64,000 bases of DNA from Haloarcula salina (GTDB lineage: Archaea > Halobacteriota > Halobacteria > Halobacteriales > Haloarculaceae): NCBI RefSeq assembly GCF_010119195.1, contig NZ_WRXL01000004.1:124001-188000 (forward strand), read 5' to 3'. This document shows, in pieces, positions 1-64,000 of the stretch. The notes below the pieces were generated by a model, which was given only the letters and a program-made list of their open reading frames with translations, did no database searches and was not told the DNA's origin. The position numbers were made by a program, and so were the translations under genes. Numbering within the stretch: the stretch's first letter is position 1; every line of letters begins with the position of its first letter.

Positions 1-1140
1 GACCCGGTCTCGGCCGACGAACTCACCGAACTCGGCGCGGACGTGGTCATCAATCCCTCCGCGGTCATCGCGGACTCGGCCCTGCGGGCCCTCGAAACGG
101 GCGAGCTTGAGTACAAGGCCTCGCAGCTCGGCGACGTGATCGACGGGACCGAAGACCGCATGGGTATCCTCATCCATCGGTCGCCGGACCCGGACTCCAT
201 CGCCTCGGCGGCGGCGCTGCGAGCCATCGCCGAGAGCCGCGACGTGGAGGCCGACATCATCTACGAGGGGGAGATCGGCCACCAGGAGAACCGCGCGTTC
301 GTGAACCTCCTCGGCATCGAACTGACCTCGAGCGAGGAAGTGGACTTCGACGCGTACGACACGTTCGCCCTGGTGGACGTGGCCAAGGGCGGCGAACCCG
401 ACATCGACGTCGTCGACATCGTCATCGACCACTACGAACACGAGCACGAGTACGACCACGACGCCACGTTCTCGGACATCCGGCCGAACATCTCCGCCAC
501 CTCGACCATCCTGACGAAGTACATCCAGGAACTCGACCTCAGCCTCGACCAGAGCGTCGCGACCGCGCTCCTGTACGGCATCCGCGCCGAGACGCTCGAC
601 TTCAAGCGCGACACGACGCCCGCGGACCTCACCGCCGCCGCCTACCTCTATCCGTTCGCCGACCACGACACGCTCGAACAGGTCGAATCGCCGTCGATGA
701 GTCCCGAGACGCTCGACGTGCTCGCCGAGGCCATCCGCAACCGCGAGGTCCAGGGCAGTCACCTCGTCTCGAACGCGGGGTTCATCCGCGACCGCGACGC
801 GCTCGCACAGGCCGCACAGCACCTCCTGAACCTCGAAGGCATCACGACCACGGCCGTCTTCGCCATCGCCGACGACACCATCTACCTCGCCGCCCGCTCG
901 AAGGACATCCGGATGAACATCGGGAAGGTCCTCTCGGACGCCTTCGGCGACATGGGCGAGACCGCCGGGCACTCGACGGACGCCAGCGTCGAGATTCCGC
1001 TCGGCATCTTCACCGGGCTGGACACGAGCGACGACAATCGCGACACGCTGTTAGAACTCACGGAAGAAGCGGTCAAGCGAAAGCTGTTCGAGGCGATGGG
1101 CGTCGACAGTTCGAGCGGCGAGAGTTCGAACGGCAGCTAG
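1..1140 (+). CDS. DHH-family phosphoesterase with N-terminal TrkA-N-like end (5' truncated by window)
   Basis: The frame is open to the left edge, so the gene begins outside the window. The first ~40 visible residues (ending around GELEYKAS) look like the end of a Rossmann/TrkA-N domain, an arrangement known in haloarchaeal DHH proteins. A DHH-type phosphoesterase domain follows: metal-binding motif HRSPDPDS, then LVDVAKGG, then VIDHYEHEH where most members have DHH, and a DHHA1-like C-terminal part (KDIRMNIGKVL, GETAGHSTDAS in place of the usual GGGH). Family members hydrolyse short oligonucleotides, cyclic dinucleotides or pAp; the substrate here cannot be told. The DHY in place of DHH is odd and may affect metal binding. 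The stop overlaps by 4 nt (CTAG) the stop of the convergent PRC-barrel gene. The family call is firm, the substrate unknown. Confidence 0.88.
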   Translation, partial: DPVSADELTELGADVVINPSAVIADSALRALETGELEYKASQLGDVIDGTEDRMGILIHRSPDPDSIASAAALRAIAESRDVEADIIYEGEIGHQENRAFVNLLGIELTSSEEVDFDAYDTFALVDVAKGGEPDIDVVDIVIDHYEHEHEYDHDATFSDIRPNISATSTILTKYIQELDLSLDQSVATALLYGIRAETLDFKRDTTPADLTAAAYLYPFADHDTLEQVESPSMSPETLDVLAEAIRNREVQGSHLVSNAGFIRDRDALAQAAQHLLNLEGITTTAVFAIADDTIYLAARSKDIRMNIGKVLSDAFGDMGETAGHSTDASVEIPLGIFTGLDTSDDNRDTLLELTEEAVKRKLFEAMGVDSSSGESSNGS

Positions 1141-1442
1141 GCCGGGACTTCCTCTTCTTCGCCGTCGGTGTCGGGCTGTCGGAGCCGCTCGACGATGTCG
1201 CTGACGATGACCACGTCGCCGACGGCCTGAACCCAGCGGTAGGGGATGATGACGCCGCGGGCCTTTCGGACTTCGTCGTCGAACAGTTCCGTGTTGAGCT
1301 GGTGGAGCGCCAGCCCCGTGACTTCCTGCCGGTCGAGTTCGAGCCGCAGGTCTTCGACCTCACCCACGAACACGCCGTTTTTCGAGTAGACCTCCCGGCC
1401 CACCAGGGCCGTGATCTCCTGTGGTAAATTCTCCGTTCCCAT
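1137..1442 (-). CDS. PRC-barrel domain protein
   Basis: A 101-residue protein beginning MGTENLPQEITALVGREVYS. It has the compact beta-barrel pattern of archaeal PRC-barrel proteins: LVGREVYSKNGVFVGEVEDLRLELDR, then ARGVIIPYRWVQAVGDVVIV. Such proteins are short and widespread in Halobacteria; a role in RNA metabolism has been proposed for the family but is not settled. The frame stays open upstream, but a TATA-like element (1465-1473) centred 27 nt from the ATG at 1442 fixes a leaderless start here. The C-terminus is acidic (DTDGEEEEVPA). The gene is convergent with the DHH gene and shares a CTAG with it. Confidence 0.85.
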   Translation of the reverse strand: MGTENLPQEITALVGREVYSKNGVFVGEVEDLRLELDRQEVTGLALHQLNTELFDDEVRKARGVIIPYRWVQAVGDVVIVSDIVERLRQPDTDGEEEEVPA

Positions 1443-1464
1443 ACGCGTCCGGTCGGTCGGGCGG

Positions 1465-1473
1465 TTTATAAAG
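1465..1473 (-). promoter_or_regulatory. TATA box of the PRC-barrel gene
   Basis: Read on the minus strand this is CTTTATAAA, centred about 27 nt upstream of the ATG at 1442. This is the normal spacing for a leaderless haloarchaeal transcript and decides the start codon. Confidence 0.6.
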
Positions 1474-1714
1474 TTTCTTTGCTGACCGCTCGTGTCAGCG
1501 ACGCGACTATCGAGTCGGTCGGAACCATCGGTACTTCGACGTGTCGACAAGTCCATCCCACCGCGCAGAAACGTAGCGTGTGGGTACCGTACCACCCCCA
1601 CGGGTTCCCCACAGGATAGTACTCTCGATACCGACATATTAATCGACTGGTGAAATTCCCAGGTTTGATACCGTCCACCACAACGCTCATCTCTCTGCTG
1701 GCGTACCTGTCGGT

Positions 1715-2395
1715 ATGCCTTCGCTGGTGGTCCACTACGCGTTCGTGGGGCTGCTCGCCGCGACGCTGCTGGGCGCGGCGTTCGACAAGCGCTCGCTCCT
1801 GCTGTCCCTCCTGGTCGTGACGTTCCCGGACGTCGACGCGTTCATCGGCCTGTACTTCCAGGTCGGCCATCGGGCCGCGACGACGAACCTCGTCATCCCA
1901 GCCGCCATGGCGCTCGTCATCGCCGCGGACCTGTACGTCAGGGAGGAGTCCTATATCAGGGGGCGCTGGGGCGCGTACGGCGTCCGCGTCGCGTGGTTCT
2001 CCGTCGTCGTCTACGCGGTGGGACACGTCGTCCTCGACCTCATCACGGGCGGTGCGAACCTCTTCTGGCCGCTGTACGACCAGTTCTATCAGCTGCGCGG
2101 TCACCTCGAACTGTCGACCCAGCGCGGCATCGTCCAGACGTTCGTCGACCTCCCGGAACCGCCGTCGACAGGCGGTGCGAGCGGGGGCGGCGGGTCGACG
2201 AAGCAGGCGATGGGCAACTCCAGTCAGGTGCAGATGAGCACCGGCGTCGACCCGAACCCGGGACAGACGGAACCGGCGAACGTCGACCGCGTGTTCCCCA
2301 TCGCCCGGAGCGGGTGGGAACTGGTGGTCCTCGTGGTCGGGACGCTCGCGACGGCCACTCGGCTCGTCGTCGGCCACGACCTGCCGGAGGAGTGA
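1715..2395 (+). CDS. Membrane-bound metal-dependent hydrolase (YdjM/DUF457-like)
   Basis: A 226-residue integral membrane protein. The N-terminal half has the pattern of the LexA-regulated membrane hydrolase family (DUF457/YdjM): MPSLVVHYAFVGLL with an early His, then VTFPDVDAFIGL, later GHVVLDLITGGANLFWPL, giving conserved His/Asp residues inside or next to membrane helices. These probably bind a metal; the true substrate is unknown for the family. A Gly/Ser/Gln-rich hydrophilic loop (about residues 150-190) lies before the last membrane segment (WELVVLVVGTLATA). The ATG at 1715 gives a natural first helix. pssA follows 89 nt downstream on the same strand. Confidence 0.8.
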   Translation: MPSLVVHYAFVGLLAATLLGAAFDKRSLLLSLLVVTFPDVDAFIGLYFQVGHRAATTNLVIPAAMALVIAADLYVREESYIRGRWGAYGVRVAWFSVVVYAVGHVVLDLITGGANLFWPLYDQFYQLRGHLELSTQRGIVQTFVDLPEPPSTGGASGGGGSTKQAMGNSSQVQMSTGVDPNPGQTEPANVDRVFPIARSGWELVVLVVGTLATATRLVVGHDLPEE

Positions 2396-2484
2396 GACGG
2401 CCGACAGCCGCCGGGGGAGCGCCGACCCGCCGGCGGGCGCTCGGTTTCGAGTCCTTCATGTAGGCGGTCACCCACCGGACACGC

Positions 2485-3171
2485 ATGGGCTTCGAGGTGC
2501 GCCGCCGACTCAGCGCCGCCGACGCGGTGACGCTGTTCAACGCCGTCGTCGGGTTCGTGGCCGGAGCCGTCGCCTTCGCGGACCTCCAGATCGCCGCCCG
2601 CCTCATCCTGCTCGCGGTCATCGCGGACGCCGTCGACGGAATCGTCGCGCGAAACGGCGACAGCTCGGCCGTCGGCCCGCTGCTCGACTCCGTGACCGAC
2701 GTGGTGTCGTTCGGCGCGACGCCGAGCCTGTTCCTCTACGTGGCGCTGACGAACGAGTACGGCGGCTTCGAGACGGCCGGTCCAATCGCCTTCGTCGGCA
2801 TCGCCCTGCTGTCGTCTGCGTACGTCGTCTGCTCCATCGTCCGGACGGCCTTCTACTCGACGTACTTCGACGGGCCGGACGAGCGCCCGGGGATGCCGAA
2901 CACCCTCGGGAGCATCATCATCGCCACGGCCTACCTGGCGGGCGTGACGCATCCGCTCGTCCTGAGCGCCGGGGCGCTGGTACTCTCGGCGGCGATGATC
3001 GCCCCGTTCGACTACCCCAAGCCGGGCCCGATGCACGCGGTTCCGATGGGCGTCGTGCAGGCGGTCGCCGTCGTCGCGCCCACTGCCTTCCACCGCGCCG
3101 GGCCGCGAGCGATGCTCGCCATCGCGCTCCTGTTCTTCGCGCTCGGGCCGCGGTACTACTGGGGCGAGTAA
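2485..3171 (+). CDS. pssA: CDP-alcohol phosphatidyltransferase, archaetidylserine synthase PssA
   Basis: A 228-residue polytopic membrane enzyme. The CDP-alcohol phosphotransferase signature is complete: D48-x2-D51-G52-x2-A55-R56, then G64-x3-D68-x3-D72, which binds metal and the CDP-lipid. At least five hydrophobic segments follow. By family similarity it makes archaetidylserine from CDP-archaeol and serine. In Halobacteria this PssA type is also needed for archaeosortase-dependent lipid anchoring of surface proteins such as the S-layer glycoprotein; that role is family knowledge, since no archaeosortase gene is in the window. No decarboxylase partner is adjacent. Confidence 0.88.
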   Translation: MGFEVRRRLSAADAVTLFNAVVGFVAGAVAFADLQIAARLILLAVIADAVDGIVARNGDSSAVGPLLDSVTDVVSFGATPSLFLYVALTNEYGGFETAGPIAFVGIALLSSAYVVCSIVRTAFYSTYFDGPDERPGMPNTLGSIIIATAYLAGVTHPLVLSAGALVLSAAMIAPFDYPKPGPMHAVPMGVVQAVAVVAPTAFHRAGPRAMLAIALLFFALGPRYYWGE

Positions 3172-3192
3172 GTCGGGACCGCCCGGCCGCGA

Positions 3193-3969
3193 TCAGAGCA
3201 CGTCGTCGAGGAACGTGGAGACGACGTCGTTGAATTCGTCGGGGCGTTCGACCATCGCGAGGTGGGCGGCGTCGGGAACGAACGCGACCCCGCCGTTCGG
3301 AATCTCGCGAGCCAGCGTCTCGTGGTACTCGCGCGGCGTCAGTTTGTCGTGTTCGCCACAGATCGCCAAGACGGGCACGTCGATCTCGCCGAGGCGGTCG
3401 CGCACGTCGAAGGCGTGACAGGTCAGGAAGTCCCGGCGAGTGACCGTCTGCCCGACCGCCGCCATTTGCTCGCGAGAGCGCGCCACGGCCGCCTCGTCGG
3501 CGTCGTGGAACAGCCGATCCCGCCCGTGGAGGAAGTCGACGGCGCGCTCGAAGTCGTCGGCGAGCCACTCCCGGAGCCCGTCGAACACCGGGAGCCGAGG
3601 GCCCGTTCCGGTCAGAACCATCGCTGCGGGCGTCCAGTCGGTTTCCAGCGCGACCCACTGGGCGACGGCTCCCCCCAGGGAGTTCCCGACGAGCACCTGG
3701 GCGTCGGTCTCCTCCGCGACCGCGACCACGTCGCGGGCGTACGCGTCGAGGGTTTCGGTGCCGGGTTCGGTCACGATGTCGGTCGAGTCGCCGTGGCCTG
3801 ACAAGTCCAGTGCGACTGCCGGGTGGATCGGGCCCGCGGGACCGTACTGGTGGCCCCAGACGCGGTGTGTCGTGCCGCTCCCGTGGACGTACAGCGCCAC
3901 GGGATCGTCGGCGTCCCTGCGAGTCCGTCGATACGCCGTCGCCCGCCCGTCGTGGTCGGCGCGGTCCAT
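3193..3969 (-). CDS. Alpha/beta-fold hydrolase
   Basis: A 258-residue alpha/beta hydrolase. The features visible are the oxyanion-hole region YVHGSG, the nucleophile elbow VGNSLGGAVAQW (Ser in a GxSxG-type turn), the acid in CGEHDKLTP and the catalytic His in PDAAHLAMVERPDEF. This is a complete Ser-Asp-His triad, as in esterases or lipases of the family, with no clue to the substrate. The start at MDRADHDGR is chosen over a longer reading because a TATA-like TTTTAT (3995-4000, minus strand) lies about 28 nt upstream. The gene is transcribed away from the cdc48 operon. Confidence 0.85.
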   Translation of the reverse strand: MDRADHDGRATAYRRTRRDADDPVALYVHGSGTTHRVWGHQYGPAGPIHPAVALDLSGHGDSTDIVTEPGTETLDAYARDVVAVAEETDAQVLVGNSLGGAVAQWVALETDWTPAAMVLTGTGPRLPVFDGLREWLADDFERAVDFLHGRDRLFHDADEAAVARSREQMAAVGQTVTRRDFLTCHAFDVRDRLGEIDVPVLAICGEHDKLTPREYHETLAREIPNGGVAFVPDAAHLAMVERPDEFNDVVSTFLDDVL

Positions 3970-4085
3970 GCGACACCGTTCGGAACCGCTGTGGATAAAA
4001 ACTCGGCGCGCCCAGAGATCAGTGTGAACCGCATTCAAGCAATTCAGTCCGAAATTCCTGCCGTATAGCGTATTTCAGCGATAGA

Positions 4086-4093
4086 TTTATATA
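4086..4093 (+). promoter_or_regulatory. TATA box of the small protein-cdc48 operon
   Basis: TTTATATA is centred about 29 nt before the ATG at 4119, in a locally AT-rich stretch. It probably drives a leaderless or nearly leaderless bicistronic mRNA. Confidence 0.6.
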
Positions 4094-4118
4094 CTTATCG
4101 CACTTACTTTGAGTTAGT

Positions 4119-4364
4119 ATGACTTCAGAACAGCAGTTGTTCGACGAGACGCCCCTCCGCCGATTCGAGTACGACGACACCGTCGTGCTCGCGGCGGACG
4201 TGGGACCCGCGACCGACGCCACTGTCGACGTGGTCGACGGGACCGTCATCGTCGTGGCCGACGGGAAGCAGTACGAGCAGGAAATCCCTGCCGGTGACGC
4301 ACGAGCGTTTATCAAACACGGCGTCGTCACTATCGAACTGTCAGCGCCGGAGGAAGATCACTGA
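4119..4364 (+). CDS. Small acidic beta-rich protein (Hsp20-like, DUF7127 type) coupled to cdc48
   Basis: An 81-residue acidic protein. The alternating pattern ([49 protein letters not shown]) resembles a reduced Hsp20/alpha-crystallin beta-sandwich. It appears to match a small haloarchaeal family found next to Cdc48 genes; the DUF number is from memory. Its TGA overlaps the cdc48 ATG by one base (TGATG), so the two are translationally coupled. A role as a Cdc48 adaptor or client-handling cofactor is an inference from this context. Confidence 0.8.
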
Positions 4365-6637
4365 TGAAACTCACTGTCAAACCCTTAAAACAGAAGGACG
4401 CGGGCCGCGGACTCGCCGCCATCGACCGCGCCGCGATGGACGAACTGGAACTCGAAAACGGCGATTACATCGTCCTCGAAGGCAAGCAGAACAGCCGCGC
4501 GGTCGCTCGCGTCTGGCCCGGCTACCCCGAGGACCAGGGCAAAGGCATCGTCCGCATCGACGGCCAGCTCCGCCAGGAGGCGGGCGTCGGGATCGACGAC
4601 AACGTCGGCGTCGAGAAGGCCGACGTCAACCCCGCCACGTCGGTGACCGTCGCCCTGCCCCAGAACCTCCGGGTTCGGGGCAACGTCGGCCCGATGATCC
4701 GGAACAACCTCAGCGGGCAGGCCGTCACGAAGGGCCAGACCGTCCCGGTCAGCTTCGGGCTCGGTCCGCTCTCCTCGATGTCCGGGCAGAAGATCCCGCT
4801 GAAGATCGCCGAGACCGACCCCTCGGGAACGGTCGTCGTGACCGACTCGACCGAGATCGAGGTCAGCGAGAAGCCCGCCGAGCAGATCCGCGGCGGCGAG
4901 GGCTCGGCCGGGGCCAGCGACACGCCCGACGTGACCTACGAGGACATTGGCGGCCTCGACAACGAACTGGAGCAGGTCCGCGAGATGATCGAACTGCCGA
5001 TGCGCCACCCCGAGCTGTTCCAGCAGCTCGGCATCGAGCCGCCGAAGGGCGTCCTCCTCCACGGCCCGCCCGGCACGGGGAAGACGCTGATGGCGAAGGC
5101 CGTCGCCAACGAGATCGACGCGTACTTCACGACCATCTCCGGGCCGGAGATCATGTCGAAGTACTACGGCGAGAGCGAGGAGCAACTCCGCGAGGTGTTC
5201 GACGAGGCCTCCGAGAACTCCCCCGCTATCGTCTTCATCGACGAGATCGACTCCATCGCGCCAAAGCGCGGCGAGACCCAGGGCGACGTGGAACGGCGCG
5301 TCGTCGCCCAGTTGCTCTCGCTGATGGACGGCCTCGAAGAGCGCGGGCAGGTCATCGTCATCGGCGCGACCAACCGCGTCGACGCCATCGACCCCGCCCT
5401 GCGCCGGGGCGGCCGCTTCGACCGCGAGATCGAGATCGGCGTCCCGGACAAGGAGGGCCGCAAGGAGATCCTGCAGGTCCACACCCGCGGGATGCCCCTC
5501 TCCGAGGAGATCAACATCGAAAACTACGCCGAAAACACCCACGGCTTCGTCGGCGCTGACCTCGCCTCCCTCACGAAAGAGAGCGCGATGAACGCGCTGC
5601 GTCGCATCCGGCCCGAACTCGACCTCGAATCCGACGAGATCGACGCCGAGGTGCTGGAGCGTCTGGAGATCAGCCACGAGGACTTCCGCGAGGCGATGAA
5701 GGGCATCGAGCCCTCCGCGCTCCGAGAGGTCTTCGTCGAGGTTCCGGACGTCACCTGGGACTCCGTCGGCGGGCTCGAAGACACCAAGGAACGGCTCCGG
5801 GAGACCATCCAGTGGCCCCTTGAGTACGAAGCCGTCTTCGAGTCGATGGACCTCGAAGCCGCGAAGGGGGTCCTGCTGTACGGCCCGCCCGGCACGGGGA
5901 AGACCCTGCTGGCGAAGGCCGTCGCCAACGAGGCCCAGTCGAACTTCATCTCCGTGAAGGGACCGGAGCTGCTGAACAAGTTCGTCGGTGAGTCCGAGAA
6001 GGGCGTCCGCGAGGTGTTCAGCAAGGCCCGCGAGAACGCCCCCACGGTGGTGTTCTTCGACGAGATCGACTCCATCGCCACCGAGCGTGGCGGGGGGACG
6101 ACCGACTCCGGCGTCGGCGAGCGCGTCGTCAGCCAGTTGCTGACGGAGCTCGACGGCATCGAGGACATGGAGAACGTCGTCGTCGTCGCGACGACGAACC
6201 GCCCGGACCTCATCGACGACGCGCTGTTGCGCCCCGGACGGCTGGACCGGCACGTCCACGTGCCCGTCCCCGACGAGGACGCCCGGCGCGCCATCTTCCA
6301 GGTCCACACCCGGAACAAGCCGCTGGCCGACGGCGTCGACCTCGACGGCCTGGCCAACCGCACGGACGGCTACGTCGGGGCCGACATCGAGGCGGTCGCC
6401 CGCGAGGCGTCCATGGCCGCGACCCGGGAGTTCATCAACAGCGTGGACCCCGAGGAGATCGGTGACAGCGTCAGCAACGTCCGCGTGACGATGGACCACT
6501 TCGAGCACGCCCTCGAGGAGGTCGGTCCGAGCGTCACCGAGGACACCCGCGAGCGCTACGACGAGATCGAACAGCGCTTCGAGCGGGCCGAACCCGGCGT
6601 GAGCGAAGACACCGGCGCGAGCCGCACCTTCCAGTAG
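4364..6637 (+). CDS. cdc48: Cdc48/VCP-family AAA+ ATPase
   Basis: A 757-residue AAA+ unfoldase of the Cdc48/p97 type. Residues 1 to about 185 form the N domain (double-psi barrel start [19 protein letters not shown]). D1 has Walker A GPPGTGKT near residue 234 and Walker B VFIDEIDS near 290. D2 has Walker A GPPGTGKT near 507 and Walker B VFFDEIDS near 563. Arg-finger and sensor motifs ([38 protein letters not shown]) are intact in both rings. It should form a hexamer that extracts and unfolds proteins, in archaea probably for the 20S proteasome. The C-terminus (SRTFQ) lacks a clear HbYX motif. It is the second gene of a two-gene operon. Confidence 0.96.
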
Positions 6638-6640
6638 GGC

Positions 6641-7393
6641 TCACCCCTTCCGTTCGAGGGTGACTTCGAAACACTCGTACGTCTCTTTTGTCGCCCCCAG
6701 TCCGCCGATCGTCACCGATTCGCCGTCGACCGCGACGGTGAGCGACCGCTCGGCGGGTGACGGACTCGACGCCGGGTAGACGATGTTCTGGCGGACGTTC
6801 GTCACCGTCCCCTCGACCGTCGTCTCTGGTCCTCCCGCAGTCGGGACGACACGCGCTCGCGCCTCCAGCGTCACCCCGTCGCGCATCGCCAGCGCGGCTT
6901 CGAGGACCGCGAATCGGAACTCGGTGAACGTCTGTGGGAACGCGGACCGCTCGGCGACGTACCGCTCGGTCGCCAACTGCCAGTAGTTCCCGAGAAACAT
7001 CGTGAAGTGATTGTACGCGAGGTTCCGGTTGGCGAACTCGGTGACCTGCGACCGTGAGGCGGTCGACGGGGAGGTGAGGACCTGGAACTGCCCCGTGAGC
7101 CCGTGGCGCACGTCGGCGGTCACCAGCAGCGGTGCCATCCCCCGTTCGATGACCCTGACGGCCGTCGCCCGGTCGCCGTATGATCGGTCGGCGTCGGTCG
7201 GTGCCCCGTGGATCAGTAGCAACACGAGGGCGCCGCGCTCGACCGCGTCCCGAAGCGACGACTCGAAGTCCGAGAGCTCCGACGCGGGCAGCGCGACGGT
7301 GAGGTTCTCCTCGGCGTCATCGATGATCGACCGCGCCGCTTCGACGACGGCGGATCGCGTGCGATGTATCCGCAGGCCCGCGTCTTCCATCAT
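6641..7393 (-). CDS. TrmB-type sugar-sensing domain protein lacking a DNA-binding domain
   Basis: A 250-residue protein from MMEDAGLRI. It resembles the C-terminal effector part of haloarchaeal TrmB regulators: a phospholipase-D-like fold region (VVEAARSIIDDAEENLTVALP; RGALVLLLIHG; RGMAPLLVTADVRHGL), then GNYWQLATERYV and a beta-rich sensor end. The N-terminal winged helix of ordinary TrmB proteins is absent, and upstream in-frame sequence back to 7465 does not supply one. It is therefore an orphan sensor domain or part of a separated regulator. The start is supported by a TATA-like element at 7414-7421. It diverges from the histidine kinase gene. Confidence 0.7.
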   Translation of the reverse strand: MMEDAGLRIHRTRSAVVEAARSIIDDAEENLTVALPASELSDFESSLRDAVERGALVLLLIHGAPTDADRSYGDRATAVRVIERGMAPLLVTADVRHGLTGQFQVLTSPSTASRSQVTEFANRNLAYNHFTMFLGNYWQLATERYVAERSAFPQTFTEFRFAVLEAALAMRDGVTLEARARVVPTAGGPETTVEGTVTNVRQNIVYPASSPSPAERSLTVAVDGESVTIGGLGATKETYECFEVTLERKG

Positions 7394-7413
7394 TGGGTCA
7401 TGACCGGGGACAG

Positions 7414-7421
7414 GTATAAAC
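7414..7421 (-). promoter_or_regulatory. TATA element in the TrmB-like / histidine kinase divergent region
   Basis: Minus-strand GTTTATAC is centred about 25 nt upstream of the start at 7393. The plus-strand reading (GTATAAAC) could also serve the divergent kinase gene, so the control region may be shared. Confidence 0.45.
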
Positions 7422-7537
7422 TCCCGCCCGCAGTCGTCCGTTCGCCGCCTCCTGTGACGGAACACGTGTCAACCACAGAGATAGTACTGGCCGCGACGGG
7501 TGTAACTTCTTTAGGTGTGGACGCCGTCCACTCGCTG

Positions 7538-9085
7538 ATGGACTCACAGCCCACCGTCGTCTTCGTCCAGAGCAGGGACGACGACGGTGCCGCGGTCTCG
7601 TTTCTCCGCGACAGCGGAATCACGGTCCACTCGGTCGACGGCGTCCGGGAACTGGAGTACGCCATCGAAGAGCACGGCGGAGACTGCGTCGTGACGAACT
7701 GCGAAGTCGAGACAGACGACGGGACGCGTTATCTGGGCGGACTGGCGGTCGTCGACCGCCTGCGCCGGACCCACCCCGAACTCCCCGTCATCCTCTTCGC
7801 CGAGGTGACCAACGGCGACATCGCCCGCGAGGCGTACGGTCGCGACGTCTTCGGCTACGTCCCCGGCACGGTCGACGACGCCCACCAGCGACTCCTCGCG
7901 CAGGTCGACGCCGCCGTGGCGTCCCGGCCCGCACGCCAGCGAGCCAGCAAGCGCAAGCAACTCAACGAGGCCGTCCGACTGGTCAATCAAGCGCTCGTTC
8001 GGTCGGACTCGCGTCTGGCGATCGAACGCGAGGTGGCGACCGTGCTGGCCGGTACGTCGCGCTACACCGAATCCTGCACCGTGACGGTGTCGAACGGCGA
8101 GCCGGTCGTCCGGGCGCTGGGAACTCAGCGCGACCGAATCACGGTCACCACCCCAGACCCGCTCGTGCGGGCCGTGACGGAGGAACGGCTCGTCGTCGCC
8201 GACCTCGACGAGGCGGCGGCCGCGGACGAGACGGCGCTCGAACGGGGGTGCGTCCGCGTCCTCGTCGTGCCGCTCCTGTACGAGGGGACCAGCTACGGCG
8301 CGCTCGCCGTGTACGCGGACCGGATCGAGACGTTCGACTCCGAGGAGCAGGACTCCTTTCGCGAGGTCGGCCACAACATCGCGCTGGCCATCGACGCGAG
8401 CCAGACCAAGGACGCGCTGCAGCAGCGGACGACCGAACTCGAACAGCAGAAGGCCCGGCTCACGGAACTGGCGCGGATCATCTCCCACGAGCTCCGGAAT
8501 CCCCTTCAGGCGGCGATGGGACGCGTCGAGGTCCTCGAATCGAACGGGGACGACGCCGACATCACGGCGATCGAACGAAACCACGCCCGCATGGCGTTTC
8601 TCATCGACGATCTCATGGAGATCGCCCGCCAGGGGGAGCGACAGTACACGGTCGCACCGGTCGACCTCGCCGCGGTGGTCGCCGACGCCTGGGAGACGAT
8701 AGAGACGGTCGATTCGACCCTGCATGCGGAGTGCAACGCGCCGATTCTGGCGGACTACGATCGCCTGTCCCAACTGTTCGAGAACTTCTTTCGGCTCGCG
8801 ACCGATCGGGCCGAAGACGTAACCGTCACGGTTGCTGACACCCACCGGGGATTCGTTCTCGAACACGACGGGCCGTCGCTCGGCACGACCGACGAGGACG
8901 CCTTCGAACTCCGGTACTCCTCGACGGACGAGGGGGCCGGACTGTATCTCTCGGTCATCCGCGAGATCGCACGCGGGCACGACTGGACCGTGACGCTCTC
9001 GGGGGGCCCCCCGGGACGGGTCCGTATCGAGGTCGGCGGCGTCGCGGCCCCCTCCGGCGGGGGCGACGCCGAGTCGTCGGAGTGA
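7538..9085 (+). CDS. REC-like/GAF sensor histidine kinase with degenerate ATP-binding site
   Basis: A 515-residue soluble sensor kinase. Residues 1-115 resemble a receiver domain (TVVFVQSRDDD, DCVVTNCEVE). A GAF domain spans about 150-290 (VLVVPLLYEGTSYGALAVYAD). A coiled coil leads to the H-box IISHELRNPLQ with His317. The ATPase domain is poor: the N-box reads ENFFRLATD (usual second Asn is Leu), the G1 region reads EHDGPSLG instead of DxGxG, and G2 reads GAGLYLS instead of GxGxGLS. ATP binding may be weak or lost. The ATG at 7538 is supported by a TATA-like TTCTTTAG about 27 nt upstream; a longer reading from GTG 7466 cannot be excluded. Confidence 0.8.
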   Translation: MDSQPTVVFVQSRDDDGAAVSFLRDSGITVHSVDGVRELEYAIEEHGGDCVVTNCEVETDDGTRYLGGLAVVDRLRRTHPELPVILFAEVTNGDIAREAYGRDVFGYVPGTVDDAHQRLLAQVDAAVASRPARQRASKRKQLNEAVRLVNQALVRSDSRLAIEREVATVLAGTSRYTESCTVTVSNGEPVVRALGTQRDRITVTTPDPLVRAVTEERLVVADLDEAAAADETALERGCVRVLVVPLLYEGTSYGALAVYADRIETFDSEEQDSFREVGHNIALAIDASQTKDALQQRTTELEQQKARLTELARIISHELRNPLQAAMGRVEVLESNGDDADITAIERNHARMAFLIDDLMEIARQGERQYTVAPVDLAAVVADAWETIETVDSTLHAECNAPILADYDRLSQLFENFFRLATDRAEDVTVTVADTHRGFVLEHDGPSLGTTDEDAFELRYSSTDEGAGLYLSVIREIARGHDWTVTLSGGPPGRVRIEVGGVAAPSGGGDAESSE

Positions 9086-9132
9086 CCGGGCCGACTCGAA
9101 ACCGTATTCTGCGTTCGGACCCCAGCGCCGAT

Positions 9133-9693
9133 ATGGACCTCCGGGCTCGCTATCGCGTGCCAGCGCTGACTGGCCTGCTGACGATCGTGTCGCTCGCGCT
9201 CGTGTTCGGTGCCGTGCTCGGCGCGATCCCGCAGTCAGTCGTGCCCCACGCGCCGGAGACCGTGCTCGGCGCGATCCCGCACGTCAACGCCGCCATCAGC
9301 GCGCTCGCCATCGGGACCATCGTCGCCGGCGTCCGTGCGGTCCGACGGGGCGACGTGGCCCGTCACCGGACGCTGATGCTGTCCGCGTTCGGCCTGTTCG
9401 CGGGCTTTCTCGTGCTGTACCTCTACCGCATCGTGCTGGAGGGGCCGACCGACTTCGGCGGCCCGTCGGTCGTCGAGACGTACCTCTATCTCCCGTTTCT
9501 CGCGGTCCACATCGTGCTGGCCATCGTCGCCATCCCGCTCGTGTACTACGTCCTCCTGCTCGCGTACACCTACCCCGTCGCCGAACTGTCGGCCACGAAC
9601 CACCCGCGGGCCGGCAAGCTGGCGGCCGCGCTGTGGCTGATCTCCTTCTCCATGGGCATCGCCGTTTACGCGATGCTGTACTTGGTGTGGTAA
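9133..9693 (+). CDS. DUF420 family membrane protein
   Basis: A 186-residue membrane protein with about five hydrophobic helices. It matches the DUF420 pattern: HVNAAISALAIGTIVAGVRAVRRGDVARHRTLML, then LPFLAVHIVLAIVAIPLVYYVLLLAY and a C-terminal WLISFSMGIAVYAMLYLVW. Conserved His residues sit next to the membrane helices. Some relatives lie near cytochrome oxidase or heme genes, but no such gene is here, so the function is open. The start MDLRARYRV is preferred because TATTCT (9105-9110) lies about 27 nt upstream, whereas the longer reading overlaps the kinase gene. Confidence 0.82.
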   Translation: MDLRARYRVPALTGLLTIVSLALVFGAVLGAIPQSVVPHAPETVLGAIPHVNAAISALAIGTIVAGVRAVRRGDVARHRTLMLSAFGLFAGFLVLYLYRIVLEGPTDFGGPSVVETYLYLPFLAVHIVLAIVAIPLVYYVLLLAYTYPVAELSATNHPRAGKLAAALWLISFSMGIAVYAMLYLVW

Positions 9694-9721
9694 CGCGAAA
9701 AGTGCGCCGGCCGACCCGCGG

Positions 9722-11161
9722 TTAGTCGTCGGCCGGACTCGGCGCGCCGATGTCGGGCCGCGCGACGTCCCGGTCTGTCGCCTCGCCCTCGATGTCGTAG
9801 GGGTACTTCCCGGTGACGCAGCCGAGACAGAGGTCGGCACGGCTGGTGTCGAGCGTCTCCGCGACGGCGTCGATAGAGAGATACGACAGCGAGTCCGCCT
9901 CGATCTCCTCGCAGATCTCCTCGACGGACTGGTCGCCCGCGATGAGTTCCTCGCGCGAGGCCATGTCGATGCCCATGTAACACGGGGCGACGATGGGCGG
10001 CGCGCCGATGCGGACGTTTACCTCCTCCGCGCCGGCGTCTTTCAGCAGCTGGATGAGCTGCGTCGAGGTGGTCCCGCGGACGATGGAGTCGTCGATGATG
10101 GTGACCTTCTTGCCCTCGATGGTGGACTTGATGGGGTTCAACTTCAGGCGGACGGCGCGCTCGCGCTCGTCCTGGGTCGGCATGATGAACGTCCGGCCGA
10201 CGTAGCGGTTCTTCATCAGGCCCTCCGCGAACTCGATGTCCGAGCCCTCGTCCTGGGCGGCCTCGGCGTAACCCGAGGCGAACGCGCGCCCGGAGTCGGG
10301 GACCGGCAGCACCACGTCCGACTCGACGCCGGACTCCTCCCAGAGCTTGCGGCCGAGTTCCCGGCGGACCTCGTAGACGAGGTTCTCGTCGATGGTGGAG
10401 TCCGGGCGCGCGAAGTAGACGTGCTCGAAGAAGCAGTGGGCCGTCTCCTCGTTCTCGACGAGCTGGTACGTGTCGTAGCCTGTCCCGTCCGGATGGAGCA
10501 CGACGAGTTCGCCCGGCTTCACGTCCCGGATGAGTTCGCCGTCCAGCGTGTCGATGGCGGCCGACTCAGAGGCGAGGACGTACCCGTCCTCGAGTTCGCC
10601 GATACAGAGCGGCCGGTTGCCCTCCGGGTCGCGCACGCCGAGGACCGTCTCGTCGTGCATGATCGTCAGCGAGTACGACCCGTGGATGCGGTTCATCGTC
10701 CGTTTCACTGCCCGGACCAGGTCCTCCTCTAAGAGATTGCGCGCGAGGTCGTGGGCGATGACCTCCGTGTCGCCGTCGGACGTGAAGGCGTGTCCCAGAT
10801 CCGCGAGTTCGTCGCCGATCTCGTCGGCGTTGACGAGGTTCCCGTTGTGCGAGAGGCCCAGCGAACCGGACTTGAACGAGACTGAGAACGGCTGGGCGCA
10901 ACACGCGTTGACGCTCCCGGCGGTCGGATACCGGACGTGGCCGATGCCGTTCGCGCCGTTCAGCGACTCCAGGTCGTCGGGGTCGAAGGCGTCGCCGACG
11001 AGCCCCATCTCGACGTGACTGTGTTGCTGAAAGCCGTCGTGGGTGACGATGCCGGCCGATTCCTGGCCGCGGTGCTGGAGCGCGTACAAGGAGTAGTAGA
11101 GTGGTCGGGCGGCGTCACGGTCCTGCAGTGAGATGCCAACAACGCCGCACTTCTCGTGCAT
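9722..11161 (-). CDS. purF: Amidophosphoribosyltransferase (PurF)
   Basis: A 479-residue enzyme that makes 5-phosphoribosylamine from PRPP and glutamine, the first step of purine synthesis. It begins MHEKCGVVG: the short propeptide is expected to be removed to expose Cys5 as the N-terminal nucleophile of the glutaminase domain (to about residue 240; HVRYPTAG, LSHNGNL). The PRPP-binding motif VTIIDDSIVRGTTS marks the transferase domain. Four Cys in the Bacillus-type pattern (HCFFEH, VAPCYMG, DLCLGC) suggest a [4Fe-4S] cluster. It is the last gene of an lsm-rpl37e-purF operon. Confidence 0.97.
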   Translation of the reverse strand: MHEKCGVVGISLQDRDAARPLYYSLYALQHRGQESAGIVTHDGFQQHSHVEMGLVGDAFDPDDLESLNGANGIGHVRYPTAGSVNACCAQPFSVSFKSGSLGLSHNGNLVNADEIGDELADLGHAFTSDGDTEVIAHDLARNLLEEDLVRAVKRTMNRIHGSYSLTIMHDETVLGVRDPEGNRPLCIGELEDGYVLASESAAIDTLDGELIRDVKPGELVVLHPDGTGYDTYQLVENEETAHCFFEHVYFARPDSTIDENLVYEVRRELGRKLWEESGVESDVVLPVPDSGRAFASGYAEAAQDEGSDIEFAEGLMKNRYVGRTFIMPTQDERERAVRLKLNPIKSTIEGKKVTIIDDSIVRGTTSTQLIQLLKDAGAEEVNVRIGAPPIVAPCYMGIDMASREELIAGDQSVEEICEEIEADSLSYLSIDAVAETLDTSRADLCLGCVTGKYPYDIEGEATDRDVARPDIGAPSPADD

Positions 11162-11176
11162 TTGTGTGGGGTTCAG

Positions 11177-11350
11177 TTATTCGCCCGCTTTCGACTGCCA
11201 CTCGTAGTCACGCCGCTTGGCCGACTCGCCGAAACCACAGGACGAGCAGACCTTCTTTTTCGTGTGATACGACTTCTCACCACAGCGACGGCACTTCGTG
11301 TGCGTCGTGGTGTTTTTCTTGCCCTGACTCGGTGTTCCTGCGCCAGTCAT
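11177..11350 (-). CDS. rpl37e: Ribosomal protein L37e
   Basis: A 57-residue basic zinc-ribbon protein beginning [19 protein letters not shown]. The two CxxC pairs, KCRRCGEKS and [10 protein letters not shown], bind one zinc, and the end [11 protein letters not shown] is typical of archaeal/eukaryotic L37e in the large ribosomal subunit. Its ATG overlaps the lsm stop by 4 nt (11347-11350), so it is translationally coupled to lsm. The ribosomal-Lsm pairing with purF downstream recurs in haloarchaeal genomes. Confidence 0.96.
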
Positions 11351-11529
11351 GGTTTGATGGAAACGACGTTGTCGCCGCGTATAATCGTTGTGTCTTCACC
11401 CTCGACGACGAGGTTCATGTGCTGGTCGTAGCCCGTCAGATCGCCCTCGAAAATCTCGCCACCTTTCAGCTGTACGGTGACTTCCTCACCGAGGGACGCT
11501 TCGAGTACATCCAGCGGTCGTCCACTCAT
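11347..11529 (-). CDS. lsm: Archaeal Sm-like protein (Lsm/SmAP)
   Basis: A 60-residue Lsm protein with the Sm1 motif ([29 protein letters not shown]) and the Sm2 motif ([12 protein letters not shown]). Archaeal Lsm proteins form heptameric rings that bind U-rich RNA and associate with tRNAs and small RNAs. The complete ORF starts at [17 protein letters not shown]-like TTTAAG at 11554-11560 (minus strand) lies about 27 nt upstream, supporting a leaderless transcript that also carries rpl37e and purF. Confidence 0.96.
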
Positions 11530-11553
11530 GTACGGTTTGGATAGTGACGGCCG

Positions 11554-11560
11554 CTTAAAC
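11554..11560 (-). promoter_or_regulatory. TATA box of the lsm-rpl37e-purF operon
   Basis: On the minus strand this reads GTTTAAG, centred about 28 nt upstream of the lsm ATG at 11529. Confidence 0.55.
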
Positions 11561-11600
11561 GTACCGTTTGCGCGGTGGCCGACGGCGGCCTGCCAGTCGC

Positions 11601-12659
11601 CTACACGTCGACGCTGAACGGCGCGCTGTCGGCCGCTCGGACCGCGAAGCCGGCCAGCAGGTCGGCCAGCGCGTCGAGGTCGTCGGGGTCGATGACCTCG
11701 ACCGGCGTGTGCATGTAGCGGTTCGGCAGCCCGACGTTGACCGACGGAATGCCACCTCTGGAGGTGTAGAACGCGTCCGCGTCGGTCCCGGTCCGGGTCC
11801 CGGTGGCCTGCAACTGCACGTCGATGTCGTCCGCGTCGCCGGCCTCGCGGAGCGCCTCGACGACGACCGGGTGATTGGCGCTGCCGCGCGCGACGACCGG
11901 GCCGCCGCCGAGTTCGACGCCCGTCTGTGCCTTCCCGGGCGAGTCCGGCGTGTCCGTCGCGTGGGTCACGTCCGCGGCGATGGCCACGTCCGGCGCGAGG
12001 TCGAAGCCGACCATCTTCGCGCCCTGGACGCCGACCTCCTCCTGGACCGTCGAGACCGCGTACACCGTCGCGTCGGCGTCGCGCTCGGCGGCCCGGCGGA
12101 GCCCCTCCGCAGCCGCCCAGATGCCGATGCGGTTGTCCATGGCGCGGGCCGCCAGCCGGCCGTTCTCCAGTTCGCTCAGCGTCTGGACGAACGTCACCGG
12201 GTCGCCGCGGTCGACCAGCGATTCCAGTTCCTCACCGTCCTCCGCTCCCACGTCGACGTGTTGCTCGCTGATCTCCGGTACGCCGTCCTCGTCGGGGTCG
12301 CGCAGGTGGATCGCCGTCTGGCCGACGACGCCCGAGACCGGCCCGTCAGCCGCGTGGATCGTGACGTGTTGCCCGCGCGAGACCGTCTTGTCCGACCCGC
12401 CGATGCGCGCGATCTTGACGAAGCCGTCGTCGGTGAGGTCGCGCACGATGAACCCGATCTCGTCGCCGTGGCCCGCGAGCGCGACGCTCGTGTCGCCGCC
12501 TTCGACTTTCGCGACCGCGTTCCCGTAGTCGTCGGTGCGGACCTCGTCGGCGAACTCGCTGACGTAGTCCACCCACACGCGCTGGCTGTCGGCTTCGTAG
12601 CCGGACGGCCCGGGCGTGGTCAACAGCGCTTCCAGAAACTCGCGGCGTTCCTCGTCCAT
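11601..12659 (-). CDS. M42-family metallopeptidase (deblocking aminopeptidase-like)
   Basis: A 352-residue co-catalytic metallopeptidase of the M42 (FrvX/TET) family. Metal ligands and catalytic residues are all visible: H64 in LAGHGDEIGF, bridging D175 in RAMDNRIG, the E207-E208 pair in VQEEVGVQG, D230 in AADVTHA, and the late His in NRYMHTPVEV. The early PGPSGYE motif is also typical. Family members form dodecameric tetrahedra that trim peptides downstream of the proteasome. A TATA-like TTTTCAT around 12684-12690 supports the start at 12659. The gene is divergent from the next small membrane protein gene. Confidence 0.92.
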   Translation of the reverse strand: MDEERREFLEALLTTPGPSGYEADSQRVWVDYVSEFADEVRTDDYGNAVAKVEGGDTSVALAGHGDEIGFIVRDLTDDGFVKIARIGGSDKTVSRGQHVTIHAADGPVSGVVGQTAIHLRDPDEDGVPEISEQHVDVGAEDGEELESLVDRGDPVTFVQTLSELENGRLAARAMDNRIGIWAAAEGLRRAAERDADATVYAVSTVQEEVGVQGAKMVGFDLAPDVAIAADVTHATDTPDSPGKAQTGVELGGGPVVARGSANHPVVVEALREAGDADDIDVQLQATGTRTGTDADAFYTSRGGIPSVNVGLPNRYMHTPVEVIDPDDLDALADLLAGFAVRAADSAPFSVDV

Positions 12660-12736
12660 ACCCCCCGTTACAGGTCACGGGTGATGAAAACACGGGACAG
12701 CACAACCGCTAAGGCCCGCCCCGTCGAACTCCCAGT

Positions 12737-13042
12737 ATGGTAGACATTACGCTCTTCGAGCTGCACCTCGACGGCGCGGAGTTCACCGCCAACGCCCCGT
12801 TCAGTTCCTCTGACGAGGACGAGAACGAGTCCACGTCGCGGTGGCGGCGGTCGAAGTCACGATCTAGATCTCGTTCGAGCGACGACGACGGGGAGTCGGA
12901 GACCGAGACGGACACCGGATCCGGCGGCGCGAAGAAGGGCCTGCTCGCGCTGGCCGCTCTGGGCGCGCTCGCCGTGGTCGCGGTCGCGCTCGTTCGCTCG
13001 CTCGGCGGCAGCGCCGAAGACGACGACCTCGACGAGTCCTAA
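12737..13042 (+). CDS. Small single-pass membrane protein with Ser/Arg-rich stretch
   Basis: A 101-residue protein of unknown function. It starts MVDITLFELHLDGAEFTANAPF, a short conserved-looking beta segment. A low-complexity region (about residues 27-65) follows, with acidic clusters, an SRSRSRS run and further acid residues. One transmembrane helix comes next (LLALAALGALAVVAVALV, about 71-88) and an acidic tail. The layout suggests a membrane-anchored protein with a charged, disordered N-terminal domain. The Ser/Arg run is not evidence for splicing-type SR proteins. A weak TATA-like element lies about 27 nt upstream. Confidence 0.65.
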   Translation: MVDITLFELHLDGAEFTANAPFSSSDEDENESTSRWRRSKSRSRSRSSDDDGESETETDTGSGGAKKGLLALAALGALAVVAVALVRSLGGSAEDDDLDES

Positions 13043-13082
13043 TCGGCAGCCGTCACGCGACCGTCTGACACAGGGAGAAGGC

Positions 13083-13089
13083 CTATTTT
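13083..13089 (+). promoter_or_regulatory. TATA box of the DUF2342 metalloprotease gene
   Basis: CTATTTT is centred 25 nt before the ATG at 13111, consistent with a leaderless mRNA. Confidence 0.5.
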
Positions 13090-13110
13090 CCCCCATCCCG
13101 TTCCGACCGT

Positions 13111-14061
13111 ATGGGATTGTACCACAGCGTCCGGGCCGTAGCCGGTGCCGGCGGCGACGGGCCGATCGACTGGACCGCCGTCGCCGACGCCGCGAAGGCG
13201 GCGACGGAACCGGGCGATCTCACCGTCGGCGAGGCCGAACGCGACGGGTACGCGACCGACGTTCGGGACGCCAGAACCCGCGTGCGAGCCGTCGGTGAAC
13301 TCGAGTTCGACCTCCCGGAGACCGTCGAGATCCAGAACCGCCACCACTGGATCGACGCCAACGTCGCCACGTTCAGCCGGGTGATGGAACCGATCGAACA
13401 GCAGGCCGAGTACATCCCGGGCGTCGCCCGGGTCGTCAACACCGGGTCGATGGCGCTCGCACTCTCCTTCCTCGGGAACAACGTCCTCGGCCAGTACGAC
13501 CCGCTCTTGCTCGCCGAGAGCGACGCCCACGCGCTGTACTTCGTGCGGCCGAACATCGACCGCGTCGCGGGTCAGCTGGACGTCGAGCGCGACCGCTTCC
13601 GCCGCTGGATCGCCTTCCACGAGGTCACCCACGCGGCGGAGTTCGGGGCCGCGCCGTGGCTCTCCGACCACCTCGAAGACGCCATGGAGGACGCCATCGA
13701 GAACCTCACCGACGGCAACCTCGACCGGGCGTCGCTGGGCGAACTCGACACCACGATGACCGCCGTCGAGGGGTACGCGGAACTGCTGATGGATCGCGCC
13801 TTCGACGACGAGTACGACGACCTCCGGCGGAAGGTCGACGAACGCAGGCAGGGCCGCGGCCCCATCGCGACGCTCGTCCGTCGGTTCCTGGGGCTGGGGA
13901 TGAAACGCCAGCAGTACGAGCGCGGAAAAGCGTTCTTCGACGCCGTCGCCGACGCGCGCGGCGTGGGCGCGGCCGGACGGGTGTGGGACTCGCCCGAGAT
14001 GCTGCCGACCGACGACGAGATCGAGACGCCGTCGCTGTGGCTCGACCGCGTCGATCCCTGA
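13111..14061 (+). CDS. Zinc-dependent metalloprotease of the DUF2342 / F420-associated family
   Basis: A 316-residue protein matching the DUF2342 family, members of which are often labelled 'coenzyme F420 biosynthesis-associated' because of their taxonomic distribution. The HExxH zinc motif is present as AFHEVTHAAEFGAAPWL (about residues 169-185), and a later Glu in TAVEGYAELLMDRAFD is a candidate third ligand. The N-terminal WIDANVATFSRVMEPIE segment is also characteristic. The substrate is unknown, and neighbours give no F420 link. It is convergent with the winged-helix regulator at 14082. Confidence 0.85.
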   Translation: MGLYHSVRAVAGAGGDGPIDWTAVADAAKAATEPGDLTVGEAERDGYATDVRDARTRVRAVGELEFDLPETVEIQNRHHWIDANVATFSRVMEPIEQQAEYIPGVARVVNTGSMALALSFLGNNVLGQYDPLLLAESDAHALYFVRPNIDRVAGQLDVERDRFRRWIAFHEVTHAAEFGAAPWLSDHLEDAMEDAIENLTDGNLDRASLGELDTTMTAVEGYAELLMDRAFDDEYDDLRRKVDERRQGRGPIATLVRRFLGLGMKRQQYERGKAFFDAVADARGVGAAGRVWDSPEMLPTDDEIETPSLWLDRVDP

Positions 14062-14081
14062 GCAAATCGTCGCAGGCGGCG

Positions 14082-14612
14082 CTACTTTTCGGGGTCTTCG
14101 ACAGGCGCTTCGATCTTCGCGATGTCCAGCAGTATCTCGCTGTTCGACTCGTCGACGGCCTCGACCGTCCCGGCGATGACCAGCTTCGAGATGGGCGTCG
14201 GACCGAGGATGACCGGCTGTCCCTCCTCGAACTGCTGGACGGAGTGCTGGAGGTGGACCCGCGCGCGACACAGTTCCGGGTGGTGGACGCTCGTCAGGTT
14301 GATCTCCTCGACCGTCACGTCGACGCGGTCGAAGTCGCGCGCGACGATGACGCTCTCGGCCTCGTCTAGCTGCTGGCGGTCGATGGCGTCGAACGCCTCC
14401 GGCGTCGGCTTGTAGCCGCCCGTCGGCCCAGGAATCCCCTCGACCAGGCCGAGCGACGTGAGGCTCTGCATCTGATTGCGAACGGTACCCGGGTTGCGGT
14501 CGATCTCCTCGGCGATCTTCTCGCCGGTGACCGCCTCGCCTGTCTGTTGATACTTGTTTACCAGCGTCGTGAGCATCGTCCGCTGGCTATTGTTCAGATC
14601 GATGCTGACCAT
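14082..14612 (-). CDS. Winged-helix regulator (haloarchaeal Rrf2-like)
   Basis: A 176-residue putative transcription factor. The N-terminal winged helix is clear: NNSQRTMLTTLVNKYQQTG, VTGEKIAEEIDRNPGTVRNQMQSLTSLGLVEGIPGPTGGYKPT. A C-terminal beta-rich domain follows (VHHPELCRARVHLQHSV, VILGPTPISKLVIAGTVEAVD) that recurs in a haloarchaeal group annotated as Rrf2-like. It has one Cys, so an Fe-S cluster as in IscR is unlikely. The start at MVSIDLNN is preferred over one 8 codons upstream because ATAAGT at 14636-14640 (minus strand) sits about 26 nt before it. Confidence 0.78.
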   Translation of the reverse strand: MVSIDLNNSQRTMLTTLVNKYQQTGEAVTGEKIAEEIDRNPGTVRNQMQSLTSLGLVEGIPGPTGGYKPTPEAFDAIDRQQLDEAESVIVARDFDRVDVTVEEINLTSVHHPELCRARVHLQHSVQQFEEGQPVILGPTPISKLVIAGTVEAVDESNSEILLDIAKIEAPVEDPEK

Positions 14613-14687
14613 ACGGACTGTATCGCGACCGGACACTTATCCCATTGGGTTCGCTCATCTGAAACCACTGGGTTGTACCGGCCGTGA

Positions 14688-16232
14688 CTACTCCATGTAT
14701 CCCAGTTGCTTCAGGCGGTTTTCGACGGCGTCGTCGTCCCGATCGTCGCCCCGTTTCGCGGCGCTGAGCGGGTCCCGCCGTTCCGGGTCCCTGTCGTCGC
14801 CGAACACCGGCAAGACCTCCCCGCGCATGTCCGTCGGAACGGCGCTGTCGGTCGCTGCCAGGATCGTCGGCGCGAGGTCGAGGATGCTGATCCGGTCGAG
14901 TTCGCCCCGTGGCTCGAAGTCCGGTCCCTTCGCGGCGAAGATGCCGTAGGGCGTGTTCTCCGCGGCCCAGCGGTCCGGCCCGCTCTGGACCGTGCCACCG
15001 CCGATGCCGTCGTTGACGTGGACGCCGGGGCGCTGATCGACGACGACTTCCGGGCCCGCCTCGACGTACGGACCCTCGTAGATGTCCTCGCCGCGGTACA
15101 CGTCGGTGAAGAGCGGGCCGTGCTCGTCCTCGACCTCGCGGAGGTCGGCCATCAGCGACTCGCGGACCGACTCCACGTCGAAGCGGGGATTGATGTAGAT
15201 GGGGCCCTGTCCGCTCGCGACGACCTTCGTCCGTTCGAGGTCGATGGCTTCGAGCTTGCGGTCGCGCTTGACGCCGTCGCGCTGGGGGATCAGTTGCTGG
15301 ATCGACTCCGGGACGACGCGGGCGAGCGTGTCCACCAGCCCGGCGCGTTTCGCCACCGCGAGGAGGTTCTCCCGGTCGAGGCCGACGCGGGTCAGCAGGG
15401 CGTCGACGCTCTGGTCGCGGACCTGGTAGCCGTTCTCGGCGAGCCACTCGTTGACGTAGAACTCCGTCTGGGTCGCGTCACAGCCGTGGTCGGACATCAA
15501 CACGAGGTTCAGGTCCCCGCGGTCGTCCAGTCGGCCGATCCACTCGTCGACGAGCGTCCACGCGCGCTTGCAGGGCTCGTCGTCCCAGAAGAAGTGATGG
15601 AGGACGTTGAGGTAGAACAGCGTCACGTGGACGAAATCGAGGTCGCGCTCGTCCATGAGCGTCGTCGCCACCTCGAAGCGCTTCTCCAGCAGGTCGAGGA
15701 TGGCGTCGACCTCCGCGCCGCGCTCCTCGTTCGAGGACAGCAGCGGGTCGGGGTGGACGCGGTAGTCGAAGCGCTCCTCCAGTTCGTCGGCCAGTTCCGG
15801 CGGCGAGGTGTATCCCGAACTGATCGAGCGGTACTCGCCCTCGACGGCGTCGGGGCCGCCGGCGACGACGAGGCCGTCCAGATCCCGCGGCGGGTACATC
15901 GTCGGCATGTTGACGACGCCGGTCGACAGCCCCTCGTCGTTGAGGTAGTCCCACAGCTCCGCGGTGTCGAAGTCGCCGCCGTTCATCACGTCGATTTCGC
16001 CCGCATCCAGGTCGACGTTCTCGAACCAGAACACGCCAAAGCCGCCGGGGTCCTTGCCCGAGGAGTAACATTTCCAGTTCGGGAAGGTCACGGGCGGCAG
16101 ACAGCTCCGCGTGCCCGCCCAGGTCCCGGAGTCCCGGAGGGCGGCCAGATTCGGGAGGTCGCCGGACGCGAGCCACGGGTCGAGCAGTTCCCAGCTCGCA
16201 CCGTCCAGTCCGACGACGAGCGTCTTCGTCAT
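14688..16232 (-). CDS. Alkaline-phosphatase-superfamily phosphodiesterase/phosphatase
   Basis: A 514-residue soluble enzyme of the type I phosphodiesterase / AlkP superfamily. Metal and catalytic positions can be followed: VVGLDGASWE (first Asp), the nucleophile region PPVTFPNWKCYSSGKDPG with Thr, the His-rich VLHHFFWDDEP, the classic MSDHGCDATQTEFYVNEWL, and the C-terminal NDGIGGGTVQSG / ENTPYGIFAAKGP region. Such proteins hydrolyse phosphodiester, phosphate or sulfate bonds. Beside glycosyltransferases it may act on nucleotide sugars or a lipid-linked glycan, which is inference. It diverges from the GT2 gene, and there is no signal peptide. Confidence 0.85.
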   Translation of the reverse strand: MTKTLVVGLDGASWELLDPWLASGDLPNLAALRDSGTWAGTRSCLPPVTFPNWKCYSSGKDPGGFGVFWFENVDLDAGEIDVMNGGDFDTAELWDYLNDEGLSTGVVNMPTMYPPRDLDGLVVAGGPDAVEGEYRSISSGYTSPPELADELEERFDYRVHPDPLLSSNEERGAEVDAILDLLEKRFEVATTLMDERDLDFVHVTLFYLNVLHHFFWDDEPCKRAWTLVDEWIGRLDDRGDLNLVLMSDHGCDATQTEFYVNEWLAENGYQVRDQSVDALLTRVGLDRENLLAVAKRAGLVDTLARVVPESIQQLIPQRDGVKRDRKLEAIDLERTKVVASGQGPIYINPRFDVESVRESLMADLREVEDEHGPLFTDVYRGEDIYEGPYVEAGPEVVVDQRPGVHVNDGIGGGTVQSGPDRWAAENTPYGIFAAKGPDFEPRGELDRISILDLAPTILAATDSAVPTDMRGEVLPVFGDDRDPERRDPLSAAKRGDDRDDDAVENRLKQLGYME

Positions 16233-16350
16233 GTCGGCAGAGACACGGGGCAGTCACTAGTCCCTTTCGCACGCGGGCCGTCGCCTCGGCGACGGACGAT
16301 CGGTTCGGAGAACGACAATTCTAAGTGATCAGCTAGCGGCGTTCTCACCA

Positions 16351-17025
16351 GTGCGAACAGTCGCCGTCATCCCCGCGTACAACGAGTCGACCACCATCGG
16401 CTCGGTGATCGACGGAACGAGCCGCCACGTAGACGAGGTCGTGGTCGTCGACGACGGCTCGACAGACGACACTGCGCAGATCGCCCGCGAACACGGCGCT
16501 CACGTCGTCATCCACGTTTTCAACACCGGCGTTGGCGGCGCGGTCAGGACGGGCTACCAGTACGCGATCCGCCACGGCTTCGACTTCGTCGTGCAGGTCG
16601 ACGCCGACGGGCAACACGACCCCGAGAAGATTCCGGACCTGCTCGAACACGCCGAAGACGCGGACATGGTCATCGGGAGCCGGTACCTGAACGAGAGCAT
16701 CGACGACTACCCGCTGATCCGGCGGCTCGGTATCACTTTCTTCACGACCGTCGTGCGCAAACTCGGAGGCATCGACATCACCGACGTGACCAGCGGCTTC
16801 CGCGTCTACCGCGTCTCCGCCCTGAAGGATATCCTCCACCGCTCGGACAACCACTGGGCGGTCGAACAGACCCTCGACGCGGCCCAGAGGGGCCAGCGGA
16901 TCACCGAAGTGTCCATCGAGATGCCGATCCGCGACGAGGGCGAGTCGCAGTTCAGCCTCGACACGCTCGTGCTCTACCCGATTCGGATGACAGACACGGT
17001 GTTTCGCGTCCTCCTCTTTCGATAA
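16351..17025 (+). CDS. GT2 glycosyltransferase (dolichol-phosphate-sugar synthase-like)
   Basis: A 224-residue GT-A fold glycosyltransferase starting with GTG. The N-terminal motif is VAVIPAYNE; nucleotide-sugar binding residues are D34-D35 in VVVDDGSTDDT; the metal-binding DxD is D84-A-D86 in VQVDADGQHDPE; and DVTSGFRVY with a later RDEGESQFS complete the family pattern. It lacks C-terminal membrane helices. It resembles enzymes that load a sugar onto dolichol phosphate or transfer it to lipid-linked glycans. The gene begins a run with DUF2304 (3-nt gap), deacetylase and LPG-synthase-type genes, a layout seen in archaeal surface-glycan loci. Confidence 0.88.
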   Translation: MRTVAVIPAYNESTTIGSVIDGTSRHVDEVVVVDDGSTDDTAQIAREHGAHVVIHVFNTGVGGAVRTGYQYAIRHGFDFVVQVDADGQHDPEKIPDLLEHAEDADMVIGSRYLNESIDDYPLIRRLGITFFTTVVRKLGGIDITDVTSGFRVYRVSALKDILHRSDNHWAVEQTLDAAQRGQRITEVSIEMPIRDEGESQFSLDTLVLYPIRMTDTVFRVLLFR

Positions 17026-17027
17026 CC

Positions 17028-17414
17028 ATGGCGATGGTATACGACTACTCGCTCGTCAATCTGCTCGCGCTCGTGGTCGGGATCGCCTTCCTCTTCAACG
17101 GCTACGTCATCGTCAGGAGCGAACGCGAGTCCCTGGAGCTGTTCGTGATGTCGCTGCTCATCGGTGCCGGCCTCATCGTCGTCGCGCTGGTCCCGAACGT
17201 GTTCCAGCTGGTGGCGAACGTCCTCGGCCTCGAACTCAAGGCCCGCGCCATCCTCGTCATCTCGAACCTGACGCTGTTCGTCGCGGTCACGTACCTGCTC
17301 AACCGCATCGGCCACATGTACGACCGGCTCTCTCGGCTGAACGAGGAGCTGAGCCTGCTGCGGAGCGAACTCGAAGAGCAGCGAATCGACTTCGAGGACC
17401 GGCAGGATGACTGA
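17028..17414 (+). CDS. DUF2304 membrane protein
   Basis: A 128-residue membrane protein with three hydrophobic helices (LLALVVGIAFLFNGYVIV; ELFVMSLLIGAGLIVVALV; ILVISNLTLFVAVTYLL). A C-terminal coiled coil follows (DRLSRLNEELSLLRSELEEQRIDFED). This is the DUF2304 pattern, regularly encoded directly after GT2 glycosyltransferases and probably acting as a membrane partner of that enzyme. It starts 2 nt after the GT2 stop, and its end overlaps the deacetylase start by 8 nt. Confidence 0.88.
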   Translation: MAMVYDYSLVNLLALVVGIAFLFNGYVIVRSERESLELFVMSLLIGAGLIVVALVPNVFQLVANVLGLELKARAILVISNLTLFVAVTYLLNRIGHMYDRLSRLNEELSLLRSELEEQRIDFEDRQDD

Positions 17415-18264
17415 CCGCGCGGTGCTGTCGATCGACTTCGAGCTGTTCACCCAGACGCCGGCCTACCGGAGCGCGTCGGGGTCGACGGACCGCGAGGACG
17501 TGGGCCTCGACGGCGCGCGGTTCTTCCGGGAGGCGCTGGCCGAGCGCGACGCCGGGTCGACCGCGTTCGTCGTCTCCTCGGCGGCCGAAGCCTACCCGGA
17601 CGCCGTGCGGGCGCTGGCCGACGAGGGGATCGAAATCGCCTCGCACACCCACACCCACCGGCTCCTCTCGGACCTCGACCGCGAGGCGCGCCGCGAGGAG
17701 CTGGAACGGTCGAAGCGCGTCCTCGAACGGCTCACCGGCGCGACCGTCTCGGGATTTCGCGCGCCGGCGTTCGACGTCACCGACGACCACTTCGACCTGC
17801 TCGCGGCGACCGGCTACGACTACGATTCGAGCGTCGTCTCCAGCCGGTCGATTCCGGGGTGGTACGGCGGCGAACACGACGTGCACGAGCCGGTCCCGGC
17901 CACGGCGATTCAGGCGGACGCGCCCGCGTCGATCACCGAGTTCCCGGCCAGCGTCATGCCGGGCGTACAGTTGCCCCTGACCGGGACGTGGCTCCGCTTT
18001 TTCGGCGTCCGCTACACGATCTGGGGGATGAAGCTGCTGGCCCGCCGGGGGATCACGCCGATGCTGTACGTCCACCCGTGGGAGCTGTCCGACCTGCCCG
18101 CGGTCGAGGGCGTGCCGACGCGGGTGTACGTCCGGACCGGCGAGTGGATGCGCCGGGCGGTCGAGCGCATCCTGGCACAGGACTTCGAGTTCACGACGGC
18201 GCGGGCGGTTCTGGACGGACAGACGGCCGAGGAGACGCGGCCGGTCAGGGGCGAGACGGCGTGA
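17407..18264 (+). CDS. Polysaccharide deacetylase (CE4/NodB-type)
   Basis: A 285-residue NodB-homology enzyme. The catalytic/metal pattern is visible: SIDFELF (aspartates near the N-terminus), the metal-binding HTHTHRLL at about residues 81-86 (H-x-x-x-H spaced within IASHTHTH), SGFRAPAF (Arg), GYDYDSSV, and YVHPWEL near the C-terminus. Members remove N- or O-acetyl groups from polysaccharides or lipid-linked sugars. No signal peptide is seen, so it probably acts on a cytoplasmic-side glycan intermediate. It is in the GT2-DUF2304 operon and overlaps the next gene by GTGA. Confidence 0.86.
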   Translation: MTDRAVLSIDFELFTQTPAYRSASGSTDREDVGLDGARFFREALAERDAGSTAFVVSSAAEAYPDAVRALADEGIEIASHTHTHRLLSDLDREARREELERSKRVLERLTGATVSGFRAPAFDVTDDHFDLLAATGYDYDSSVVSSRSIPGWYGGEHDVHEPVPATAIQADAPASITEFPASVMPGVQLPLTGTWLRFFGVRYTIWGMKLLARRGITPMLYVHPWELSDLPAVEGVPTRVYVRTGEWMRRAVERILAQDFEFTTARAVLDGQTAEETRPVRGETA

Positions 18265-19283
18265 CCTCGCGCGGTCGTGACCTCGCCATCACGGTCGCCC
18301 AGTACGGCGTCGCCGTGGCGGCGCTCGCGTGGCTGCTGACCCAGTTCGACGTGGGGAGCGCGCTCGACTTACTCGCGAGCGTCAGCGTCGAGACGACCGT
18401 CGCCGTCGTCGCGGTGAGCGTCGTCGGCATCTGCGGGCGCTTCTACTCGTGGCACGCCGTGCTGTCGCCGCTCGCGCCGGTCCGGTTCCGGTCGGCCGCG
18501 GAGACGACGCTCGTCGTGAACTTCGTCAATCAGCTGCTCCCCTCGCGGCTCTCGGGGCGGCTGGCCGCGCCGTTCGTCGTCCGCAGCCAGACCGGGATGG
18601 ACTACAGCGACGCCGCCGCGGCGACCGCGGTCCACACCGGCGTCTACGCCGTCTACTACGGACTCGGGGCGACGGCGGGTCTCCTGTTCGCCGCGACCCG
18701 CATCCGAATCGAACTCGTCGCGCTGCTGGCGCTCGCGACGGGGCTGTACTTCGCCGCCGGTTTCGCGATCATCCTGGCCGGCGTGAACCTCTCGTACCTC
18801 GACCGCTTCATCGACGGGCTGGCGGGGCTCGCACGGCGCGTCCCTCGGGTGGGCGAGGCGCTTTCGACGCGCATCGACGGCCTACTCGCGTTCACCGACA
18901 GCTCGACGGCGACGTTCGCGCGGCTGGTCGAGAGCCCCGGCGTCTGGCTGCGCTACGGCGCGGGCTGGGCGGTCGACCTCGTGCTCGCGCCGGGCGTGCG
19001 CGTCGGCCTCCTGCTCGCCGGGTTCGGGGTCGCCGTCGAACCGCTGATCGCGCTGCCGCTGTACCTGCTCGTGGCCTACAGCGTGACGCTGCTACCGCTG
19101 ACGCCGGGCGGCATCGGCGTCACCGAGGCGACGGCGACGGCGGTGTTCGTCGCCCTCGGCGTCCCCGCCGAGGTCGTCGTCCCCGTCGTGTTCGTCGACC
19201 GGTTCCTCGGCATCTACCTCCCGTCGCTCGCCGGCTGGTACCCGTCGGTCAGGCTGGACCTCTCGGCGCTGTCGACGGAGTAG
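18261..19283 (+). CDS. Lysylphosphatidylglycerol-synthase-type (AglD/UPF0104) membrane protein
   Basis: A 340-residue polytopic membrane protein with about eight helices, of the LPG synthase transmembrane/UPF0104 family that also forms the C-terminal part of haloarchaeal AglD. Typical motifs are NFVNQLLPSRLSGRLAAPFVVRSQTG and the late LTPGGIGVTEATATAVFVALGVP. Members are proposed flippases or membrane parts of glycosyltransferases. A much longer upstream reading exists but overlaps the deacetylase; the GTG at 18261 overlaps that gene's stop as GTGA and gives a natural N-terminus (TSRGRDLAITVAQYGV). Confidence 0.86.
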   Translation: MTSRGRDLAITVAQYGVAVAALAWLLTQFDVGSALDLLASVSVETTVAVVAVSVVGICGRFYSWHAVLSPLAPVRFRSAAETTLVVNFVNQLLPSRLSGRLAAPFVVRSQTGMDYSDAAAATAVHTGVYAVYYGLGATAGLLFAATRIRIELVALLALATGLYFAAGFAIILAGVNLSYLDRFIDGLAGLARRVPRVGEALSTRIDGLLAFTDSSTATFARLVESPGVWLRYGAGWAVDLVLAPGVRVGLLLAGFGVAVEPLIALPLYLLVAYSVTLLPLTPGGIGVTEATATAVFVALGVPAEVVVPVVFVDRFLGIYLPSLAGWYPSVRLDLSALSTE

Positions 19284-19304
19284 GAGAACGAACGGCGAGT
19301 CGTC

Positions 19305-21098
19305 TCAGAACGGCGGGTGTCGGTCCGGATTGCACGCGCCCGCCTGCTTCCGTTCCAGAATGAGCGTGTACTGGTTCGCCGCGAGTTCCTGCTCGTCGGC
19401 GAACTGGTCGGTGTGCGGGACGACGCCGAGTCGGAGCAGGTCGACGAACGATCCGGGCGTCGGGCGCTGGGGGACGAAGTTCGGCGGTCGCGTCCCGAAC
19501 TCGGCGGCGATCTCGTAGTTGTACTCCTCGTTCAGCAGCCTGCGGAGGTACTCCTTCTGGAAGTCGCCGTTGCGGTAGTACGTCCCGTCCTTGAGGTACA
19601 GCAGGTCGCGATAGCCGACCTGGATGTACCGCGGGCAGGTCATCGCCGCCTCCTCGTCGGAGTCCTCGCCGAAGACGTGGCGGACCGTCATCGAGTGGGG
19701 AACGGCGGCGTCCTGCATGTCCCGGCGCGTGATCTCCAGCACGTCGCCCTCCTCGCCGTGCTCTTCTAACCACGCGGTCGCCTCGTCGCGGGGCATCGAC
19801 GCGAACTGGGCCGTCCCGACGCCGGCGTAGATCGCCGTCGTCACGAGGACGACCGCCAGCAGTGGCCGGGCGATCCGCGGAGAGCGCTCGCGGAGCCTGA
19901 CGAACGCGAAGGCGACCAGCAGCGCGGCGAGCGGGAACGTCGGCAGGAGGTGGTGGACGCGGAAGTCGTGCCACTGCGAGAACAGGGCGACGTAGGCCGT
20001 CAGCCCGACGAGGACGAGGGCGGTGCCGTGGAACGCGGACGCGCGACGCCGGAGCGTGGCGACCACGCCGACGACGCTCGCAGCGACGGCGGCGAACAGC
20101 GGCAGCCCGAACGCGCTGAAGTACCCGCGGAGGAACCACCACCAGATCGGGGCGTCGGGACCGGTCGCGTGAGTCATTCGCCCCGTCGACCCGCCGAAGA
20201 CCCGCTCGATGAACGGTTCCGGGCCGGCGACCAGCGCGGTCGGGAAGCCCAGGACGATCATCGCGAAGCCAAAGAGCGCGCCGCTGACGAGCAGTTTCGG
20301 TCGGACCAGCGACTCGGCCATCGGCGCGTCGGCGGCGTGGGCCCGGAGGAGGAACGCGACGCCGATGAACAGGATCACCGGCGCGGCCGTGAGCTTGAAC
20401 GCGATGGCGACGCCGCCGGCCGCGCTCGCCGCCAGGAACAGCGTCCCGTCGTCGGTCTGGACGTAGCGGACCAGCAGGTAGAGCGCGAGCAGGACGAAAA
20501 ACAGCGCCGGCATGTCCTCGCCGGCCTCCTTCGAGATGGTGAGGAAGCCGAAGGTCAGCGACAGCACGACGGCCGAGAGGCGACCGGCCGTTCGGCCCTC
20601 GATGGCGACGCCGAGGCGGTAGGTGAGGTAGACGCAGCCGAGCGCGGCGACCACGTTCGTCAGCCGCAGGAAGACGAGGCTCCACGTCCAGATCCACTCC
20701 GGCGTCGCGGCCCACGCCTCGTAGTGGCCGAACTCCCAGCTGGGAAAGGCGATGGCGGTGAAGGCGTTCAGGTCGCCGGTGACGGCGGCGACGAGCACCA
20801 CCGGCAGGATGGCGAGCGCGTAGAGGTAGAACGTCGCGCCGAACGGGACGCGGCTCCACTCGACGCCCGCCTTCAGTCCCTCGTAGCTCGGATTTTCGAG
20901 GACCGAGCCGTAGGCGACCATCACGTCCATCAGGCGACTGTGCTCGTCGCGAGTCGCGAAGTTCGGGATGCGGTGCCAGAACCAGAAGCCGACCATGACG
21001 ACCGATAGCAGGAGGATATAACGGAGGAACGGGTCCGCTCGGAGGTCCGCCTTCAGCTGGTCGACGGCGTTGGTGGGCAGTGTCCGCCAGCGGCTCAT
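19305..21098 (-). CDS. GT39/ArnT-type membrane glycosyltransferase
   Basis: A 597-residue membrane protein with about 11 helices and a hydrophilic C-terminal domain. It resembles dolichyl-phosphate-sugar-dependent glycosyltransferases (PMT/ArnT, GT-C fold). The first external loop carries the acidic pair in FATRDEHSRLMDV that serves as the catalytic base region, followed by YEGLKAGVEWSRVPFGATFYLYALAI. The sugar is expected to be moved to an extracellular acceptor. It is convergent with the LPG-synthase-type gene and on the same strand as the second GT2 gene, which points to assembly of a surface glycan. Confidence 0.82.
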   Translation of the reverse strand: MSRWRTLPTNAVDQLKADLRADPFLRYILLLSVVMVGFWFWHRIPNFATRDEHSRLMDVMVAYGSVLENPSYEGLKAGVEWSRVPFGATFYLYALAILPVVLVAAVTGDLNAFTAIAFPSWEFGHYEAWAATPEWIWTWSLVFLRLTNVVAALGCVYLTYRLGVAIEGRTAGRLSAVVLSLTFGFLTISKEAGEDMPALFFVLLALYLLVRYVQTDDGTLFLAASAAGGVAIAFKLTAAPVILFIGVAFLLRAHAADAPMAESLVRPKLLVSGALFGFAMIVLGFPTALVAGPEPFIERVFGGSTGRMTHATGPDAPIWWWFLRGYFSAFGLPLFAAVAASVVGVVATLRRRASAFHGTALVLVGLTAYVALFSQWHDFRVHHLLPTFPLAALLVAFAFVRLRERSPRIARPLLAVVLVTTAIYAGVGTAQFASMPRDEATAWLEEHGEEGDVLEITRRDMQDAAVPHSMTVRHVFGEDSDEEAAMTCPRYIQVGYRDLLYLKDGTYYRNGDFQKEYLRRLLNEEYNYEIAAEFGTRPPNFVPQRPTPGSFVDLLRLGVVPHTDQFADEQELAANQYTLILERKQAGACNPDRHPPF

Positions 21099-21222
21099 CG
21101 TGTCACTCCTCCGGGGAGTGCGTTCAAAAGTCTGCCCTTCTCATACGGGCTGCTGGCCCTGTATTCACCGCAACCGTCCGACTGCGGGCGGTCGAGGTGG
21201 GATCGACTGACAGCGCTCCGTA

Positions 21223-21909
21223 TCAAAAGTACTCGGCATCGAACTCCCGCCGGAGGACGTAGTGGTTCGCGTAGCCGCGGACGTACTTCGCGAACAGCGA
21301 GAGGTAGCCCTCGTCCGCCTCGCGGCGGGCCGAAGTCGCCACGCGCGAGTCCGGGTCGTAGACGATCCGCCCGCGGTGTTTCATCCGGAGCGAGAGCTCC
21401 GTGTCCTCCATGAACGGGATGTCTTCGTCGAAGCCGCCGGCCGCCTCGAACGCGTCGGCCCGGAAGCTACAGTTGAAGCCCGGTTGCTGGACGAACCCGA
21501 CGGGCCAGGAGACGCGGTACCAGTAGTCGGACAGCAGTTTGAACAGGACGCGGTGTTTGAGATCGTCTTCGAGGGGACGCGCCGGCCCGCCGACGCCGAC
21601 CACGTCTGGGTTCGCGTAGTGACGACAGTGGAGTCGGACCCAGTCGTCTGGGACGACCGTGTCGGCGTCGGTGAAGCAAAGCACCGAGTTCGTCGCCGCT
21701 TCGGCCCCGCGGTTCCGGGCCGCCCCGGCTCCACCCTCGTCGGACCGGACGACGGTGTCGACGAGCGAGGTCTCGCGGGCGACGCGCTCGGTCCCGTCGT
21801 CGCCGCCGGCAACGACGACGACCTCGGCCGACTGGGACTCGAAGGGCGCCAGACAGCGCGACAGCGTCTCCGCCTCGTTGTGGGCCGGGATGATGACTGA
21901 GGCGTCCAT
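21223..21909 (-). CDS. GT2 glycosyltransferase
   Basis: A 228-residue GT-A enzyme. The N-terminus is VIIPAHNEAETLSRCL; VVVAGGDDGTERVA replaces the more usual DDGS; GAARNRGAEAA and the metal site CFTDADTVVPDDW follow; and FEAAGGFDEDIPFMEDTELSLRMKHRG gives the ED acceptor-side motif. The donor and acceptor are unknown. It ends shortly after YVRGYANHYVLRREF, without a membrane anchor. It lies 124 nt upstream of the GT39-type gene and probably works in the same glycan pathway. Confidence 0.85.
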   Translation of the reverse strand: MDASVIIPAHNEAETLSRCLAPFESQSAEVVVVAGGDDGTERVARETSLVDTVVRSDEGGAGAARNRGAEAATNSVLCFTDADTVVPDDWVRLHCRHYANPDVVGVGGPARPLEDDLKHRVLFKLLSDYWYRVSWPVGFVQQPGFNCSFRADAFEAAGGFDEDIPFMEDTELSLRMKHRGRIVYDPDSRVATSARREADEGYLSLFAKYVRGYANHYVLRREFDAEYF

Positions 21910-21983
21910 CTGGCGCTCCCGTACACCGTACAGACACTAATACCATCCGATGCGACGAGGGCCGCGGTACGCGGCCCGGGCGC

Positions 21984-22325
21984 TCACTCGGCGTCCATCC
22001 CGTCGCCGTCGACGAGCTTCGACAGAATCGCTTCGACCTGTGGCTTGTCCCGGTACCGAACGGTGTGACTCCGCGGGTCGTACTCGACGAATCCCGACTC
22101 CGAGAGGTGGGGCAAGACCGCGTGGTGGAACCGTACGCGGAGTCGGTCGCGCGGCGCTTCGATCCCCTCGCGTTTCGCGAACGAGACGAGGTCCGCCACC
22201 GTCGCGCTATCGGCATCCGACTGCAGGAAGTACCGAAAGACGACGCGCCGCTGTTCGTCGGCGAGCGCGCGATACAGTTCGTCCGCCCGGTCGGGAGCCA
22301 GCTCCGCGAGAGCGCTGCAAGCCAT
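21984..22325 (-). CDS. DUF7344-type winged-helix regulator
   Basis: A 113-residue protein with the haloarchaeal winged-helix pattern: DELYRALADEQRRVVFRYFLQ, TVADLVSFAKREG, RVRFHHAVLPHLSESGFVEYDPRSHTVRY. Many haloarchaeal paralogues share this layout, here named DUF7344 from memory. It should bind DNA, with unknown targets. The ATG at 22325 lies at one arm of a perfect inverted repeat (22325-22343), with a TATA-like element just beyond, so autoregulation is plausible. It is divergent from the HTH_10 gene. Confidence 0.75.
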   Translation of the reverse strand: MACSALAELAPDRADELYRALADEQRRVVFRYFLQSDADSATVADLVSFAKREGIEAPRDRLRVRFHHAVLPHLSESGFVEYDPRSHTVRYRDKPQVEAILSKLVDGDGMDAE

Positions 22326-22343
22326 ATGTTATTAATTAACATA
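22325..22343. promoter_or_regulatory. Inverted-repeat operator at the DUF7344 regulator start
   Basis: Perfect 7-bp arms (TATGTTA / TAACATA) are separated by TTAAT. One arm touches the start codon, and the element fills the space between start codon and TATA box (22351-22358). A protein bound here would cover the transcription start. Confidence 0.55.
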
Positions 22344-22350
22344 GTAAGAG

Positions 22351-22358
22351 GTTTTAAC
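22351..22358 (-). promoter_or_regulatory. TATA box of the DUF7344 regulator gene
   Basis: Minus-strand reading GTTAAAAC is centred about 29 nt upstream of the ATG at 22325. Confidence 0.5.
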
Positions 22359-22430
22359 GCACTGCTGGAGTTTTCCTGCAGTTTATGTATCTCGACACCG
22401 AAATGAAGCAATCCTCCACCCTCACAGATC

Positions 22431-23072
22431 ATGCTCATCTCGGAATTCACCGTCGACCACCCCATTCTCCGGAAGCCTCTCTCGGACGTTTCCGGTATCA
22501 AGGCGGAGTGGGAGCAGACCTACGAGCGCCGGGACGAACCGGCGCAGATGATCGTCTGGATCGCGACGGACGACTTCGAGGCGTTCGAGACGGCGCTGGC
22601 CGATGACCTGGGCGTGACGAATCCCGCGGTGCTCACCGACGTGGGTGCGCGGCGGTTGTATCGCGTCGAGCTCACGGAACTCGGGCGGCGGACGAACCTC
22701 TTGCCGGAGGTCCTCGACGCGGGCGGCGTGCTCCAGCAGGCGGTCGGGACGAACGACGGGTGGCGACTTCGGGTCCAGGTGCCCGACAGAGACGCGCTCG
22801 CGGACATCATCGGCTTCTGTCGCGAGAACGACATCGGGTTCACGTTCGAACGGTTGTACTCCCGGATGGGCGACGACGGCCGGACGGACGTCGCGCTGAC
22901 AGACGAGCAGCGCGAGGCACTGCGAGCGGCGGTCGAGAGCGGCTACCTCGAAATCCCGCGGGAGTCCTCGCTCGCCGAACTCGGAGACAGCCTCGGCATC
23001 TCCGAGACGGCTGCTTCCGAGCGGTTTCGCCGCGCGGTGAAGAATCTCACCGAACAAACGCTGATAGAGTGA
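22431..23072 (+). CDS. HTH_10 (bacterio-opsin activator-type) regulator
   Basis: A 213-residue regulator. The C-terminal HTH_10 domain is clear: LTDEQREALRAAVESGYLEIPRESSLAELGDSLGISETAASERFRRAVKNL (about residues 160-210). The N-terminal half (ISEFTVDHPILRKPLSDV, VYRVELTELGRRTNLLPE) is the alpha/beta sensor-like part common to these proteins. Targets are unknown. It starts about 105 nt from the divergent DUF7344 gene; a TATA-like GTTTATGTAT at 22381-22390 would leave a short leader. Confidence 0.83.
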   Translation: MLISEFTVDHPILRKPLSDVSGIKAEWEQTYERRDEPAQMIVWIATDDFEAFETALADDLGVTNPAVLTDVGARRLYRVELTELGRRTNLLPEVLDAGGVLQQAVGTNDGWRLRVQVPDRDALADIIGFCRENDIGFTFERLYSRMGDDGRTDVALTDEQREALRAAVESGYLEIPRESSLAELGDSLGISETAASERFRRAVKNLTEQTLIE

Positions 23073-23149
23073 GCGAACGACGGTCGAAGAACGGCGGTAC
23101 GATCTTGCCCGTCTCGTCGAAGAACCGGTACAAACGATAGTCGGCCGGG

Positions 23150-24760
23150 TTAGTCTCGGTCGCCGGCCCCGCTCCCGTCGGTCACGGCGGTCGGGTCCGG
23201 GGTCCCTGGCGTCGAGCGGTCGGCCCCGCCCGACGCGGCGAATTCGAAGGCGTCGAGCAGTTCCGAGAGGTCCTCGGCCTGGTCCGAGAGGTGGACAACG
23301 TCGTCGGTAACGCCCTCGATGGCCGCCGTCTGCTCCTCTGCGGCCGCAGCGGCGGTCTGAGCGCCTGAGCTCGTCTGTTCGGTCATCGTGTCGAACTCCT
23401 CGACCATCGCCACCACTTCCTCCGCCGAGGCTGCCTGCTCGTCCGTCGCGTCGTCGACGGACTGGATTCCGGCGTTGACCTCCTCGACGTGTTCGAGGAT
23501 GTTCTCGAGGACGCCGATGGTCTCGTCGACCGTCTCCAAGCCGTTGTCGACGCGCTCGTCCATCTCGTGGATGCCGTCGACGGCGTCGGTCGTCGACTCC
23601 TGAATCGTCTCGATTCGGTCGCCGATTCGCTGGGTCGCCTCGCCGGTCTCCTGTGCGAGGCCTTTGATTTCGTCGGCGACGACTGCGAAGCCCTCGCCGG
23701 CCTCACCGGCGCGGGCCGCCTCGATGGACGCGTTCAGCGCGAGCATGTTCGTCTGCTCGGCGATGTCTTCGATGACGCTGACGATCTCGCCGACCTGCTC
23801 CATCTCGTCGTCGAGCGACTCGACGTTGTCGATGGTCGATTCGGCCTGATCCTCGATCGCCTCCATCTCGGACTTCGCCTCGGTCACGTGCTCGCTCCCG
23901 ACGGAGCCGAGTTCGGACGCCTGCTCGGACATCTGGGCCACCTCGTCGGTCGAGGACGCGATCTCCTCGATCGTCGCCGACAGGTCGGTCATCTCGTCGG
24001 TGACCTGCCGGACGTTGTCGTGTTGCTGATCGGTGTTCGAGGCGATCTCCTCGACGTTGTCGCTGACCTCACGGCTCGCGTTCCGGACCTCCTCCGCGCT
24101 GGCGCTGAGTTCGTCCGTCGAGCCGTCGACCTGCCCGGCAAACCGCGTGACGGTCGTGAGCGTCTCCGACAGCGTCTCCATCATGTCGTTGAACGCCGTC
24201 GCGATGTCGGACATCGCCTCCACCCGGCTCTCGGGATCCATCCGCTGGGTGAAGTCCCCTGCGGCGGCCGCGTGCATCGTCCCGCCGAACGACTCCGCTT
24301 TCTCCCTGAGGTGCTCGTTCAGGTCCTCGGACGCCCGCTTCGCCTGCTCGGCGTCCTGTCGCGCCTCCTCGGCTTGCTGCTTGGCCGCTTCGGCTTCCTG
24401 CCGTTGCCGGTCTGCGGCCTCGCGCTGTTCTTCGGCTTCGGCGCGGCGGCTCGCCGCCTCCTTCGTGGCCGTCTTGAGATCTTCGACGGTCGCGATGGTC
24501 CCCGTCGAGGAGATCGCGACGACACCGACGAGGACGGCCAGCAGCGACGTGCCCAGCGCGTCCATGATCGCGCCGGCGACGCCGATCCACTCGAGGAAGA
24601 CTACGCCGGTCCAGAGGAATCCGATCGCCGCGGCGAAGGAGAAACTCGCCCAGAAGCCCGAGTCGAGGTCGGTCTCTCGGTACGTTTTGACACCCAACGC
24701 GACCGTCGCGGCGTACGCGACGACCGCGACGAAGTCAGCGAGGATGATGGGCGCGCTCAC
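23150..24760 (-). CDS. Methyl-accepting chemotaxis transducer
   Basis: A 536-residue transducer. About three N-terminal transmembrane helices (residues 5-88) are followed by a long Ala/Glu/Gln/Arg coiled coil (about 95-160), a HAMP-like segment ([24 protein letters not shown]) and a full MCP signalling domain with the hairpin tip [34 protein letters not shown]. Methylation-type Glu pairs are frequent. There is no extracellular ligand-binding domain, so input probably comes through the membrane part or a partner. The GTG start at 24760 overlaps the upstream membrane gene (GTGA), making that protein the likely partner. Confidence 0.9.
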
Positions 24761-25113
24761 GTCTCGGCCCTCCCGCCGTCGGCGGCGACCTCCGTGCCGC
24801 CCGTCGGAACGGTTTCAGGGCCCTCCTCGTCGGCGTCGTCCCCGATGACCTGCTTGCGGCGCACGTACGCGGCGACCAGGAACGCGAGCCCTGATCCCAT
24901 GAGCCCGAGGTAGTGCTCGGTGTAGTTGAGCACCGTGGGGAGGAACAGGTTCTCGACGTTGGTCACGACGGTCGCCACGATCAACAGCACGTAGCCGACC
25001 ACGAACAGCCGCGAGCTCCGGCGGTATCGAAGCAACACCGGAACCAGTCCGATCAGTGCGATAACGGGTAATACAGCTTTGTGTGGATCTAACGCGGCCA
25101 GCCCTCCTTGCAT
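24757..25113 (-). CDS. Small three-helix membrane protein coupled to the transducer
   Basis: A 118-residue protein with three predicted helices ([47 protein letters not shown]) and a hydrophilic acidic tail ([13 protein letters not shown]). No family was recognised. Its stop overlaps the transducer GTG, so both proteins are made together. Together with the three helices of the transducer this makes about six helices in two chains. A TATA-like GTATATCA (minus strand, about 25137-25144) lies about 28 nt upstream of the ATG at 25113. Confidence 0.7.
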
Positions 25114-25215
25114 GGCCTGATATCACATGGGAGTCAGTGATATACGTTGCCGCCCCATTACAACTATTGAAAACCGCATAGCTGTTTCCGGACTGTCGAG
25201 ACCCGCGTTAATTGA

Positions 25216-26589
25216 TCACGTCCGGCGTGTGAGCGCAATTCCGGCGGTGACGGCGGCGAGTGCGATTGCCGCGAGCGTCAGGAACAGCGCGGTCACGTTC
25301 GCAAACGCGAGAATACTCCCCGCGAGGACACTCCCGAGCGCGCCCACGCCGAACACACCCAGGTAGGTGAACCCGTAAGAGAGCCCGCGAGCGCCGGCGG
25401 GCGTGTGTTCCGCGACGGCGGCCTGATACATCGGCTGAACGACGAACAGCGCGACGCCGAGGAGCGCACCGACCGCCATCAGCGGTCCGAGGCCCGCGGC
25501 CGACGCCGGAACGAACAGGACGGCGAGCGCGGCGAGGACCAGAAAGGCCCCGGCGATGCCGTAGGCCAGCGGGAGCCGATCGGTGAGTTTCCCCCCGGCG
25601 TACTGCCCGACGACGCCGATCAGCAACAGGCCGGCGTAGAAGTAGTCCTGGGGCTTCAGCGGCCGGCCGGTCCCCGCTTCGACGCCCAGCGCGGAGAGCA
25701 CGCTCGCCGGGAGCAGCGCGTCGACGGGGACCGGCTCGAAGCCGGGGAGGGTCCGAAGCAGTTCCGGGAGGAAGGTGAGGACGCCCCGGTAGTACAGCCC
25801 GGAGCACATCACGACGACGAAGACGAGCAGGAAGCTCCCGGCCAGCAGCCGCCGGCTCTCCGCGAGGAACTCCCCGAGCGAGTCGACGCCGCTGCTGGCC
25901 TTGGACCCGCTGTCGGCGGCGGCCGTCACGGCGGCCGTCTCGTCGAATCGCGCCCGAGAGGCGTAGAGGGCGGCGAACAGCGCGGGGACGCCGAGCACCA
26001 GCGCGACCGTGCGCCACTCTGCGACGAGCAGGAGGACGGCGGCTACGAGCGGGCCCAGCCCGATGCCGAGGTTGCCGGCGACCCCGTGGTAGGCCAGCCC
26101 GGTCCCGCGCTCGCTGACGCCCTTGCTGATGAGCGAGAGGCCGGCGGGGTGATAGACGCTCGCCGACAGCCCCCAGCAGACGAGCGCCAGCGCGATCACA
26201 ACCATGTTCGGGGCGACGCCGAGCAGGACGTACGAGCCGCCCATCCCGAGCAGGCAGGCCGTGATGAGCCGACGCGACCCGATGCGGTCCACGACGACGC
26301 CGCCGGGGAGCGCCCCGACGCCGAACAGCCCGTAGCCGAGCGTCACGATCACACCGATCGTCGCGGTGGTCACGTCGAACTGGGCCACGCCGAGGTTCAC
26401 GACGTCGAACTCGGTGAGCCAGACGACGACGAAGATCGGAATCGTCATCTCGTAGGTGTGGACCAGCCCGTGGGCGAGCATGACCAGGGCGGTGATCGCG
26501 CGGTCGTTCCCGTTCACACCACTCCCGGCGTCGCGCCCGATGAAGTGTGTGGCGGTCTCGGCGCGAGCGCCGCGCGGGTGTGCCGACAT
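25216..26589 (-). CDS. Major facilitator superfamily transporter
   Basis: A 457-residue MFS protein with 12 hydrophobic segments. The conserved loop 2-3 motif is visible as GALPGGVVVDRIGSRRLI, and SASVYHPAGLSLISKG in helix 5 resembles sugar/drug efflux members. A long cytoplasmic loop (about residues 228-255) separates the two halves. The substrate cannot be told. The start at 26589 is uncertain: the first ~25 residues (MSAHPRGARAETATHF) are hydrophilic, and a GTG start at VNGNDRAITALVM is possible. It is divergent from the ribbon-helix-helix gene. Confidence 0.85.
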   Translation of the reverse strand: MSAHPRGARAETATHFIGRDAGSGVNGNDRAITALVMLAHGLVHTYEMTIPIFVVVWLTEFDVVNLGVAQFDVTTATIGVIVTLGYGLFGVGALPGGVVVDRIGSRRLITACLLGMGGSYVLLGVAPNMVVIALALVCWGLSASVYHPAGLSLISKGVSERGTGLAYHGVAGNLGIGLGPLVAAVLLLVAEWRTVALVLGVPALFAALYASRARFDETAAVTAAADSGSKASSGVDSLGEFLAESRRLLAGSFLLVFVVVMCSGLYYRGVLTFLPELLRTLPGFEPVPVDALLPASVLSALGVEAGTGRPLKPQDYFYAGLLLIGVVGQYAGGKLTDRLPLAYGIAGAFLVLAALAVLFVPASAAGLGPLMAVGALLGVALFVVQPMYQAAVAEHTPAGARGLSYGFTYLGVFGVGALGSVLAGSILAFANVTALFLTLAAIALAAVTAGIALTRRT

Positions 26590-26608
26590 CCCGGGTATCG
26601 GAGGTGGG

Positions 26609-26616
26609 TTTTTATG
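26609..26616 (+). promoter_or_regulatory. TATA box between the MFS and ribbon-helix-helix genes
   Basis: TTTTTATG is centred about 28 nt before the GTG at 26640, so the ribbon-helix-helix mRNA is probably leaderless. Read the other way (CATAAAAA) it lies only about 23-26 nt from the MFS ATG, so a shared bidirectional element is possible but not shown. Confidence 0.5.
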
Positions 26617-26639
26617 TCCGAGCAGTATAGGCGGCAGGT

Positions 26640-26870
26640 GTGAGCAAGATCAAGGTATCACTCCCGGACCAGGTGGACTCCGACATCCAGCGACTCGTCG
26701 AGCAGGGCGAGTTCCTGAACCGCGATCAGGCGGTCGAAGACCTCCTCAAGCGGGGCATCTCGGCCTACCAGACCACGACCGAATCGACCGAGGAGACCCT
26801 CGACGAGGAGATCTTCGACCAGACGGCCTCGGAACAGCAGGACCCGGCGATGCAGGACGACTTCCTCTAG
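26640..26870 (+). CDS. Ribbon-helix-helix (CopG-like) protein
   Basis: A 76-residue protein with a CopG-type N-terminus: KIKVSLPDQVDSDIQRLVEQGEFLNRDQAVEDLLKRGI, i.e. the beta strand and two helices of a ribbon-helix-helix. A Thr/Glu/Asp-rich tail follows (TTTESTEETLDEEIFDQ). Such proteins bind DNA as dimers or act as antitoxins, but no toxin gene is adjacent. It uses a GTG start, supported by the TATA position. The stop is inside a CTAG shared with the convergent gene. Confidence 0.75.
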   Translation: MSKIKVSLPDQVDSDIQRLVEQGEFLNRDQAVEDLLKRGISAYQTTTESTEETLDEEIFDQTASEQQDPAMQDDFL

Positions 26871-27196
26871 TCCCGGTTCCGCGAGACCCGACCGTCGCCG
26901 TCGCCCGCGCGCTGCGAGTCGTCGGCCTCCCGGCGCCGTCTCATCTGCGCGCCGGGTTTCGGCCCCCTGTCGACGGACTCGTACGGCGAGTCGGCGATGC
27001 TGGAGGGGAGGGTGTACCACGCTAGCACGCCGCCGACGGCCGTCCCGAGCAGCGCCGCGCCGGCCACGACGAGCAGGGGCGCGCGCCCGTACAGCGTCAC
27101 CAGCCCCATCGACGCGCCGACGAGCAGCGCGAAGGCGGCCTGTATCTTGCGGAGGAAGCGCCGCCGGTCGTCCTCGGTCAGCGACGGGCCGACCAT
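26867..27196 (-). CDS. Two-helix membrane protein, conserved hypothetical
   Basis: A 109-residue protein, not assigned to a family. An N-terminal amphipathic part (LTEDDRRRFLRKIQAAF) leads to two membrane helices (ALLVGASMGLVTLYG; LLVVAGAALLGTAVGGVLAWYTL). A charged, probably disordered cytoplasmic tail rich in Arg/Asp follows (QMRRRREADDSQRAGDGDGR). It lies tail-to-tail with the ribbon-helix-helix gene, sharing CTAG. The start MVGPSLTEDD is the natural first Met. Confidence 0.65.
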   Translation of the reverse strand: MVGPSLTEDDRRRFLRKIQAAFALLVGASMGLVTLYGRAPLLVVAGAALLGTAVGGVLAWYTLPSSIADSPYESVDRGPKPGAQMRRRREADDSQRAGDGDGRVSRNRD

Positions 27197-27233
27197 CAGC
27201 GCCCTCCCGCGCCGCGGCGTGTCCGGGCGACCA

Positions 27234-27779
27234 TCAGTGAAAGCCCCGCGAGACGTCTTCCTCGATCACGTCCTCGAACTCCGCGTCCAGTAGCTCCTCC
27301 GCTTCCTCGAAGGTGTCGGTGAGGTCGGTCAGCCGGTCGGGGCGGTCGTGGTGGTCGAACTCCATCGGGCCGTACGCCGGCGAGTCCACCGCGTCCATGA
27401 TGTCCTCCATGAGCGCGCGCGGCGTCGTCGGCGCGTCGGCGTGGGTCTCCAGCACCGTCTCGAGGTTCTTCACCGCCTCCTCGGCCTCGTCCTCGTCTTC
27501 CGGGCCCCGCTGGACGCCGAAGATGCCCGAGCCGTCCTCGGGGAACAGGGGGTCGATGTCGTCGTCGATGCGGCGGGCCACCTGCGAGCCGACGCCCTGG
27601 ACCTCGAAGGGGTTCTTGGCGTAGGTCTTGAGCTGGTAGACGCCGGCGTTGGGGTGGCCGAAGTAGATGTCCTCGCCGATTCCGTTCGCGCGGTCGCCGC
27701 CCACGGCGCGCCAGCCGCCGGGGTCGGCGTTGCTCTCCATCACGTCTTCGATGATGTCCTGCCAGTCGCGAACGCGCAT
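27234..27779 (-). CDS. Conserved haloarchaeal hypothetical protein
   Basis: A 181-residue acidic protein starting MRVRDWQDIIEDVMESNADPGGWRAVGG. No known domain was recognised. It has a conserved-looking core (GIGEDIYFGHPNAGVYQLKTYAKNPFEVQGVGSQVARRIDDDIDPLFPEDGSGIFGVQ), followed by an acidic helical part and a VEEDVSRGFH-like end. There is no signal or membrane segment, so it is probably cytoplasmic. The frame extends upstream to 27932, but that stretch is very Arg-rich and unlike a real N-terminus; the inner ATG at 27779 fits better. Confidence 0.7.
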   Translation of the reverse strand: MRVRDWQDIIEDVMESNADPGGWRAVGGDRANGIGEDIYFGHPNAGVYQLKTYAKNPFEVQGVGSQVARRIDDDIDPLFPEDGSGIFGVQRGPEDEDEAEEAVKNLETVLETHADAPTTPRALMEDIMDAVDSPAYGPMEFDHHDRPDRLTDLTDTFEEAEELLDAEFEDVIEEDVSRGFH

Positions 27780-28021
27780 GGTCAGGGCGACGTTCGGGCC
27801 GCGCCTGAATGAAGCCATCGGTCCCGCCCGTCTCCGCCACCGCAACCGTACCGCAGACGGGACGTGCGCGAGACGGACTCGAACCGTGACCCGCGTTCGC
27901 CGGGACCGACCTCCCGGTCGGTGGGGAACCATACCGGGGATTGATTAGCTCTCACGCGAATTACCGTGAAAACAACAGCGAACCCGGTCGGGGCGTGGGT
28001 GCGACCGGAGAGAGGGTACCA

Positions 28022-30130
28022 GTGAACACGGACTCAGCGAGCGAGCGAGGGAGCGGCGTCGACCGGCGACAGCTGGCGCTGGTCGGGCTGAGCCTCGTCG
28101 GCATCGTCGTCGCGGCGTTTCTCGCGCCGCCGCCGGCCGTACCGGGTGGCGTGGAGGCCAGTCCGTCCGGCGACGACGTGCAGCAGGCCGTCCCCACCGC
28201 CACGTCGACCGACGAGGACGCGAACCGAGCGACGCGGCGCACCGACCGAGACGGCGGTCGGGTGACCGGGAGCGGCGACCCCATCCCGATTCCCGGTGAC
28301 GAACCGCCGGCCGCGGAGGGGTGTGGCGTCGTCGTCGAGCGCCGGCCGACGCCGGGCTCGCTCCTCACGGTGCGGGTGTATCAGGACCTCCGGCCGGCCG
28401 CGTCGACGCGCGTCTGGTTCGACGACCGGTACGTCGGTCGCACCGACGACGACGGGCGGGCGACCGGGCGGGTCCCCTACCAGCGACAGTTGAACGTGAC
28501 CGTCGAGACGCCGGGCGGGGCTCCGTGTGAGTTCTTCAGGCGGACGGCGACGGACAGCGGCTCGAATCGGCAGATCGAACCGCTCTCTGCGTCGCTGGTC
28601 GGGCCGACCGCGGCCGTCTCGGCCCCGGTCGCCGCCGACCGACAGGCGCGGGCCGGACGGGAGACGCCAGTCGCCCAGCGGACGCCAGTCGCCAACTCGA
28701 CGGGACGCTACGGCGTCGGCGGGCGGGTCAACGTGTCCGTCGTCGGCGATCCGTATCCCGGATCGACGGTCACGCTCGTCGCGGCGGTCGAAAGCGCTCC
28801 GATGCGGCACGCGAACGTGTCCGTCGCCGGCGAACACGCGGGCCGGACGGACGGGGAGGGGAGATACCGGCTGACGGTGCCCGACCGCGACGCCGTCTCG
28901 GTCACGGTCCAGCGCGGGGCGTTCGACGGGAGCAGGCGCGTCGACGTGCTCGACCTCAGCGTGCGCGTCGATCCCGGCGAGGGCCTGCCGGTCCCGGGCG
29001 AAACGGCGTCGGTCACCGCGACGAGAGGCGGCGAACCGGTCGCCGACGCCACGGTGACGGTCGGCGGGCAGGACCTCGGGGCGACCGGACCGAACGGCTC
29101 GCTCGCGGTCGCGCTCCCCGCGAACCCGGCGGCGACGGTGACGGTCGCGACGGAGCGCCAGACCGCCGCTACAACGCTGTGGTCCGTCTACGCGTGGACC
29201 ATCGTGGTGACGGCGGTGCTGCTCGTCCTGGCGGCGGTGACGGTCGCGGCCGCCGCGTTCCTGTACGACCGCGGCGCGGCCCGACGGCTCGGAGTCGCCT
29301 GGGCGGCGTTCGACGTGGTCTACCTCGCGTTCGTCCTCTGGGAGCACGACGGACTTGCCGTCGCGCTCGGCGCGGTCGCCGTCGCTGCCCTCTATCGATA
29401 CCGGACCACGGCCGCGTCGGGCGGCGAATCTGCCGTCGCGGTGCTCGCCCGAATCACTGACTGGTCCCGGCGGACGGCCCTCCGCGTCGCGACGGGCATC
29501 GAATCGGCGCTCTCACGGCTGGGTCGCCTCGCGGCCCGCGCCGCGGCGTGGCTCCGTTCGCTTTCGCTCTCGCCGTCGTCCCTCGGCGGGCGACTGGGGC
29601 GCTGGCTCCGCTCGGTGGGTCGCCGAACCGTCGCCCGCTTCAGCGCCGCGTTCACCGTCCGCCGCGCCGTCGTCGTCGGACTATCCGGCGCGAGCGTGGC
29701 GCTCTCGGCCGCCCGCTGGGGCGTCGGCGGTGGCCTGACAACCGTGGCCGCGCTGGCAGTCGTCGGCAGTCTCGCCCTGCTCTGGCACCGGCCCGGGGAC
29801 TCGTCGCCGACAGACCCCGAACCTGGAACGACAGAGACAGGCGAGAGAGTCGAACCGTCGGCCGAGCCCGACGACGCGCCCGCGTCGCTTCGCGCGCTCT
29901 GGCGGGCGTTCGCCCGGTGGATCGCGCCGCGCGGCTGGCGAACTCGGACGCCCGCCGAGGTGTCGCGGGCCGCCATCGAGCGCGGACTACCGCGGGAACC
30001 GGTAGAGGCGCTGACGCGCGCCTTCCGCGAAGTCGAGTACGGCGGCGCGCCGACCGAGAGCCACCGCGACCGCGCTCGCGCCGCCTTCGACGCGCTCGTC
30101 GCCGCCCGCGAGCGGGAGGACGAGCGATGA
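28022..30130 (+). CDS. DUF4129 membrane protein with Ig-like/CarboxypepD_reg-like repeats
   Basis: A protein of about 702 residues from a GTG start. An N-terminal helix (LALVGLSLVGIVVAAFLAP) is followed by a Thr/Asp-rich external linker. Three beta-sandwich repeats with a common turn come next (VGRTDDDGRATGRVPY; AGRTDGEGRYRLTVPD; LGATGPNGSLAVALPA), then several membrane helices (around nt 29190-29390 and 29690-29790) and a C-terminal cytoplasmic DUF4129 domain (RTRTPAEVSRAAIERGLPREPVEALTRAFREVEYG). In other prokaryotes DUF4129 occurs with DUF58, MoxR and transglutaminase-like proteins. It heads a run of overlapping genes. The start codon is not certain. Confidence 0.8.
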   Translation: MNTDSASERGSGVDRRQLALVGLSLVGIVVAAFLAPPPAVPGGVEASPSGDDVQQAVPTATSTDEDANRATRRTDRDGGRVTGSGDPIPIPGDEPPAAEGCGVVVERRPTPGSLLTVRVYQDLRPAASTRVWFDDRYVGRTDDDGRATGRVPYQRQLNVTVETPGGAPCEFFRRTATDSGSNRQIEPLSASLVGPTAAVSAPVAADRQARAGRETPVAQRTPVANSTGRYGVGGRVNVSVVGDPYPGSTVTLVAAVESAPMRHANVSVAGEHAGRTDGEGRYRLTVPDRDAVSVTVQRGAFDGSRRVDVLDLSVRVDPGEGLPVPGETASVTATRGGEPVADATVTVGGQDLGATGPNGSLAVALPANPAATVTVATERQTAATTLWSVYAWTIVVTAVLLVLAAVTVAAAAFLYDRGAARRLGVAWAAFDVVYLAFVLWEHDGLAVALGAVAVAALYRYRTTAASGGESAVAVLARITDWSRRTALRVATGIESALSRLGRLAARAAAWLRSLSLSPSSLGGRLGRWLRSVGRRTVARFSAAFTVRRAVVVGLSGASVALSAARWGVGGGLTTVAALAVVGSLALLWHRPGDSSPTDPEPGTTETGERVEPSAEPDDAPASLRALWRAFARWIAPRGWRTRTPAEVSRAAIERGLPREPVEALTRAFREVEYGGAPTESHRDRARAAFDALVAAREREDER

Positions 30131-30999
30131 GGCGACGCGCGGTCGTCGTTGCGGGCACCGTCGCCGTCGGCCTCGCGCTGGTCGCCGTCGGCGCGTTTCT
30201 GGCCCTCGCTGGCGCACCCCGGCCACGGGCGGACGGACCGGGAGCGTTCGGCGCGGTCGTCGTCCTCCTCGGCCTCTGTGTCGCCGGCTGGAAGCTCTGG
30301 CGGCGCCCGGACGGCCCGGCGGTTTCGCCGGCTCCGTGGTGGGAGGCGGACGAGTTCGTCTCCGACCCGCCGGAGGCGGCGCCGGCCGACCAGCGGATCT
30401 CCGGGACCGCGATGGTCGAACACGTCGAGTCGGCGGCCGCGCGGGCACGCGACGGAGCGCCGATCGCGGAGAGCCTCGACCCGGTCCGCGAACCGCTCCG
30501 GACGGCGTTGGTCGACGCACTGGTCCGGGGCGGCCGTGACCCCGACGACGTGCGAGACGACCTGACCGCGGGCACGTGGACCGACGACCCGGTCGCGGCG
30601 GCGGTGCTGGACGAGGCTGTCACGCCCGCGGATCGACCGTTTCGCGCACGCGTTCGCGCCTGGCTGTTCCCGGAGCAGGCCGTCCGCCGCCGGAGCGCGC
30701 GGGCGATGGCCGCCGTCGGGGCCGCGACCGACGAGGCGCTTCCGGCGGTCGTCGGCCAGCGCGCCCCGCGCTCGGTGCCCGTCCTCGCTCCGACCGTCGA
30801 CGACCTCCGGCGCGCGGCCGACGGGAGCCTCCAGCGGTCCGTCGACGGCGCGCTGACCCGGCGCGAGTTCGCGGGGGCCGAGCGCGAGCGTGCCGACGGA
30901 GACCGGCGGGCCGACGAGACGGGACCAGTCGACAGGAGCGAATCGCCGACCGACGTCGCCGGCGACTGGAGCGACGTCGGCCCGGAGGTGTCGGACTGA
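30127..30999 (+). CDS. Membrane protein of the MoxR/DUF58 cluster (DUF7269-like)
   Basis: A 290-residue protein with two N-terminal helices (VVVAGTVAVGLALVAVGAFLALA; FGAVVVLLGLCVAGWKLW), then a cytoplasmic, mostly helical domain (GTAMVEHVESAAARARDG, LRTALVDALVRGGRDPDDVRDDLTAGTWTDDPVAAAVLDE) and a disordered acidic tail. It appears to match a haloarchaeal family always found in this cluster (DUF7269, from memory). Its role is unknown. The ATG overlaps the DUF4129 stop (ATGA), and the stop overlaps the DUF58 ATG (TGATG). Confidence 0.78.
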   Translation: MRRRAVVVAGTVAVGLALVAVGAFLALAGAPRPRADGPGAFGAVVVLLGLCVAGWKLWRRPDGPAVSPAPWWEADEFVSDPPEAAPADQRISGTAMVEHVESAAARARDGAPIAESLDPVREPLRTALVDALVRGGRDPDDVRDDLTAGTWTDDPVAAAVLDEAVTPADRPFRARVRAWLFPEQAVRRRSARAMAAVGAATDEALPAVVGQRAPRSVPVLAPTVDDLRRAADGSLQRSVDGALTRREFAGAERERADGDRRADETGPVDRSESPTDVAGDWSDVGPEVSD

Positions 31000-32351
31000 T
31001 GGCCCGCAGACGGCCGCGGTGGCGCGGAGCCGTGGCCGCTGCAGTGGCACTCGCCGGGGCGGGTCTCTGGCAGGGGAACGGCACGCTCCTGCTGGCCGCG
31101 ACGCTCCCACTCGGATACCTCGCTTACGGGGCGGCCTCCACCGCGGCGGTCCCGGACGACCTGGTCGTCTCCCGCTCGATCGAGCCGTCGACGGCCCCGC
31201 CGGGACGCCCCGTCTCCGTCGCGCTGACGGTCAGAAACGAGTCCGACCGAACGCTCTCCGACGTGCGGGTCGTCGACGGAGTTCCGACCGATCTGGCGGT
31301 GCTCGACGGGTCGCCCCGGGGCGGCGAGACGCTGGCGGCCGGGGAGGCGTTCACGCTCGACTACACAGTCGTCGCCCGGCGCGGTGAGCACGGTTTCGAC
31401 TCGCCGCGAGTCCGCGTTCGCGGGACCGGCGGCGGCGCGATTGCGACCGCGGTCCGGTCCCCCGAAGGCGACGACGCGCTCGTCTGTCGACTCGATGCCG
31501 ACGCACCGCCGCTGTCCGACCGGGGGAGCGACCGCGTCGGCCAACTGGCGACCGACGACCCCGGCGACGGCTCCGCGTTCCACTCGACCCGGGAGTACCG
31601 CCGGGGCGACGACGCCGGCCGCATCGACTGGCGCGGCTACGCCAAGCGCGGGACGCTGGCGACAGTGAACTACGAGCGGTGGGTGTCGACCCCGGCAGTG
31701 TTCGTCCTCGACGCCCGCGAGCAGTCGCGGGTCGCCGCCGGCCCCGGTCGCCCGTCGGCCGTCGAACTCGGAGCGTACGCGACGACGCGTGCCCTGGCCT
31801 CGCTGCTGCGCGCCGGCCACCGGGTCGGCGTGGCGGTCGTGGGCGTCGACGGCGACGGCCCGGCGGGCCTGACGTGGCTCGAACCCGGCGACGGACGCGA
31901 CCACCGGGCGCGTGCGCTCTCGCTTCTCGAATCGGCCGCCGACGCGGCCGCGAGCGGAAGAGGCGAGGAAGCAGAGACGAGCGCGGCCGAGGCGGGCGAG
32001 ACGGTCGACGCCGAGCGGCAGTTCAGGAAAGTGCTGGACCTCGCGGGGCCGCGGACACAGCTCGTGGCGGTCTCGCCGCTCCTCGACGACGAGCCAGTTC
32101 GCGCCGTCGAGACCTGGGCGAGGGTCGGCCGCCCGCGGACGGTCCTCTCTCCCGACGTGACCGCCGCGAACACGGTCAGCGGGCAGTACGAGCAGGTCCG
32201 TCGACGGACCCGGCTCGCGCGGTGTCAGAGCGGCGGCGCGCGGGTCATCGACTGGCGGCGCGGGACGCCGCTGGCGCTGGTTCTGGACGCCGCCTTCGCC
32301 GTCGAGGCGCGGCGGCCTGACGGGCGCGTCCGCCCGGGAGGTGGCGGCTGA
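30999..32351 (+). CDS. DUF58 domain protein
   Basis: A 450-residue protein. Two short hydrophobic segments at the N-terminus anchor it in the membrane. A beta-sandwich follows (VSVALTVRNESDRTLSDVRVVDGVP), then the DUF58 core STREYRRGDDAGRIDWRGYAKRGTLATVNYERW (about residues 195-230) and a VWA-like fold (PAVFVLDAREQSR, LRAGHRVGVAVVGVDG). DUF58 proteins are regular partners of MoxR ATPases, which are thought to act as chaperones for metal- or VWA-dependent complexes. A longer upstream reading exists but overlaps the previous gene; the ATG at 30999 is coupled to it as TGATG. Confidence 0.88.
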   Translation: MARRRPRWRGAVAAAVALAGAGLWQGNGTLLLAATLPLGYLAYGAASTAAVPDDLVVSRSIEPSTAPPGRPVSVALTVRNESDRTLSDVRVVDGVPTDLAVLDGSPRGGETLAAGEAFTLDYTVVARRGEHGFDSPRVRVRGTGGGAIATAVRSPEGDDALVCRLDADAPPLSDRGSDRVGQLATDDPGDGSAFHSTREYRRGDDAGRIDWRGYAKRGTLATVNYERWVSTPAVFVLDAREQSRVAAGPGRPSAVELGAYATTRALASLLRAGHRVGVAVVGVDGDGPAGLTWLEPGDGRDHRARALSLLESAADAAASGRGEEAETSAAEAGETVDAERQFRKVLDLAGPRTQLVAVSPLLDDEPVRAVETWARVGRPRTVLSPDVTAANTVSGQYEQVRRRTRLARCQSGGARVIDWRRGTPLALVLDAAFAVEARRPDGRVRPGGGG

Positions 32352-33779
32352 ATGGTCGTCGGCCCGCGCCTCGACACGCCCTCGGCGGTCGGCGACGAGG
32401 GGCGGCCGCGGGCGACCAGCCTCACGCTCGCGGCGCTGCTCGTCGTCGCGTTCACGCTGGCGACCGGCGTCCTGTCCGGTGACCCGCGGCTGTTCGCCGG
32501 CGTCGCACTGCTGACTGGCGTGGCGACGGCGGGCGTCGCGCTCCTCGACCGGGACGCGCTCGGACCGACCGTCGCGGGGCACCTCTGTTTCCTCCCGGCG
32601 GCGTCGGGCGCCCTCGCCCTGTTCGTCTCGCTGCCCGTCGAGACGCCCCTTCTGCTCGGCGTCACGCTGGCGCTGGTCGGCGTGACGACGGGCTGGGCCG
32701 ACGTGTTCGACGGCGAGACGCTGGCGTCGGCGACGACGAGCAGCGTCATCTCGTACTTCTTCGGCGTCGTCGCGCTGATACTGCTCGCCTTCGTCGCGGC
32801 CCTGGCGTGGCTCTGCTGGACGGCCCTGACGACCGCGGCCGGCGGGGCGTCCCCGGCGGCGAGTCTCGCAGGGCTGTTCGTCCTCACGCTCGCCGCCGCG
32901 GCCTGCGCGTACTTCGCGGTCACGCAGCTCCCGCTCGTCCGGCTGGCGGCGCGGAGCCGTCGAGACGCCGCCGCGCATTCGGTGGCGCAGGTCAAGCGCG
33001 CGCTTCGCCTCGTGGCGCTGCTGGCCGGCGCGGCCGCGCTGGCGGCCCCGCTTGCGGTCCTGTTCGTGCCGGTCGGACAGGCGCTGTCGAGGCCGCCGGG
33101 AAGCGTCGTCCTCGGTCTGGTGTCGTCTCCCATGGTCTTCGTATCGCTCGCGGGTATCGCGCTGCTCGCGCTCCTGTCTGGGCTGAGCGCGGTCGTCCTC
33201 CGAAGGCTCACCACGGAGTTCGACGCGTCGTCGACCAGGACCGTCGGCGCGGCCGTCGCGGCGGTCGGCTACCTCGTGTTGCTCTCGCCGTTCGGACTGC
33301 GCCTCGGCGTCGGCTCGACCCTCGGCCCCGTCGCGGTGTTCTTCGGCGCGCTACTGCTCCCGCTCGGCGTGTTCGCGGTCGCCGTCCTCGCGCTCGTCGC
33401 GCTCAGGCTCGGCCTCGTCCCCGAGCGTGCGGGACCGTCGGCGCTGACCGCCGCGGGACTCGTCTGTGCGAGCGTCGGCGCGGCGCAGGCCGGCCTCCCC
33501 TCGCTCCTGGTCTTCGCCGGCGTCGCGGCCGGACTCGTCGCGTGGGACGTGGGAACCTTCGGACTGGGCCTGACGGCCGAACTGGGCCACCGCCCGGAGA
33601 CCCGGCGGCTGGAGCTGTACCACGCCGCGTTCGCCGTCGGCATCGGCCTCCTCGGCGTCGCCGGGGCGTCGGCGCTCGAACTCGCGAGGCGGTCCGTCGG
33701 GACGGTCATCGGAACGCCGGAGACGATGGGCATCGCCGCCATCGGCGTCCTCCTGCTGCTCGCACCGCTCCGCGGGTGA
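32352..33779 (+). CDS. Polytopic membrane protein of the MoxR/DUF58 cluster (DUF7519-like)
   Basis: A 475-residue, very hydrophobic protein with roughly 10-12 membrane helices. No enzymatic motif was recognised. It appears to be the haloarchaeal DUF7519-like family linked to DUF58/MoxR clusters (name from memory). The ATG follows the DUF58 stop with no gap. The position between DUF58 and MoxR suggests it is a membrane component of the same complex. Confidence 0.78.
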   Translation: MVVGPRLDTPSAVGDEGRPRATSLTLAALLVVAFTLATGVLSGDPRLFAGVALLTGVATAGVALLDRDALGPTVAGHLCFLPAASGALALFVSLPVETPLLLGVTLALVGVTTGWADVFDGETLASATTSSVISYFFGVVALILLAFVAALAWLCWTALTTAAGGASPAASLAGLFVLTLAAAACAYFAVTQLPLVRLAARSRRDAAAHSVAQVKRALRLVALLAGAAALAAPLAVLFVPVGQALSRPPGSVVLGLVSSPMVFVSLAGIALLALLSGLSAVVLRRLTTEFDASSTRTVGAAVAAVGYLVLLSPFGLRLGVGSTLGPVAVFFGALLLPLGVFAVAVLALVALRLGLVPERAGPSALTAAGLVCASVGAAQAGLPSLLVFAGVAAGLVAWDVGTFGLGLTAELGHRPETRRLELYHAAFAVGIGLLGVAGASALELARRSVGTVIGTPETMGIAAIGVLLLLAPLRG

Positions 33780-33846
33780 CACGCGCCGTGATTTCTCGCG
33801 ACGAGAGAGTGCATAGATTCATGACCGACGAGTGCGAGAAAAACCC

Positions 33847-34974
33847 ATGGCCGAGTCACCGAAGGCACTGAGCGTCGAGGCGGCGTCCGACCGCTGTCTG
33901 GAGATCGTCGAGCGCGTCGAGGAAGCGGTCGTCGTCGAGCGGCGGGTCCTGTTCGAGACGCTCGCCGCGGTCCTCGCGCGAGGGCACGTCCTCGTCGAAG
34001 ACGTTCCGGGCACGGGCAAGACAGTCCTCGCTCGGGTCCTCGCCGAGTCGCTCGGCCTCGGATTCAACCGCCTCCAGTTCACGCCCGACCTCCTGCCGGC
34101 CGACGTGACCGGGTCGAACGTCTACAACGAACACGACCGGGCCTTCGAGTTCGCCGAGGGACCGGTGTTCGCGAACGTCCTCCTGGCCGACGAGATCAAC
34201 CGCGCGCCGCCGAAGACCCAGGCCGCCCTGCTGGAGGCGATGGAGGAGGGCCAGGTCAGCGTCGACGGGACCACGCGCGACCTCCCGGACCCCTTCGTGG
34301 TCATCGCCACGCAGAACCCCGTCGAGCAGGAGGGGACCTTCCGACTGCCCGAAGCCCAGCGCGACCGCTTCAGCGTGAAGACCTCGCTCGGGTATCCCGA
34401 CGTGGACGGCGAGATGGGGCTACTGGAACAGCGGGCCAACAGACGGACGATCGCGCCATCGGTCGAGCCGGCGGTCGACCCCGAGACGGTGCGCGCCCTG
34501 CGGGACCTGACCGAGGACGTGCGCGTCGACACCAAGGTCCGGCGCTACATCGTCGACCTGGCCCGGCGGACGCGCGAGGACGATCGGACCCGTATCGGTG
34601 TCTCGCCGCGGGGCGTCCAGCGCGTGTTCGAGGCCGTCCGCGCCAGCGCGGTCATCGGCGGCCGAACCTACGCTACGCCGGACGACGTGAAGCGGCTCGC
34701 GACGGCGACGATGGCCCACCGGGTCGTCCTGACGACCGAGGCCACCGTCGAGGGCATCGAACCGGCCGACGTGATCCAATCGGCGCTGTCCGCCGTCGAC
34801 GTGCCGGCCGTCTCGCCGGACGCGCCGTCGGTCGGAGAGGCCGATTCGGAACCGGCGGAGGCGAGTGACGAGACCGCCGCGGACATAGCGGACGCCAGTT
34901 CGGCGCCCGCGGAGACGCGCCGCGCCGGCCTCTCTGGCGACGATACCGACCCGCCCGCGGACGCGGAGGAGTGA
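33847..34974 (+). CDS. MoxR-family AAA+ ATPase
   Basis: A 375-residue ATPase. Walker A is VEDVPGTGKTVLARVLA, Walker B is VLLADEINRAPPKTQAALLEAMEEGQV, sensor 1 is VIATQNPVEQEGTFRLPEAQRDRF, and sensor 2 lies in RIGVSPRGVQRVFEAVRA. The last ~60 residues are acidic and probably disordered. MoxR ATPases remodel or help assemble protein complexes together with DUF58/VWA partners, here the upstream genes. The ATG at 33847 is preferred over an in-frame GTG 15 nt upstream because ATAGATTC at about 33812-33819 would then be a well-placed TATA. Confidence 0.92.
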   Translation: MAESPKALSVEAASDRCLEIVERVEEAVVVERRVLFETLAAVLARGHVLVEDVPGTGKTVLARVLAESLGLGFNRLQFTPDLLPADVTGSNVYNEHDRAFEFAEGPVFANVLLADEINRAPPKTQAALLEAMEEGQVSVDGTTRDLPDPFVVIATQNPVEQEGTFRLPEAQRDRFSVKTSLGYPDVDGEMGLLEQRANRRTIAPSVEPAVDPETVRALRDLTEDVRVDTKVRRYIVDLARRTREDDRTRIGVSPRGVQRVFEAVRASAVIGGRTYATPDDVKRLATATMAHRVVLTTEATVEGIEPADVIQSALSAVDVPAVSPDAPSVGEADSEPAEASDETAADIADASSAPAETRRAGLSGDDTDPPADAEE

Positions 34975-35011
34975 CGACCGCCGGACCGGTCGCGTCGCCG
35001 ACGGCCGAACG

Positions 35012-35019
35012 CCTTTACC
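35012..35019 (+). promoter_or_regulatory. TATA box of the DUF2237 gene
   Basis: GCCTTTAC lies about 27 nt upstream of the ATG at 35043 and decides this start against a longer in-frame reading that overlaps the MoxR gene. Confidence 0.5.
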
Positions 35020-35042
35020 CGCCGGGACGGCGAAGGGGAGGC

Positions 35043-35453
35043 ATGGAGAGCGAACGGAACGTCCTCGGCGGGGAACTGAGCCCCTGCTCGACGGACCCGA
35101 TGACGGGGTTCATGCGGGACGGGTACTGCTACCCGCTACAGCGCGATCCCGGCCGTCACGAGATCTGCGCGGTGATGACCTCGGAGTTCCTGGAGTACAG
35201 CAAGGCCCAGGGCAACGACCTGGTGACGCCGCGTCCTGACCTGAACTTCCCCGGGCTGGAACCGGGCGATAACTGGTGCGTCTGCGTCCCGCGCTGGATC
35301 GAGGCCCACGAGGCGGGGCGCGCGCCGCCGGTGAACATGGACGCCACGAGCGAGGACGTACTCGAGGACGTGACCCTGGAGACGCTCGAAGCCAACGCCG
35401 TCGGCCCGGACTCGGATCTCGGAGACGAATCCGATGACGACGCCAGCGACTGA
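35043..35453 (+). CDS. DUF2237 family protein
   Basis: A 136-residue protein beginning MESERNVLGGELSPCSTDP. It matches the DUF2237 family: NVLGGELSPCSTDPMTGFMRDGYC, HEICAVMTSEFLEYSKAQGNDLVTPRPDLNFPGLEPGDNWCVCVPRW, then VNMDATSEDVLEDVTLE. Cysteines in PCST, GYCYP, ICAVM and WCVCV are conserved and may bind a metal; the biochemical function is not known. Many family members occur in bacteria, so ancient transfer is possible. It is a single gene between MoxR and the Dna2-like gene. Confidence 0.88.
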   Translation: MESERNVLGGELSPCSTDPMTGFMRDGYCYPLQRDPGRHEICAVMTSEFLEYSKAQGNDLVTPRPDLNFPGLEPGDNWCVCVPRWIEAHEAGRAPPVNMDATSEDVLEDVTLETLEANAVGPDSDLGDESDDDASD

Positions 35454-35522
35454 CCGCGAGCGCGAACGACTTTTGAAGCTCCGCCGCGTCGGTGCGGCCG
35501 TGCAACTGGGGAGGGCCGAGCG

Positions 35523-38276
35523 ATGAGCGAGGATCGCGTCCGCGGTGTCGTCGTCGAGGCGGCGGACCCGAAGACCGTGAACACGCAGTACGGCGAGAGC
35601 GAGCTCTGTGAGCTAACGATCCGGCCGGAGCGCGGGGCGGGCGAGCCGACGACGGTGACGCTGTGGGGCAAGTGGACGGAGACCGGCGAGGTGGTCGAGC
35701 CGGGCATGGAAGTCGCCGTCTACAATCCCGACGAGCGGGAGTATCGGGGCGAACAGCAGTACTCCGTCGGCGGCGACGCCAGCCTTGTCGTGGAACCGGA
35801 CTTCCTCGTCGACGTGACCGACATCCGGTCGTGGGTGCAGTGCCCCCGGATGTACTACCTCAACAAGCTCGACGGCGCGGACCACGCCTACCCGCTGGTG
35901 AAGGGGACCGTCGTCCACGAGGTGTTCGGCGACCTCCTGCGGGGCCGGGACCTGGACGAGGCCATCGCGGAGCAGGTCGACGCCGCGGGGCTGTCTATCG
36001 GCCTGCTCGGCCGCGAGGCCGACGAGGTGGCCGGCGACGTTCGCGACCACGCGGCGGCCATCCAGGGGTGGCTCCAGCAGGGGACGCTCACGGAGTCTGA
36101 CGAGTGGCGCTCCGAGATGACGCTCATCTCCGAGCGCTTCGGCATGAAGGGGCGGGCCGACGCCGTCCGCCGGGGGATGCCCGTCGAACTCAAGACCGGC
36201 AAGAACACGAAACGCGAGCCGCGCTTCCAGGACAAGATCCAGGCGACCGCGTACGCCCTGATGCTCGGCGAGCGCGCGGCGGGTGACGGGAGCGCGGTCG
36301 AGGCCGCGCCCGACACGGGCACGCTCCTGTACACGAAGAACGCCGCCGTGGACCGCACCGAGGAGAGCGGCGACCTCTCGCCGGCCAAGGAGTTCTCCAT
36401 CGGGAGCGGCCTGCTGAACTACGTCGTCCGCGCCCGCAACGAGATCGCGGCGATGGAGTACGACTCGTCCGTGCCGACGGGCTACGAGGCCAACGCGAAG
36501 TGCGAGTACTGCTTCGAGCAGGACACCTGCATGGCCGTCTCCGGCCGCCTCGGCCAGGAGTCGAAGGCCGGCCAGGTCGGGCGGGCGATTCCGGCCGAGG
36601 AGCGGGCGTACTTCGAGCGGTTCTACGAGGCCATCGAGGCCGAGCGCCGCGCCGTCCACCGGGAGTACGCGAAGCTCTGGGAGCAGACGCCACAGGAGCG
36701 CGCCGACGACGACCGCGCGCTCGTCGACCTCGAACCGACCGGCCGCCGTGAACTCGACGGCGGCCGCTGGGAACTCCGCGCGAAGGCCACGGGGGCCGTC
36801 TCGAAGATCCGCGAGGGGAACCTCGTGCTCGCCAGCGACGGCGACCCGGTGACGGGGAACGCCGAACTGGCCCGCGTCGAGCGCCTCGGAAACGAGGCGC
36901 CACGCGCCTCGGATGACGGGAACGGCACCGCCGTGAACGACGAGGTCGTCGTCACCGCCGACGAGCCGCTGGACCTCCGTCGGCTCGACGTGTACCCCTC
37001 GGAACTGACGACCGACCGCCTCGAGAACGCGCTCCACGACGCGCTGTTGCTCCAGTCCCCCGAGCAGAAGGACGTGCTGTTCGGCCGTCGAGACCCCGAG
37101 TTCGAGGCCGTCGAACGGACGTTCATCGACAACAACGACGCCCAGAACGAGGCGGTCCGACTGGCCGTCGGGGCCGAGGACTTCGCGCTCGTCCACGGCC
37201 CGCCCGGGACGGGCAAGACCTACACGCTGGCCCGGATGATCCGGGCGCTGGTTGAGGGCGACGGGCGGGACGGGGACGGCGGCCAGCGCGTCCTCCTCTC
37301 GGCGTTCACGAACCGCGCGGTCGACAACCTCTTGGAGGCGCTGGAGGAGCAGGGCTTCACCGACATCGTCCGCGTCGGGACCGAGAGCGGTGTCCGCGAC
37401 GACATGCTGGAGTACCGCCTGGAGACCAGCGGCGACCCCGGCGAGTGCGCCAGCCGCCTCCAGAACGCGCAGGTGGTCGCGGCGACGACGGCCACCTGCG
37501 GGGGCACGACGCTCCAGACCCAGGCGTTCGACGCGGCCGTCGTCGACGAGGCGGGCCAGCTGACCGAGCCGGGGACCCTCGCCGCGACGACGCTGGCCGA
37601 CCGCTTCGTCCTCGTCGGCGACCACCAGCAGCTCCCGCCGGTTGTCCAGTCCGAGGACGAGACGCTGTCGACCTCCCTGTTCGAGCGCCTGATCGACGCC
37701 CATCCCGACGCCGGCGTCATGCTGGACCGCCAGTACCGCATGGCCCAGCACATCCAGGCGTTCGCCTCGCGAGAGTTCTACGACGGGCAGTTGCGGCCCG
37801 CGACGGGCGAGGTGGCCGCCCAGCGCATCGACCACCTCGACGGCGTCTCGCTGGACGCGCTGCCAGCGCACCTGCGCGACCGCGTCTCGTTCGTCGACCC
37901 CGACGGGAGCCAGCGAGGGAACACGAACCCCGCCGAAGCCGACGCCGTCGCCGAGGTGGTGGCGGCCTACCGCGACGCCGGCGTGCCGGCCGACGACATC
38001 GGCGTCATCGCGCCGTACCGTGCCCAGGTCGCGGAGATCACCAAACGGCTCCCGGACGTGGCCGTCGACACGGTGGACCGCTTCCAGGGGTCGAGCAAGG
38101 AGGTCATCGTCGTCTCCTTCGTCGCCACGGGCGCGCTCGACGGCCCCATCTTCGAGGACTACCGGCGCATCAACGTCGCGCTGACGCGGGCGAAGAAGGC
38201 GCTCGTCCTCGTCGGCGACGCCGACGCGCTGGCGACCGACGAGGTGTACGGCCGGATGGTCGAGTGGGCGCGCTGA
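35523..38276 (+). CDS. Dna2-like nuclease-helicase with Fe-S cluster motif
   Basis: A 917-residue fusion. The N-terminal ~95 residues look OB-like (GVVVEAADPKTVNTQYGESELCELTI...VTLWGKWTETGEVVEPGMEVAVYN). A Cas4/RecB-type nuclease follows, with C107 (VQCPRMYYL), HEVFGDLL, GRADAVRRGMPVELKTGK (Asp...Glu-x-Lys) and C327, C330, C336, giving the four-Cys pattern of Fe-S nucleases. The C-terminal SF1 helicase has Walker A GPPGTGKT (559-566), VVDEAGQLTEPGT, RQYRMAQHIQAF, DTVDRFQGSSKEVIV and NVALTRAKKALVLVGD. It should process flaps or broken DNA ends. It ends exactly where the convergent PH-domain gene ends. Confidence 0.93.
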   Translation: MSEDRVRGVVVEAADPKTVNTQYGESELCELTIRPERGAGEPTTVTLWGKWTETGEVVEPGMEVAVYNPDEREYRGEQQYSVGGDASLVVEPDFLVDVTDIRSWVQCPRMYYLNKLDGADHAYPLVKGTVVHEVFGDLLRGRDLDEAIAEQVDAAGLSIGLLGREADEVAGDVRDHAAAIQGWLQQGTLTESDEWRSEMTLISERFGMKGRADAVRRGMPVELKTGKNTKREPRFQDKIQATAYALMLGERAAGDGSAVEAAPDTGTLLYTKNAAVDRTEESGDLSPAKEFSIGSGLLNYVVRARNEIAAMEYDSSVPTGYEANAKCEYCFEQDTCMAVSGRLGQESKAGQVGRAIPAEERAYFERFYEAIEAERRAVHREYAKLWEQTPQERADDDRALVDLEPTGRRELDGGRWELRAKATGAVSKIREGNLVLASDGDPVTGNAELARVERLGNEAPRASDDGNGTAVNDEVVVTADEPLDLRRLDVYPSELTTDRLENALHDALLLQSPEQKDVLFGRRDPEFEAVERTFIDNNDAQNEAVRLAVGAEDFALVHGPPGTGKTYTLARMIRALVEGDGRDGDGGQRVLLSAFTNRAVDNLLEALEEQGFTDIVRVGTESGVRDDMLEYRLETSGDPGECASRLQNAQVVAATTATCGGTTLQTQAFDAAVVDEAGQLTEPGTLAATTLADRFVLVGDHQQLPPVVQSEDETLSTSLFERLIDAHPDAGVMLDRQYRMAQHIQAFASREFYDGQLRPATGEVAAQRIDHLDGVSLDALPAHLRDRVSFVDPDGSQRGNTNPAEADAVAEVVAAYRDAGVPADDIGVIAPYRAQVAEITKRLPDVAVDTVDRFQGSSKEVIVVSFVATGALDGPIFEDYRRINVALTRAKKALVLVGDADALATDEVYGRMVEWAR

Positions 38277-40076
38277 CTACTCGTCGTCAGTCGCCGTTTC
38301 GTCACGAGTCGCGGCTTCGTCATCAGCCACCGCTCCGTCGTCAGTCTCCATCGGGTCCTCGCTCGCCATCGCTTCGTCGCCTGTCGCCGCTTCGTCGTCC
38401 GCCACTGCTTCGTCTGCGTTCGGGTCGTCACCGACATCCGCGTCGTCGGCCGTCGACTCGCCCCGCCGCCGCATCGCGATGTGAGCGGTGAGGCGGCGCC
38501 GGAGTTCCTCTCTGAGTTCGACCGCCACTTCCTCGTCCAGGTCGTACGCTCGTGCGACGCCGCCGAGCAGGCTCGACGAACTGGCCGTGTCGGCTCCGAC
38601 CGTCGCCAGGTCGCGGCGGCGCTGGAACGGCGACCGGGTGACGAACACCGTCTGGAGCCGGTAGTACGGGACGAGACGGGTGGTCCGCCGCCAGAAGCCG
38701 CTCCGCGTCGCGAGCACCGAGTCGTCGAGGTCGAACCCGCGGTGTCGCCAGCGGAGGTGCGCGGCCGGCACGACGGGCAGAAAGAGCGCGAGCGCGAGCC
38801 ACCAGTACCCCGTCTCGAAGACCAGCGAATCGGCCGCGTACGCCACGGCGGTCAGCCCGGCGGCGGCAATCGAGAAGCGGGCGACGTAGCGCCGACGGGC
38901 GCGCTCCGGCGGTCGCTCGAAGTCGAGGTCTCCGAACGGCTCGACGTCGCGGGCCAGTTCGGACACCTCGTCGCGGGCCGCGAGCGGCACCGCGACGCCC
39001 TGCGTGGACTGCTGGTCGCCGCCGCTGTACCCCGCCGTCTCGACGGCGAGCGAGGCGTAGCCGAACCGCCGCATCAGGACGTTCTCGCGGACGGTGAGGG
39101 TCTGGACCTTCTCCAGCGGGATGTTGCCGCTGTAGCGCCGCAGGAGGCCGCGCTCGTAGCGGAGGTCGCCGTTCGCGCGCGTCAGCCGGAAGCCGTGGTA
39201 CTCCACGACGGTCAGGGCGACGCTGACCGCGAGCGCGAGCAGGAGGAACTGCGTGAGCGTCACGGCCGCGAAGACGAGCAGTCGGGTCCCTTCGGGCGAC
39301 CCGAACAGCCAGGGGCGCAAGGCCGCACTCACGCCGACGAGATCGGCGTTGAACCGCAGCACGACCCGGACGAGGTCCATCCCGAGCGGCAGGCCGGCGA
39401 GCGTCAGGACGGGCGCGGCGGGCCGCACCGAGACGACGGCGTAGGTGAGCAGTTCGCGCCAGCCGAACTCGAACAGGAGGTCGCCGTCCGGCTCCGAGTC
39501 GGGGGACGCGGCGTCGAGCGCGCCGGTCGGCTCGCCGGGGTCATCCCCCGCGAATGCGTCGTCCGTCGTCTCGCCCGCGTCTGACTCACCCGCGCCAGTC
39601 CGGGCCGCGTCCGTTTCGACCCTCGATTCGGCGGCCGTCTCTCTCTCGCGGCGGCGGACGTAGTTCCGCAGGCGGTCGACCTCCGACTCGTCGACCGCGT
39701 CGAGCGTGGCCTCCGTCGCGCTCCCGCCGGCCGTTTCGAAGCGCACGACCGCGAGTCCGAGGAGGCGATTGACGACGTTCTGCTCCACGTCGACGTTCTG
39801 GACGCGGCCGAGCGGGATCTGGCGGGACTGCCGGGCGAACACGCCGGACTCGACGCTGAGCGTGTCGCCGTCGAGTTCGTAGCGAAAGCGGAGGTAGCGC
39901 GCCAGGGCGTACCCGCCCCCGAGCAGCGCCCCGAAGACGGCGACGAGCGGGACCGAGAGCGCCGGGAGGAACGCCGTTCCCGCGCCGACGGAGCCGGCGA
40001 AGAACCCGAAGAACGCGCCCTGGAGCGCGCCGCGTGCGACGCGGACGACGGCGCTACGCGGATGGAGCCGCGTCAT
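38277..40076 (-). CDS. Large PH-domain (YdbT-like) membrane protein
   Basis: A 599-residue membrane protein with repeated bacterial PH (DUF304) domains: LDGDTLSVESGVFARQSRQIPLGRVQNVDVEQNVVNRLLGLAVVRFETAGG, a second copy YERGLLRRYSGNIPLEKVQTLTVRENVLMRRFGYASLAVETAGY, and a third ATRSGFWRRTTRLVPYYRLQTVFVTRSPFQRRRDLATV. Each is flanked by pairs of membrane helices. The last ~65 residues are an acidic tail of degenerate ADDEAAT-type repeats. Its ATG overlaps the stop of the small PH gene upstream (ATGA). The bacterial YdbS/YdbT pair has this same arrangement; function is poorly known. Confidence 0.87.
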   Translation of the reverse strand: MTRLHPRSAVVRVARGALQGAFFGFFAGSVGAGTAFLPALSVPLVAVFGALLGGGYALARYLRFRYELDGDTLSVESGVFARQSRQIPLGRVQNVDVEQNVVNRLLGLAVVRFETAGGSATEATLDAVDESEVDRLRNYVRRRERETAAESRVETDAARTGAGESDAGETTDDAFAGDDPGEPTGALDAASPDSEPDGDLLFEFGWRELLTYAVVSVRPAAPVLTLAGLPLGMDLVRVVLRFNADLVGVSAALRPWLFGSPEGTRLLVFAAVTLTQFLLLALAVSVALTVVEYHGFRLTRANGDLRYERGLLRRYSGNIPLEKVQTLTVRENVLMRRFGYASLAVETAGYSGGDQQSTQGVAVPLAARDEVSELARDVEPFGDLDFERPPERARRRYVARFSIAAAGLTAVAYAADSLVFETGYWWLALALFLPVVPAAHLRWRHRGFDLDDSVLATRSGFWRRTTRLVPYYRLQTVFVTRSPFQRRRDLATVGADTASSSSLLGGVARAYDLDEEVAVELREELRRRLTAHIAMRRRGESTADDADVGDDPNADEAVADDEAATGDEAMASEDPMETDDGAVADDEAATRDETATDDE

Positions 40077-40534
40077 ACCGCGTCGGTGGCCTCGCTCTCG
40101 ATTGCGAGGTCGCGGAGCCGTTCGCGCAGTTCGGTCGCTCGCTCGGGCCGGAGGCCGGGAATGGTGATGTCAGCGCCCCGCGAGCCGGCGGTGTAGACGA
40201 CCACGCTCGCCAGGCCGACAGACCGCTCGATCGGGCCGCGCGTGGTGTCGACGTGCTGGACCCGGACGTACGGGACGGACGTGTCGGTCCGGGTCACCAC
40301 CCCGCGTATCAGAAAGAGCGCGTCGTCCTGTAGCTCGAACCGCCAGATCCGGTGGGCGAGCAGCGCGCGGCCGACACCCGCGAGGACGAGAACGAGCCAC
40401 CCGGCGGCGATGGCCGTCTGCGGGAGCGCGACGAGGAACCGGTCGACGGCGAACGCGACGGCCGCGAGCACGGTGGTCCGAACGACGGACGACAGCGCCC
40501 ACAGCAGTCGCACGCGGGGGTGGAGCCTCTCCAT
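40073..40534 (-). CDS. Small PH-domain (YdbS-like) membrane protein
   Basis: A 153-residue protein with two membrane helices (SSVVRTTVLAAVAFAVDRFLV; IAAGWLVLVLAGVGRALLAH). One bacterial-PH domain follows (FELQDDALFLIRGVVTRTDTSVPYVRVQHVDTTRGPIERSVGLASVVVYTAGSRGADITIPGL). It is the YdbS-type partner of the larger protein and is translationally coupled to it. The ATG at 40534 gives MERLHPRVRLLW, parallel to the MTRLHPRSAVVR start of the partner, so the two share a common N-terminal motif. Confidence 0.87.
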   Translation of the reverse strand: MERLHPRVRLLWALSSVVRTTVLAAVAFAVDRFLVALPQTAIAAGWLVLVLAGVGRALLAHRIWRFELQDDALFLIRGVVTRTDTSVPYVRVQHVDTTRGPIERSVGLASVVVYTAGSRGADITIPGLRPERATELRERLRDLAIESEATDAV

Positions 40535-40627
40535 ACCGGGTTCGAGGGGCCGGCCGCGGATTAACGGTTGGGCTTCGACCGCGGGAGTCGGCCGCCGCGC
40601 CCGGCGGATATCCCAGGGGTGGTGGTC

Positions 40628-41266
40628 TCAGGCGCGCTCGTTCACCCGCTCCGCGAGTCGCTCGCCCGGCCGGCGGAGGTGGCCGCTCTCGACCTCGTAG
40701 ACGTAGCCGCTCACGGTGACGTTCTCCGGGATCAGGTCGTGGTTCTCCAGGTACTCCACCTGGGCGGCACAGGCCACGTCGACGTCGTCGGTCATCCGGA
40801 CCCACTCCTCGATGGACGCCGCGCCGATGTTCAGTTCGGGGAGCGACGGGTCGAGCGTGAGGTCAGAGAGGTCGCCGTTCACCGCCGCCTGGAAGCCGTC
40901 GACGATGGCCTCGTCGGACGCGCTCATCATCCCGCAGTCGGTGTGGTTGAGGACGATGATCTCCGTCGTGTCGAAGAACTGCGTCGTCAGCGCGGCCGAC
41001 CGGATCACGTCGTCCGTTACCTTTCCGCCCGCGTTCCGGAATATCTGTGCGTCCCCGAGCGAGAGGCCGAGCACGTCTTCGACCGGAATCCGCTCGTCCA
41101 TGCACGCCACGACGAGCAGTTGCTTGTCGGTCGGTATCCCTTTCCGACGGCGGCACGCCCAGTCGTCGCGGGCGTCGATGTCCGATTCGACCGCCTCGCG
41201 GACGCGTCCGGCCTCGGGTTCGTCGCGGTCGTGGGCCTCGTCGCTCGCGTGAGTGTGATGTGGCAT
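40628..41266 (-). CDS. Beta-class carbonic anhydrase
   Basis: A 212-residue beta-carbonic anhydrase. Zinc ligands C55, H108 and C111 are in VVACMDERI and VLNHTDCGMM, and the catalytic dyad is D57-R59. The IFRNAGGKVTDDVIRSA segment is typical. It interconverts CO2 and bicarbonate in the cytoplasm. A His/Asp-rich N-terminal tail (MPHHTHASDEAHDRDE) precedes the core and might bind metal loosely. It is a single gene; an AT-richer stretch at about 41290-41300 is a plausible promoter. Confidence 0.92.
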   Translation of the reverse strand: MPHHTHASDEAHDRDEPEAGRVREAVESDIDARDDWACRRRKGIPTDKQLLVVACMDERIPVEDVLGLSLGDAQIFRNAGGKVTDDVIRSAALTTQFFDTTEIIVLNHTDCGMMSASDEAIVDGFQAAVNGDLSDLTLDPSLPELNIGAASIEEWVRMTDDVDVACAAQVEYLENHDLIPENVTVSGYVYEVESGHLRRPGERLAERVNERA

Positions 41267-41331
41267 TCCATGACAGGCTTAGTGGGCGCGGCCCATTACT
41301 ATTCCCACGCTAGCGGGAACCCGAAGCGGCG

Positions 41332-44079
41332 TCAATCGTCAGTGACGACCGCCTCGTCTCCGGTATCATCGTCGATCTCGTCGAGGACGCGACGGTGGAA
41401 CTCCTGGAGCACGGCTGACTCGTCCTCGGCCAGCACCACGTCGCTGGCCATCAGCGTCGCGAGACCGAAGGCGCGCGGCGAGGGCGAGTCGACGCGGGTC
41501 CTGACCACGTCCACCGCGCCGTCCCGAACGGCCGAGAGGACCGCCTCGACGGCCTCGACGTGGAGCTTGTCCTCCAGAATCTCCCGGTAGGTCTCCTCGA
41601 CGACGGCGAACTCGCCGAGGTCCTGTGCGAACCCGAGCAGCATCTCCGAGGAGACCTGCTGCTCGCTGGCGGACTTCTCGTAGCCCTTGTAGCGCTTGAG
41701 GATCATCAGCGAGCGCGTGGCGTTGATGCGGAAGTACCGCTGGAGCAGGTCCGTCCCGTCGAGGCTTGCCCGGAGGTCCTCGCGGACCACGTCGGGGTCG
41801 ATGTCGGTGAGGATGCGCTCGACGTCGACTTTGCGATTCAGCGGCATCGAGAGGGTGAAGCCGTTGTCGGCGACGGCGACCTGGACGTTCGCGCTGGCCG
41901 CCTGCGCGATGCGGTAGGCCAGCAGCCGCGAGAGGCCGTCGTTGAACCGCCGGCCGTAGTTCGAGTGGACGTGGTAGCGCCGCTCGTACTCGTCGTGGTC
42001 CAGCGCCTCCTCGATGACCAGTCGGTCCGAGGTGGCGACGCTGTCGGCCCCGGCGTAAGCGACCTGCTCGCGGAACATCCGCGCGATGGCCCGCACGCTG
42101 TTCTCGTCGACGGGGAAGGTCCGGAGCCAGTTGCGCACCTCGGACATCCCGCCGGCTTCGAGTCGGTCGAGCAGGCTCCCCTGGAAGTCCAGAATCTCCC
42201 GGCCGAGGTCGTACGACAGCGGCAGGCGCTCGGAGAACCACGAGGGGACCGTCGGCCGCGCCGCCGTCCGGTCCACGTACACCTTCGACCCGCGGCGGTA
42301 GCGGTACTCGAAGTTGTCGCCACCGAGGACGAACACGTCGCCCGTCTCCAGCGTGTCGAGGTAGGACTCGTCCAGCTGGCCGACCCAGTCGTCGCCGCTG
42401 CGGGTGACCACGTCGCAGGTAAAGGAGTCCGGAATCGTACCGATGTTGGTCATGTAGATGACGCGGGCGAGGCGGCCGCGCTTGCCGAGCAGCGGTTCGC
42501 CGACCTCGAACTCCTCGTAGTGGTACTCACCGTCGGGCGGGTCGTTCTCGTCGCGCCACACTTTGGCGTAGACGTTCTTGTCCTCCAGGCCCGGATAGTC
42601 CGCGGTCAGGTACCGCATGAGCTGTTCCCACTCGCCGTCCGTGTAGTTCCGATAGGGGTACGCCCGCCGCAGGACGCCCTGTACCTCTCGTTCGGGCCGG
42701 ACGCGGTTGATGGCCATGCCGTAGACGTGTTGTGTCGCCACGTCCTGGGCCTTCTCGGGGACGAACACCCGGTCGACGAAGCCCGACTCGGCCTTCTGGA
42801 GCATCACCGCGCACTCCACGAGTTCGTCGCGGTCGAGCGCGACGACGCGGCCCTCGACGGTCTCGCCGAGCTGGTGGCCCGCCCGCCCGATGCGCTGGAG
42901 GAGCGCGGCGACGGACTTGGGGGACCCGACCTGCACCACCAGGTCGATGTGGGGCATGTCGATGCCCAGTTCGAGGCTGGTCGAGGTCGTCACCACGTCC
43001 AGCGTGCCGGCTTTCAGCGACTCCTCGACCTCGCGGCGCTTCTCCTTCGAGAGCGAGCCGTGGTGACAGCCGGAGTTTGACTCGTCGTAGGCGTCGAACT
43101 TCTCCCGGAGATTGTGGAGCACCCGCTCGGCTCCCGACCGGGTGTTCGTGAACACCAGCGTGTTCGTGTGGGACTGGACGTGCTCGTGGAGCTGTTTGTA
43201 GAACCGCTCGGTGACGATGTCACGCGGCGTGTTGATGAGGTCGTCGGCCGGACACGACAGTTCGACGTCGAAGTCCCGCGAGAATCGCGTGTCCACGATT
43301 TCGTAGTCGCGGGGCGCACCGCCCGGTTCCCGGCGGCCGACGAGGAACTCCGCGACGGTGTCCAGCGGCTCGACGGTGGCCGAACAGCCGATGCGCGTGG
43401 GCGACTGGTCGACCATCTCCTCCAAGCGCTCCAGCGACACCGAGAGGTGCGTCCCGCGCTTGTTCTCGGCGAGACTGTGGATCTCGTCGACGATGACGTA
43501 CTCGACGGTCTCCAGTTTCTCCTTGAACTTCGGGGAATTGAGGAGGATGGCGAGCGTCTCCGGCGTCGTGTTGAGGATGTGCGGCGTCGTTTCGAGCATC
43601 GCCTGGCGCTCGCTGTCGCTGGTGTCGCCGTGGCGGATCGCGTGGCGGATGTCCACGTCCTCGCCGCGGTCGTCGAGCTTCGCCGTGATGTCGTCTAGCG
43701 GCCGTTCGAGGTTCCGATGGATGTCGTTGGCCAGGGACTTCAGCGGCGAGACGTACAGGCAGTACACGGAGTTCTCCAGGTCGTCCGCGCGGGCCTTCGC
43801 GAACAGTTCGTTGATGATGCCGGTGAAGGAGGCGAGCGTCTTGCCGCTCCCCGTCGGCGCGCAGATGAGGGCGTTCTCGCCCTCGTGAATCAGCGGGATG
43901 GCCTCCTTCTGGGGCGGCGTGAAGAAGCCGCCGTTGCCCGGGACGAACTCGCCGAACTGCTCGACCCACCACTCCCTGACGACGGGCGCGAGCAGGTCTA
44001 GCACGTCGCCGTCGTCGATGTCGACCGCGTCCGGGTCGAACTCCGTGTCAATCGCCGCCAGGCGCTCGCGTCCTCCCAT
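41332..44079 (-). CDS. Lhr-type large ATP-dependent helicase
   Basis: A 915-residue SF2 helicase of the Lhr core type. Visible motifs: Q-like GFFTPPQKEAIP, Walker A CAPTGSGKT (73-81), VSPLKSLANDI, Walker B VDEIHSLAENKRGTHLS, motif III GCSATVEP, LVFTNTRSGAERV, TTSTSLELGIDMPHIDLVVQ and motif VI LLQRIGRAGHQLGE. The winged-helix/beta-barrel Lhr C-terminal domains follow (TDGEWEQLMRYL, RYRRGSKVYVDRTAARPTVPSWFSERLPLS). Lhr proteins unwind DNA or RNA-DNA duplexes and help repair stalled replication. A 32-residue N-terminal extension is possible but Arg-rich and unlikely, so MGGRERLAAID is used. Confidence 0.93.
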   Translation of the reverse strand: MGGRERLAAIDTEFDPDAVDIDDGDVLDLLAPVVREWWVEQFGEFVPGNGGFFTPPQKEAIPLIHEGENALICAPTGSGKTLASFTGIINELFAKARADDLENSVYCLYVSPLKSLANDIHRNLERPLDDITAKLDDRGEDVDIRHAIRHGDTSDSERQAMLETTPHILNTTPETLAILLNSPKFKEKLETVEYVIVDEIHSLAENKRGTHLSVSLERLEEMVDQSPTRIGCSATVEPLDTVAEFLVGRREPGGAPRDYEIVDTRFSRDFDVELSCPADDLINTPRDIVTERFYKQLHEHVQSHTNTLVFTNTRSGAERVLHNLREKFDAYDESNSGCHHGSLSKEKRREVEESLKAGTLDVVTTSTSLELGIDMPHIDLVVQVGSPKSVAALLQRIGRAGHQLGETVEGRVVALDRDELVECAVMLQKAESGFVDRVFVPEKAQDVATQHVYGMAINRVRPEREVQGVLRRAYPYRNYTDGEWEQLMRYLTADYPGLEDKNVYAKVWRDENDPPDGEYHYEEFEVGEPLLGKRGRLARVIYMTNIGTIPDSFTCDVVTRSGDDWVGQLDESYLDTLETGDVFVLGGDNFEYRYRRGSKVYVDRTAARPTVPSWFSERLPLSYDLGREILDFQGSLLDRLEAGGMSEVRNWLRTFPVDENSVRAIARMFREQVAYAGADSVATSDRLVIEEALDHDEYERRYHVHSNYGRRFNDGLSRLLAYRIAQAASANVQVAVADNGFTLSMPLNRKVDVERILTDIDPDVVREDLRASLDGTDLLQRYFRINATRSLMILKRYKGYEKSASEQQVSSEMLLGFAQDLGEFAVVEETYREILEDKLHVEAVEAVLSAVRDGAVDVVRTRVDSPSPRAFGLATLMASDVVLAEDESAVLQEFHRRVLDEIDDDTGDEAVVTDD

Positions 44080-44229
44080 CGTCGGCTCTTGTCGGGCAGT
44101 AGGGCCGACGCGGCAAGTGGGTTCCGCTGTCTCGGGGCGGGCGCGCGCCGTTCGCGGCCGCCGGGCGTGACTCAAACGGCGCTGTGAGGTTCCACGAGAT
44201 TCATTACGCTGGGCGGCACTGGAACGGAT

Positions 44230-45036
44230 ATGTCCCTGCTGCCCTCTCGCGGTCCCGACGCGAGCACCTCACAGGACGGGAAGCTCCAGGTCGTCGGGGT
44301 CGACGAAGACGTCTCCGCCGTTCTGGACGCCCTCTCCTCCGAGACCGCCCGGGAGATTCTCAACGCGGTCTACGACGACCCGGGCACGCCCTCCGAACTG
44401 GCCGACCGCCTCGGCATGTCGATCCAGAAGGTGTCCTACCACCTGGAGAAACTGGAAGACGAGGAACTCATCGCCGTCGCCGGGACCCAGTACTCCGAGA
44501 AAGGCCAGGAGATGAAAGTGTACGAGCCGCCAGACGACCCGCTCGTCCTGTTCGTCGGAACGCGGGAGCGAAAGCGCTCGCTCCGCTCGCTGGTCCAGCG
44601 GGTGCTCCCAGTCGTCGGGATCCTCACGGCGGCCAGCGTGATGATGCAGGTCCTCCTCGGTCGCGTGCCGTTCCAGCTCGGCTCTCCCGGCGCTGGCGAC
44701 GCCGGCACGAGCGGCGCGGGATCTGAGAGCGACGCTGGGGCGGGCAGTGGGCCGACGACCCAGACGGAGGCGGCCCGGGAGACCCCGCCACCGGACGGCG
44801 GCGACGGCGGCTTCCACATCGCCGAGGCGACCGAGACGCCCGCGCCGGCGACGGAAGCGCCGGCGACGCCGGAACCGACGCAGGCCGAAGCGATGACCGA
44901 GCAGGCGCGACAGCTGACCACGGATGCGGCGGCCGGCGGCGGCTTCGGCCTCGAACCGGGCGTGGCGTTCTTCCTCGGCGGCCTGCTGGTGGTCTCGCTG
45001 TACGTCGCGTACTGGGCCTACTCGGAGTACCGCTGA
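44230..45036 (+). CDS. Membrane-anchored ArsR/HTH_20-type regulator
   Basis: A 268-residue protein. The N-terminal winged helix is DEDVSAVLDALSSETAREILNAVYDDPGTPSELADRLGMSIQKVSYHLEKLEDEELIAVAGTQYSEKGQEMKVYEP (residues about 22-97). One membrane helix follows near 125-140 (VLPVVGILTAASVMMQVLL). A long Gly/Ser/Thr/Pro/Glu-rich linker (about 150-245) leads to a second helix at the C-terminus (GVAFFLGGLLVVSLYVAYWAY). The two-helix layout places the linker outside the cell and the DNA-binding domain inside, a one-component membrane regulator common in Halobacteria. The signal is unknown. Confidence 0.85.
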   Translation: MSLLPSRGPDASTSQDGKLQVVGVDEDVSAVLDALSSETAREILNAVYDDPGTPSELADRLGMSIQKVSYHLEKLEDEELIAVAGTQYSEKGQEMKVYEPPDDPLVLFVGTRERKRSLRSLVQRVLPVVGILTAASVMMQVLLGRVPFQLGSPGAGDAGTSGAGSESDAGAGSGPTTQTEAARETPPPDGGDGGFHIAEATETPAPATEAPATPEPTQAEAMTEQARQLTTDAAAGGGFGLEPGVAFFLGGLLVVSLYVAYWAYSEYR

Positions 45037-45042
45037 GGGTTG

Positions 45043-45648
45043 TCAGACCGACCGTTCGGCCACCAGGACGCCCGCCTGCTCGGTGACCATCTCGACGGCC
45101 GTCAGCGCGTAGCCCGCGTCCGTGAACGCGTCGGCGAGCAGCCCGACCGTCGCCGGGTCGTCGACCGCCGGATCGTAGAAGGGGGCGGCAGTGTCGTCGC
45201 CGAACAGCATCACGTCGCCGAGGACGATTCGGCGCGGCTCCAGCGCGGCGAGCGCGTCGATGGCGTCGCGCTTCTCGTCGTCGCCGAGGTGGTGCATCGC
45301 GAAGTTCGACGTGACGACGTCGACCGGCCCGTCGACGTTGGGGTCGCGGAACCGGCCCTCGCCGAAGGCGACGTTCTCGACGCCGCCCTCCGCGGCTTTC
45401 TCGCGGGCCTCGTCCAGCATCCCCTCGCTGATGTCGCGGCCGAGTACCTCGCCGGCGTCCGGGGCGAGGGCGAGCGCGATCGCGCCCGTCCCCGTGCCGA
45501 TGTCGAGGACGACGTCGTCCGCGTCGGGCGCGGCGTGCTCGACGACGAAATCGACGCAGGCGCGATACGCGTCGGAGTCCTGACTCTCGTCGTAGTCGGC
45601 GGCGTGTTCGGAGAACCGTTCCGCGTGCTCGTCGAGTGACTTCTTCAT
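45043..45648 (-). CDS. Class I SAM-dependent methyltransferase
   Basis: A 201-residue Rossmann-fold methyltransferase: motif I VVLDIGTGTGAIALALA, motif II GRDISEGMLDEAREKA, then VDVVTSNFAMHHLGDDEKRDAID and LEPRRIVLGDVMLFG. It resembles the small-molecule Methyltransf_25/11 group; substrate unknown. The start MKKSLDEHAERFSEHAADYDE is typical of this group and is preferred over an upstream Met that lies in Arg-rich sequence. It is convergent with the ArsR-type regulator. Confidence 0.85.
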   Translation of the reverse strand: MKKSLDEHAERFSEHAADYDESQDSDAYRACVDFVVEHAAPDADDVVLDIGTGTGAIALALAPDAGEVLGRDISEGMLDEAREKAAEGGVENVAFGEGRFRDPNVDGPVDVVTSNFAMHHLGDDEKRDAIDALAALEPRRIVLGDVMLFGDDTAAPFYDPAVDDPATVGLLADAFTDAGYALTAVEMVTEQAGVLVAERSV

Positions 45649-45697
45649 AACCGGCCTTCGCCGCGCTCGTACAAGTGGGCTGGCATCCGCGGACACG

Positions 45698-45949
45698 GGA
45701 CCGTTCCAACCGAACTACTATCGCTAAAAATCGGTTTTGAGCCACGAGTGGACTTTTGCTATCCCCCGTCGAAGCACGAAGTGCGCCGTCGACGGGTGAC
45801 TTGCCCCGACCGAGTCCGCCCTGGTGTCGTCCCCGCCGACGGCCATCCCCCGCCCTCTCTCCGCTGACGCGCCTGAACGGGTCCCCGTTCGGGTATCCCC
45901 GACGCTCCCTTCCGCCAACGCCTTTGTCCTCCGCTCGCTGTCCTCCGGT
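45698..45949. other. Intergenic region without a convincing gene
   Basis: About 300 nt between a methyltransferase and the MBL hydrolase. It holds an AT-rich patch (CTAAAAATCGGTTTTG around 45724-45739) that may be the methyltransferase promoter, and CCTTTGTC (about 45920-45927) placed about 27 nt before the MBL start. Open frames here are Pro/Ser/Arg-rich and look non-coding. Confidence 0.4.
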
Positions 45950-46708
45950 ATGCGCCTCACGTTCCTCGGCACCGGTAGCGCTATGCCGACCGGCACCCGG
46001 ATGCAGTCCGGGTACCTGCTGGAAACCGGCGGAAATCGGCTGCTCGTCGACTGCGGTAGCGGCGTCCTGCACGCGCTCGCCCGGACCGAAATCGGGTACG
46101 AGGCCGTCGATACCGTGTTGCTGTCCCACCACCACCTCGACCACGTCTCGGACCTCGACGTGCTGCTGAAAGCCCGCTGGCTGGCCGGCGAGACGGCTCT
46201 GACAGTGGCCGGACCGCCGGGCACGAGCCAGTTGGTCCGCGACCTGCTCTCGGTCCACGACTACATGGAGGGACGCCTGGACTTGACGCTCAGAGACCTC
46301 GACGAGGGGACGTTCGAACTCGCCGGCTTCGACGGCGCGGCGTTCGAGACGCGCCACTCGATGCAGTGTTTCGCCTACCGCCTCGCTGTCGGTGACGGGC
46401 CGACGATCACGCTCGGGGGGGACTCCGAGGCGTTCACCGACCTCGTCGAGTTCGCCGACGGGTCGGCCGTGCTGGTCCACGACTGCTCCTTTCCCGACGA
46501 CGTGGACGTGTCGAACCACCCGACGCCGTCGGCGCTCGGTCGGACGCTGGCCGAGGCGGACGCCGAGGTCGGGCGGGTGTACCTCTCGCACCTCTACCCC
46601 CACACCGAGGGCCGCCACGAGGAGATGCTCGACTCGCTGGGCGAGCAGTACGACGGCGACGTTCGCTTCGCCGAGGACGGCGTGACGATCACCGTCGGTG
46701 CGCGGTAG
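45950..46708 (+). CDS. MBL-fold metallo-hydrolase
   Basis: A 252-residue metallo-beta-lactamase-fold enzyme of the RNase Z-like/phosphodiesterase group. It has FLGTGSAMPTGTRMQSGYLLE at the N-terminus, the metal motif LLSHHHLDHVSDLDVLL, the acid in LGGDSEAF, and late His residues in VLVHDCSFPDDV and VYLSHLYPHTEG. It lacks the long exosite of RNase Z. The substrate is unknown. The ATG at 45950 is supported by the TATA-like element about 27 nt upstream and by the family's usual N-terminus. Confidence 0.87.
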   Translation: MRLTFLGTGSAMPTGTRMQSGYLLETGGNRLLVDCGSGVLHALARTEIGYEAVDTVLLSHHHLDHVSDLDVLLKARWLAGETALTVAGPPGTSQLVRDLLSVHDYMEGRLDLTLRDLDEGTFELAGFDGAAFETRHSMQCFAYRLAVGDGPTITLGGDSEAFTDLVEFADGSAVLVHDCSFPDDVDVSNHPTPSALGRTLAEADAEVGRVYLSHLYPHTEGRHEEMLDSLGEQYDGDVRFAEDGVTITVGAR

Positions 46709-46731
46709 CCGCCGGAGCGGGCCGTCGGGGA

Positions 46732-47889
46732 CTAGACGCGTTCGAGCGTGACGCGGAACTCCGCGCCGCCGTACTCGCTGTCGGTGACGCCGACGCTGCC
46801 GCCGTAGGACTCGGTGAGCGCCCGGACGAATCCGAGGCCGAAGCCGGTCCCCGAACTCTCTCGACCCTTGACGCCCATCTCGAAGATCTGCTCGCGGAGG
46901 TTCGGCGGGACGCCGCTCCCGTCGTCCGCGAACCGGACCGTTATTTCGTCGGTTCCGTTCGTCTCCGGGAGCACTCGCACGTGGACCTCGCCCTCGTTGT
47001 GGACGGCGGCGTTCGACATGACGTTCGTAAACACGGAGTCGAGCAGGTCGCCGCCGAACACCTGGTACTCGACGGCCGATTCGTCGAACTCGACGCTCAG
47101 CGTCTCGTAGTTCTCCTCCACGTCGCGGACGGTCTGACCGAGGACGGCAGCGAGGTCGCGGGGCTCGGGGTTGTCCTGTTCTTCGAGCGTCGAGACGAGG
47201 TCGCCGACCCGCTGGATCAAGTCCGCGGCGCTCTCGGCCGCCCGCTGGATCTTGGTGGCGTACTCCGCGGTCTGGCCGTCGACTTCTCCGGCGACCACGT
47301 CGGCGAAGCCCGCGATGACCTGGAGGTCGTTGCCCAGGTCGTGACGCAGGAGTCGGTCGTACATCTCGATCATCTCCTTTCGGGTCTCCAGGTCGCGGTG
47401 GGCACGCTCCAACCGCTCGCGCGAACGGATGTTGCTGATGGCAGTCGCCGCGTGGGAGGCGAGTATCTCGAGCGGTCGAACGACCTCGTCGCCGAACGCC
47501 TCGACCGACCGCGAGCGGGTGACGAGTACCGCCGTCACCTCGTCGCCCATCTGTGCCGGCACTGCGAGTGCGCCGATCACCGCGGAGTCCGGAGCGACCC
47601 GAGCCCGGTTCCCCTGCTCGGCGACCGTCTCGCAGGTCTCCTTGGCCCGCCGGGCGAGGTCGCTGGGCTCGTCGCCGGGGACGAAGTTCGGGTTCGTGCT
47701 GTGGACAACGCGGAGGTCGCCGTCACGGACCTCGACGAAGGTGGAGTAGGAGAACTCAAAGAGCAGTGACATCGCCTCCAGCGTGAGCGAGACGACCTCG
47801 TCGACGGAGTCACAGCGATTGAGCGCCTGCCCGTACTTGTTGAGGTCGGCGACTTGCCGAGCGAAGTCTTGTTTGTCCTCGAATGACAT
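46732..47889 (-). CDS. GAF-domain sensor histidine kinase
   Basis: A 385-residue soluble kinase. A GAF domain occupies about residues 20-153 (CDSVDEVVSLTLEAMSLLFEFSYSTFVEV; AVPAQMGDEVTAVLVTRSR). The dimerisation/H-box helix is YDRLLRHDLGNDLQVIAGFADVV with His183, a haloarchaeal HDLGNDL-type box. The ATPase domain is intact: N-box TNVMSNAAVHN, G1 FADDGSGVPP, G2 GTGFGLGFV. It should autophosphorylate in response to a GAF-bound signal; no response regulator is adjacent. It contrasts with the degenerate kinase at 7538. Confidence 0.9.
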   Translation of the reverse strand: MSFEDKQDFARQVADLNKYGQALNRCDSVDEVVSLTLEAMSLLFEFSYSTFVEVRDGDLRVVHSTNPNFVPGDEPSDLARRAKETCETVAEQGNRARVAPDSAVIGALAVPAQMGDEVTAVLVTRSRSVEAFGDEVVRPLEILASHAATAISNIRSRERLERAHRDLETRKEMIEMYDRLLRHDLGNDLQVIAGFADVVAGEVDGQTAEYATKIQRAAESAADLIQRVGDLVSTLEEQDNPEPRDLAAVLGQTVRDVEENYETLSVEFDESAVEYQVFGGDLLDSVFTNVMSNAAVHNEGEVHVRVLPETNGTDEITVRFADDGSGVPPNLREQIFEMGVKGRESSGTGFGLGFVRALTESYGGSVGVTDSEYGGAEFRVTLERV

Positions 47890-48009
47890 GTCGAACTCCC
47901 GCGAGAGTGTGGGTTATCAACCAATAGATACCGGTGCAAAAAACGGTTTCGGGGAAATCAACTCCGGAACAACTGTCTGACGACCGAGGATTATCGCGGT
48001 CGTCCCGAT

Positions 48010-49077
48010 TCAGTCGAGTCGATACCGGAGCAACGCGGCGATACCGCCGAGGTTCGCGAGCTGCTGGCCGGGGGCGAACTCGGCGGAGAAGACGGTCACG
48101 TCGCCGCCCTTCTGTTCGGTCGTCTCGATGAGCCGATCTACGTCGACGTCCCAGTCACCCTCGCCGGCTCGCTCTTTCCGGAGCCGGTCGTCGAGGACCA
48201 GGAGCGTCTCGATCGCGCCGTAGTCGGCCGCCTTCGCGACTTCCTCGGGACCGTAGGCGACCTCCGCGCCCTCGCCGATGCGGGCCATCAGTTCGTCGAT
48301 GTAGTCCGCCTCCTCGGCGATGCGGGTCTGTTGTTGCACGTCCTCGACCGCGCCGCGCTTGAGGACCTCGTGGACGCCGCGGTCCCCCACGCCCGCGGTG
48401 TCGACGACCGTGATCTGGGCCGCGATCTCGGGAATCTCGTCTTCGAAGTAGTCGAGCGCGTCCTGCTTGGTGAAGCCCGGGCCGGCGAGGATGTAGGCGT
48501 CCACGTCCTGGCGCTTCAGCACGTCCGACAGCTCGGCGAACAGCTCCTTTCGCGGGCGGGCGTACTCGCCCTTGCCCGTGGTCGAGGTGAGGCTCGCTCG
48601 CTCCTCGGTCCCGTACTGGGCGACGGTGTGGACGTGGGCCTCGCCCTCCTCGACGGTGGCGATGGCCACGTCGGGGTTCTCCGTGGCCTCGACGGCCTCC
48701 TCCAGGCGGTCGGCCTGATCGGATTTCAAGTGCTTCTCGATGGTCAGTTCCGTGTGCTCCTCGACGTTGATGGTGTGGTGAAAGCCCAGCTGGTCCTCGC
48801 GCGAGCAGTCGACGATCTCGCCTCCGACGCGCAGGCGGTTGGCGAACTTCGCGAACTCCACGTCCGTGACCTCGATCTGGAGCCACATGTGCTCGCGCTC
48901 GCCGCCCGAGTCCCGGAGGTTGTCGTCGTTGCGCTGGATCCGCCGGGTGGTGTCGCCCGAGACGAGGTCGCCCGGTTCGACGACGTGCGAGAGGTGCCAG
49001 AGGTCGTCCAGCGTCTCGGGGACCACCTCGATGCGCTCGCGCCCCTCGGCGGTGGTCTCCCGGCTCTTGATCTGCAT
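48010..49077 (-). CDS. pelA: Pelota (Dom34), mRNA surveillance and ribosome rescue factor
   Basis: A 355-residue archaeal pelota. The N-terminal Sm-like domain is residues 1-130 ([32 protein letters not shown]); the central eRF1-like domain includes [20 protein letters not shown] and [16 protein letters not shown]; the C-terminal domain includes [26 protein letters not shown]. It lacks the GGQ of true release factors, as expected. With aEF1A/ABCE1 it splits stalled ribosomes. A longer reading upstream is possible, but [20 protein letters not shown] is the family's normal start. Confidence 0.95.
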
Positions 49078-49383
49078 ACCGGAGGGTCCGCCGTACGGAC
49101 ACAAGTGCCCTGCTATTCGATGTGGAACACGCACGGCACGGCGGGGTCGCGGCACCGAAGGCGGGGGCACAACGCCGTCGATGGAGGGTGCCGAATACTC
49201 TACCCCCTTCGGTTCGTCTAGAAACCGCCCGACGCCCCGCCGATCGATCCGCGACGTGCGCCAGTCGAACCACACCCCAATAGCGTATATGGAGCTATTG
49301 AATAATATTACCGCCCGAATCGCTACAATTATTACGGATACCGAACCATGATGTGACGGGTTCACAGGGAGGGGAACTGGACG
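49078..49383. other. Intergenic region with AT-rich promoter-like patch
   Basis: 306 nt between the divergent pelota gene and the 58-residue ORF. The first ~190 nt is GC-rich without clear features. At 49278-49300 there is a perfect 7-bp inverted repeat (CAATAGC / GCTATTG) around GTATATGGA, followed by a strikingly AT-rich stretch (GAATAATATTACC, ACAATTATTACGG). This looks like a promoter/operator for the small ORF. A Shine-Dalgarno-like GGGAGGGG (49367-49374) precedes its ATG. Confidence 0.45.
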
Positions 49384-49560
49384 ATGGAACAAATTTTCAA
49401 ACTTGAATATCACCCCGTGGGGATGAACCCGCGCCGTATCCGGTTTCTCCTCCTGCCGAACGCCGAAACTATCAAGCAGGTAACTGAAGAGCGCGTCGAA
49501 GGCGACTGGCGGGAACTCCGCGTCGAAGTGATCGACTACTTCGAGTACTCCGACGAGTGA
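49384..49560 (+). CDS. Small 58-residue ORF of unknown function
   Basis: An intact 58-codon frame starting [20 protein letters not shown] and ending [11 protein letters not shown]. It looks coding: amphipathic pattern, acidic C-terminus, GC-rich third positions after the first 15 codons, a Shine-Dalgarno-like GGGAGGGG 9 nt before the ATG and an AT-rich upstream region. There is no recognised domain; a small alpha/beta protein is predicted from the pattern only. A hairpin lies about 70 nt downstream. Confidence 0.5.
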
Positions 49561-49632
49561 CGACGGCGGGTACGGACGACCGGCCACCCAACATCACCGT
49601 GCCCGGGCGATAGTAACAATTGAAACGATTTA

Positions 49633-49668
49633 CACACCGATCGCACTGCCGTCGTGCGATCGGGTGTG
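49633..49668. repeat. Long inverted repeat (hairpin) between the small ORF and the VOC gene
   Basis: The left arm CACACCGATCGCAC (49633-49646) and right arm GTGCGATCGGGTGTG (49654-49668) pair with a one-base bulge around the loop TGCCGTC. It may be a terminator for the 58-residue ORF, a DNA-binding site, or the end palindrome of a lost IS200/IS605-type element. No transposase gene is present. Confidence 0.6.
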
Positions 49669-49721
49669 CACTGACTTTCAATGGCTACTACAGTGAGCCC
49701 ACGCTCGCACCAGACCGCGTC

Positions 49722-50084
49722 TCATTGGTATTCGCTCACGCAGAACCCGTTGCCCTCGGGGTCTTCCATCACTGTCCAAGTGGCCGTGTGCGTTTCGTAC
49801 GTCTCAGTCTTGGTCTCGCGGACCGACGCTCCGAGCGACCGCAGTTCGGCGACCGTCGCCTCCCGATCAGTCGTCGACAGGTCGAGGTGGATCGGCAGGT
49901 CTCGCTCCGTCCCTTTCGGCTGTTCCTTGAACAATAAGTCGGGGCCATCGCCGGGTCGGTCGACGATCTCCGGGTCGAGCGTGGCCGGCAGTTCCCGGCG
50001 CTCGCCGTCGAGGGCCGCGGCCCAGAAGGCCGCCAGTTCGTCCGCGTCGGCACAGGCGAAGGTAACGAATTCGATCTCTGGCAT
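49722..50084 (-). CDS. VOC-superfamily (glyoxalase-like) protein
   Basis: A 120-residue protein with the glyoxalase/VOC pattern of two beta-alpha-beta-beta-beta modules: IEFVTFACADADELAAFWAAALDG, then DLPIHLDLSTTDREATVAELRSLGASV and TWTVMEDPEGNGFCVSEYQ. Candidate metal ligands are His in PIHLDL and Glu in FCVSE, fewer than in true glyoxalase I, so the reaction is unknown. It starts from MPEIEFVTFA. Upstream (right) is an AT-richer region shared with DUF4013 genes on the same strand. Confidence 0.83.
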   Translation of the reverse strand: MPEIEFVTFACADADELAAFWAAALDGERRELPATLDPEIVDRPGDGPDLLFKEQPKGTERDLPIHLDLSTTDREATVAELRSLGASVRETKTETYETHTATWTVMEDPEGNGFCVSEYQ

Positions 50085-50214
50085 GCACCAGAAGCATCAT
50101 TCGAAGCATAAATATAACTGAAAGTCGTCGGAAAGACCTGCCGTGGTCGCGCGGATACGACCGAAACATCGACCGACAGTACGCGAATAGACGCCGAATC
50201 GGCAAGCGACCCTC

Positions 50215-50937
50215 CTATCGAGTCGGTCCGCCAGAAGCGGACTCGCGGTCGCCCGCGAGCGCCGGTACGTCGGCGGCCGCCGTCCCAATTGCGTAGGCCC
50301 CGGCGACGGATCCGTAGAACGATATCACCGGGAGGAGCAGGACGCCGATCACCGTCGCGGCGACGACGCCGGCGACCGCCTGTGCAACGACCGCGATGAC
50401 GACGGCGACCAGCCAGGCGACGGCGTACGTTCGGGAGCCGCCGATTTCGCGGAGCGTCCCGGGCGAGAACGCCGCGCCCGCGCGGCCCGTGACCGCGTAG
50501 GCCGCGATGGCCGCGGGAAGGAGGTACGCGGCGGCGACGACGATGACGACGGTCACGAGTATCACGAGCAGCGCGAGTAGCAGGCCGCCGATTGCGATGT
50601 CCGACGCGGGTGGCTCGCCGCCGGGCGACGAGACCACCGTGACGGGGAGAACGAGCGACGCGACAGCGAGGCCGAGCACCGCCAGCGGAACCACGGCGTA
50701 GACGACTCCGATCAGGAAGCCGACGAAGCCCTCGACGAGCAGGTCCGTCCACTCCTCGAACTCCGGCGGCGACTCGTCGTTGCCCGCGTCGACCTCCCTG
50801 ATGACGCTGATGAGGTAGCCGTACACCAACAGCGCCGGGACGAAGAAGACGCCGAGCGCGCTCAACAGGGCGCCGACGAGCAACGTCTCGACGTTCTTCT
50901 CTCCGGACCAGGGGTATCGAATGGCTTCTTCGAGCAT
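50215..50937 (-). CDS. DUF4013 membrane protein (copy 2)
   Basis: A 240-residue membrane protein of the DUF4013 type with about five to six helices. The N-terminus MLEEAIRYPWSGEKNVETLLVGALLSALGVFFVPALLVYGYLISVIREV and the middle FEEWTDLLVEGFVGFLIGVVYAVVP, then FSPGTLREIGGSRTYAVAWLVAVV and FYGSVAGAYAIGTAA, are the family's landmarks. It is clearly a paralogue of the neighbouring gene at 50980, with the same motif order, from a tandem duplication. Function unknown. Confidence 0.85.
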   Translation of the reverse strand: MLEEAIRYPWSGEKNVETLLVGALLSALGVFFVPALLVYGYLISVIREVDAGNDESPPEFEEWTDLLVEGFVGFLIGVVYAVVPLAVLGLAVASLVLPVTVVSSPGGEPPASDIAIGGLLLALLVILVTVVIVVAAAYLLPAAIAAYAVTGRAGAAFSPGTLREIGGSRTYAVAWLVAVVIAVVAQAVAGVVAATVIGVLLLPVISFYGSVAGAYAIGTAAADVPALAGDRESASGGPTR

Positions 50938-50979
50938 GGTGACTGATAGTATCTCGGAAAACAGCGTCGTTCGGACCGC

Positions 50980-51681
50980 TCAGGCGGCCGGTCGGCCGGC
51001 GGGCGTCTCGTCGCCGTCGTCGACCGACGGCATCTCGTTGACGGCGGTCCCGATGGCGTAGGCCCCGGCGACGTTCGCGTAGAACGTCAGGAAGGGGGCC
51101 AGTAGCGCGCCGATGAGGACGGCGTTCAGGACGCCGATGACGACGCCGCTGAGGAGGCTGATTGCGACGGCGACCAGCCAGCCGGTGGCGTAGGTCCGGC
51201 TGAACGCCATCGAACGGAGTTCGCCGGGCGAGAACGCCGCGGCGATGCTGTCGGTTCGGACGAACGCGACGACGGCGGCCGGGATCACGTACGCCATGGC
51301 GAGCGAGATGATGGCCACCGCGAGCGCGGCGACGACCACGATGAAGCCGACGGCGAGTCCGCTTCCAGAGCCGTTCCCGCCGAGGCCGAGCGTCACGCCG
51401 CTCGCGAACAGCGCGACGACGGCGATGGCCGTCGGGACGAGCGAGTAGACGAACCCGATGACGAACACCTTCAGGCCGTCCATCCCGAGGTCACCCCAGT
51501 CGTCGAACTCCGGCGGTTCGGTCTCGCCGTTCAGCACGCCCCGGAGCGTCCGGACGACGTAGCCGATGACGAAGAACGTCGGGACCACCAGGAAACTGAG
51601 GAACAGCAGGAGGCCGCCGATGGCGATGGTTTTCACTGCGCTGTCGCTCTCTCGCGGATAGTTGAGTGCGTCTTGGAACAT
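50980..51681 (-). CDS. DUF4013 membrane protein (copy 1)
   Basis: A 233-residue DUF4013 protein, MFQDALNYPRESDSAVKTIAIGGLLLFLSFLVVPTFFVIGYVVRTLRGV. It shares with copy 2 the segments FDDWGDLGMDGLKVFVIGFVYSLVP, FSPGELRSMAFSRTYATGWLVAV and FYANVAGAYAIGTAV. The frame extends 19 codons upstream, but the inner ATG matches the start of copy 2. The AT-rich region 51755-51790 on its upstream side probably holds the promoter. The two copies are 42 nt apart and probably cotranscribed. Confidence 0.85.
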   Translation of the reverse strand: MFQDALNYPRESDSAVKTIAIGGLLLFLSFLVVPTFFVIGYVVRTLRGVLNGETEPPEFDDWGDLGMDGLKVFVIGFVYSLVPTAIAVVALFASGVTLGLGGNGSGSGLAVGFIVVVAALAVAIISLAMAYVIPAAVVAFVRTDSIAAAFSPGELRSMAFSRTYATGWLVAVAISLLSGVVIGVLNAVLIGALLAPFLTFYANVAGAYAIGTAVNEMPSVDDGDETPAGRPAA

Positions 51682-52085
51682 TTTGTGACTCCTCCGTGAC
51701 ACGCGCCTGGCCGGCGTGGCGACTGCCACGTCAGTCACGACGAGCTATCACATCGACATATAATACGCCTTACAAGTATATATAACAGACTGTGAATCGT
51801 GCTGGTCACACTCACGTGGCGTGCTAGCATGGACAGCAGACTCGGTCGATGGATTCGAGATAAACGATTCTCAATCAAAAATGCGTTTATGGCAGTTTCG
51901 ACCGCTAAGAGGCCGAAACCGAGGGATCTTCGCCCTCCAGTAGACCCGAGGATTCATAACGATAAGACGTTAGGATTAGATAGCAAGATGGTCCGACACG
52001 AGGGTGGCGAGGCGAGCGCTGCGGAGTCTCTGAGTCGGGATTGGAGTGTGGCCGGGTCACGGTCGTACCGGATCGGAGGGCGAGC
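51682..52085. other. Intergenic/leader region upstream of the fused ABC ATPase
   Basis: About 400 nt with several AT-rich elements (ATATAATACG at 51758-51767, AGTATATATAACAG at 51775-51788, GCGTTTATGG at 51883-51892, ATAACGATAAG at 51956-51966), any of which could be TATA boxes. An imperfect inverted repeat GTTTCGACC / GGCCGAAAC lies at 51895-51903 / 51911-51919. A frame of up to 96 codons (GTG at 51799), with an inner ATG at 51988 giving 33 residues, ends in a GTGA overlap with the ABC gene. It may be a leader peptide; no homology was recognised. Confidence 0.35.
52075..52079 (+). promoter_or_regulatory. Shine-Dalgarno-like site of the fused ABC ATPase
   Basis: GGAGG lies 6 nt before the GTG at 52086, supporting that codon as the start rather than an upstream TTG. 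Confidence 0.45.
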
Positions 52086-54245
<2,160 letters not shown>

Positions 54246-54290
54246 GCGCCGGTCGAACCGGTCGATTACGGCGGTCCCCGACCGGGTGAA

Positions 54291-55061
54291 TCACCGCGTC
54301 GCGCGAAGCAGGACCTTCTGGTTCGCGAACGACTCGACATCGCCGTCGGCCGTCTGCACGTCGAACGCCTCCACAGCGCCCGCCGGCGGGTCGGCGAAGG
54401 CCGCTTCGAGGCGCTCGCGCCGAGCCGGGGGCGTCTCGACGTTCGCCACCCACTCGTCGTAGGCGAGGGTCTTGTCGACGACCCGGGCGGTTTCGACGGT
54501 GAAGCCCGCGCCTTCGAGCCACTCGACCCAGTCGTCGACGCGGTGGGAACGGACGTGCGTCGGGTCACGCAACCGCTCGACCGTGTTGAGGAAGTCGTCG
54601 AGCGCGTCGTCGGCCGGGGCGACGTTGTCCTCGAAGGCGAAGGTCCCACCGGGTTCGAGGACACGGGCCACCGCCTCGACGAACGCGACCGGGTCAGGGA
54701 AGTGGTGGGCGGCGATGCGGCAGGCCACGGCGTCGAAGGCGTCCGCGCCGAACGGGAGCGCCTCGGCGTCGCAGACGACGCCTTCGACGGCCGGAAACGC
54801 CGTCGTCGCGGTCCGAACCATGTCCGGGGCGGCGTCGGTCGCGACGACGCGGTCGACCCCGGCCTCGACCAGCGCGCCGGCGGTGTGGCCCGCGCCCGTG
54901 GCCACGTCGAGGGCCCGGCGAGACGAGGCGCACCACGAGGCGAGCTGGTCGAGGTCGGTGCCGGACCGGTGGACGTCGCTGTCGAGGTACGCGTCGGCGT
55001 GAGCGCCGAAGTGCGCCGCCGTCGAACGCTTCCGTTCGCTCGCGTCGCCTCCCTGTTCCAT
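54291..55061 (-). CDS. Class I SAM-dependent methyltransferase
   Basis: A 256-residue Methyltransf_11-type enzyme. Motif I is RRALDVATGAGHTAGALVEAG, motif II VVATDAAPDMVRTAT, then VVCDAEALPFGADAFDAVACRIAAHHFPDPVAFVEAVARVLEPGGTFAFED. This is close to the UbiE/quinone-type methyltransferase group; substrate unknown. MEQGGDASERKRSTAAHFGAHADAYLDS is a natural N-terminus. It is convergent with the ABC ATPase and divergent from the CoA-ester lyase. Confidence 0.85.
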   Translation of the reverse strand: MEQGGDASERKRSTAAHFGAHADAYLDSDVHRSGTDLDQLASWCASSRRALDVATGAGHTAGALVEAGVDRVVATDAAPDMVRTATTAFPAVEGVVCDAEALPFGADAFDAVACRIAAHHFPDPVAFVEAVARVLEPGGTFAFEDNVAPADDALDDFLNTVERLRDPTHVRSHRVDDWVEWLEGAGFTVETARVVDKTLAYDEWVANVETPPARRERLEAAFADPPAGAVEAFDVQTADGDVESFANQKVLLRATR

Positions 55062-55205
55062 ACCGCGCTCGTCCGCCGGCTGGGTGAAAGGGGTTTCGGC
55101 GGCGCTGGGGCGTCGCTCGCTCGATCCGGCGCTCGGCGATCGACCGCGCGGAACGGCCGGCGTTCGACCCGTAGTTTTTCGAGCGGGCCGGACGCGTCGT
55201 CACGT

Positions 55206-56060
55206 ATGGTCCGTCGATCACTGCTGTACACGCCGGGCGACGACCGGGAGATGCTGGAGAAGGCCGTCCGAACGGACGCGGACGCGGTCATCTTCGACCT
55301 CGAAGACGCCGTGGCCCCCGACGAGAAGGGGGCCGCGCGCCGGACTGTCCTGGAGACGCTCGACGCCCTCGACGACCCGACGCCGGCGGTCAGCGTCCGC
55401 GTCAATCCGTACGAGCGCTCCGGCCGGGACGACGTGGCCGCTGTCGTCGGCGAGGCGTCGTCTCCGCCCGAGTTCGTCGTGCTCCCGAAAGCGGAGGGGG
55501 CTGACGACGTCGCGACCCTTCGGGACCACCTCGCCGACCTCGGGGCCGAAGGCGTCGGTATCGTCCCGCTGATCGAGACGGCGGCGGGCGTCCAGGCGGC
55601 CGACGAAATCGCGGCGGCGGCCGGCGTGACTGCGATCGCCTACGGCGACCAGGACTTCACCGCCGATATCGGTGCCACCGTGACCGCCGAGAAGACCGAG
55701 TCGCTCTACGCGCGCCAGCGCGTCGTCGTCGCGGCCGGTGCCGCGGGCGTCGACGCGGTCGACACCGTCTACACCGACATCGCGGACGCCGAGGGGCTCC
55801 GCGAGCAGGTCGAGACGGTCGTCGAGTTCGGCTTCGACGGCAAGCTCGCCATCCACCCCGACCAGGTCCCGGTCATCAACGAGGCGTTCACGCCGGACTC
55901 GGACGAGATCGAGTGGGCTGAGCGCGTGATCGACGGCGAGCGGGCGGCCGACGAGGCGGGTGACGGCGTGTTCACCGTCGGCGGGCAGATGATCGACCCG
56001 CCGCTCGTCGAGCGCGCGAGGACGATTCTCGGCCGCGCGAGGGCCGCTGGAAAGCGGTAA
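55206..56060 (+). CDS. HpcH/HpaI-type CoA-ester lyase (CitE-like)
   Basis: A 284-residue TIM-barrel lyase of the citrate lyase beta/malyl-CoA lyase family. Characteristic sites: RRSLLYTPGDDREMLEKA, metal-binding VIFDLEDAVAPDEK, SVRVNPYERSG, VLPKAEG, IVPLIETAAGV, AYGDQDFTADIG and KLAIHPDQVPVINEAF. It cleaves a 3-hydroxy-acyl-CoA such as malyl-, methylmalyl- or citramalyl-CoA; which one cannot be told. In Halobacteria related enzymes serve the methylaspartate cycle. The ATG at 55206 is preceded at about 27 nt by a TATA-like TAGTTTTT (55174-55181). The acyl-CoA synthetase follows 96 nt downstream. Confidence 0.9.
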   Translation: MVRRSLLYTPGDDREMLEKAVRTDADAVIFDLEDAVAPDEKGAARRTVLETLDALDDPTPAVSVRVNPYERSGRDDVAAVVGEASSPPEFVVLPKAEGADDVATLRDHLADLGAEGVGIVPLIETAAGVQAADEIAAAAGVTAIAYGDQDFTADIGATVTAEKTESLYARQRVVVAAGAAGVDAVDTVYTDIADAEGLREQVETVVEFGFDGKLAIHPDQVPVINEAFTPDSDEIEWAERVIDGERAADEAGDGVFTVGGQMIDPPLVERARTILGRARAAGKR

Positions 56061-56082
56061 ATTACCATCGGATCGGTCGTTG

Positions 56083-56091
56083 CTTATAAAG
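56083..56091 (+). promoter_or_regulatory. TATA box of the ADP-forming acyl-CoA synthetase gene
   Basis: CTTATAAAG lies about 70 nt before the ATG at 56157, implying a short 5' leader of roughly 40 nt. Confidence 0.45.
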
Positions 56092-56156
56092 AATGATGAT
56101 TACCGGCCACCATCGGAAGTAGGTTCAGGCGGCCGCCGCGAGAATCGTCCCGCGTC

Positions 56157-58310
56157 ATGACATCGAATGGCGCAACGAGCGCGGAGACAGAGACGCACGC
56201 GACGCCGGACCTGGAGCGACTGTTCGACCCCGACTCGGTCGCAGTCGTCGGGGCCAGTCCGGACTCCTTTTACTCGGGGAACCTCGTCGATAACCTCCTC
56301 GACTACGGCTTCGACGGCGACCTCTACCCGGTCAACCCGAGTCGGGACGAGGTATGGGACCGGCGGTGTTACGACGACGTGGACGACGTGCCGGAGACCG
56401 TCGATCTCGTCGTCGTGAGCGTCCCACGAGAGTACGTCGTCGACGTGGTCCGCGCGGCGGGAGACCGGGGCGTCCCCGTCGCGCTCGTGCTCACCGCGGG
56501 GTTCTCGGAAGCCGACGAGGCCGGCGCGGCCGTCGAAGCGGACCTCGCCGCGGCCGCCGAAGACGCAGGTATCCGTGTCGTCGGGCCGAACTGCATCGGC
56601 GTGATGTCGTCCGCGGGCGCGACGCTCACCTCGACGTGCTCGCGCGAGCCCGAACCCGGCGGCATCGGCCTCGTCAGCCAGTCCGGCGCGCTGGCGTTCA
56701 CCACTTTCTTCGAGCGGGCGGCCGATCAGGACCTGCACTTCAGCCACATCGTCTCGACCGGGAACGAGACCGACCTGACGCTCACGGACTACGTCGCCTA
56801 CCTGGCCGAACAGGATGACGTCGACGTGATCTGCACGTACGTCGAGGGCATCGAAGACCCGGAGCGGTTCATGCGCGTCGCCGAGCGCGCCGTCCGAAAC
56901 GGCACGCCCGTCCTGACGGTCAAGATCGGCCAGTCGGACCAGGCGGAGGCGGCCACCCTCTCGCACACCGGGTCGCTCACCGGCGACGACGACGCCTGGG
57001 CGGCCGCCTTCGACCAGACCGGCGTCCAGCGGGTCCCCGACATCCCCGACCTCCTCGGTCGCGCGAACGCGCACACCGGGGGCGCACCGCCGGACGGCGA
57101 CCGCGTCTGTATCGCCTCGACCAGCGGCGGCCTCGCGAGCCTGCTCGCCGACATGGCCGCCGAGCGCGGCCTCGCGCTCCCGGACATCGACGGGGCGACC
57201 GAGCAGGCGCTCCTCGACCTGGACGACCTCCTGACCTACGGCGAACTCCGGAATCCCGCCGACATCCGCGGGTACGGCGCGGACGTGCTCCCGGAAATCG
57301 CCGATGCGCTCCTCAACGACGACGGCTTCGACGCCTACGTCTTCGCCATCGGCCTGTCGGGCGTCGACGACCGCGCCGCCGACATCGCCGCCGACCTGGC
57401 GGCCATCGCGGCGCGGGCCGAAGACCCGGTGTACGTCCTCTGGACCGGCCGGAAGGTGCCAGACGACCCGAGCGAGACGCCGGCCTACGCCCGGCTCCGC
57501 GAGTCCGTGCCGTTCTACGAGGACCCGAGCCGGTGTCTCGACGCCGTCGCGTCCACTGTCGAGTTCGCCGCCGCTCGCGACCGACTCGCCGACCAGTCTC
57601 CCCGGAGCGCCCTCGCCGCTGACCGCGGGGCGTCGGCGGATCTCGACCTCCCGCGCGGTCGCGTTCTCACGTGGGAGGAAGCCGAGTCCCTCCTCTCGGC
57701 GTTCGACGTACCGACGGTCGAGACGCGGCTGGCGACCAGCGCAGACGAGGCCGCCGACGCGCTGGCCTCGATGGACGGGTCTGCGGTCCTCAAGGTCGAC
57801 TCGCCGGAACTGCCCCACCGGACCGACGCAGGGGCCGTCAGGCTCGGCGTCGAGTCCGCCGAGGAGGCACGGGAGGCCTACGACGACGTGTACACGGCCG
57901 CTCGGACCCGCGTGGACGACGACGATATCGCCGGGATTCTGGTCCAGCCGATGGTCGACGGCGGCGTCGAGGCGATGCTCGGCGTCGCGCCGGGCGACGT
58001 GTTCGGCTCGCTCGTCACCGTCGGGCCCGGCGGCGTGCTCGTGGAGGTGCTCGACGAGAGCGCGACGCTCGTCCCGCCGTTCTCTCGGGCCGACGCGCGT
58101 CGAGCCGTCGAGGAGACGGCCCTCGCCGACGTGTTGACCGACCGGCGCGACGGGGAGCCGCTGCCCGTCGACCCGGTCGTCGACCTCCTGGTGTGCGTCG
58201 GCGACCTCGCCGCCTCGGTCGAGTCCGTGGCCGAACTCGACCTCAACCCCGTCGTGGTCACCGCCGACGGCCCCGTCGCCGTCGACGCGCTGGTCCGGAC
58301 GACCGAATAA
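56157..58310 (+). CDS. ADP-forming acyl-CoA synthetase (acetate-CoA ligase type)
   Basis: A 717-residue single-chain enzyme of the NDP-forming acyl-CoA synthetase family. The CoA-binding Rossmann domain is VAVVGASPDSFYSGNLVDNLLDYGFDGDLYPVNP. Succinyl-CoA-ligase-like domains follow (PNCIGVMSSAG; IGLVSQSGALAFTTF), with the phosphohistidine H270 in ATLSHTGSLTGDD. The C-terminal ATP-grasp part starts near residue 500 (LTWEEAESLLSAFDVPTVETRLA; AVLKVDSPELPHRTDAGAVRLGV; VAELDLNPVVV). It interconverts acyl-CoA + ADP + Pi with acid + CoA + ATP, saving the thioester energy. Beside the CoA-ester lyase it suggests a catabolic step. The acid is unknown. Confidence 0.92.
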   Translation: MTSNGATSAETETHATPDLERLFDPDSVAVVGASPDSFYSGNLVDNLLDYGFDGDLYPVNPSRDEVWDRRCYDDVDDVPETVDLVVVSVPREYVVDVVRAAGDRGVPVALVLTAGFSEADEAGAAVEADLAAAAEDAGIRVVGPNCIGVMSSAGATLTSTCSREPEPGGIGLVSQSGALAFTTFFERAADQDLHFSHIVSTGNETDLTLTDYVAYLAEQDDVDVICTYVEGIEDPERFMRVAERAVRNGTPVLTVKIGQSDQAEAATLSHTGSLTGDDDAWAAAFDQTGVQRVPDIPDLLGRANAHTGGAPPDGDRVCIASTSGGLASLLADMAAERGLALPDIDGATEQALLDLDDLLTYGELRNPADIRGYGADVLPEIADALLNDDGFDAYVFAIGLSGVDDRAADIAADLAAIAARAEDPVYVLWTGRKVPDDPSETPAYARLRESVPFYEDPSRCLDAVASTVEFAAARDRLADQSPRSALAADRGASADLDLPRGRVLTWEEAESLLSAFDVPTVETRLATSADEAADALASMDGSAVLKVDSPELPHRTDAGAVRLGVESAEEAREAYDDVYTAARTRVDDDDIAGILVQPMVDGGVEAMLGVAPGDVFGSLVTVGPGGVLVEVLDESATLVPPFSRADARRAVEETALADVLTDRRDGEPLPVDPVVDLLVCVGDLAASVESVAELDLNPVVVTADGPVAVDALVRTTE

Positions 58311-58424
58311 ACGGCGCGCGCACCGAAACCGGTTTCCGACGGTGTAGTAGGAACGGACTACTGCCTGAAAACGGCCGTCCGTCGCCCGTTCCCTGGATTC
58401 TCGCCGCTCGTCCATGGCTAACAA

Positions 58425-58433
58425 AGGTTAAAT
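58425..58433 (+). promoter_or_regulatory. Probable TATA box of the HTH_10 gene
   Basis: AGGTTAAAT would place transcription start near 58456, about 15 nt before the expected start-codon position at 58471. Confidence 0.4.
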
Positions 58434-58470
58434 GTGGGTCCGAGTAACTGGGAGTATACGGACACTCAGG

Positions 58471-59197
58471 GTGATCTGAAATTCTCCGTGTCGACTTTCA
58501 GACAGTTCAATCGGGGGTCGTCAGCGACTTCCAGGCGCAGTTCCCGGACATCTACTCCATCGAGTTCGAGAACGCGTTCTACGCCGACGAGGGCGACTGG
58601 ATCGAGTCGCTGCTGGTCACCGCGGAGACCGAACTCGACCCCGAGGCGATGGTCGACGCCATCGACCGCGCCGAGCTGTTCTTTCACGAACGCGTCTCGG
58701 TGGACGCCTCGGAGAAGCCGACGTACCGGCTGACCATCGTCGCCCACGAACCGTACCCGTTCCTCCTGGGCGTGCTCCTTCGCGGGAGGGCGATCCCGAA
58801 CCGGCTGAAGCTCTACGACGGCCGTTTCGACGGCGTCATCACCGTCAAAGAGTGGGACGACTTCAGGGCGCTCGCCGACCAGATCGACGAGCGCTTCGGG
58901 AAGTTCGAACTCCAGAGCGTGAACCAGGTCGAGACGACCGGCGAACCGCTCGGGAGCGGCCAGCTCGGCCGCGTGTTGCGCAACGAACTCTCACAGGAGC
59001 AGCTGTCGGTTCTCCGAACGGCTCACTCGATGGGGTACTTCGACGTGCCGCGCGGGGCGACGGCCGACGACCTCGCGACGGAACTCGACATCGCTCAGTC
59101 CACGCTCAGCGAACGGCTCCGGCTCGCGGAGAAACAGCTCTTCGACCTCGTCTTCTCCGGCGGTCCGTCGCCGACCGCCGAGGCCGACGCGGAGTGA
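58471..59197 (+). CDS. HTH_10 (bacterio-opsin activator-type) regulator with disrupted start
   Basis: The coding frame from TCT (58475) to the stop at 59197 gives SEILRVDFQTVQSGVVSDFQ... It includes the sensor-like N-terminal half (YRLTIVAHEPYPFLLGVLLRGRAIPNRLKLYDGRFDGVITVKEWDDF) and a complete HTH_10 domain (LSQEQLSVLRTAHSMGYFDVPRGATADDLATELDIAQSTLSERLRLAEKQLF). No ATG, GTG or TTG opens this frame before residue 59 (ATG 58649). The GTG at 58471 would be the expected start, but one extra A at 58474 puts it out of frame and creates GTG-ATC-TGA. Either initiation is unusual, the gene is damaged, or the base is an error. It probably regulates the adjacent transporter or CoA genes (inference). 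Confidence 0.75.
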
Positions 59198-59342
59198 CAG
59201 GCCGACCGCCGAGTGATCGGTGGCCCGCCGACGGCAAACCGATCGACTCAGTGGCGAGAATTCATACGCGTTTTGAGAGGTGCGAGCGCGGTCGGTCACG
59301 GGGGCAGAATCGGCGGTCGATCACCCCGCTGAGGGCAGTCGT

Positions 59343-59350
59343 ACATAAAG
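59343..59350 (+). promoter_or_regulatory. TATA-like element of the ABC transporter operon
   Basis: TACATAAA about 70 nt before the ATG at 59417 implies a leader of about 45 nt. That leader ends with a Shine-Dalgarno-like GGAGGT a few nt before the ATG, so this operon is probably not leaderless. Confidence 0.45.
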
Positions 59351-59416
59351 GACGATGATGATTGAGGGGTATCGGGAACATCTCCAAGTCGGTATGGCGG
59401 AAACGCTGGAGGTGTA

Positions 59417-61342
59417 ATGTCCCGTGATAAACCATTAGAAATCGAGACAGGTACCACGTCGCGGCGTCGGTTCATCAAGATCGCGAGCGCGGCCGGACTG
59501 GCCGGCATGGCCGGCTGTTCTGGCGGCGACGGCGGCGACGGTGGAACGGAGGGCGCCAGCGGCGACGGTCGGTCGATCGAGACGAAGTTCTGGGAGGAGT
59601 GGCCCGTGGAGACGAAGGGGTCGTCGGTCAACGACGAGGCCGTCCAGTTCGAGTACACCGCGGTCGAGGGGCAGTCCCTGTCCGCGCTCGACATGCACTT
59701 CGCGCAGTCGGAGACGCCGTGGATGCGCGAACACGCGCTGATGATCCAGGAGTCGTTCAGTTCCATCGGCGTCCCGACGAACCTCGTCAACGTCCAGCCG
59801 AGCACCCGGTACGGAGAGTTCTGGCGCGCTGACATCGGCCACCCGGTTCCCGTGGTGATGAACCTCCACGGGCCCGACCCCCAGCGCGGCCTCGACCCGA
59901 ACCCGTTCCTGATGCGCGCCCACCCGGAGACCGGTGGGAACTACTACAACTACAAGAACGACGAGATCACCGAACTGCTCGACGAGCAGGCCCAGACGAT
60001 CGGCGACCAGCAAAAGCGCGCCGAGATCTGCCAGGAGATCCAGACGAAGCTCAGCGAGGACGCCTACGTCATCGCCTCGAACTTCCCCAACGTCATCACG
60101 GTCGCGAACACCGCCGACTGGGAGGGGTACGTGCCGACGCCGGGCAACGGCACGACCCGCGACTCGTTCATCTGGACGCAGGTGAACCTCCAGCCGACGG
60201 GCGACTCGACCACGTGGGTGAAAGGCGTCACCGCCGGGATGCAGGGGACGAACCTCCCCTGGTCCACCGGCGGCCTCGAAGAGAAGCGGCTGCTGAACGT
60301 CTACGACGGCCTCTACGACGCCTCGCCGCAGCTCGAAATCGTCCCGGGCCTGGCGACCGGCCACGAGGTCATCGACGACACCACCGTCGAGATGGACCTC
60401 CGCGAGGGCGTCACCTGGCACGACGGCGAGTCGTTCACGCCCGAGGACGTGAAGTTCAGCGTCGAGATGTACAAGCAACACACCGCCCCCCAGCAGGGAC
60501 CGTTCTACCGGACCATCGACAGCGTCGAAGTGGTGTCGAACCAGGGCGGCGGGCGCGTCCGGTTCAATCTCACCGAGCCCGACGCCGCGTTCCTCACCCA
60601 GCGCGCCGTCCGGAGCGCGATCATCCCCAAGCACCGCTGGCAGGACGTCGACAGCCCCGGGCAGTACAACCCGGACAACCCCGTGGGAACGGGGCCGTTC
60701 AGCTTCGTCAACTGGGAGCAGGGGTCCGAACTCCGCCTGGAGAAGTACGAGGATCACTGGCTGTGGGACGACGACACCCGCCGGGAGATCATGGGCGAGC
60801 AGTACTTCGTCCCCGGCGACGGCATCGACGAGATGGTCGAGTCCAACGTCGGGAACGTCTCGACGCTCATCGGCGCGATGCAGTCCGGCGACATCGACGC
60901 CATCGGGGCCACCGTCTCGAACCAGCAGGCCGAACGCGCCGCGAACGCGAGCGGCGTCGAGAAACAGACCGCGCGCAACTACGTCCCGACGGACGTCCAC
61001 ATCAACCACATCGTCCCGCTGTTCCGCGACAAGACGTTCCGCGTCGCGCTCAGCCACGCCGTGGACAAGCAGGGCTTCGTCGACGGCGTCCTCGGCGGAC
61101 GGGGCGAAGCCATCGACGGCCAGAACCTCATCACGCCGCTGCTGACGCCGTTCTACGGCGAAACCGAGCCCTACGAGTACAACGTGGACAAGGCGCGGTC
61201 GATGCTCCAGCAGGCGGGGTACACCTTCAACGGCGACGACATGCTCGTCTGGCCGACCGGCGACGCCTGGGACGCCTTCGCCGAGCGGGTCGAGGACGGT
61301 CACGCGACGCGGGCCGAACTCGACCAGGCGGACTTCTCCTGA
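59417..61342 (+). CDS. Peptide-type ABC substrate-binding lipoprotein, apparently circularly permuted
   Basis: A 641-residue Tat-exported lipoprotein: TTSRRRF with a lipobox ending at C34 (GLAGMAGC). The mature protein has SBP_bac_5 segments in the wrong order. Residues about 76-250 look like the usual C-terminal part (RYGEFWRADIG..., NYYNYKNDEITELLDEQAQTIGDQQKRAEICQEIQTKLSEDAYVI). Residues about 290-640 look like the usual N-terminal and middle parts (RLLNVYDGLYDASPQLEIVPGLA, MDLREGVTWHDGESFTPEDVKFS, NPVGTGPFSFVNWEQG, FRVALSHAVDKQGFVDGVL, YNVDKARSMLQQAGYTF). The chain then stops at AELDQADFS. The first gene of the transporter operon; the ligand is probably a peptide or similar solute. Confidence 0.88.
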   Translation: MSRDKPLEIETGTTSRRRFIKIASAAGLAGMAGCSGGDGGDGGTEGASGDGRSIETKFWEEWPVETKGSSVNDEAVQFEYTAVEGQSLSALDMHFAQSETPWMREHALMIQESFSSIGVPTNLVNVQPSTRYGEFWRADIGHPVPVVMNLHGPDPQRGLDPNPFLMRAHPETGGNYYNYKNDEITELLDEQAQTIGDQQKRAEICQEIQTKLSEDAYVIASNFPNVITVANTADWEGYVPTPGNGTTRDSFIWTQVNLQPTGDSTTWVKGVTAGMQGTNLPWSTGGLEEKRLLNVYDGLYDASPQLEIVPGLATGHEVIDDTTVEMDLREGVTWHDGESFTPEDVKFSVEMYKQHTAPQQGPFYRTIDSVEVVSNQGGGRVRFNLTEPDAAFLTQRAVRSAIIPKHRWQDVDSPGQYNPDNPVGTGPFSFVNWEQGSELRLEKYEDHWLWDDDTRREIMGEQYFVPGDGIDEMVESNVGNVSTLIGAMQSGDIDAIGATVSNQQAERAANASGVEKQTARNYVPTDVHINHIVPLFRDKTFRVALSHAVDKQGFVDGVLGGRGEAIDGQNLITPLLTPFYGETEPYEYNVDKARSMLQQAGYTFNGDDMLVWPTGDAWDAFAERVEDGHATRAELDQADFS

Positions 61343-61346
61343 CACA

Positions 61347-62330
61347 ATGAGCTTCCAGCGATTCCTCATCAAACGGACCGCCATCGCGGCGATGCTGACG
61401 CTCATCTCGGTCAGCGTCATCTTCGCCTCGCTCCGATTACTCCCGAGCGACCCGTTCAGCGGGCTGGTCGCCTCGGGAGCGCTGACCGCCGAGCAGGTCA
61501 CCCAGCTCCGCGAGATGTACGGCCTCGACGAGCCGATCTACGTGCAGTACCTGAAGTACGTCAGGAACCTGTTCACGCTGCAGTTCGGCATCTCGCTGAC
61601 TCAGCAGCGACCGGTCGGGGAGATCATCATCCCCGCGCTGATGAACACGCTCGTCTTGCTCCTGCCGGCGCTGGTCGTGACGGCGGTCGTCAGCTCCGTC
61701 GCCGGGATGTACGCCGGCTGGAATCGCGGGTCGAAGTTCGAGCAAGCCGGCATCGTGGTCACCACGTTCTTCCGCGCGTCCCCGATCTTCGTGACGGGGA
61801 TCCTCCTGCTCATCGTCTTCTCCTACGGGCTGAACTGGCTGCCCGCGTTCGGGATGCGAAGTCCGATGGCGAACCCGCAGGGGTACGCACAGACGTACCT
61901 CTCGGTGGACTTCCTCAAGCACTACATCCTCCCCTTCACCGCGACGGTGCTGTTCTACAGCGGCGACTTCCTGATGCTCGCGCGGAACTCCGTCGTCGAG
62001 CGCAAGGGCTCGGAGTTCCTCATGCTCCACCGCGCGAAGGGGCTCTCGGAGATGAAACAGCTCGCCCGCGCGGGGCGCAACTCGCTGCTCCCGCTGGTGA
62101 CCTACTTCGCGCTCCGGACGGGGATGCTGTTCCAGGGCGTCATCACGCTTGAAGTGGTCTTCGCGTGGCCGGGCATCGGCCGCGCGCTCGTCCAGGCGAT
62201 CCTCAATCAGGACTACCCCACCGTCCAGGCCGCCGTGTTCATCATGGCGCTCGCGGTCATCGTGATGAACCTCACTGCCGACATAGCGTATGCGAAACTC
62301 GATCCGACGATCAAGGCGGGTGACGTCTGA
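61347..62330 (+). CDS. ABC transporter permease, DppB type
   Basis: A 327-residue permease with six helices. The N-terminal motif is FLIKRTAIAAMLTLISVSVIFASLRLLPSDPF, typical of DppB/OppB. A periplasmic loop ends in GLDEPIYVQYLKYVRNLFTLQFGISL. The EAA-type cytoplasmic loop is FLMLHRAKGLSEMKQLARAGRNSLLPLVTY, which contacts the ATPase. The ATG follows the binding-protein stop by 4 nt, and the stop overlaps the next start (TGATG). Confidence 0.92.
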   Translation: MSFQRFLIKRTAIAAMLTLISVSVIFASLRLLPSDPFSGLVASGALTAEQVTQLREMYGLDEPIYVQYLKYVRNLFTLQFGISLTQQRPVGEIIIPALMNTLVLLLPALVVTAVVSSVAGMYAGWNRGSKFEQAGIVVTTFFRASPIFVTGILLLIVFSYGLNWLPAFGMRSPMANPQGYAQTYLSVDFLKHYILPFTATVLFYSGDFLMLARNSVVERKGSEFLMLHRAKGLSEMKQLARAGRNSLLPLVTYFALRTGMLFQGVITLEVVFAWPGIGRALVQAILNQDYPTVQAAVFIMALAVIVMNLTADIAYAKLDPTIKAGDV

Positions 62331-63250
62331 TGTCCGGGTACTCCCTCGACGCCGAGACCGCACGCGACCGGCTCAGCTCGGAGTTCGGTCGCGCGAAAGA
62401 GACCATGGCCGTCGTCTGGCAGGACACCGGGGCGAAGTTCGGCCTCGTCATCCTCGCCAGCTTCGTGTTCATCGGGCTCTTCGGCCCGTACATCGCGCCG
62501 TACCACCCGATCGAGGACACGCTCCGCCGCCAGGGCGCGATGATGCGACTGACCGCGCCCAGCGGGAAGGCGCTGCTCGGAACGACCTCCTTCGGGAAGG
62601 ACGTGCTGAGCCAGTTCCTCGCCGGCGCGCGGCCGACGCTCATCATCGGGCTGTTCGGCGGCATCGGGACCGGAATCCTGGGCTTCCTCGTCGGCCTCAC
62701 GAGCGGGTACTTCGGCGGTCGCATCGACGAGTTCCTGATGCGGCTGACCGACCTCACGTTCGCGCTCCCGCTCCTGCCGATGGCGCTGCTCATCCTGTCG
62801 TTCGTCTCGCCGAACGTCTGGCTCATCACCGCCGTGCTGGTGATCTTCCTCTGGAAGATGCCGGCGCGGGTCATCCGCTCCGAGGTGATGACCGTCAAGG
62901 AGCGGACGTTCGTGAAGTCCGCTCGCGCGAGGGGCGCGGGCCACCTGCGGACGATGTTCCTCCACGTCGCGCCGAACGTGCTGGGCATCGGCTTCCTGTA
63001 CACCGCCTACGCCGTCGGGTGGTCGATCGTCGCCGGGGCGTCGCTCGCGTTCCTCGGGTTCGGTGACCCGACGACCACCTCCTGGGGCCGGATGCTCCAG
63101 CAGGTGTTCCGCTCGGGCGCGATTCGGGTCGCCTGGTGGTGGGTGCTCCCGCCCGCGTTCGGTATCGCCGCCGTGACGACCTCGGTCTTCCTCGTCGGGC
63201 GCGCCTTCGAGGAGATCGTCAACCCCGAACTGCAGACGGAGGAACAATGA
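62330..63250 (+). CDS. ABC transporter permease, DppC type
   Basis: A 306-residue permease with the extended N-terminal helix of DppC/OppC proteins (FGLVILASFVFIGLFGPYIAPYHPIEDTLRRQG), LGTTSFGKDVLSQFLAGARPTLIIGLFGG, and the EAA loop FVKSARARGAGHLRTMFLHVAPNVLGIGFLYTAYAVGWSIVAGASLAFLGFGDP. It pairs with the DppB-type protein. Its stop overlaps the ATPase start by ATGA. Confidence 0.92.
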   Translation: MSGYSLDAETARDRLSSEFGRAKETMAVVWQDTGAKFGLVILASFVFIGLFGPYIAPYHPIEDTLRRQGAMMRLTAPSGKALLGTTSFGKDVLSQFLAGARPTLIIGLFGGIGTGILGFLVGLTSGYFGGRIDEFLMRLTDLTFALPLLPMALLILSFVSPNVWLITAVLVIFLWKMPARVIRSEVMTVKERTFVKSARARGAGHLRTMFLHVAPNVLGIGFLYTAYAVGWSIVAGASLAFLGFGDPTTTSWGRMLQQVFRSGAIRVAWWWVLPPAFGIAAVTTSVFLVGRAFEEIVNPELQTEEQ

Positions 63251-64000
63251 GCCTGCTCGAAGTCGACGACGTGAAGATCACGTATCGAACGCCCGACAAA
63301 GACGTCCACGCGGTCAACAACGTCTCCTTCTCCATCGAGGAGGGGGACAACTACGGGCTCGTCGGCGAGTCCGGCTCCGGGAAGTCGACCCTCGCGAAGT
63401 CCGTGCTCGGACTGCTCGACGACAACGGCGAGATCCGCTCCGGGAGCATCACGTTCAACGGGCGCGAGCTGACGAACCTCTCCGAGCGGGAGTGGCGCGA
63501 CGTCCGCTGGGAGGAGATCGCCTACATCCCACAGAGCGCGATGGACTCGCTCGACCCCGTGATGACCGTCGGCGAGCAGATCCGCGAGGCGATCCACACG
63601 CACAAGGACGTCACCGACGCCGCCGCCAACGAGCGCGTCGAAGAGGTCTTCGACATCGTCGGACTCGATCCGGGGCGGACCGAGGACTACCCCCACGAGT
63701 TCTCGGGCGGGATGCGCCAGCGCGTCACCATCGCGATGGCGCTGGTCCTCGACCCCGACCTCATCATCGCCGACGAGCCGACGACCGGGCTGGACGTCAT
63801 CGTCCAGGACAAGATCGTCCAGAAGCTCATGGAGATCCAGGAGGAGATCGACAGCTCGCTGCTCCTCATCACCCACGAGGTCGGCGTCGTCGCGGAGACC
63901 TGCGACGAGGTGTCGGTGCTCTACGGCGGGAAGGTGATGGAGCAGGGCAAGACCTTCGACGTGTTCAACGACCCGCACAACCCCTACACGATGGGGCTGA
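63247..64000 (+). CDS. ABC transporter ATPase, DppD type (truncated by window)
   Basis: The first 251 residues of an oligopeptide-type ABC ATPase; it continues beyond the right edge. Walker A GESGSGKST (40-48), Q-loop YIPQSAMDSLDPVMTVGEQI, signature FSGGMRQRVTIAMAL, Walker B LIIADEPTTGLD and H-loop LLLITHEVGV are all intact. It is closely similar, segment by segment, to NBD1 of the fused protein at 52086 (both have DYPH-FS-GMRQRV, VVQDKI/VIVQDKI, IDSSLLLITH and VMEQG), which points to duplication. A DppF-type partner probably follows outside the window. Confidence 0.93.
   Translation, partial: MSLLEVDDVKITYRTPDKDVHAVNNVSFSIEEGDNYGLVGESGSGKSTLAKSVLGLLDDNGEIRSGSITFNGRELTNLSEREWRDVRWEEIAYIPQSAMDSLDPVMTVGEQIREAIHTHKDVTDAAANERVEEVFDIVGLDPGRTEDYPHEFSGGMRQRVTIAMALVLDPDLIIADEPTTGLDVIVQDKIVQKLMEIQEEIDSSLLLITHEVGVVAETCDEVSVLYGGKVMEQGKTFDVFNDPHNPYTMGL

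Follow-up and report, generated by a model that had tools for sequence, protein, structure and literature searches.

Does the gene at positions 59417-61342 on the plus strand of the window, by which we mean the whole 64,000-nucleotide stretch of Haloarcula salina DNA that was analysed, encode an ABC transporter substrate-binding protein (SBP) whose two halves have changed places, and is such an order peculiar to this genome? The original prediction read the 641-residue Tat lipoprotein as a circular permutation of an SBP_bac_5 protein. The swapped order is confirmed. We consider it very likely that the gene encodes a cluster C SBP (DppA/OppA/NikA-like) that has been circularly permuted in nature, taking this jointly with the origin, the clamshell fold and the transport steps set out below. 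The swap is the hallmark of a transporter subfamily common to archaea and bacteria and is not peculiar to this genome.

The order of the two blocks in the chain

The chain opens with a Tat signal and lipobox (residues 1-34, 59417..59518), read from the sequence as a twin-arginine motif, SRRRFIK, and the lipobox MAGC at residues 31-34. A low-complexity spacer, mostly of low pLDDT, then leads from the lipid anchor to the fold (residues 35-85, 59519..59671). The first folded part is a C-terminal-type block (residues about 86-246, 59672..60154), equivalent to the second half of domain III plus the C-terminal part of domain I. The former ends of the protein are joined by a linker of about 19 residues (about 247-265, 60155..60211) that holds neither a stop nor an extra domain and is conserved across the subfamily. 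It is followed by an N-terminal-type block (about 266-610, 60212..61246) that takes in the opening part of domain I, then domain II, then the first half of domain III, as far as the AGY helix. A family-specific C-terminal extension with the stop codon (61247..61342), carrying a predicted helix at 615-627 and ending in ELDQADFS, completes the gene, all of these features lying on the plus strand.

The Pfam SBP_bac_5 profile (PF00496) scores 187.1 bits on this protein against a gathering score of 32.4, yet its match places residues 307-610 on profile positions 1-286 of 368 and then ends, a colinear match to the full profile being absent. Higher-scoring NCBIfam models of the SBP family likewise end near residue 606-618. 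In the single-sequence Pfam search the first 258 residues taken alone gave no SBP_bac_5 match, and the whole protein gave SBP_bac_5 and the Tat signal only, with no homology to the type I sugar-binding (MglB) proteins; the PDB matches shown belong to cluster C. These observations could be read as an ordinary SBP_bac_5 protein that was stripped of its C-terminal third and acquired an unrelated domain at its N-terminus, with no permutation at all. The first block, however, aligns to the part of the parent that is missing from the Pfam match. Against the Listeria chain 5isu, phmmer placed query residues 306-603 on chain residues 56-337 and query residues 105-231 on 355-475. An HMM built from 31 ordinary haloarchaeal SBP_bac_5 proteins matched model positions 387-528 to residues 101-246 (i-E 1.9e-8) and positions 62-374 to residues 276-610 (i-E 6.6e-57), with its signal region (model 6-49) aligning to the Tat signal ahead of both blocks. 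The two blocks together fill the parent model without overlap. Model positions 374-528 precede 62-374 in all 30 of the proteins searched (the window SBP and 29 homologs), whereas an ordinary paralog used as a control, L042, aligned as a single colinear stretch over model positions 2-536, and further ordinary controls (L076 and the ORD proteins) were likewise colinear.

The same picture came from structures in the PDB. A family profile built from 33 permuted proteins matched AppA (1xoc) in two pieces, profile positions 224-550 on residues 20-346 (i-E 9e-69) and 56-212 on 362-512 (i-E 2e-15); the C-terminal-type block gives the weaker match, since domain III is where these proteins vary. Among the best 60 of the 98 matching chains none spanned the junction, and the stretches listed for them begin at profile position 217 or later. 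A profile of the junction itself (171 positions) aligned without interruption to the window gene, over positions 2-171 (E 4e-60), and on the ordinary paralog from contig 1 of the same genome it split into 86-171 and 2-58 in the opposite order. When the window SBP was artificially rotated, its single-sequence Pfam score rose only from 187.1 to 189.3 bits, with the match reaching profile position 329; the gain is small and was therefore not taken as proof, the profile comparisons being used instead. The predicted secondary structure of the first block also follows that of the same part of an ordinary SBP: as strings scored against L042, the native order reached 229.8 and the reversed controls at most 236.2, the best score being the 339.6 obtained on rotation at residue 261. 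Fusion to an unrelated domain is thus highly improbable, and what emerges is a swapped match to one parent, with both block boundaries of the original prediction borne out by the HMM and by the PDB chains. The SBP_bac_5 profile itself accounts for the second block (1-286); for the first block an SBP_bac_5 match is lacking, and it is the ordinary-SBP HMM that recognizes it. Neither of the outcomes that the original prediction named as fatal to it, a colinear alignment of SBP_bac_5 or a first block belonging to some unrelated domain, was observed.

Predicted fold, chain ends and distribution

AlphaFold2, given an alignment of 33 homologs from which two plasmid-record rows were excluded, predicted a single confident fold for the window SBP (pLDDT 86, pTM 0.85), with very low confidence confined to the signal and the spacer. 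Foldseek scored this model lower (TMt mostly 0.37-0.56, rmsd mostly 6-12 A, best E 1e-18) than a model of the ordinary paralog searched against the same library (TMt 0.69-0.90, rmsd mostly 3-5 A, best E 7e-44), a difference to be expected from a sequential aligner, which cannot follow a permutation. The protein is predicted to form one bilobed clamshell, and in the model the break falls between a helix and a strand of one fold. By homology this break, which follows the LLxxAGY helix and precedes the next strand, is equivalent to about residue 340-355 of DppA/AppA and lies within domain III of DppA, which we take to span residues 260-479. By these limits the new chain ends are in a loop inside domain III (lobe II) and therefore not at the crossover between the lobes, where the original prediction had put them. 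Its companion claim, that the attachment of the lipid anchor has moved, agrees with the predicted fold, in which the anchor would tether lobe II, through domain III, instead of domain I.

The swap extends far beyond the window. Of the 391 haloarchaeal genomes searched, at least 127 contain an end-to-end match to the junction profile at an E-value of about 1e-45 or lower, and about 70 contain relatives of the window SBP at 41-84% identity over most of its length. A scan of genome contigs added about 30 permuted loci. They include loci in Brevibacillus reuszeri, Martelella, Bosea and Lentibacter, in Trueperaceae, Desulfobacterales and Burkholderiaceae bacteria and a Bacillota MAG, and, among archaea outside the haloarchaea, in a Desulfurococcaceae archaeon and a Geothermarchaeota MAG; Alphaproteobacteria and Bacillota are among the groups sharing the swap. 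A Ponticoccus protein (H15) that looked colinear in a joined BLAST table is actually an ordinary SBP and serves as a control; positions joined from BLAST hits were therefore not relied on.

That the arrangement in the window genome is an assembly error, a frameshift or a gene-fusion artefact has a negligible chance of being correct: direct support for it was not found, a related MAG copy is frame-broken, and against it stand the same order in those haloarchaeal genomes and in many bacteria, together with purifying selection on the gene (dN/dS about 0.12, 0.19 and 0.20 against the orthologs L015, L018 and L022). The frame-broken copy is a permuted SBP in an Aquamicrobium MAG (L133:5878-7564), for which either a pseudogene or an assembly error is possible.

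Within the genus, a full-length ortholog occurs in only 6 of 24 sampled genomes, the present one included. Copies at 79-85% identity occur in other families, several of them on large plasmids. This patchy distribution (window 59417-63250) suggests horizontal transfer. Permuted SBPs were also found on annotated plasmid records of Nitratireductor, Maritalea, Neorhizobium, Natrononativus and Halobaculum.

Origins of the permutation

When a tree was computed from un-permuted columns, the 24 permuted rows retained after thinning grouped as a single clade (SH-aLRT 96), separate from the ordinary proteins. A Symbiobacterium protein, L118, falls among the ordinary SBPs in this tree, and L102 and L127 group together outside the main permuted clade. 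An AU test rejected a single group of the 26 rows that share the main permutation type (p 0.003); for the main clade with L118 the value was p 0.033, and the main clade with L102 was not rejected (p 0.128). The permease tree, which is independent of the SBP, placed 33 of 34 permuted rows in one clade (SH-aLRT 100), with L118 elsewhere, where the permeases of an ordinary Ciceribacter operon are the sisters of its own (support 99). The closest relative found for L118 is likewise an ordinary SBP from Ciceribacter; the two share 51% identity over 349 residues and 36% over the swapped block. The L118 protein (L118:5809-7548), which comes from a MAG, has its chain ends at nearly the same loop as the main permuted family. 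Judged from these sequence comparisons, L118 is an independent permutation at nearly the same loop, and the permutation of cluster C SBPs has at least two origins.

Two further proteins depart from the common layout. In L127:5866-7596, from a Clostridiales DTU087 MAG, model positions 237-520 come first and 25-238 second. Its best matches run through the C-to-N linker of permuted proteins, and therefore its ends have probably been moved again inside an already permuted lineage. In L102:91-2403, from Geothermarchaeota, the chain runs on past the permuted SBP through MG2/Ig-like domains to a C-terminal hydrophobic helix, a layout that would suit anchoring by a stalk at the new C-terminus.

Tandem duplication followed by trimming is the standard route to circular permutants. 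By this route the ancestral SBP gene would have been duplicated in tandem and the copies fused, the first copy then being trimmed of its N-terminal part and the second of its C-terminal part. Such trimming would have placed the break in the domain III loop after the 'LLxxAGY' helix and left a short domain I linker to join the former C- and N-termini. A tandem-duplicate intermediate was not found. The main permutation most likely originated once, in the ancestor of the transporter subfamily, which spread by vertical descent and horizontal transfer through haloarchaea and several bacterial phyla; elsewhere permutation arose again, independently.

It could be argued that selection favoured the permutation for its effect on the place of the lipid anchor, an idea proposed for Tp0684 (PMC4990184). 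Haloarchaeal and Bacillota members of the permuted family are lipoproteins, which together with the shift of the anchor from domain I to domain III fits such selection. Permuted members from Alphaproteobacteria, Trueperaceae and Desulfobacterales, however, have no detectable lipobox, and therefore the anchor shift cannot explain the permutation in general; L102, with its Ig-like domains and C-terminal hydrophobic helix after the permuted fold, also speaks against it. We regard anchor-driven selection as unlikely. Another reading, which we think probable, is that cluster C SBPs are prone to permutation, one ancient event having given the subfamily, L118 representing a second and L127 a third, so that the position of the chain ends would be an evolvable feature not tied to anchoring.

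Transport function and comparison with known systems

The genes next to the window SBP are those of a transporter. A DppB-type permease (61347..62330, NCBIfam Opp/Dpp B models) adjoins the SBP in 18 of the 18 haloarchaeal neighbourhoods of the permuted SBP that were compared. The DppC-type permease (62330..63250, NCBIfam) is present in all 18, as is the ATPase that starts at 63247 and continues past the window end at 64000, its 706 residues being about the length of two fused ATPases. An HTH_10 transcription regulator (58649..59197, PF04967) is found upstream in 14 of the 18. Two genes for possible metabolic partners precede it, a CitE/RipC-like C-C lyase (55206..56060, PF03328 and NCBIfam) with a counterpart close to the SBP in 8 of 18 (a match of only 48 residues in one case, and only 35-37% identity in three), and an ADP-forming acyl-CoA ligase (56157..58310) near it in 12 of 18. 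All of these genes are on the plus strand. The presence of the ligase and the lyase nearby weakly suggests an organic acid or its conjugate as the substrate of the permuted transporter, C4-C5 acids being candidates. In many haloarchaea the lyase and ligase pair (window 55206-58310) stays near the permuted transporter despite changes of order and strand. Elsewhere in the window, the longest open reading frame of the pelota gene (48013-49587, minus strand) extends about 175 codons further upstream than the pelota match does, and its start is probably over-extended.

A permuted SBP might also have degenerated or taken up another task, for instance as a sensor or an orphan lipoprotein, and no longer serve as a transport receptor. 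We hold this to be very unlikely, as the gene leads a conserved SBP-permease-permease-ATPase cluster, a second SBP does not lie beside the permuted genes in the loci examined, and the permeases are co-inherited with the permuted SBP in the permease tree. Nearly every bacterial or archaeal locus has permeases next to its permuted SBP. Both a secretion signal and an operon with DppBC-type permeases and an ATPase are present at the window SBP. The protein would capture its solute outside the membrane, close on it, dock and hand it over to the permeases and ATPase encoded downstream, most likely working as an ordinary clamshell receptor for them. The earlier expectation of a functional protein is supported by the purifying selection and by the conservation of this cluster in all 18 neighbourhoods.

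It is rare for a natural circular permutation to define a whole receptor family, and the precedent we found among ABC-transporter SBPs belongs to a sugar-binder class. In the open-access papers searched, a permuted cluster C SBP was not found to be described, and Tp0684 was the only natural SBP permutation to turn up; the permuted cluster C transporter subfamily is apparently undescribed so far. A large set of archaeal and bacterial proteins annotated as 'ABC transporter substrate-binding proteins' has an unrecognised topology: Pfam aligns only about half of the chain, sequential structure search scores a partial match, and among the PDB matches listed no chain so arranged was found. L118 and the ordinary L202, 51% identical over the shared block, are a natural pair for testing the effects of chain order and tether on clamshell receptors.

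Compared with the known cluster C SBPs (DppA, OppA, AppA, NikA; PF00496), the window SBP is homologous over the whole fold, has the same operon partners, is likewise secreted or lipid-anchored and is predicted to form a clamshell; it differs in that its order is rotated, with the C-terminal third first and both termini placed within domain III. That clamshell folds can accommodate new ends is demonstrated by engineered permuted periplasmic binding proteins in biosensors. Those proteins are man-made, whereas the window SBP is natural, and permuted SBPs of this kind supply natural break sites for biosensor design. The nearest natural counterpart is Tp0684/TpMglB-2 of Treponema pallidum, a natural circular permutation for which a type Ic/cluster Bc was proposed (PMC4990184). 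That protein is lipid-anchored and functional in ligand binding, and its class is found in a wider set of bacteria, spirochaetes and Gram-positives (PMC4990184). Like Tp0684, the window SBP is a naturally permuted, lipid-anchored binding protein of an ABC transporter that has spread beyond one species; unlike it, Tp0684 has the type I, cluster B sugar-binding fold, is broken at another site and belongs to a separate sequence family.
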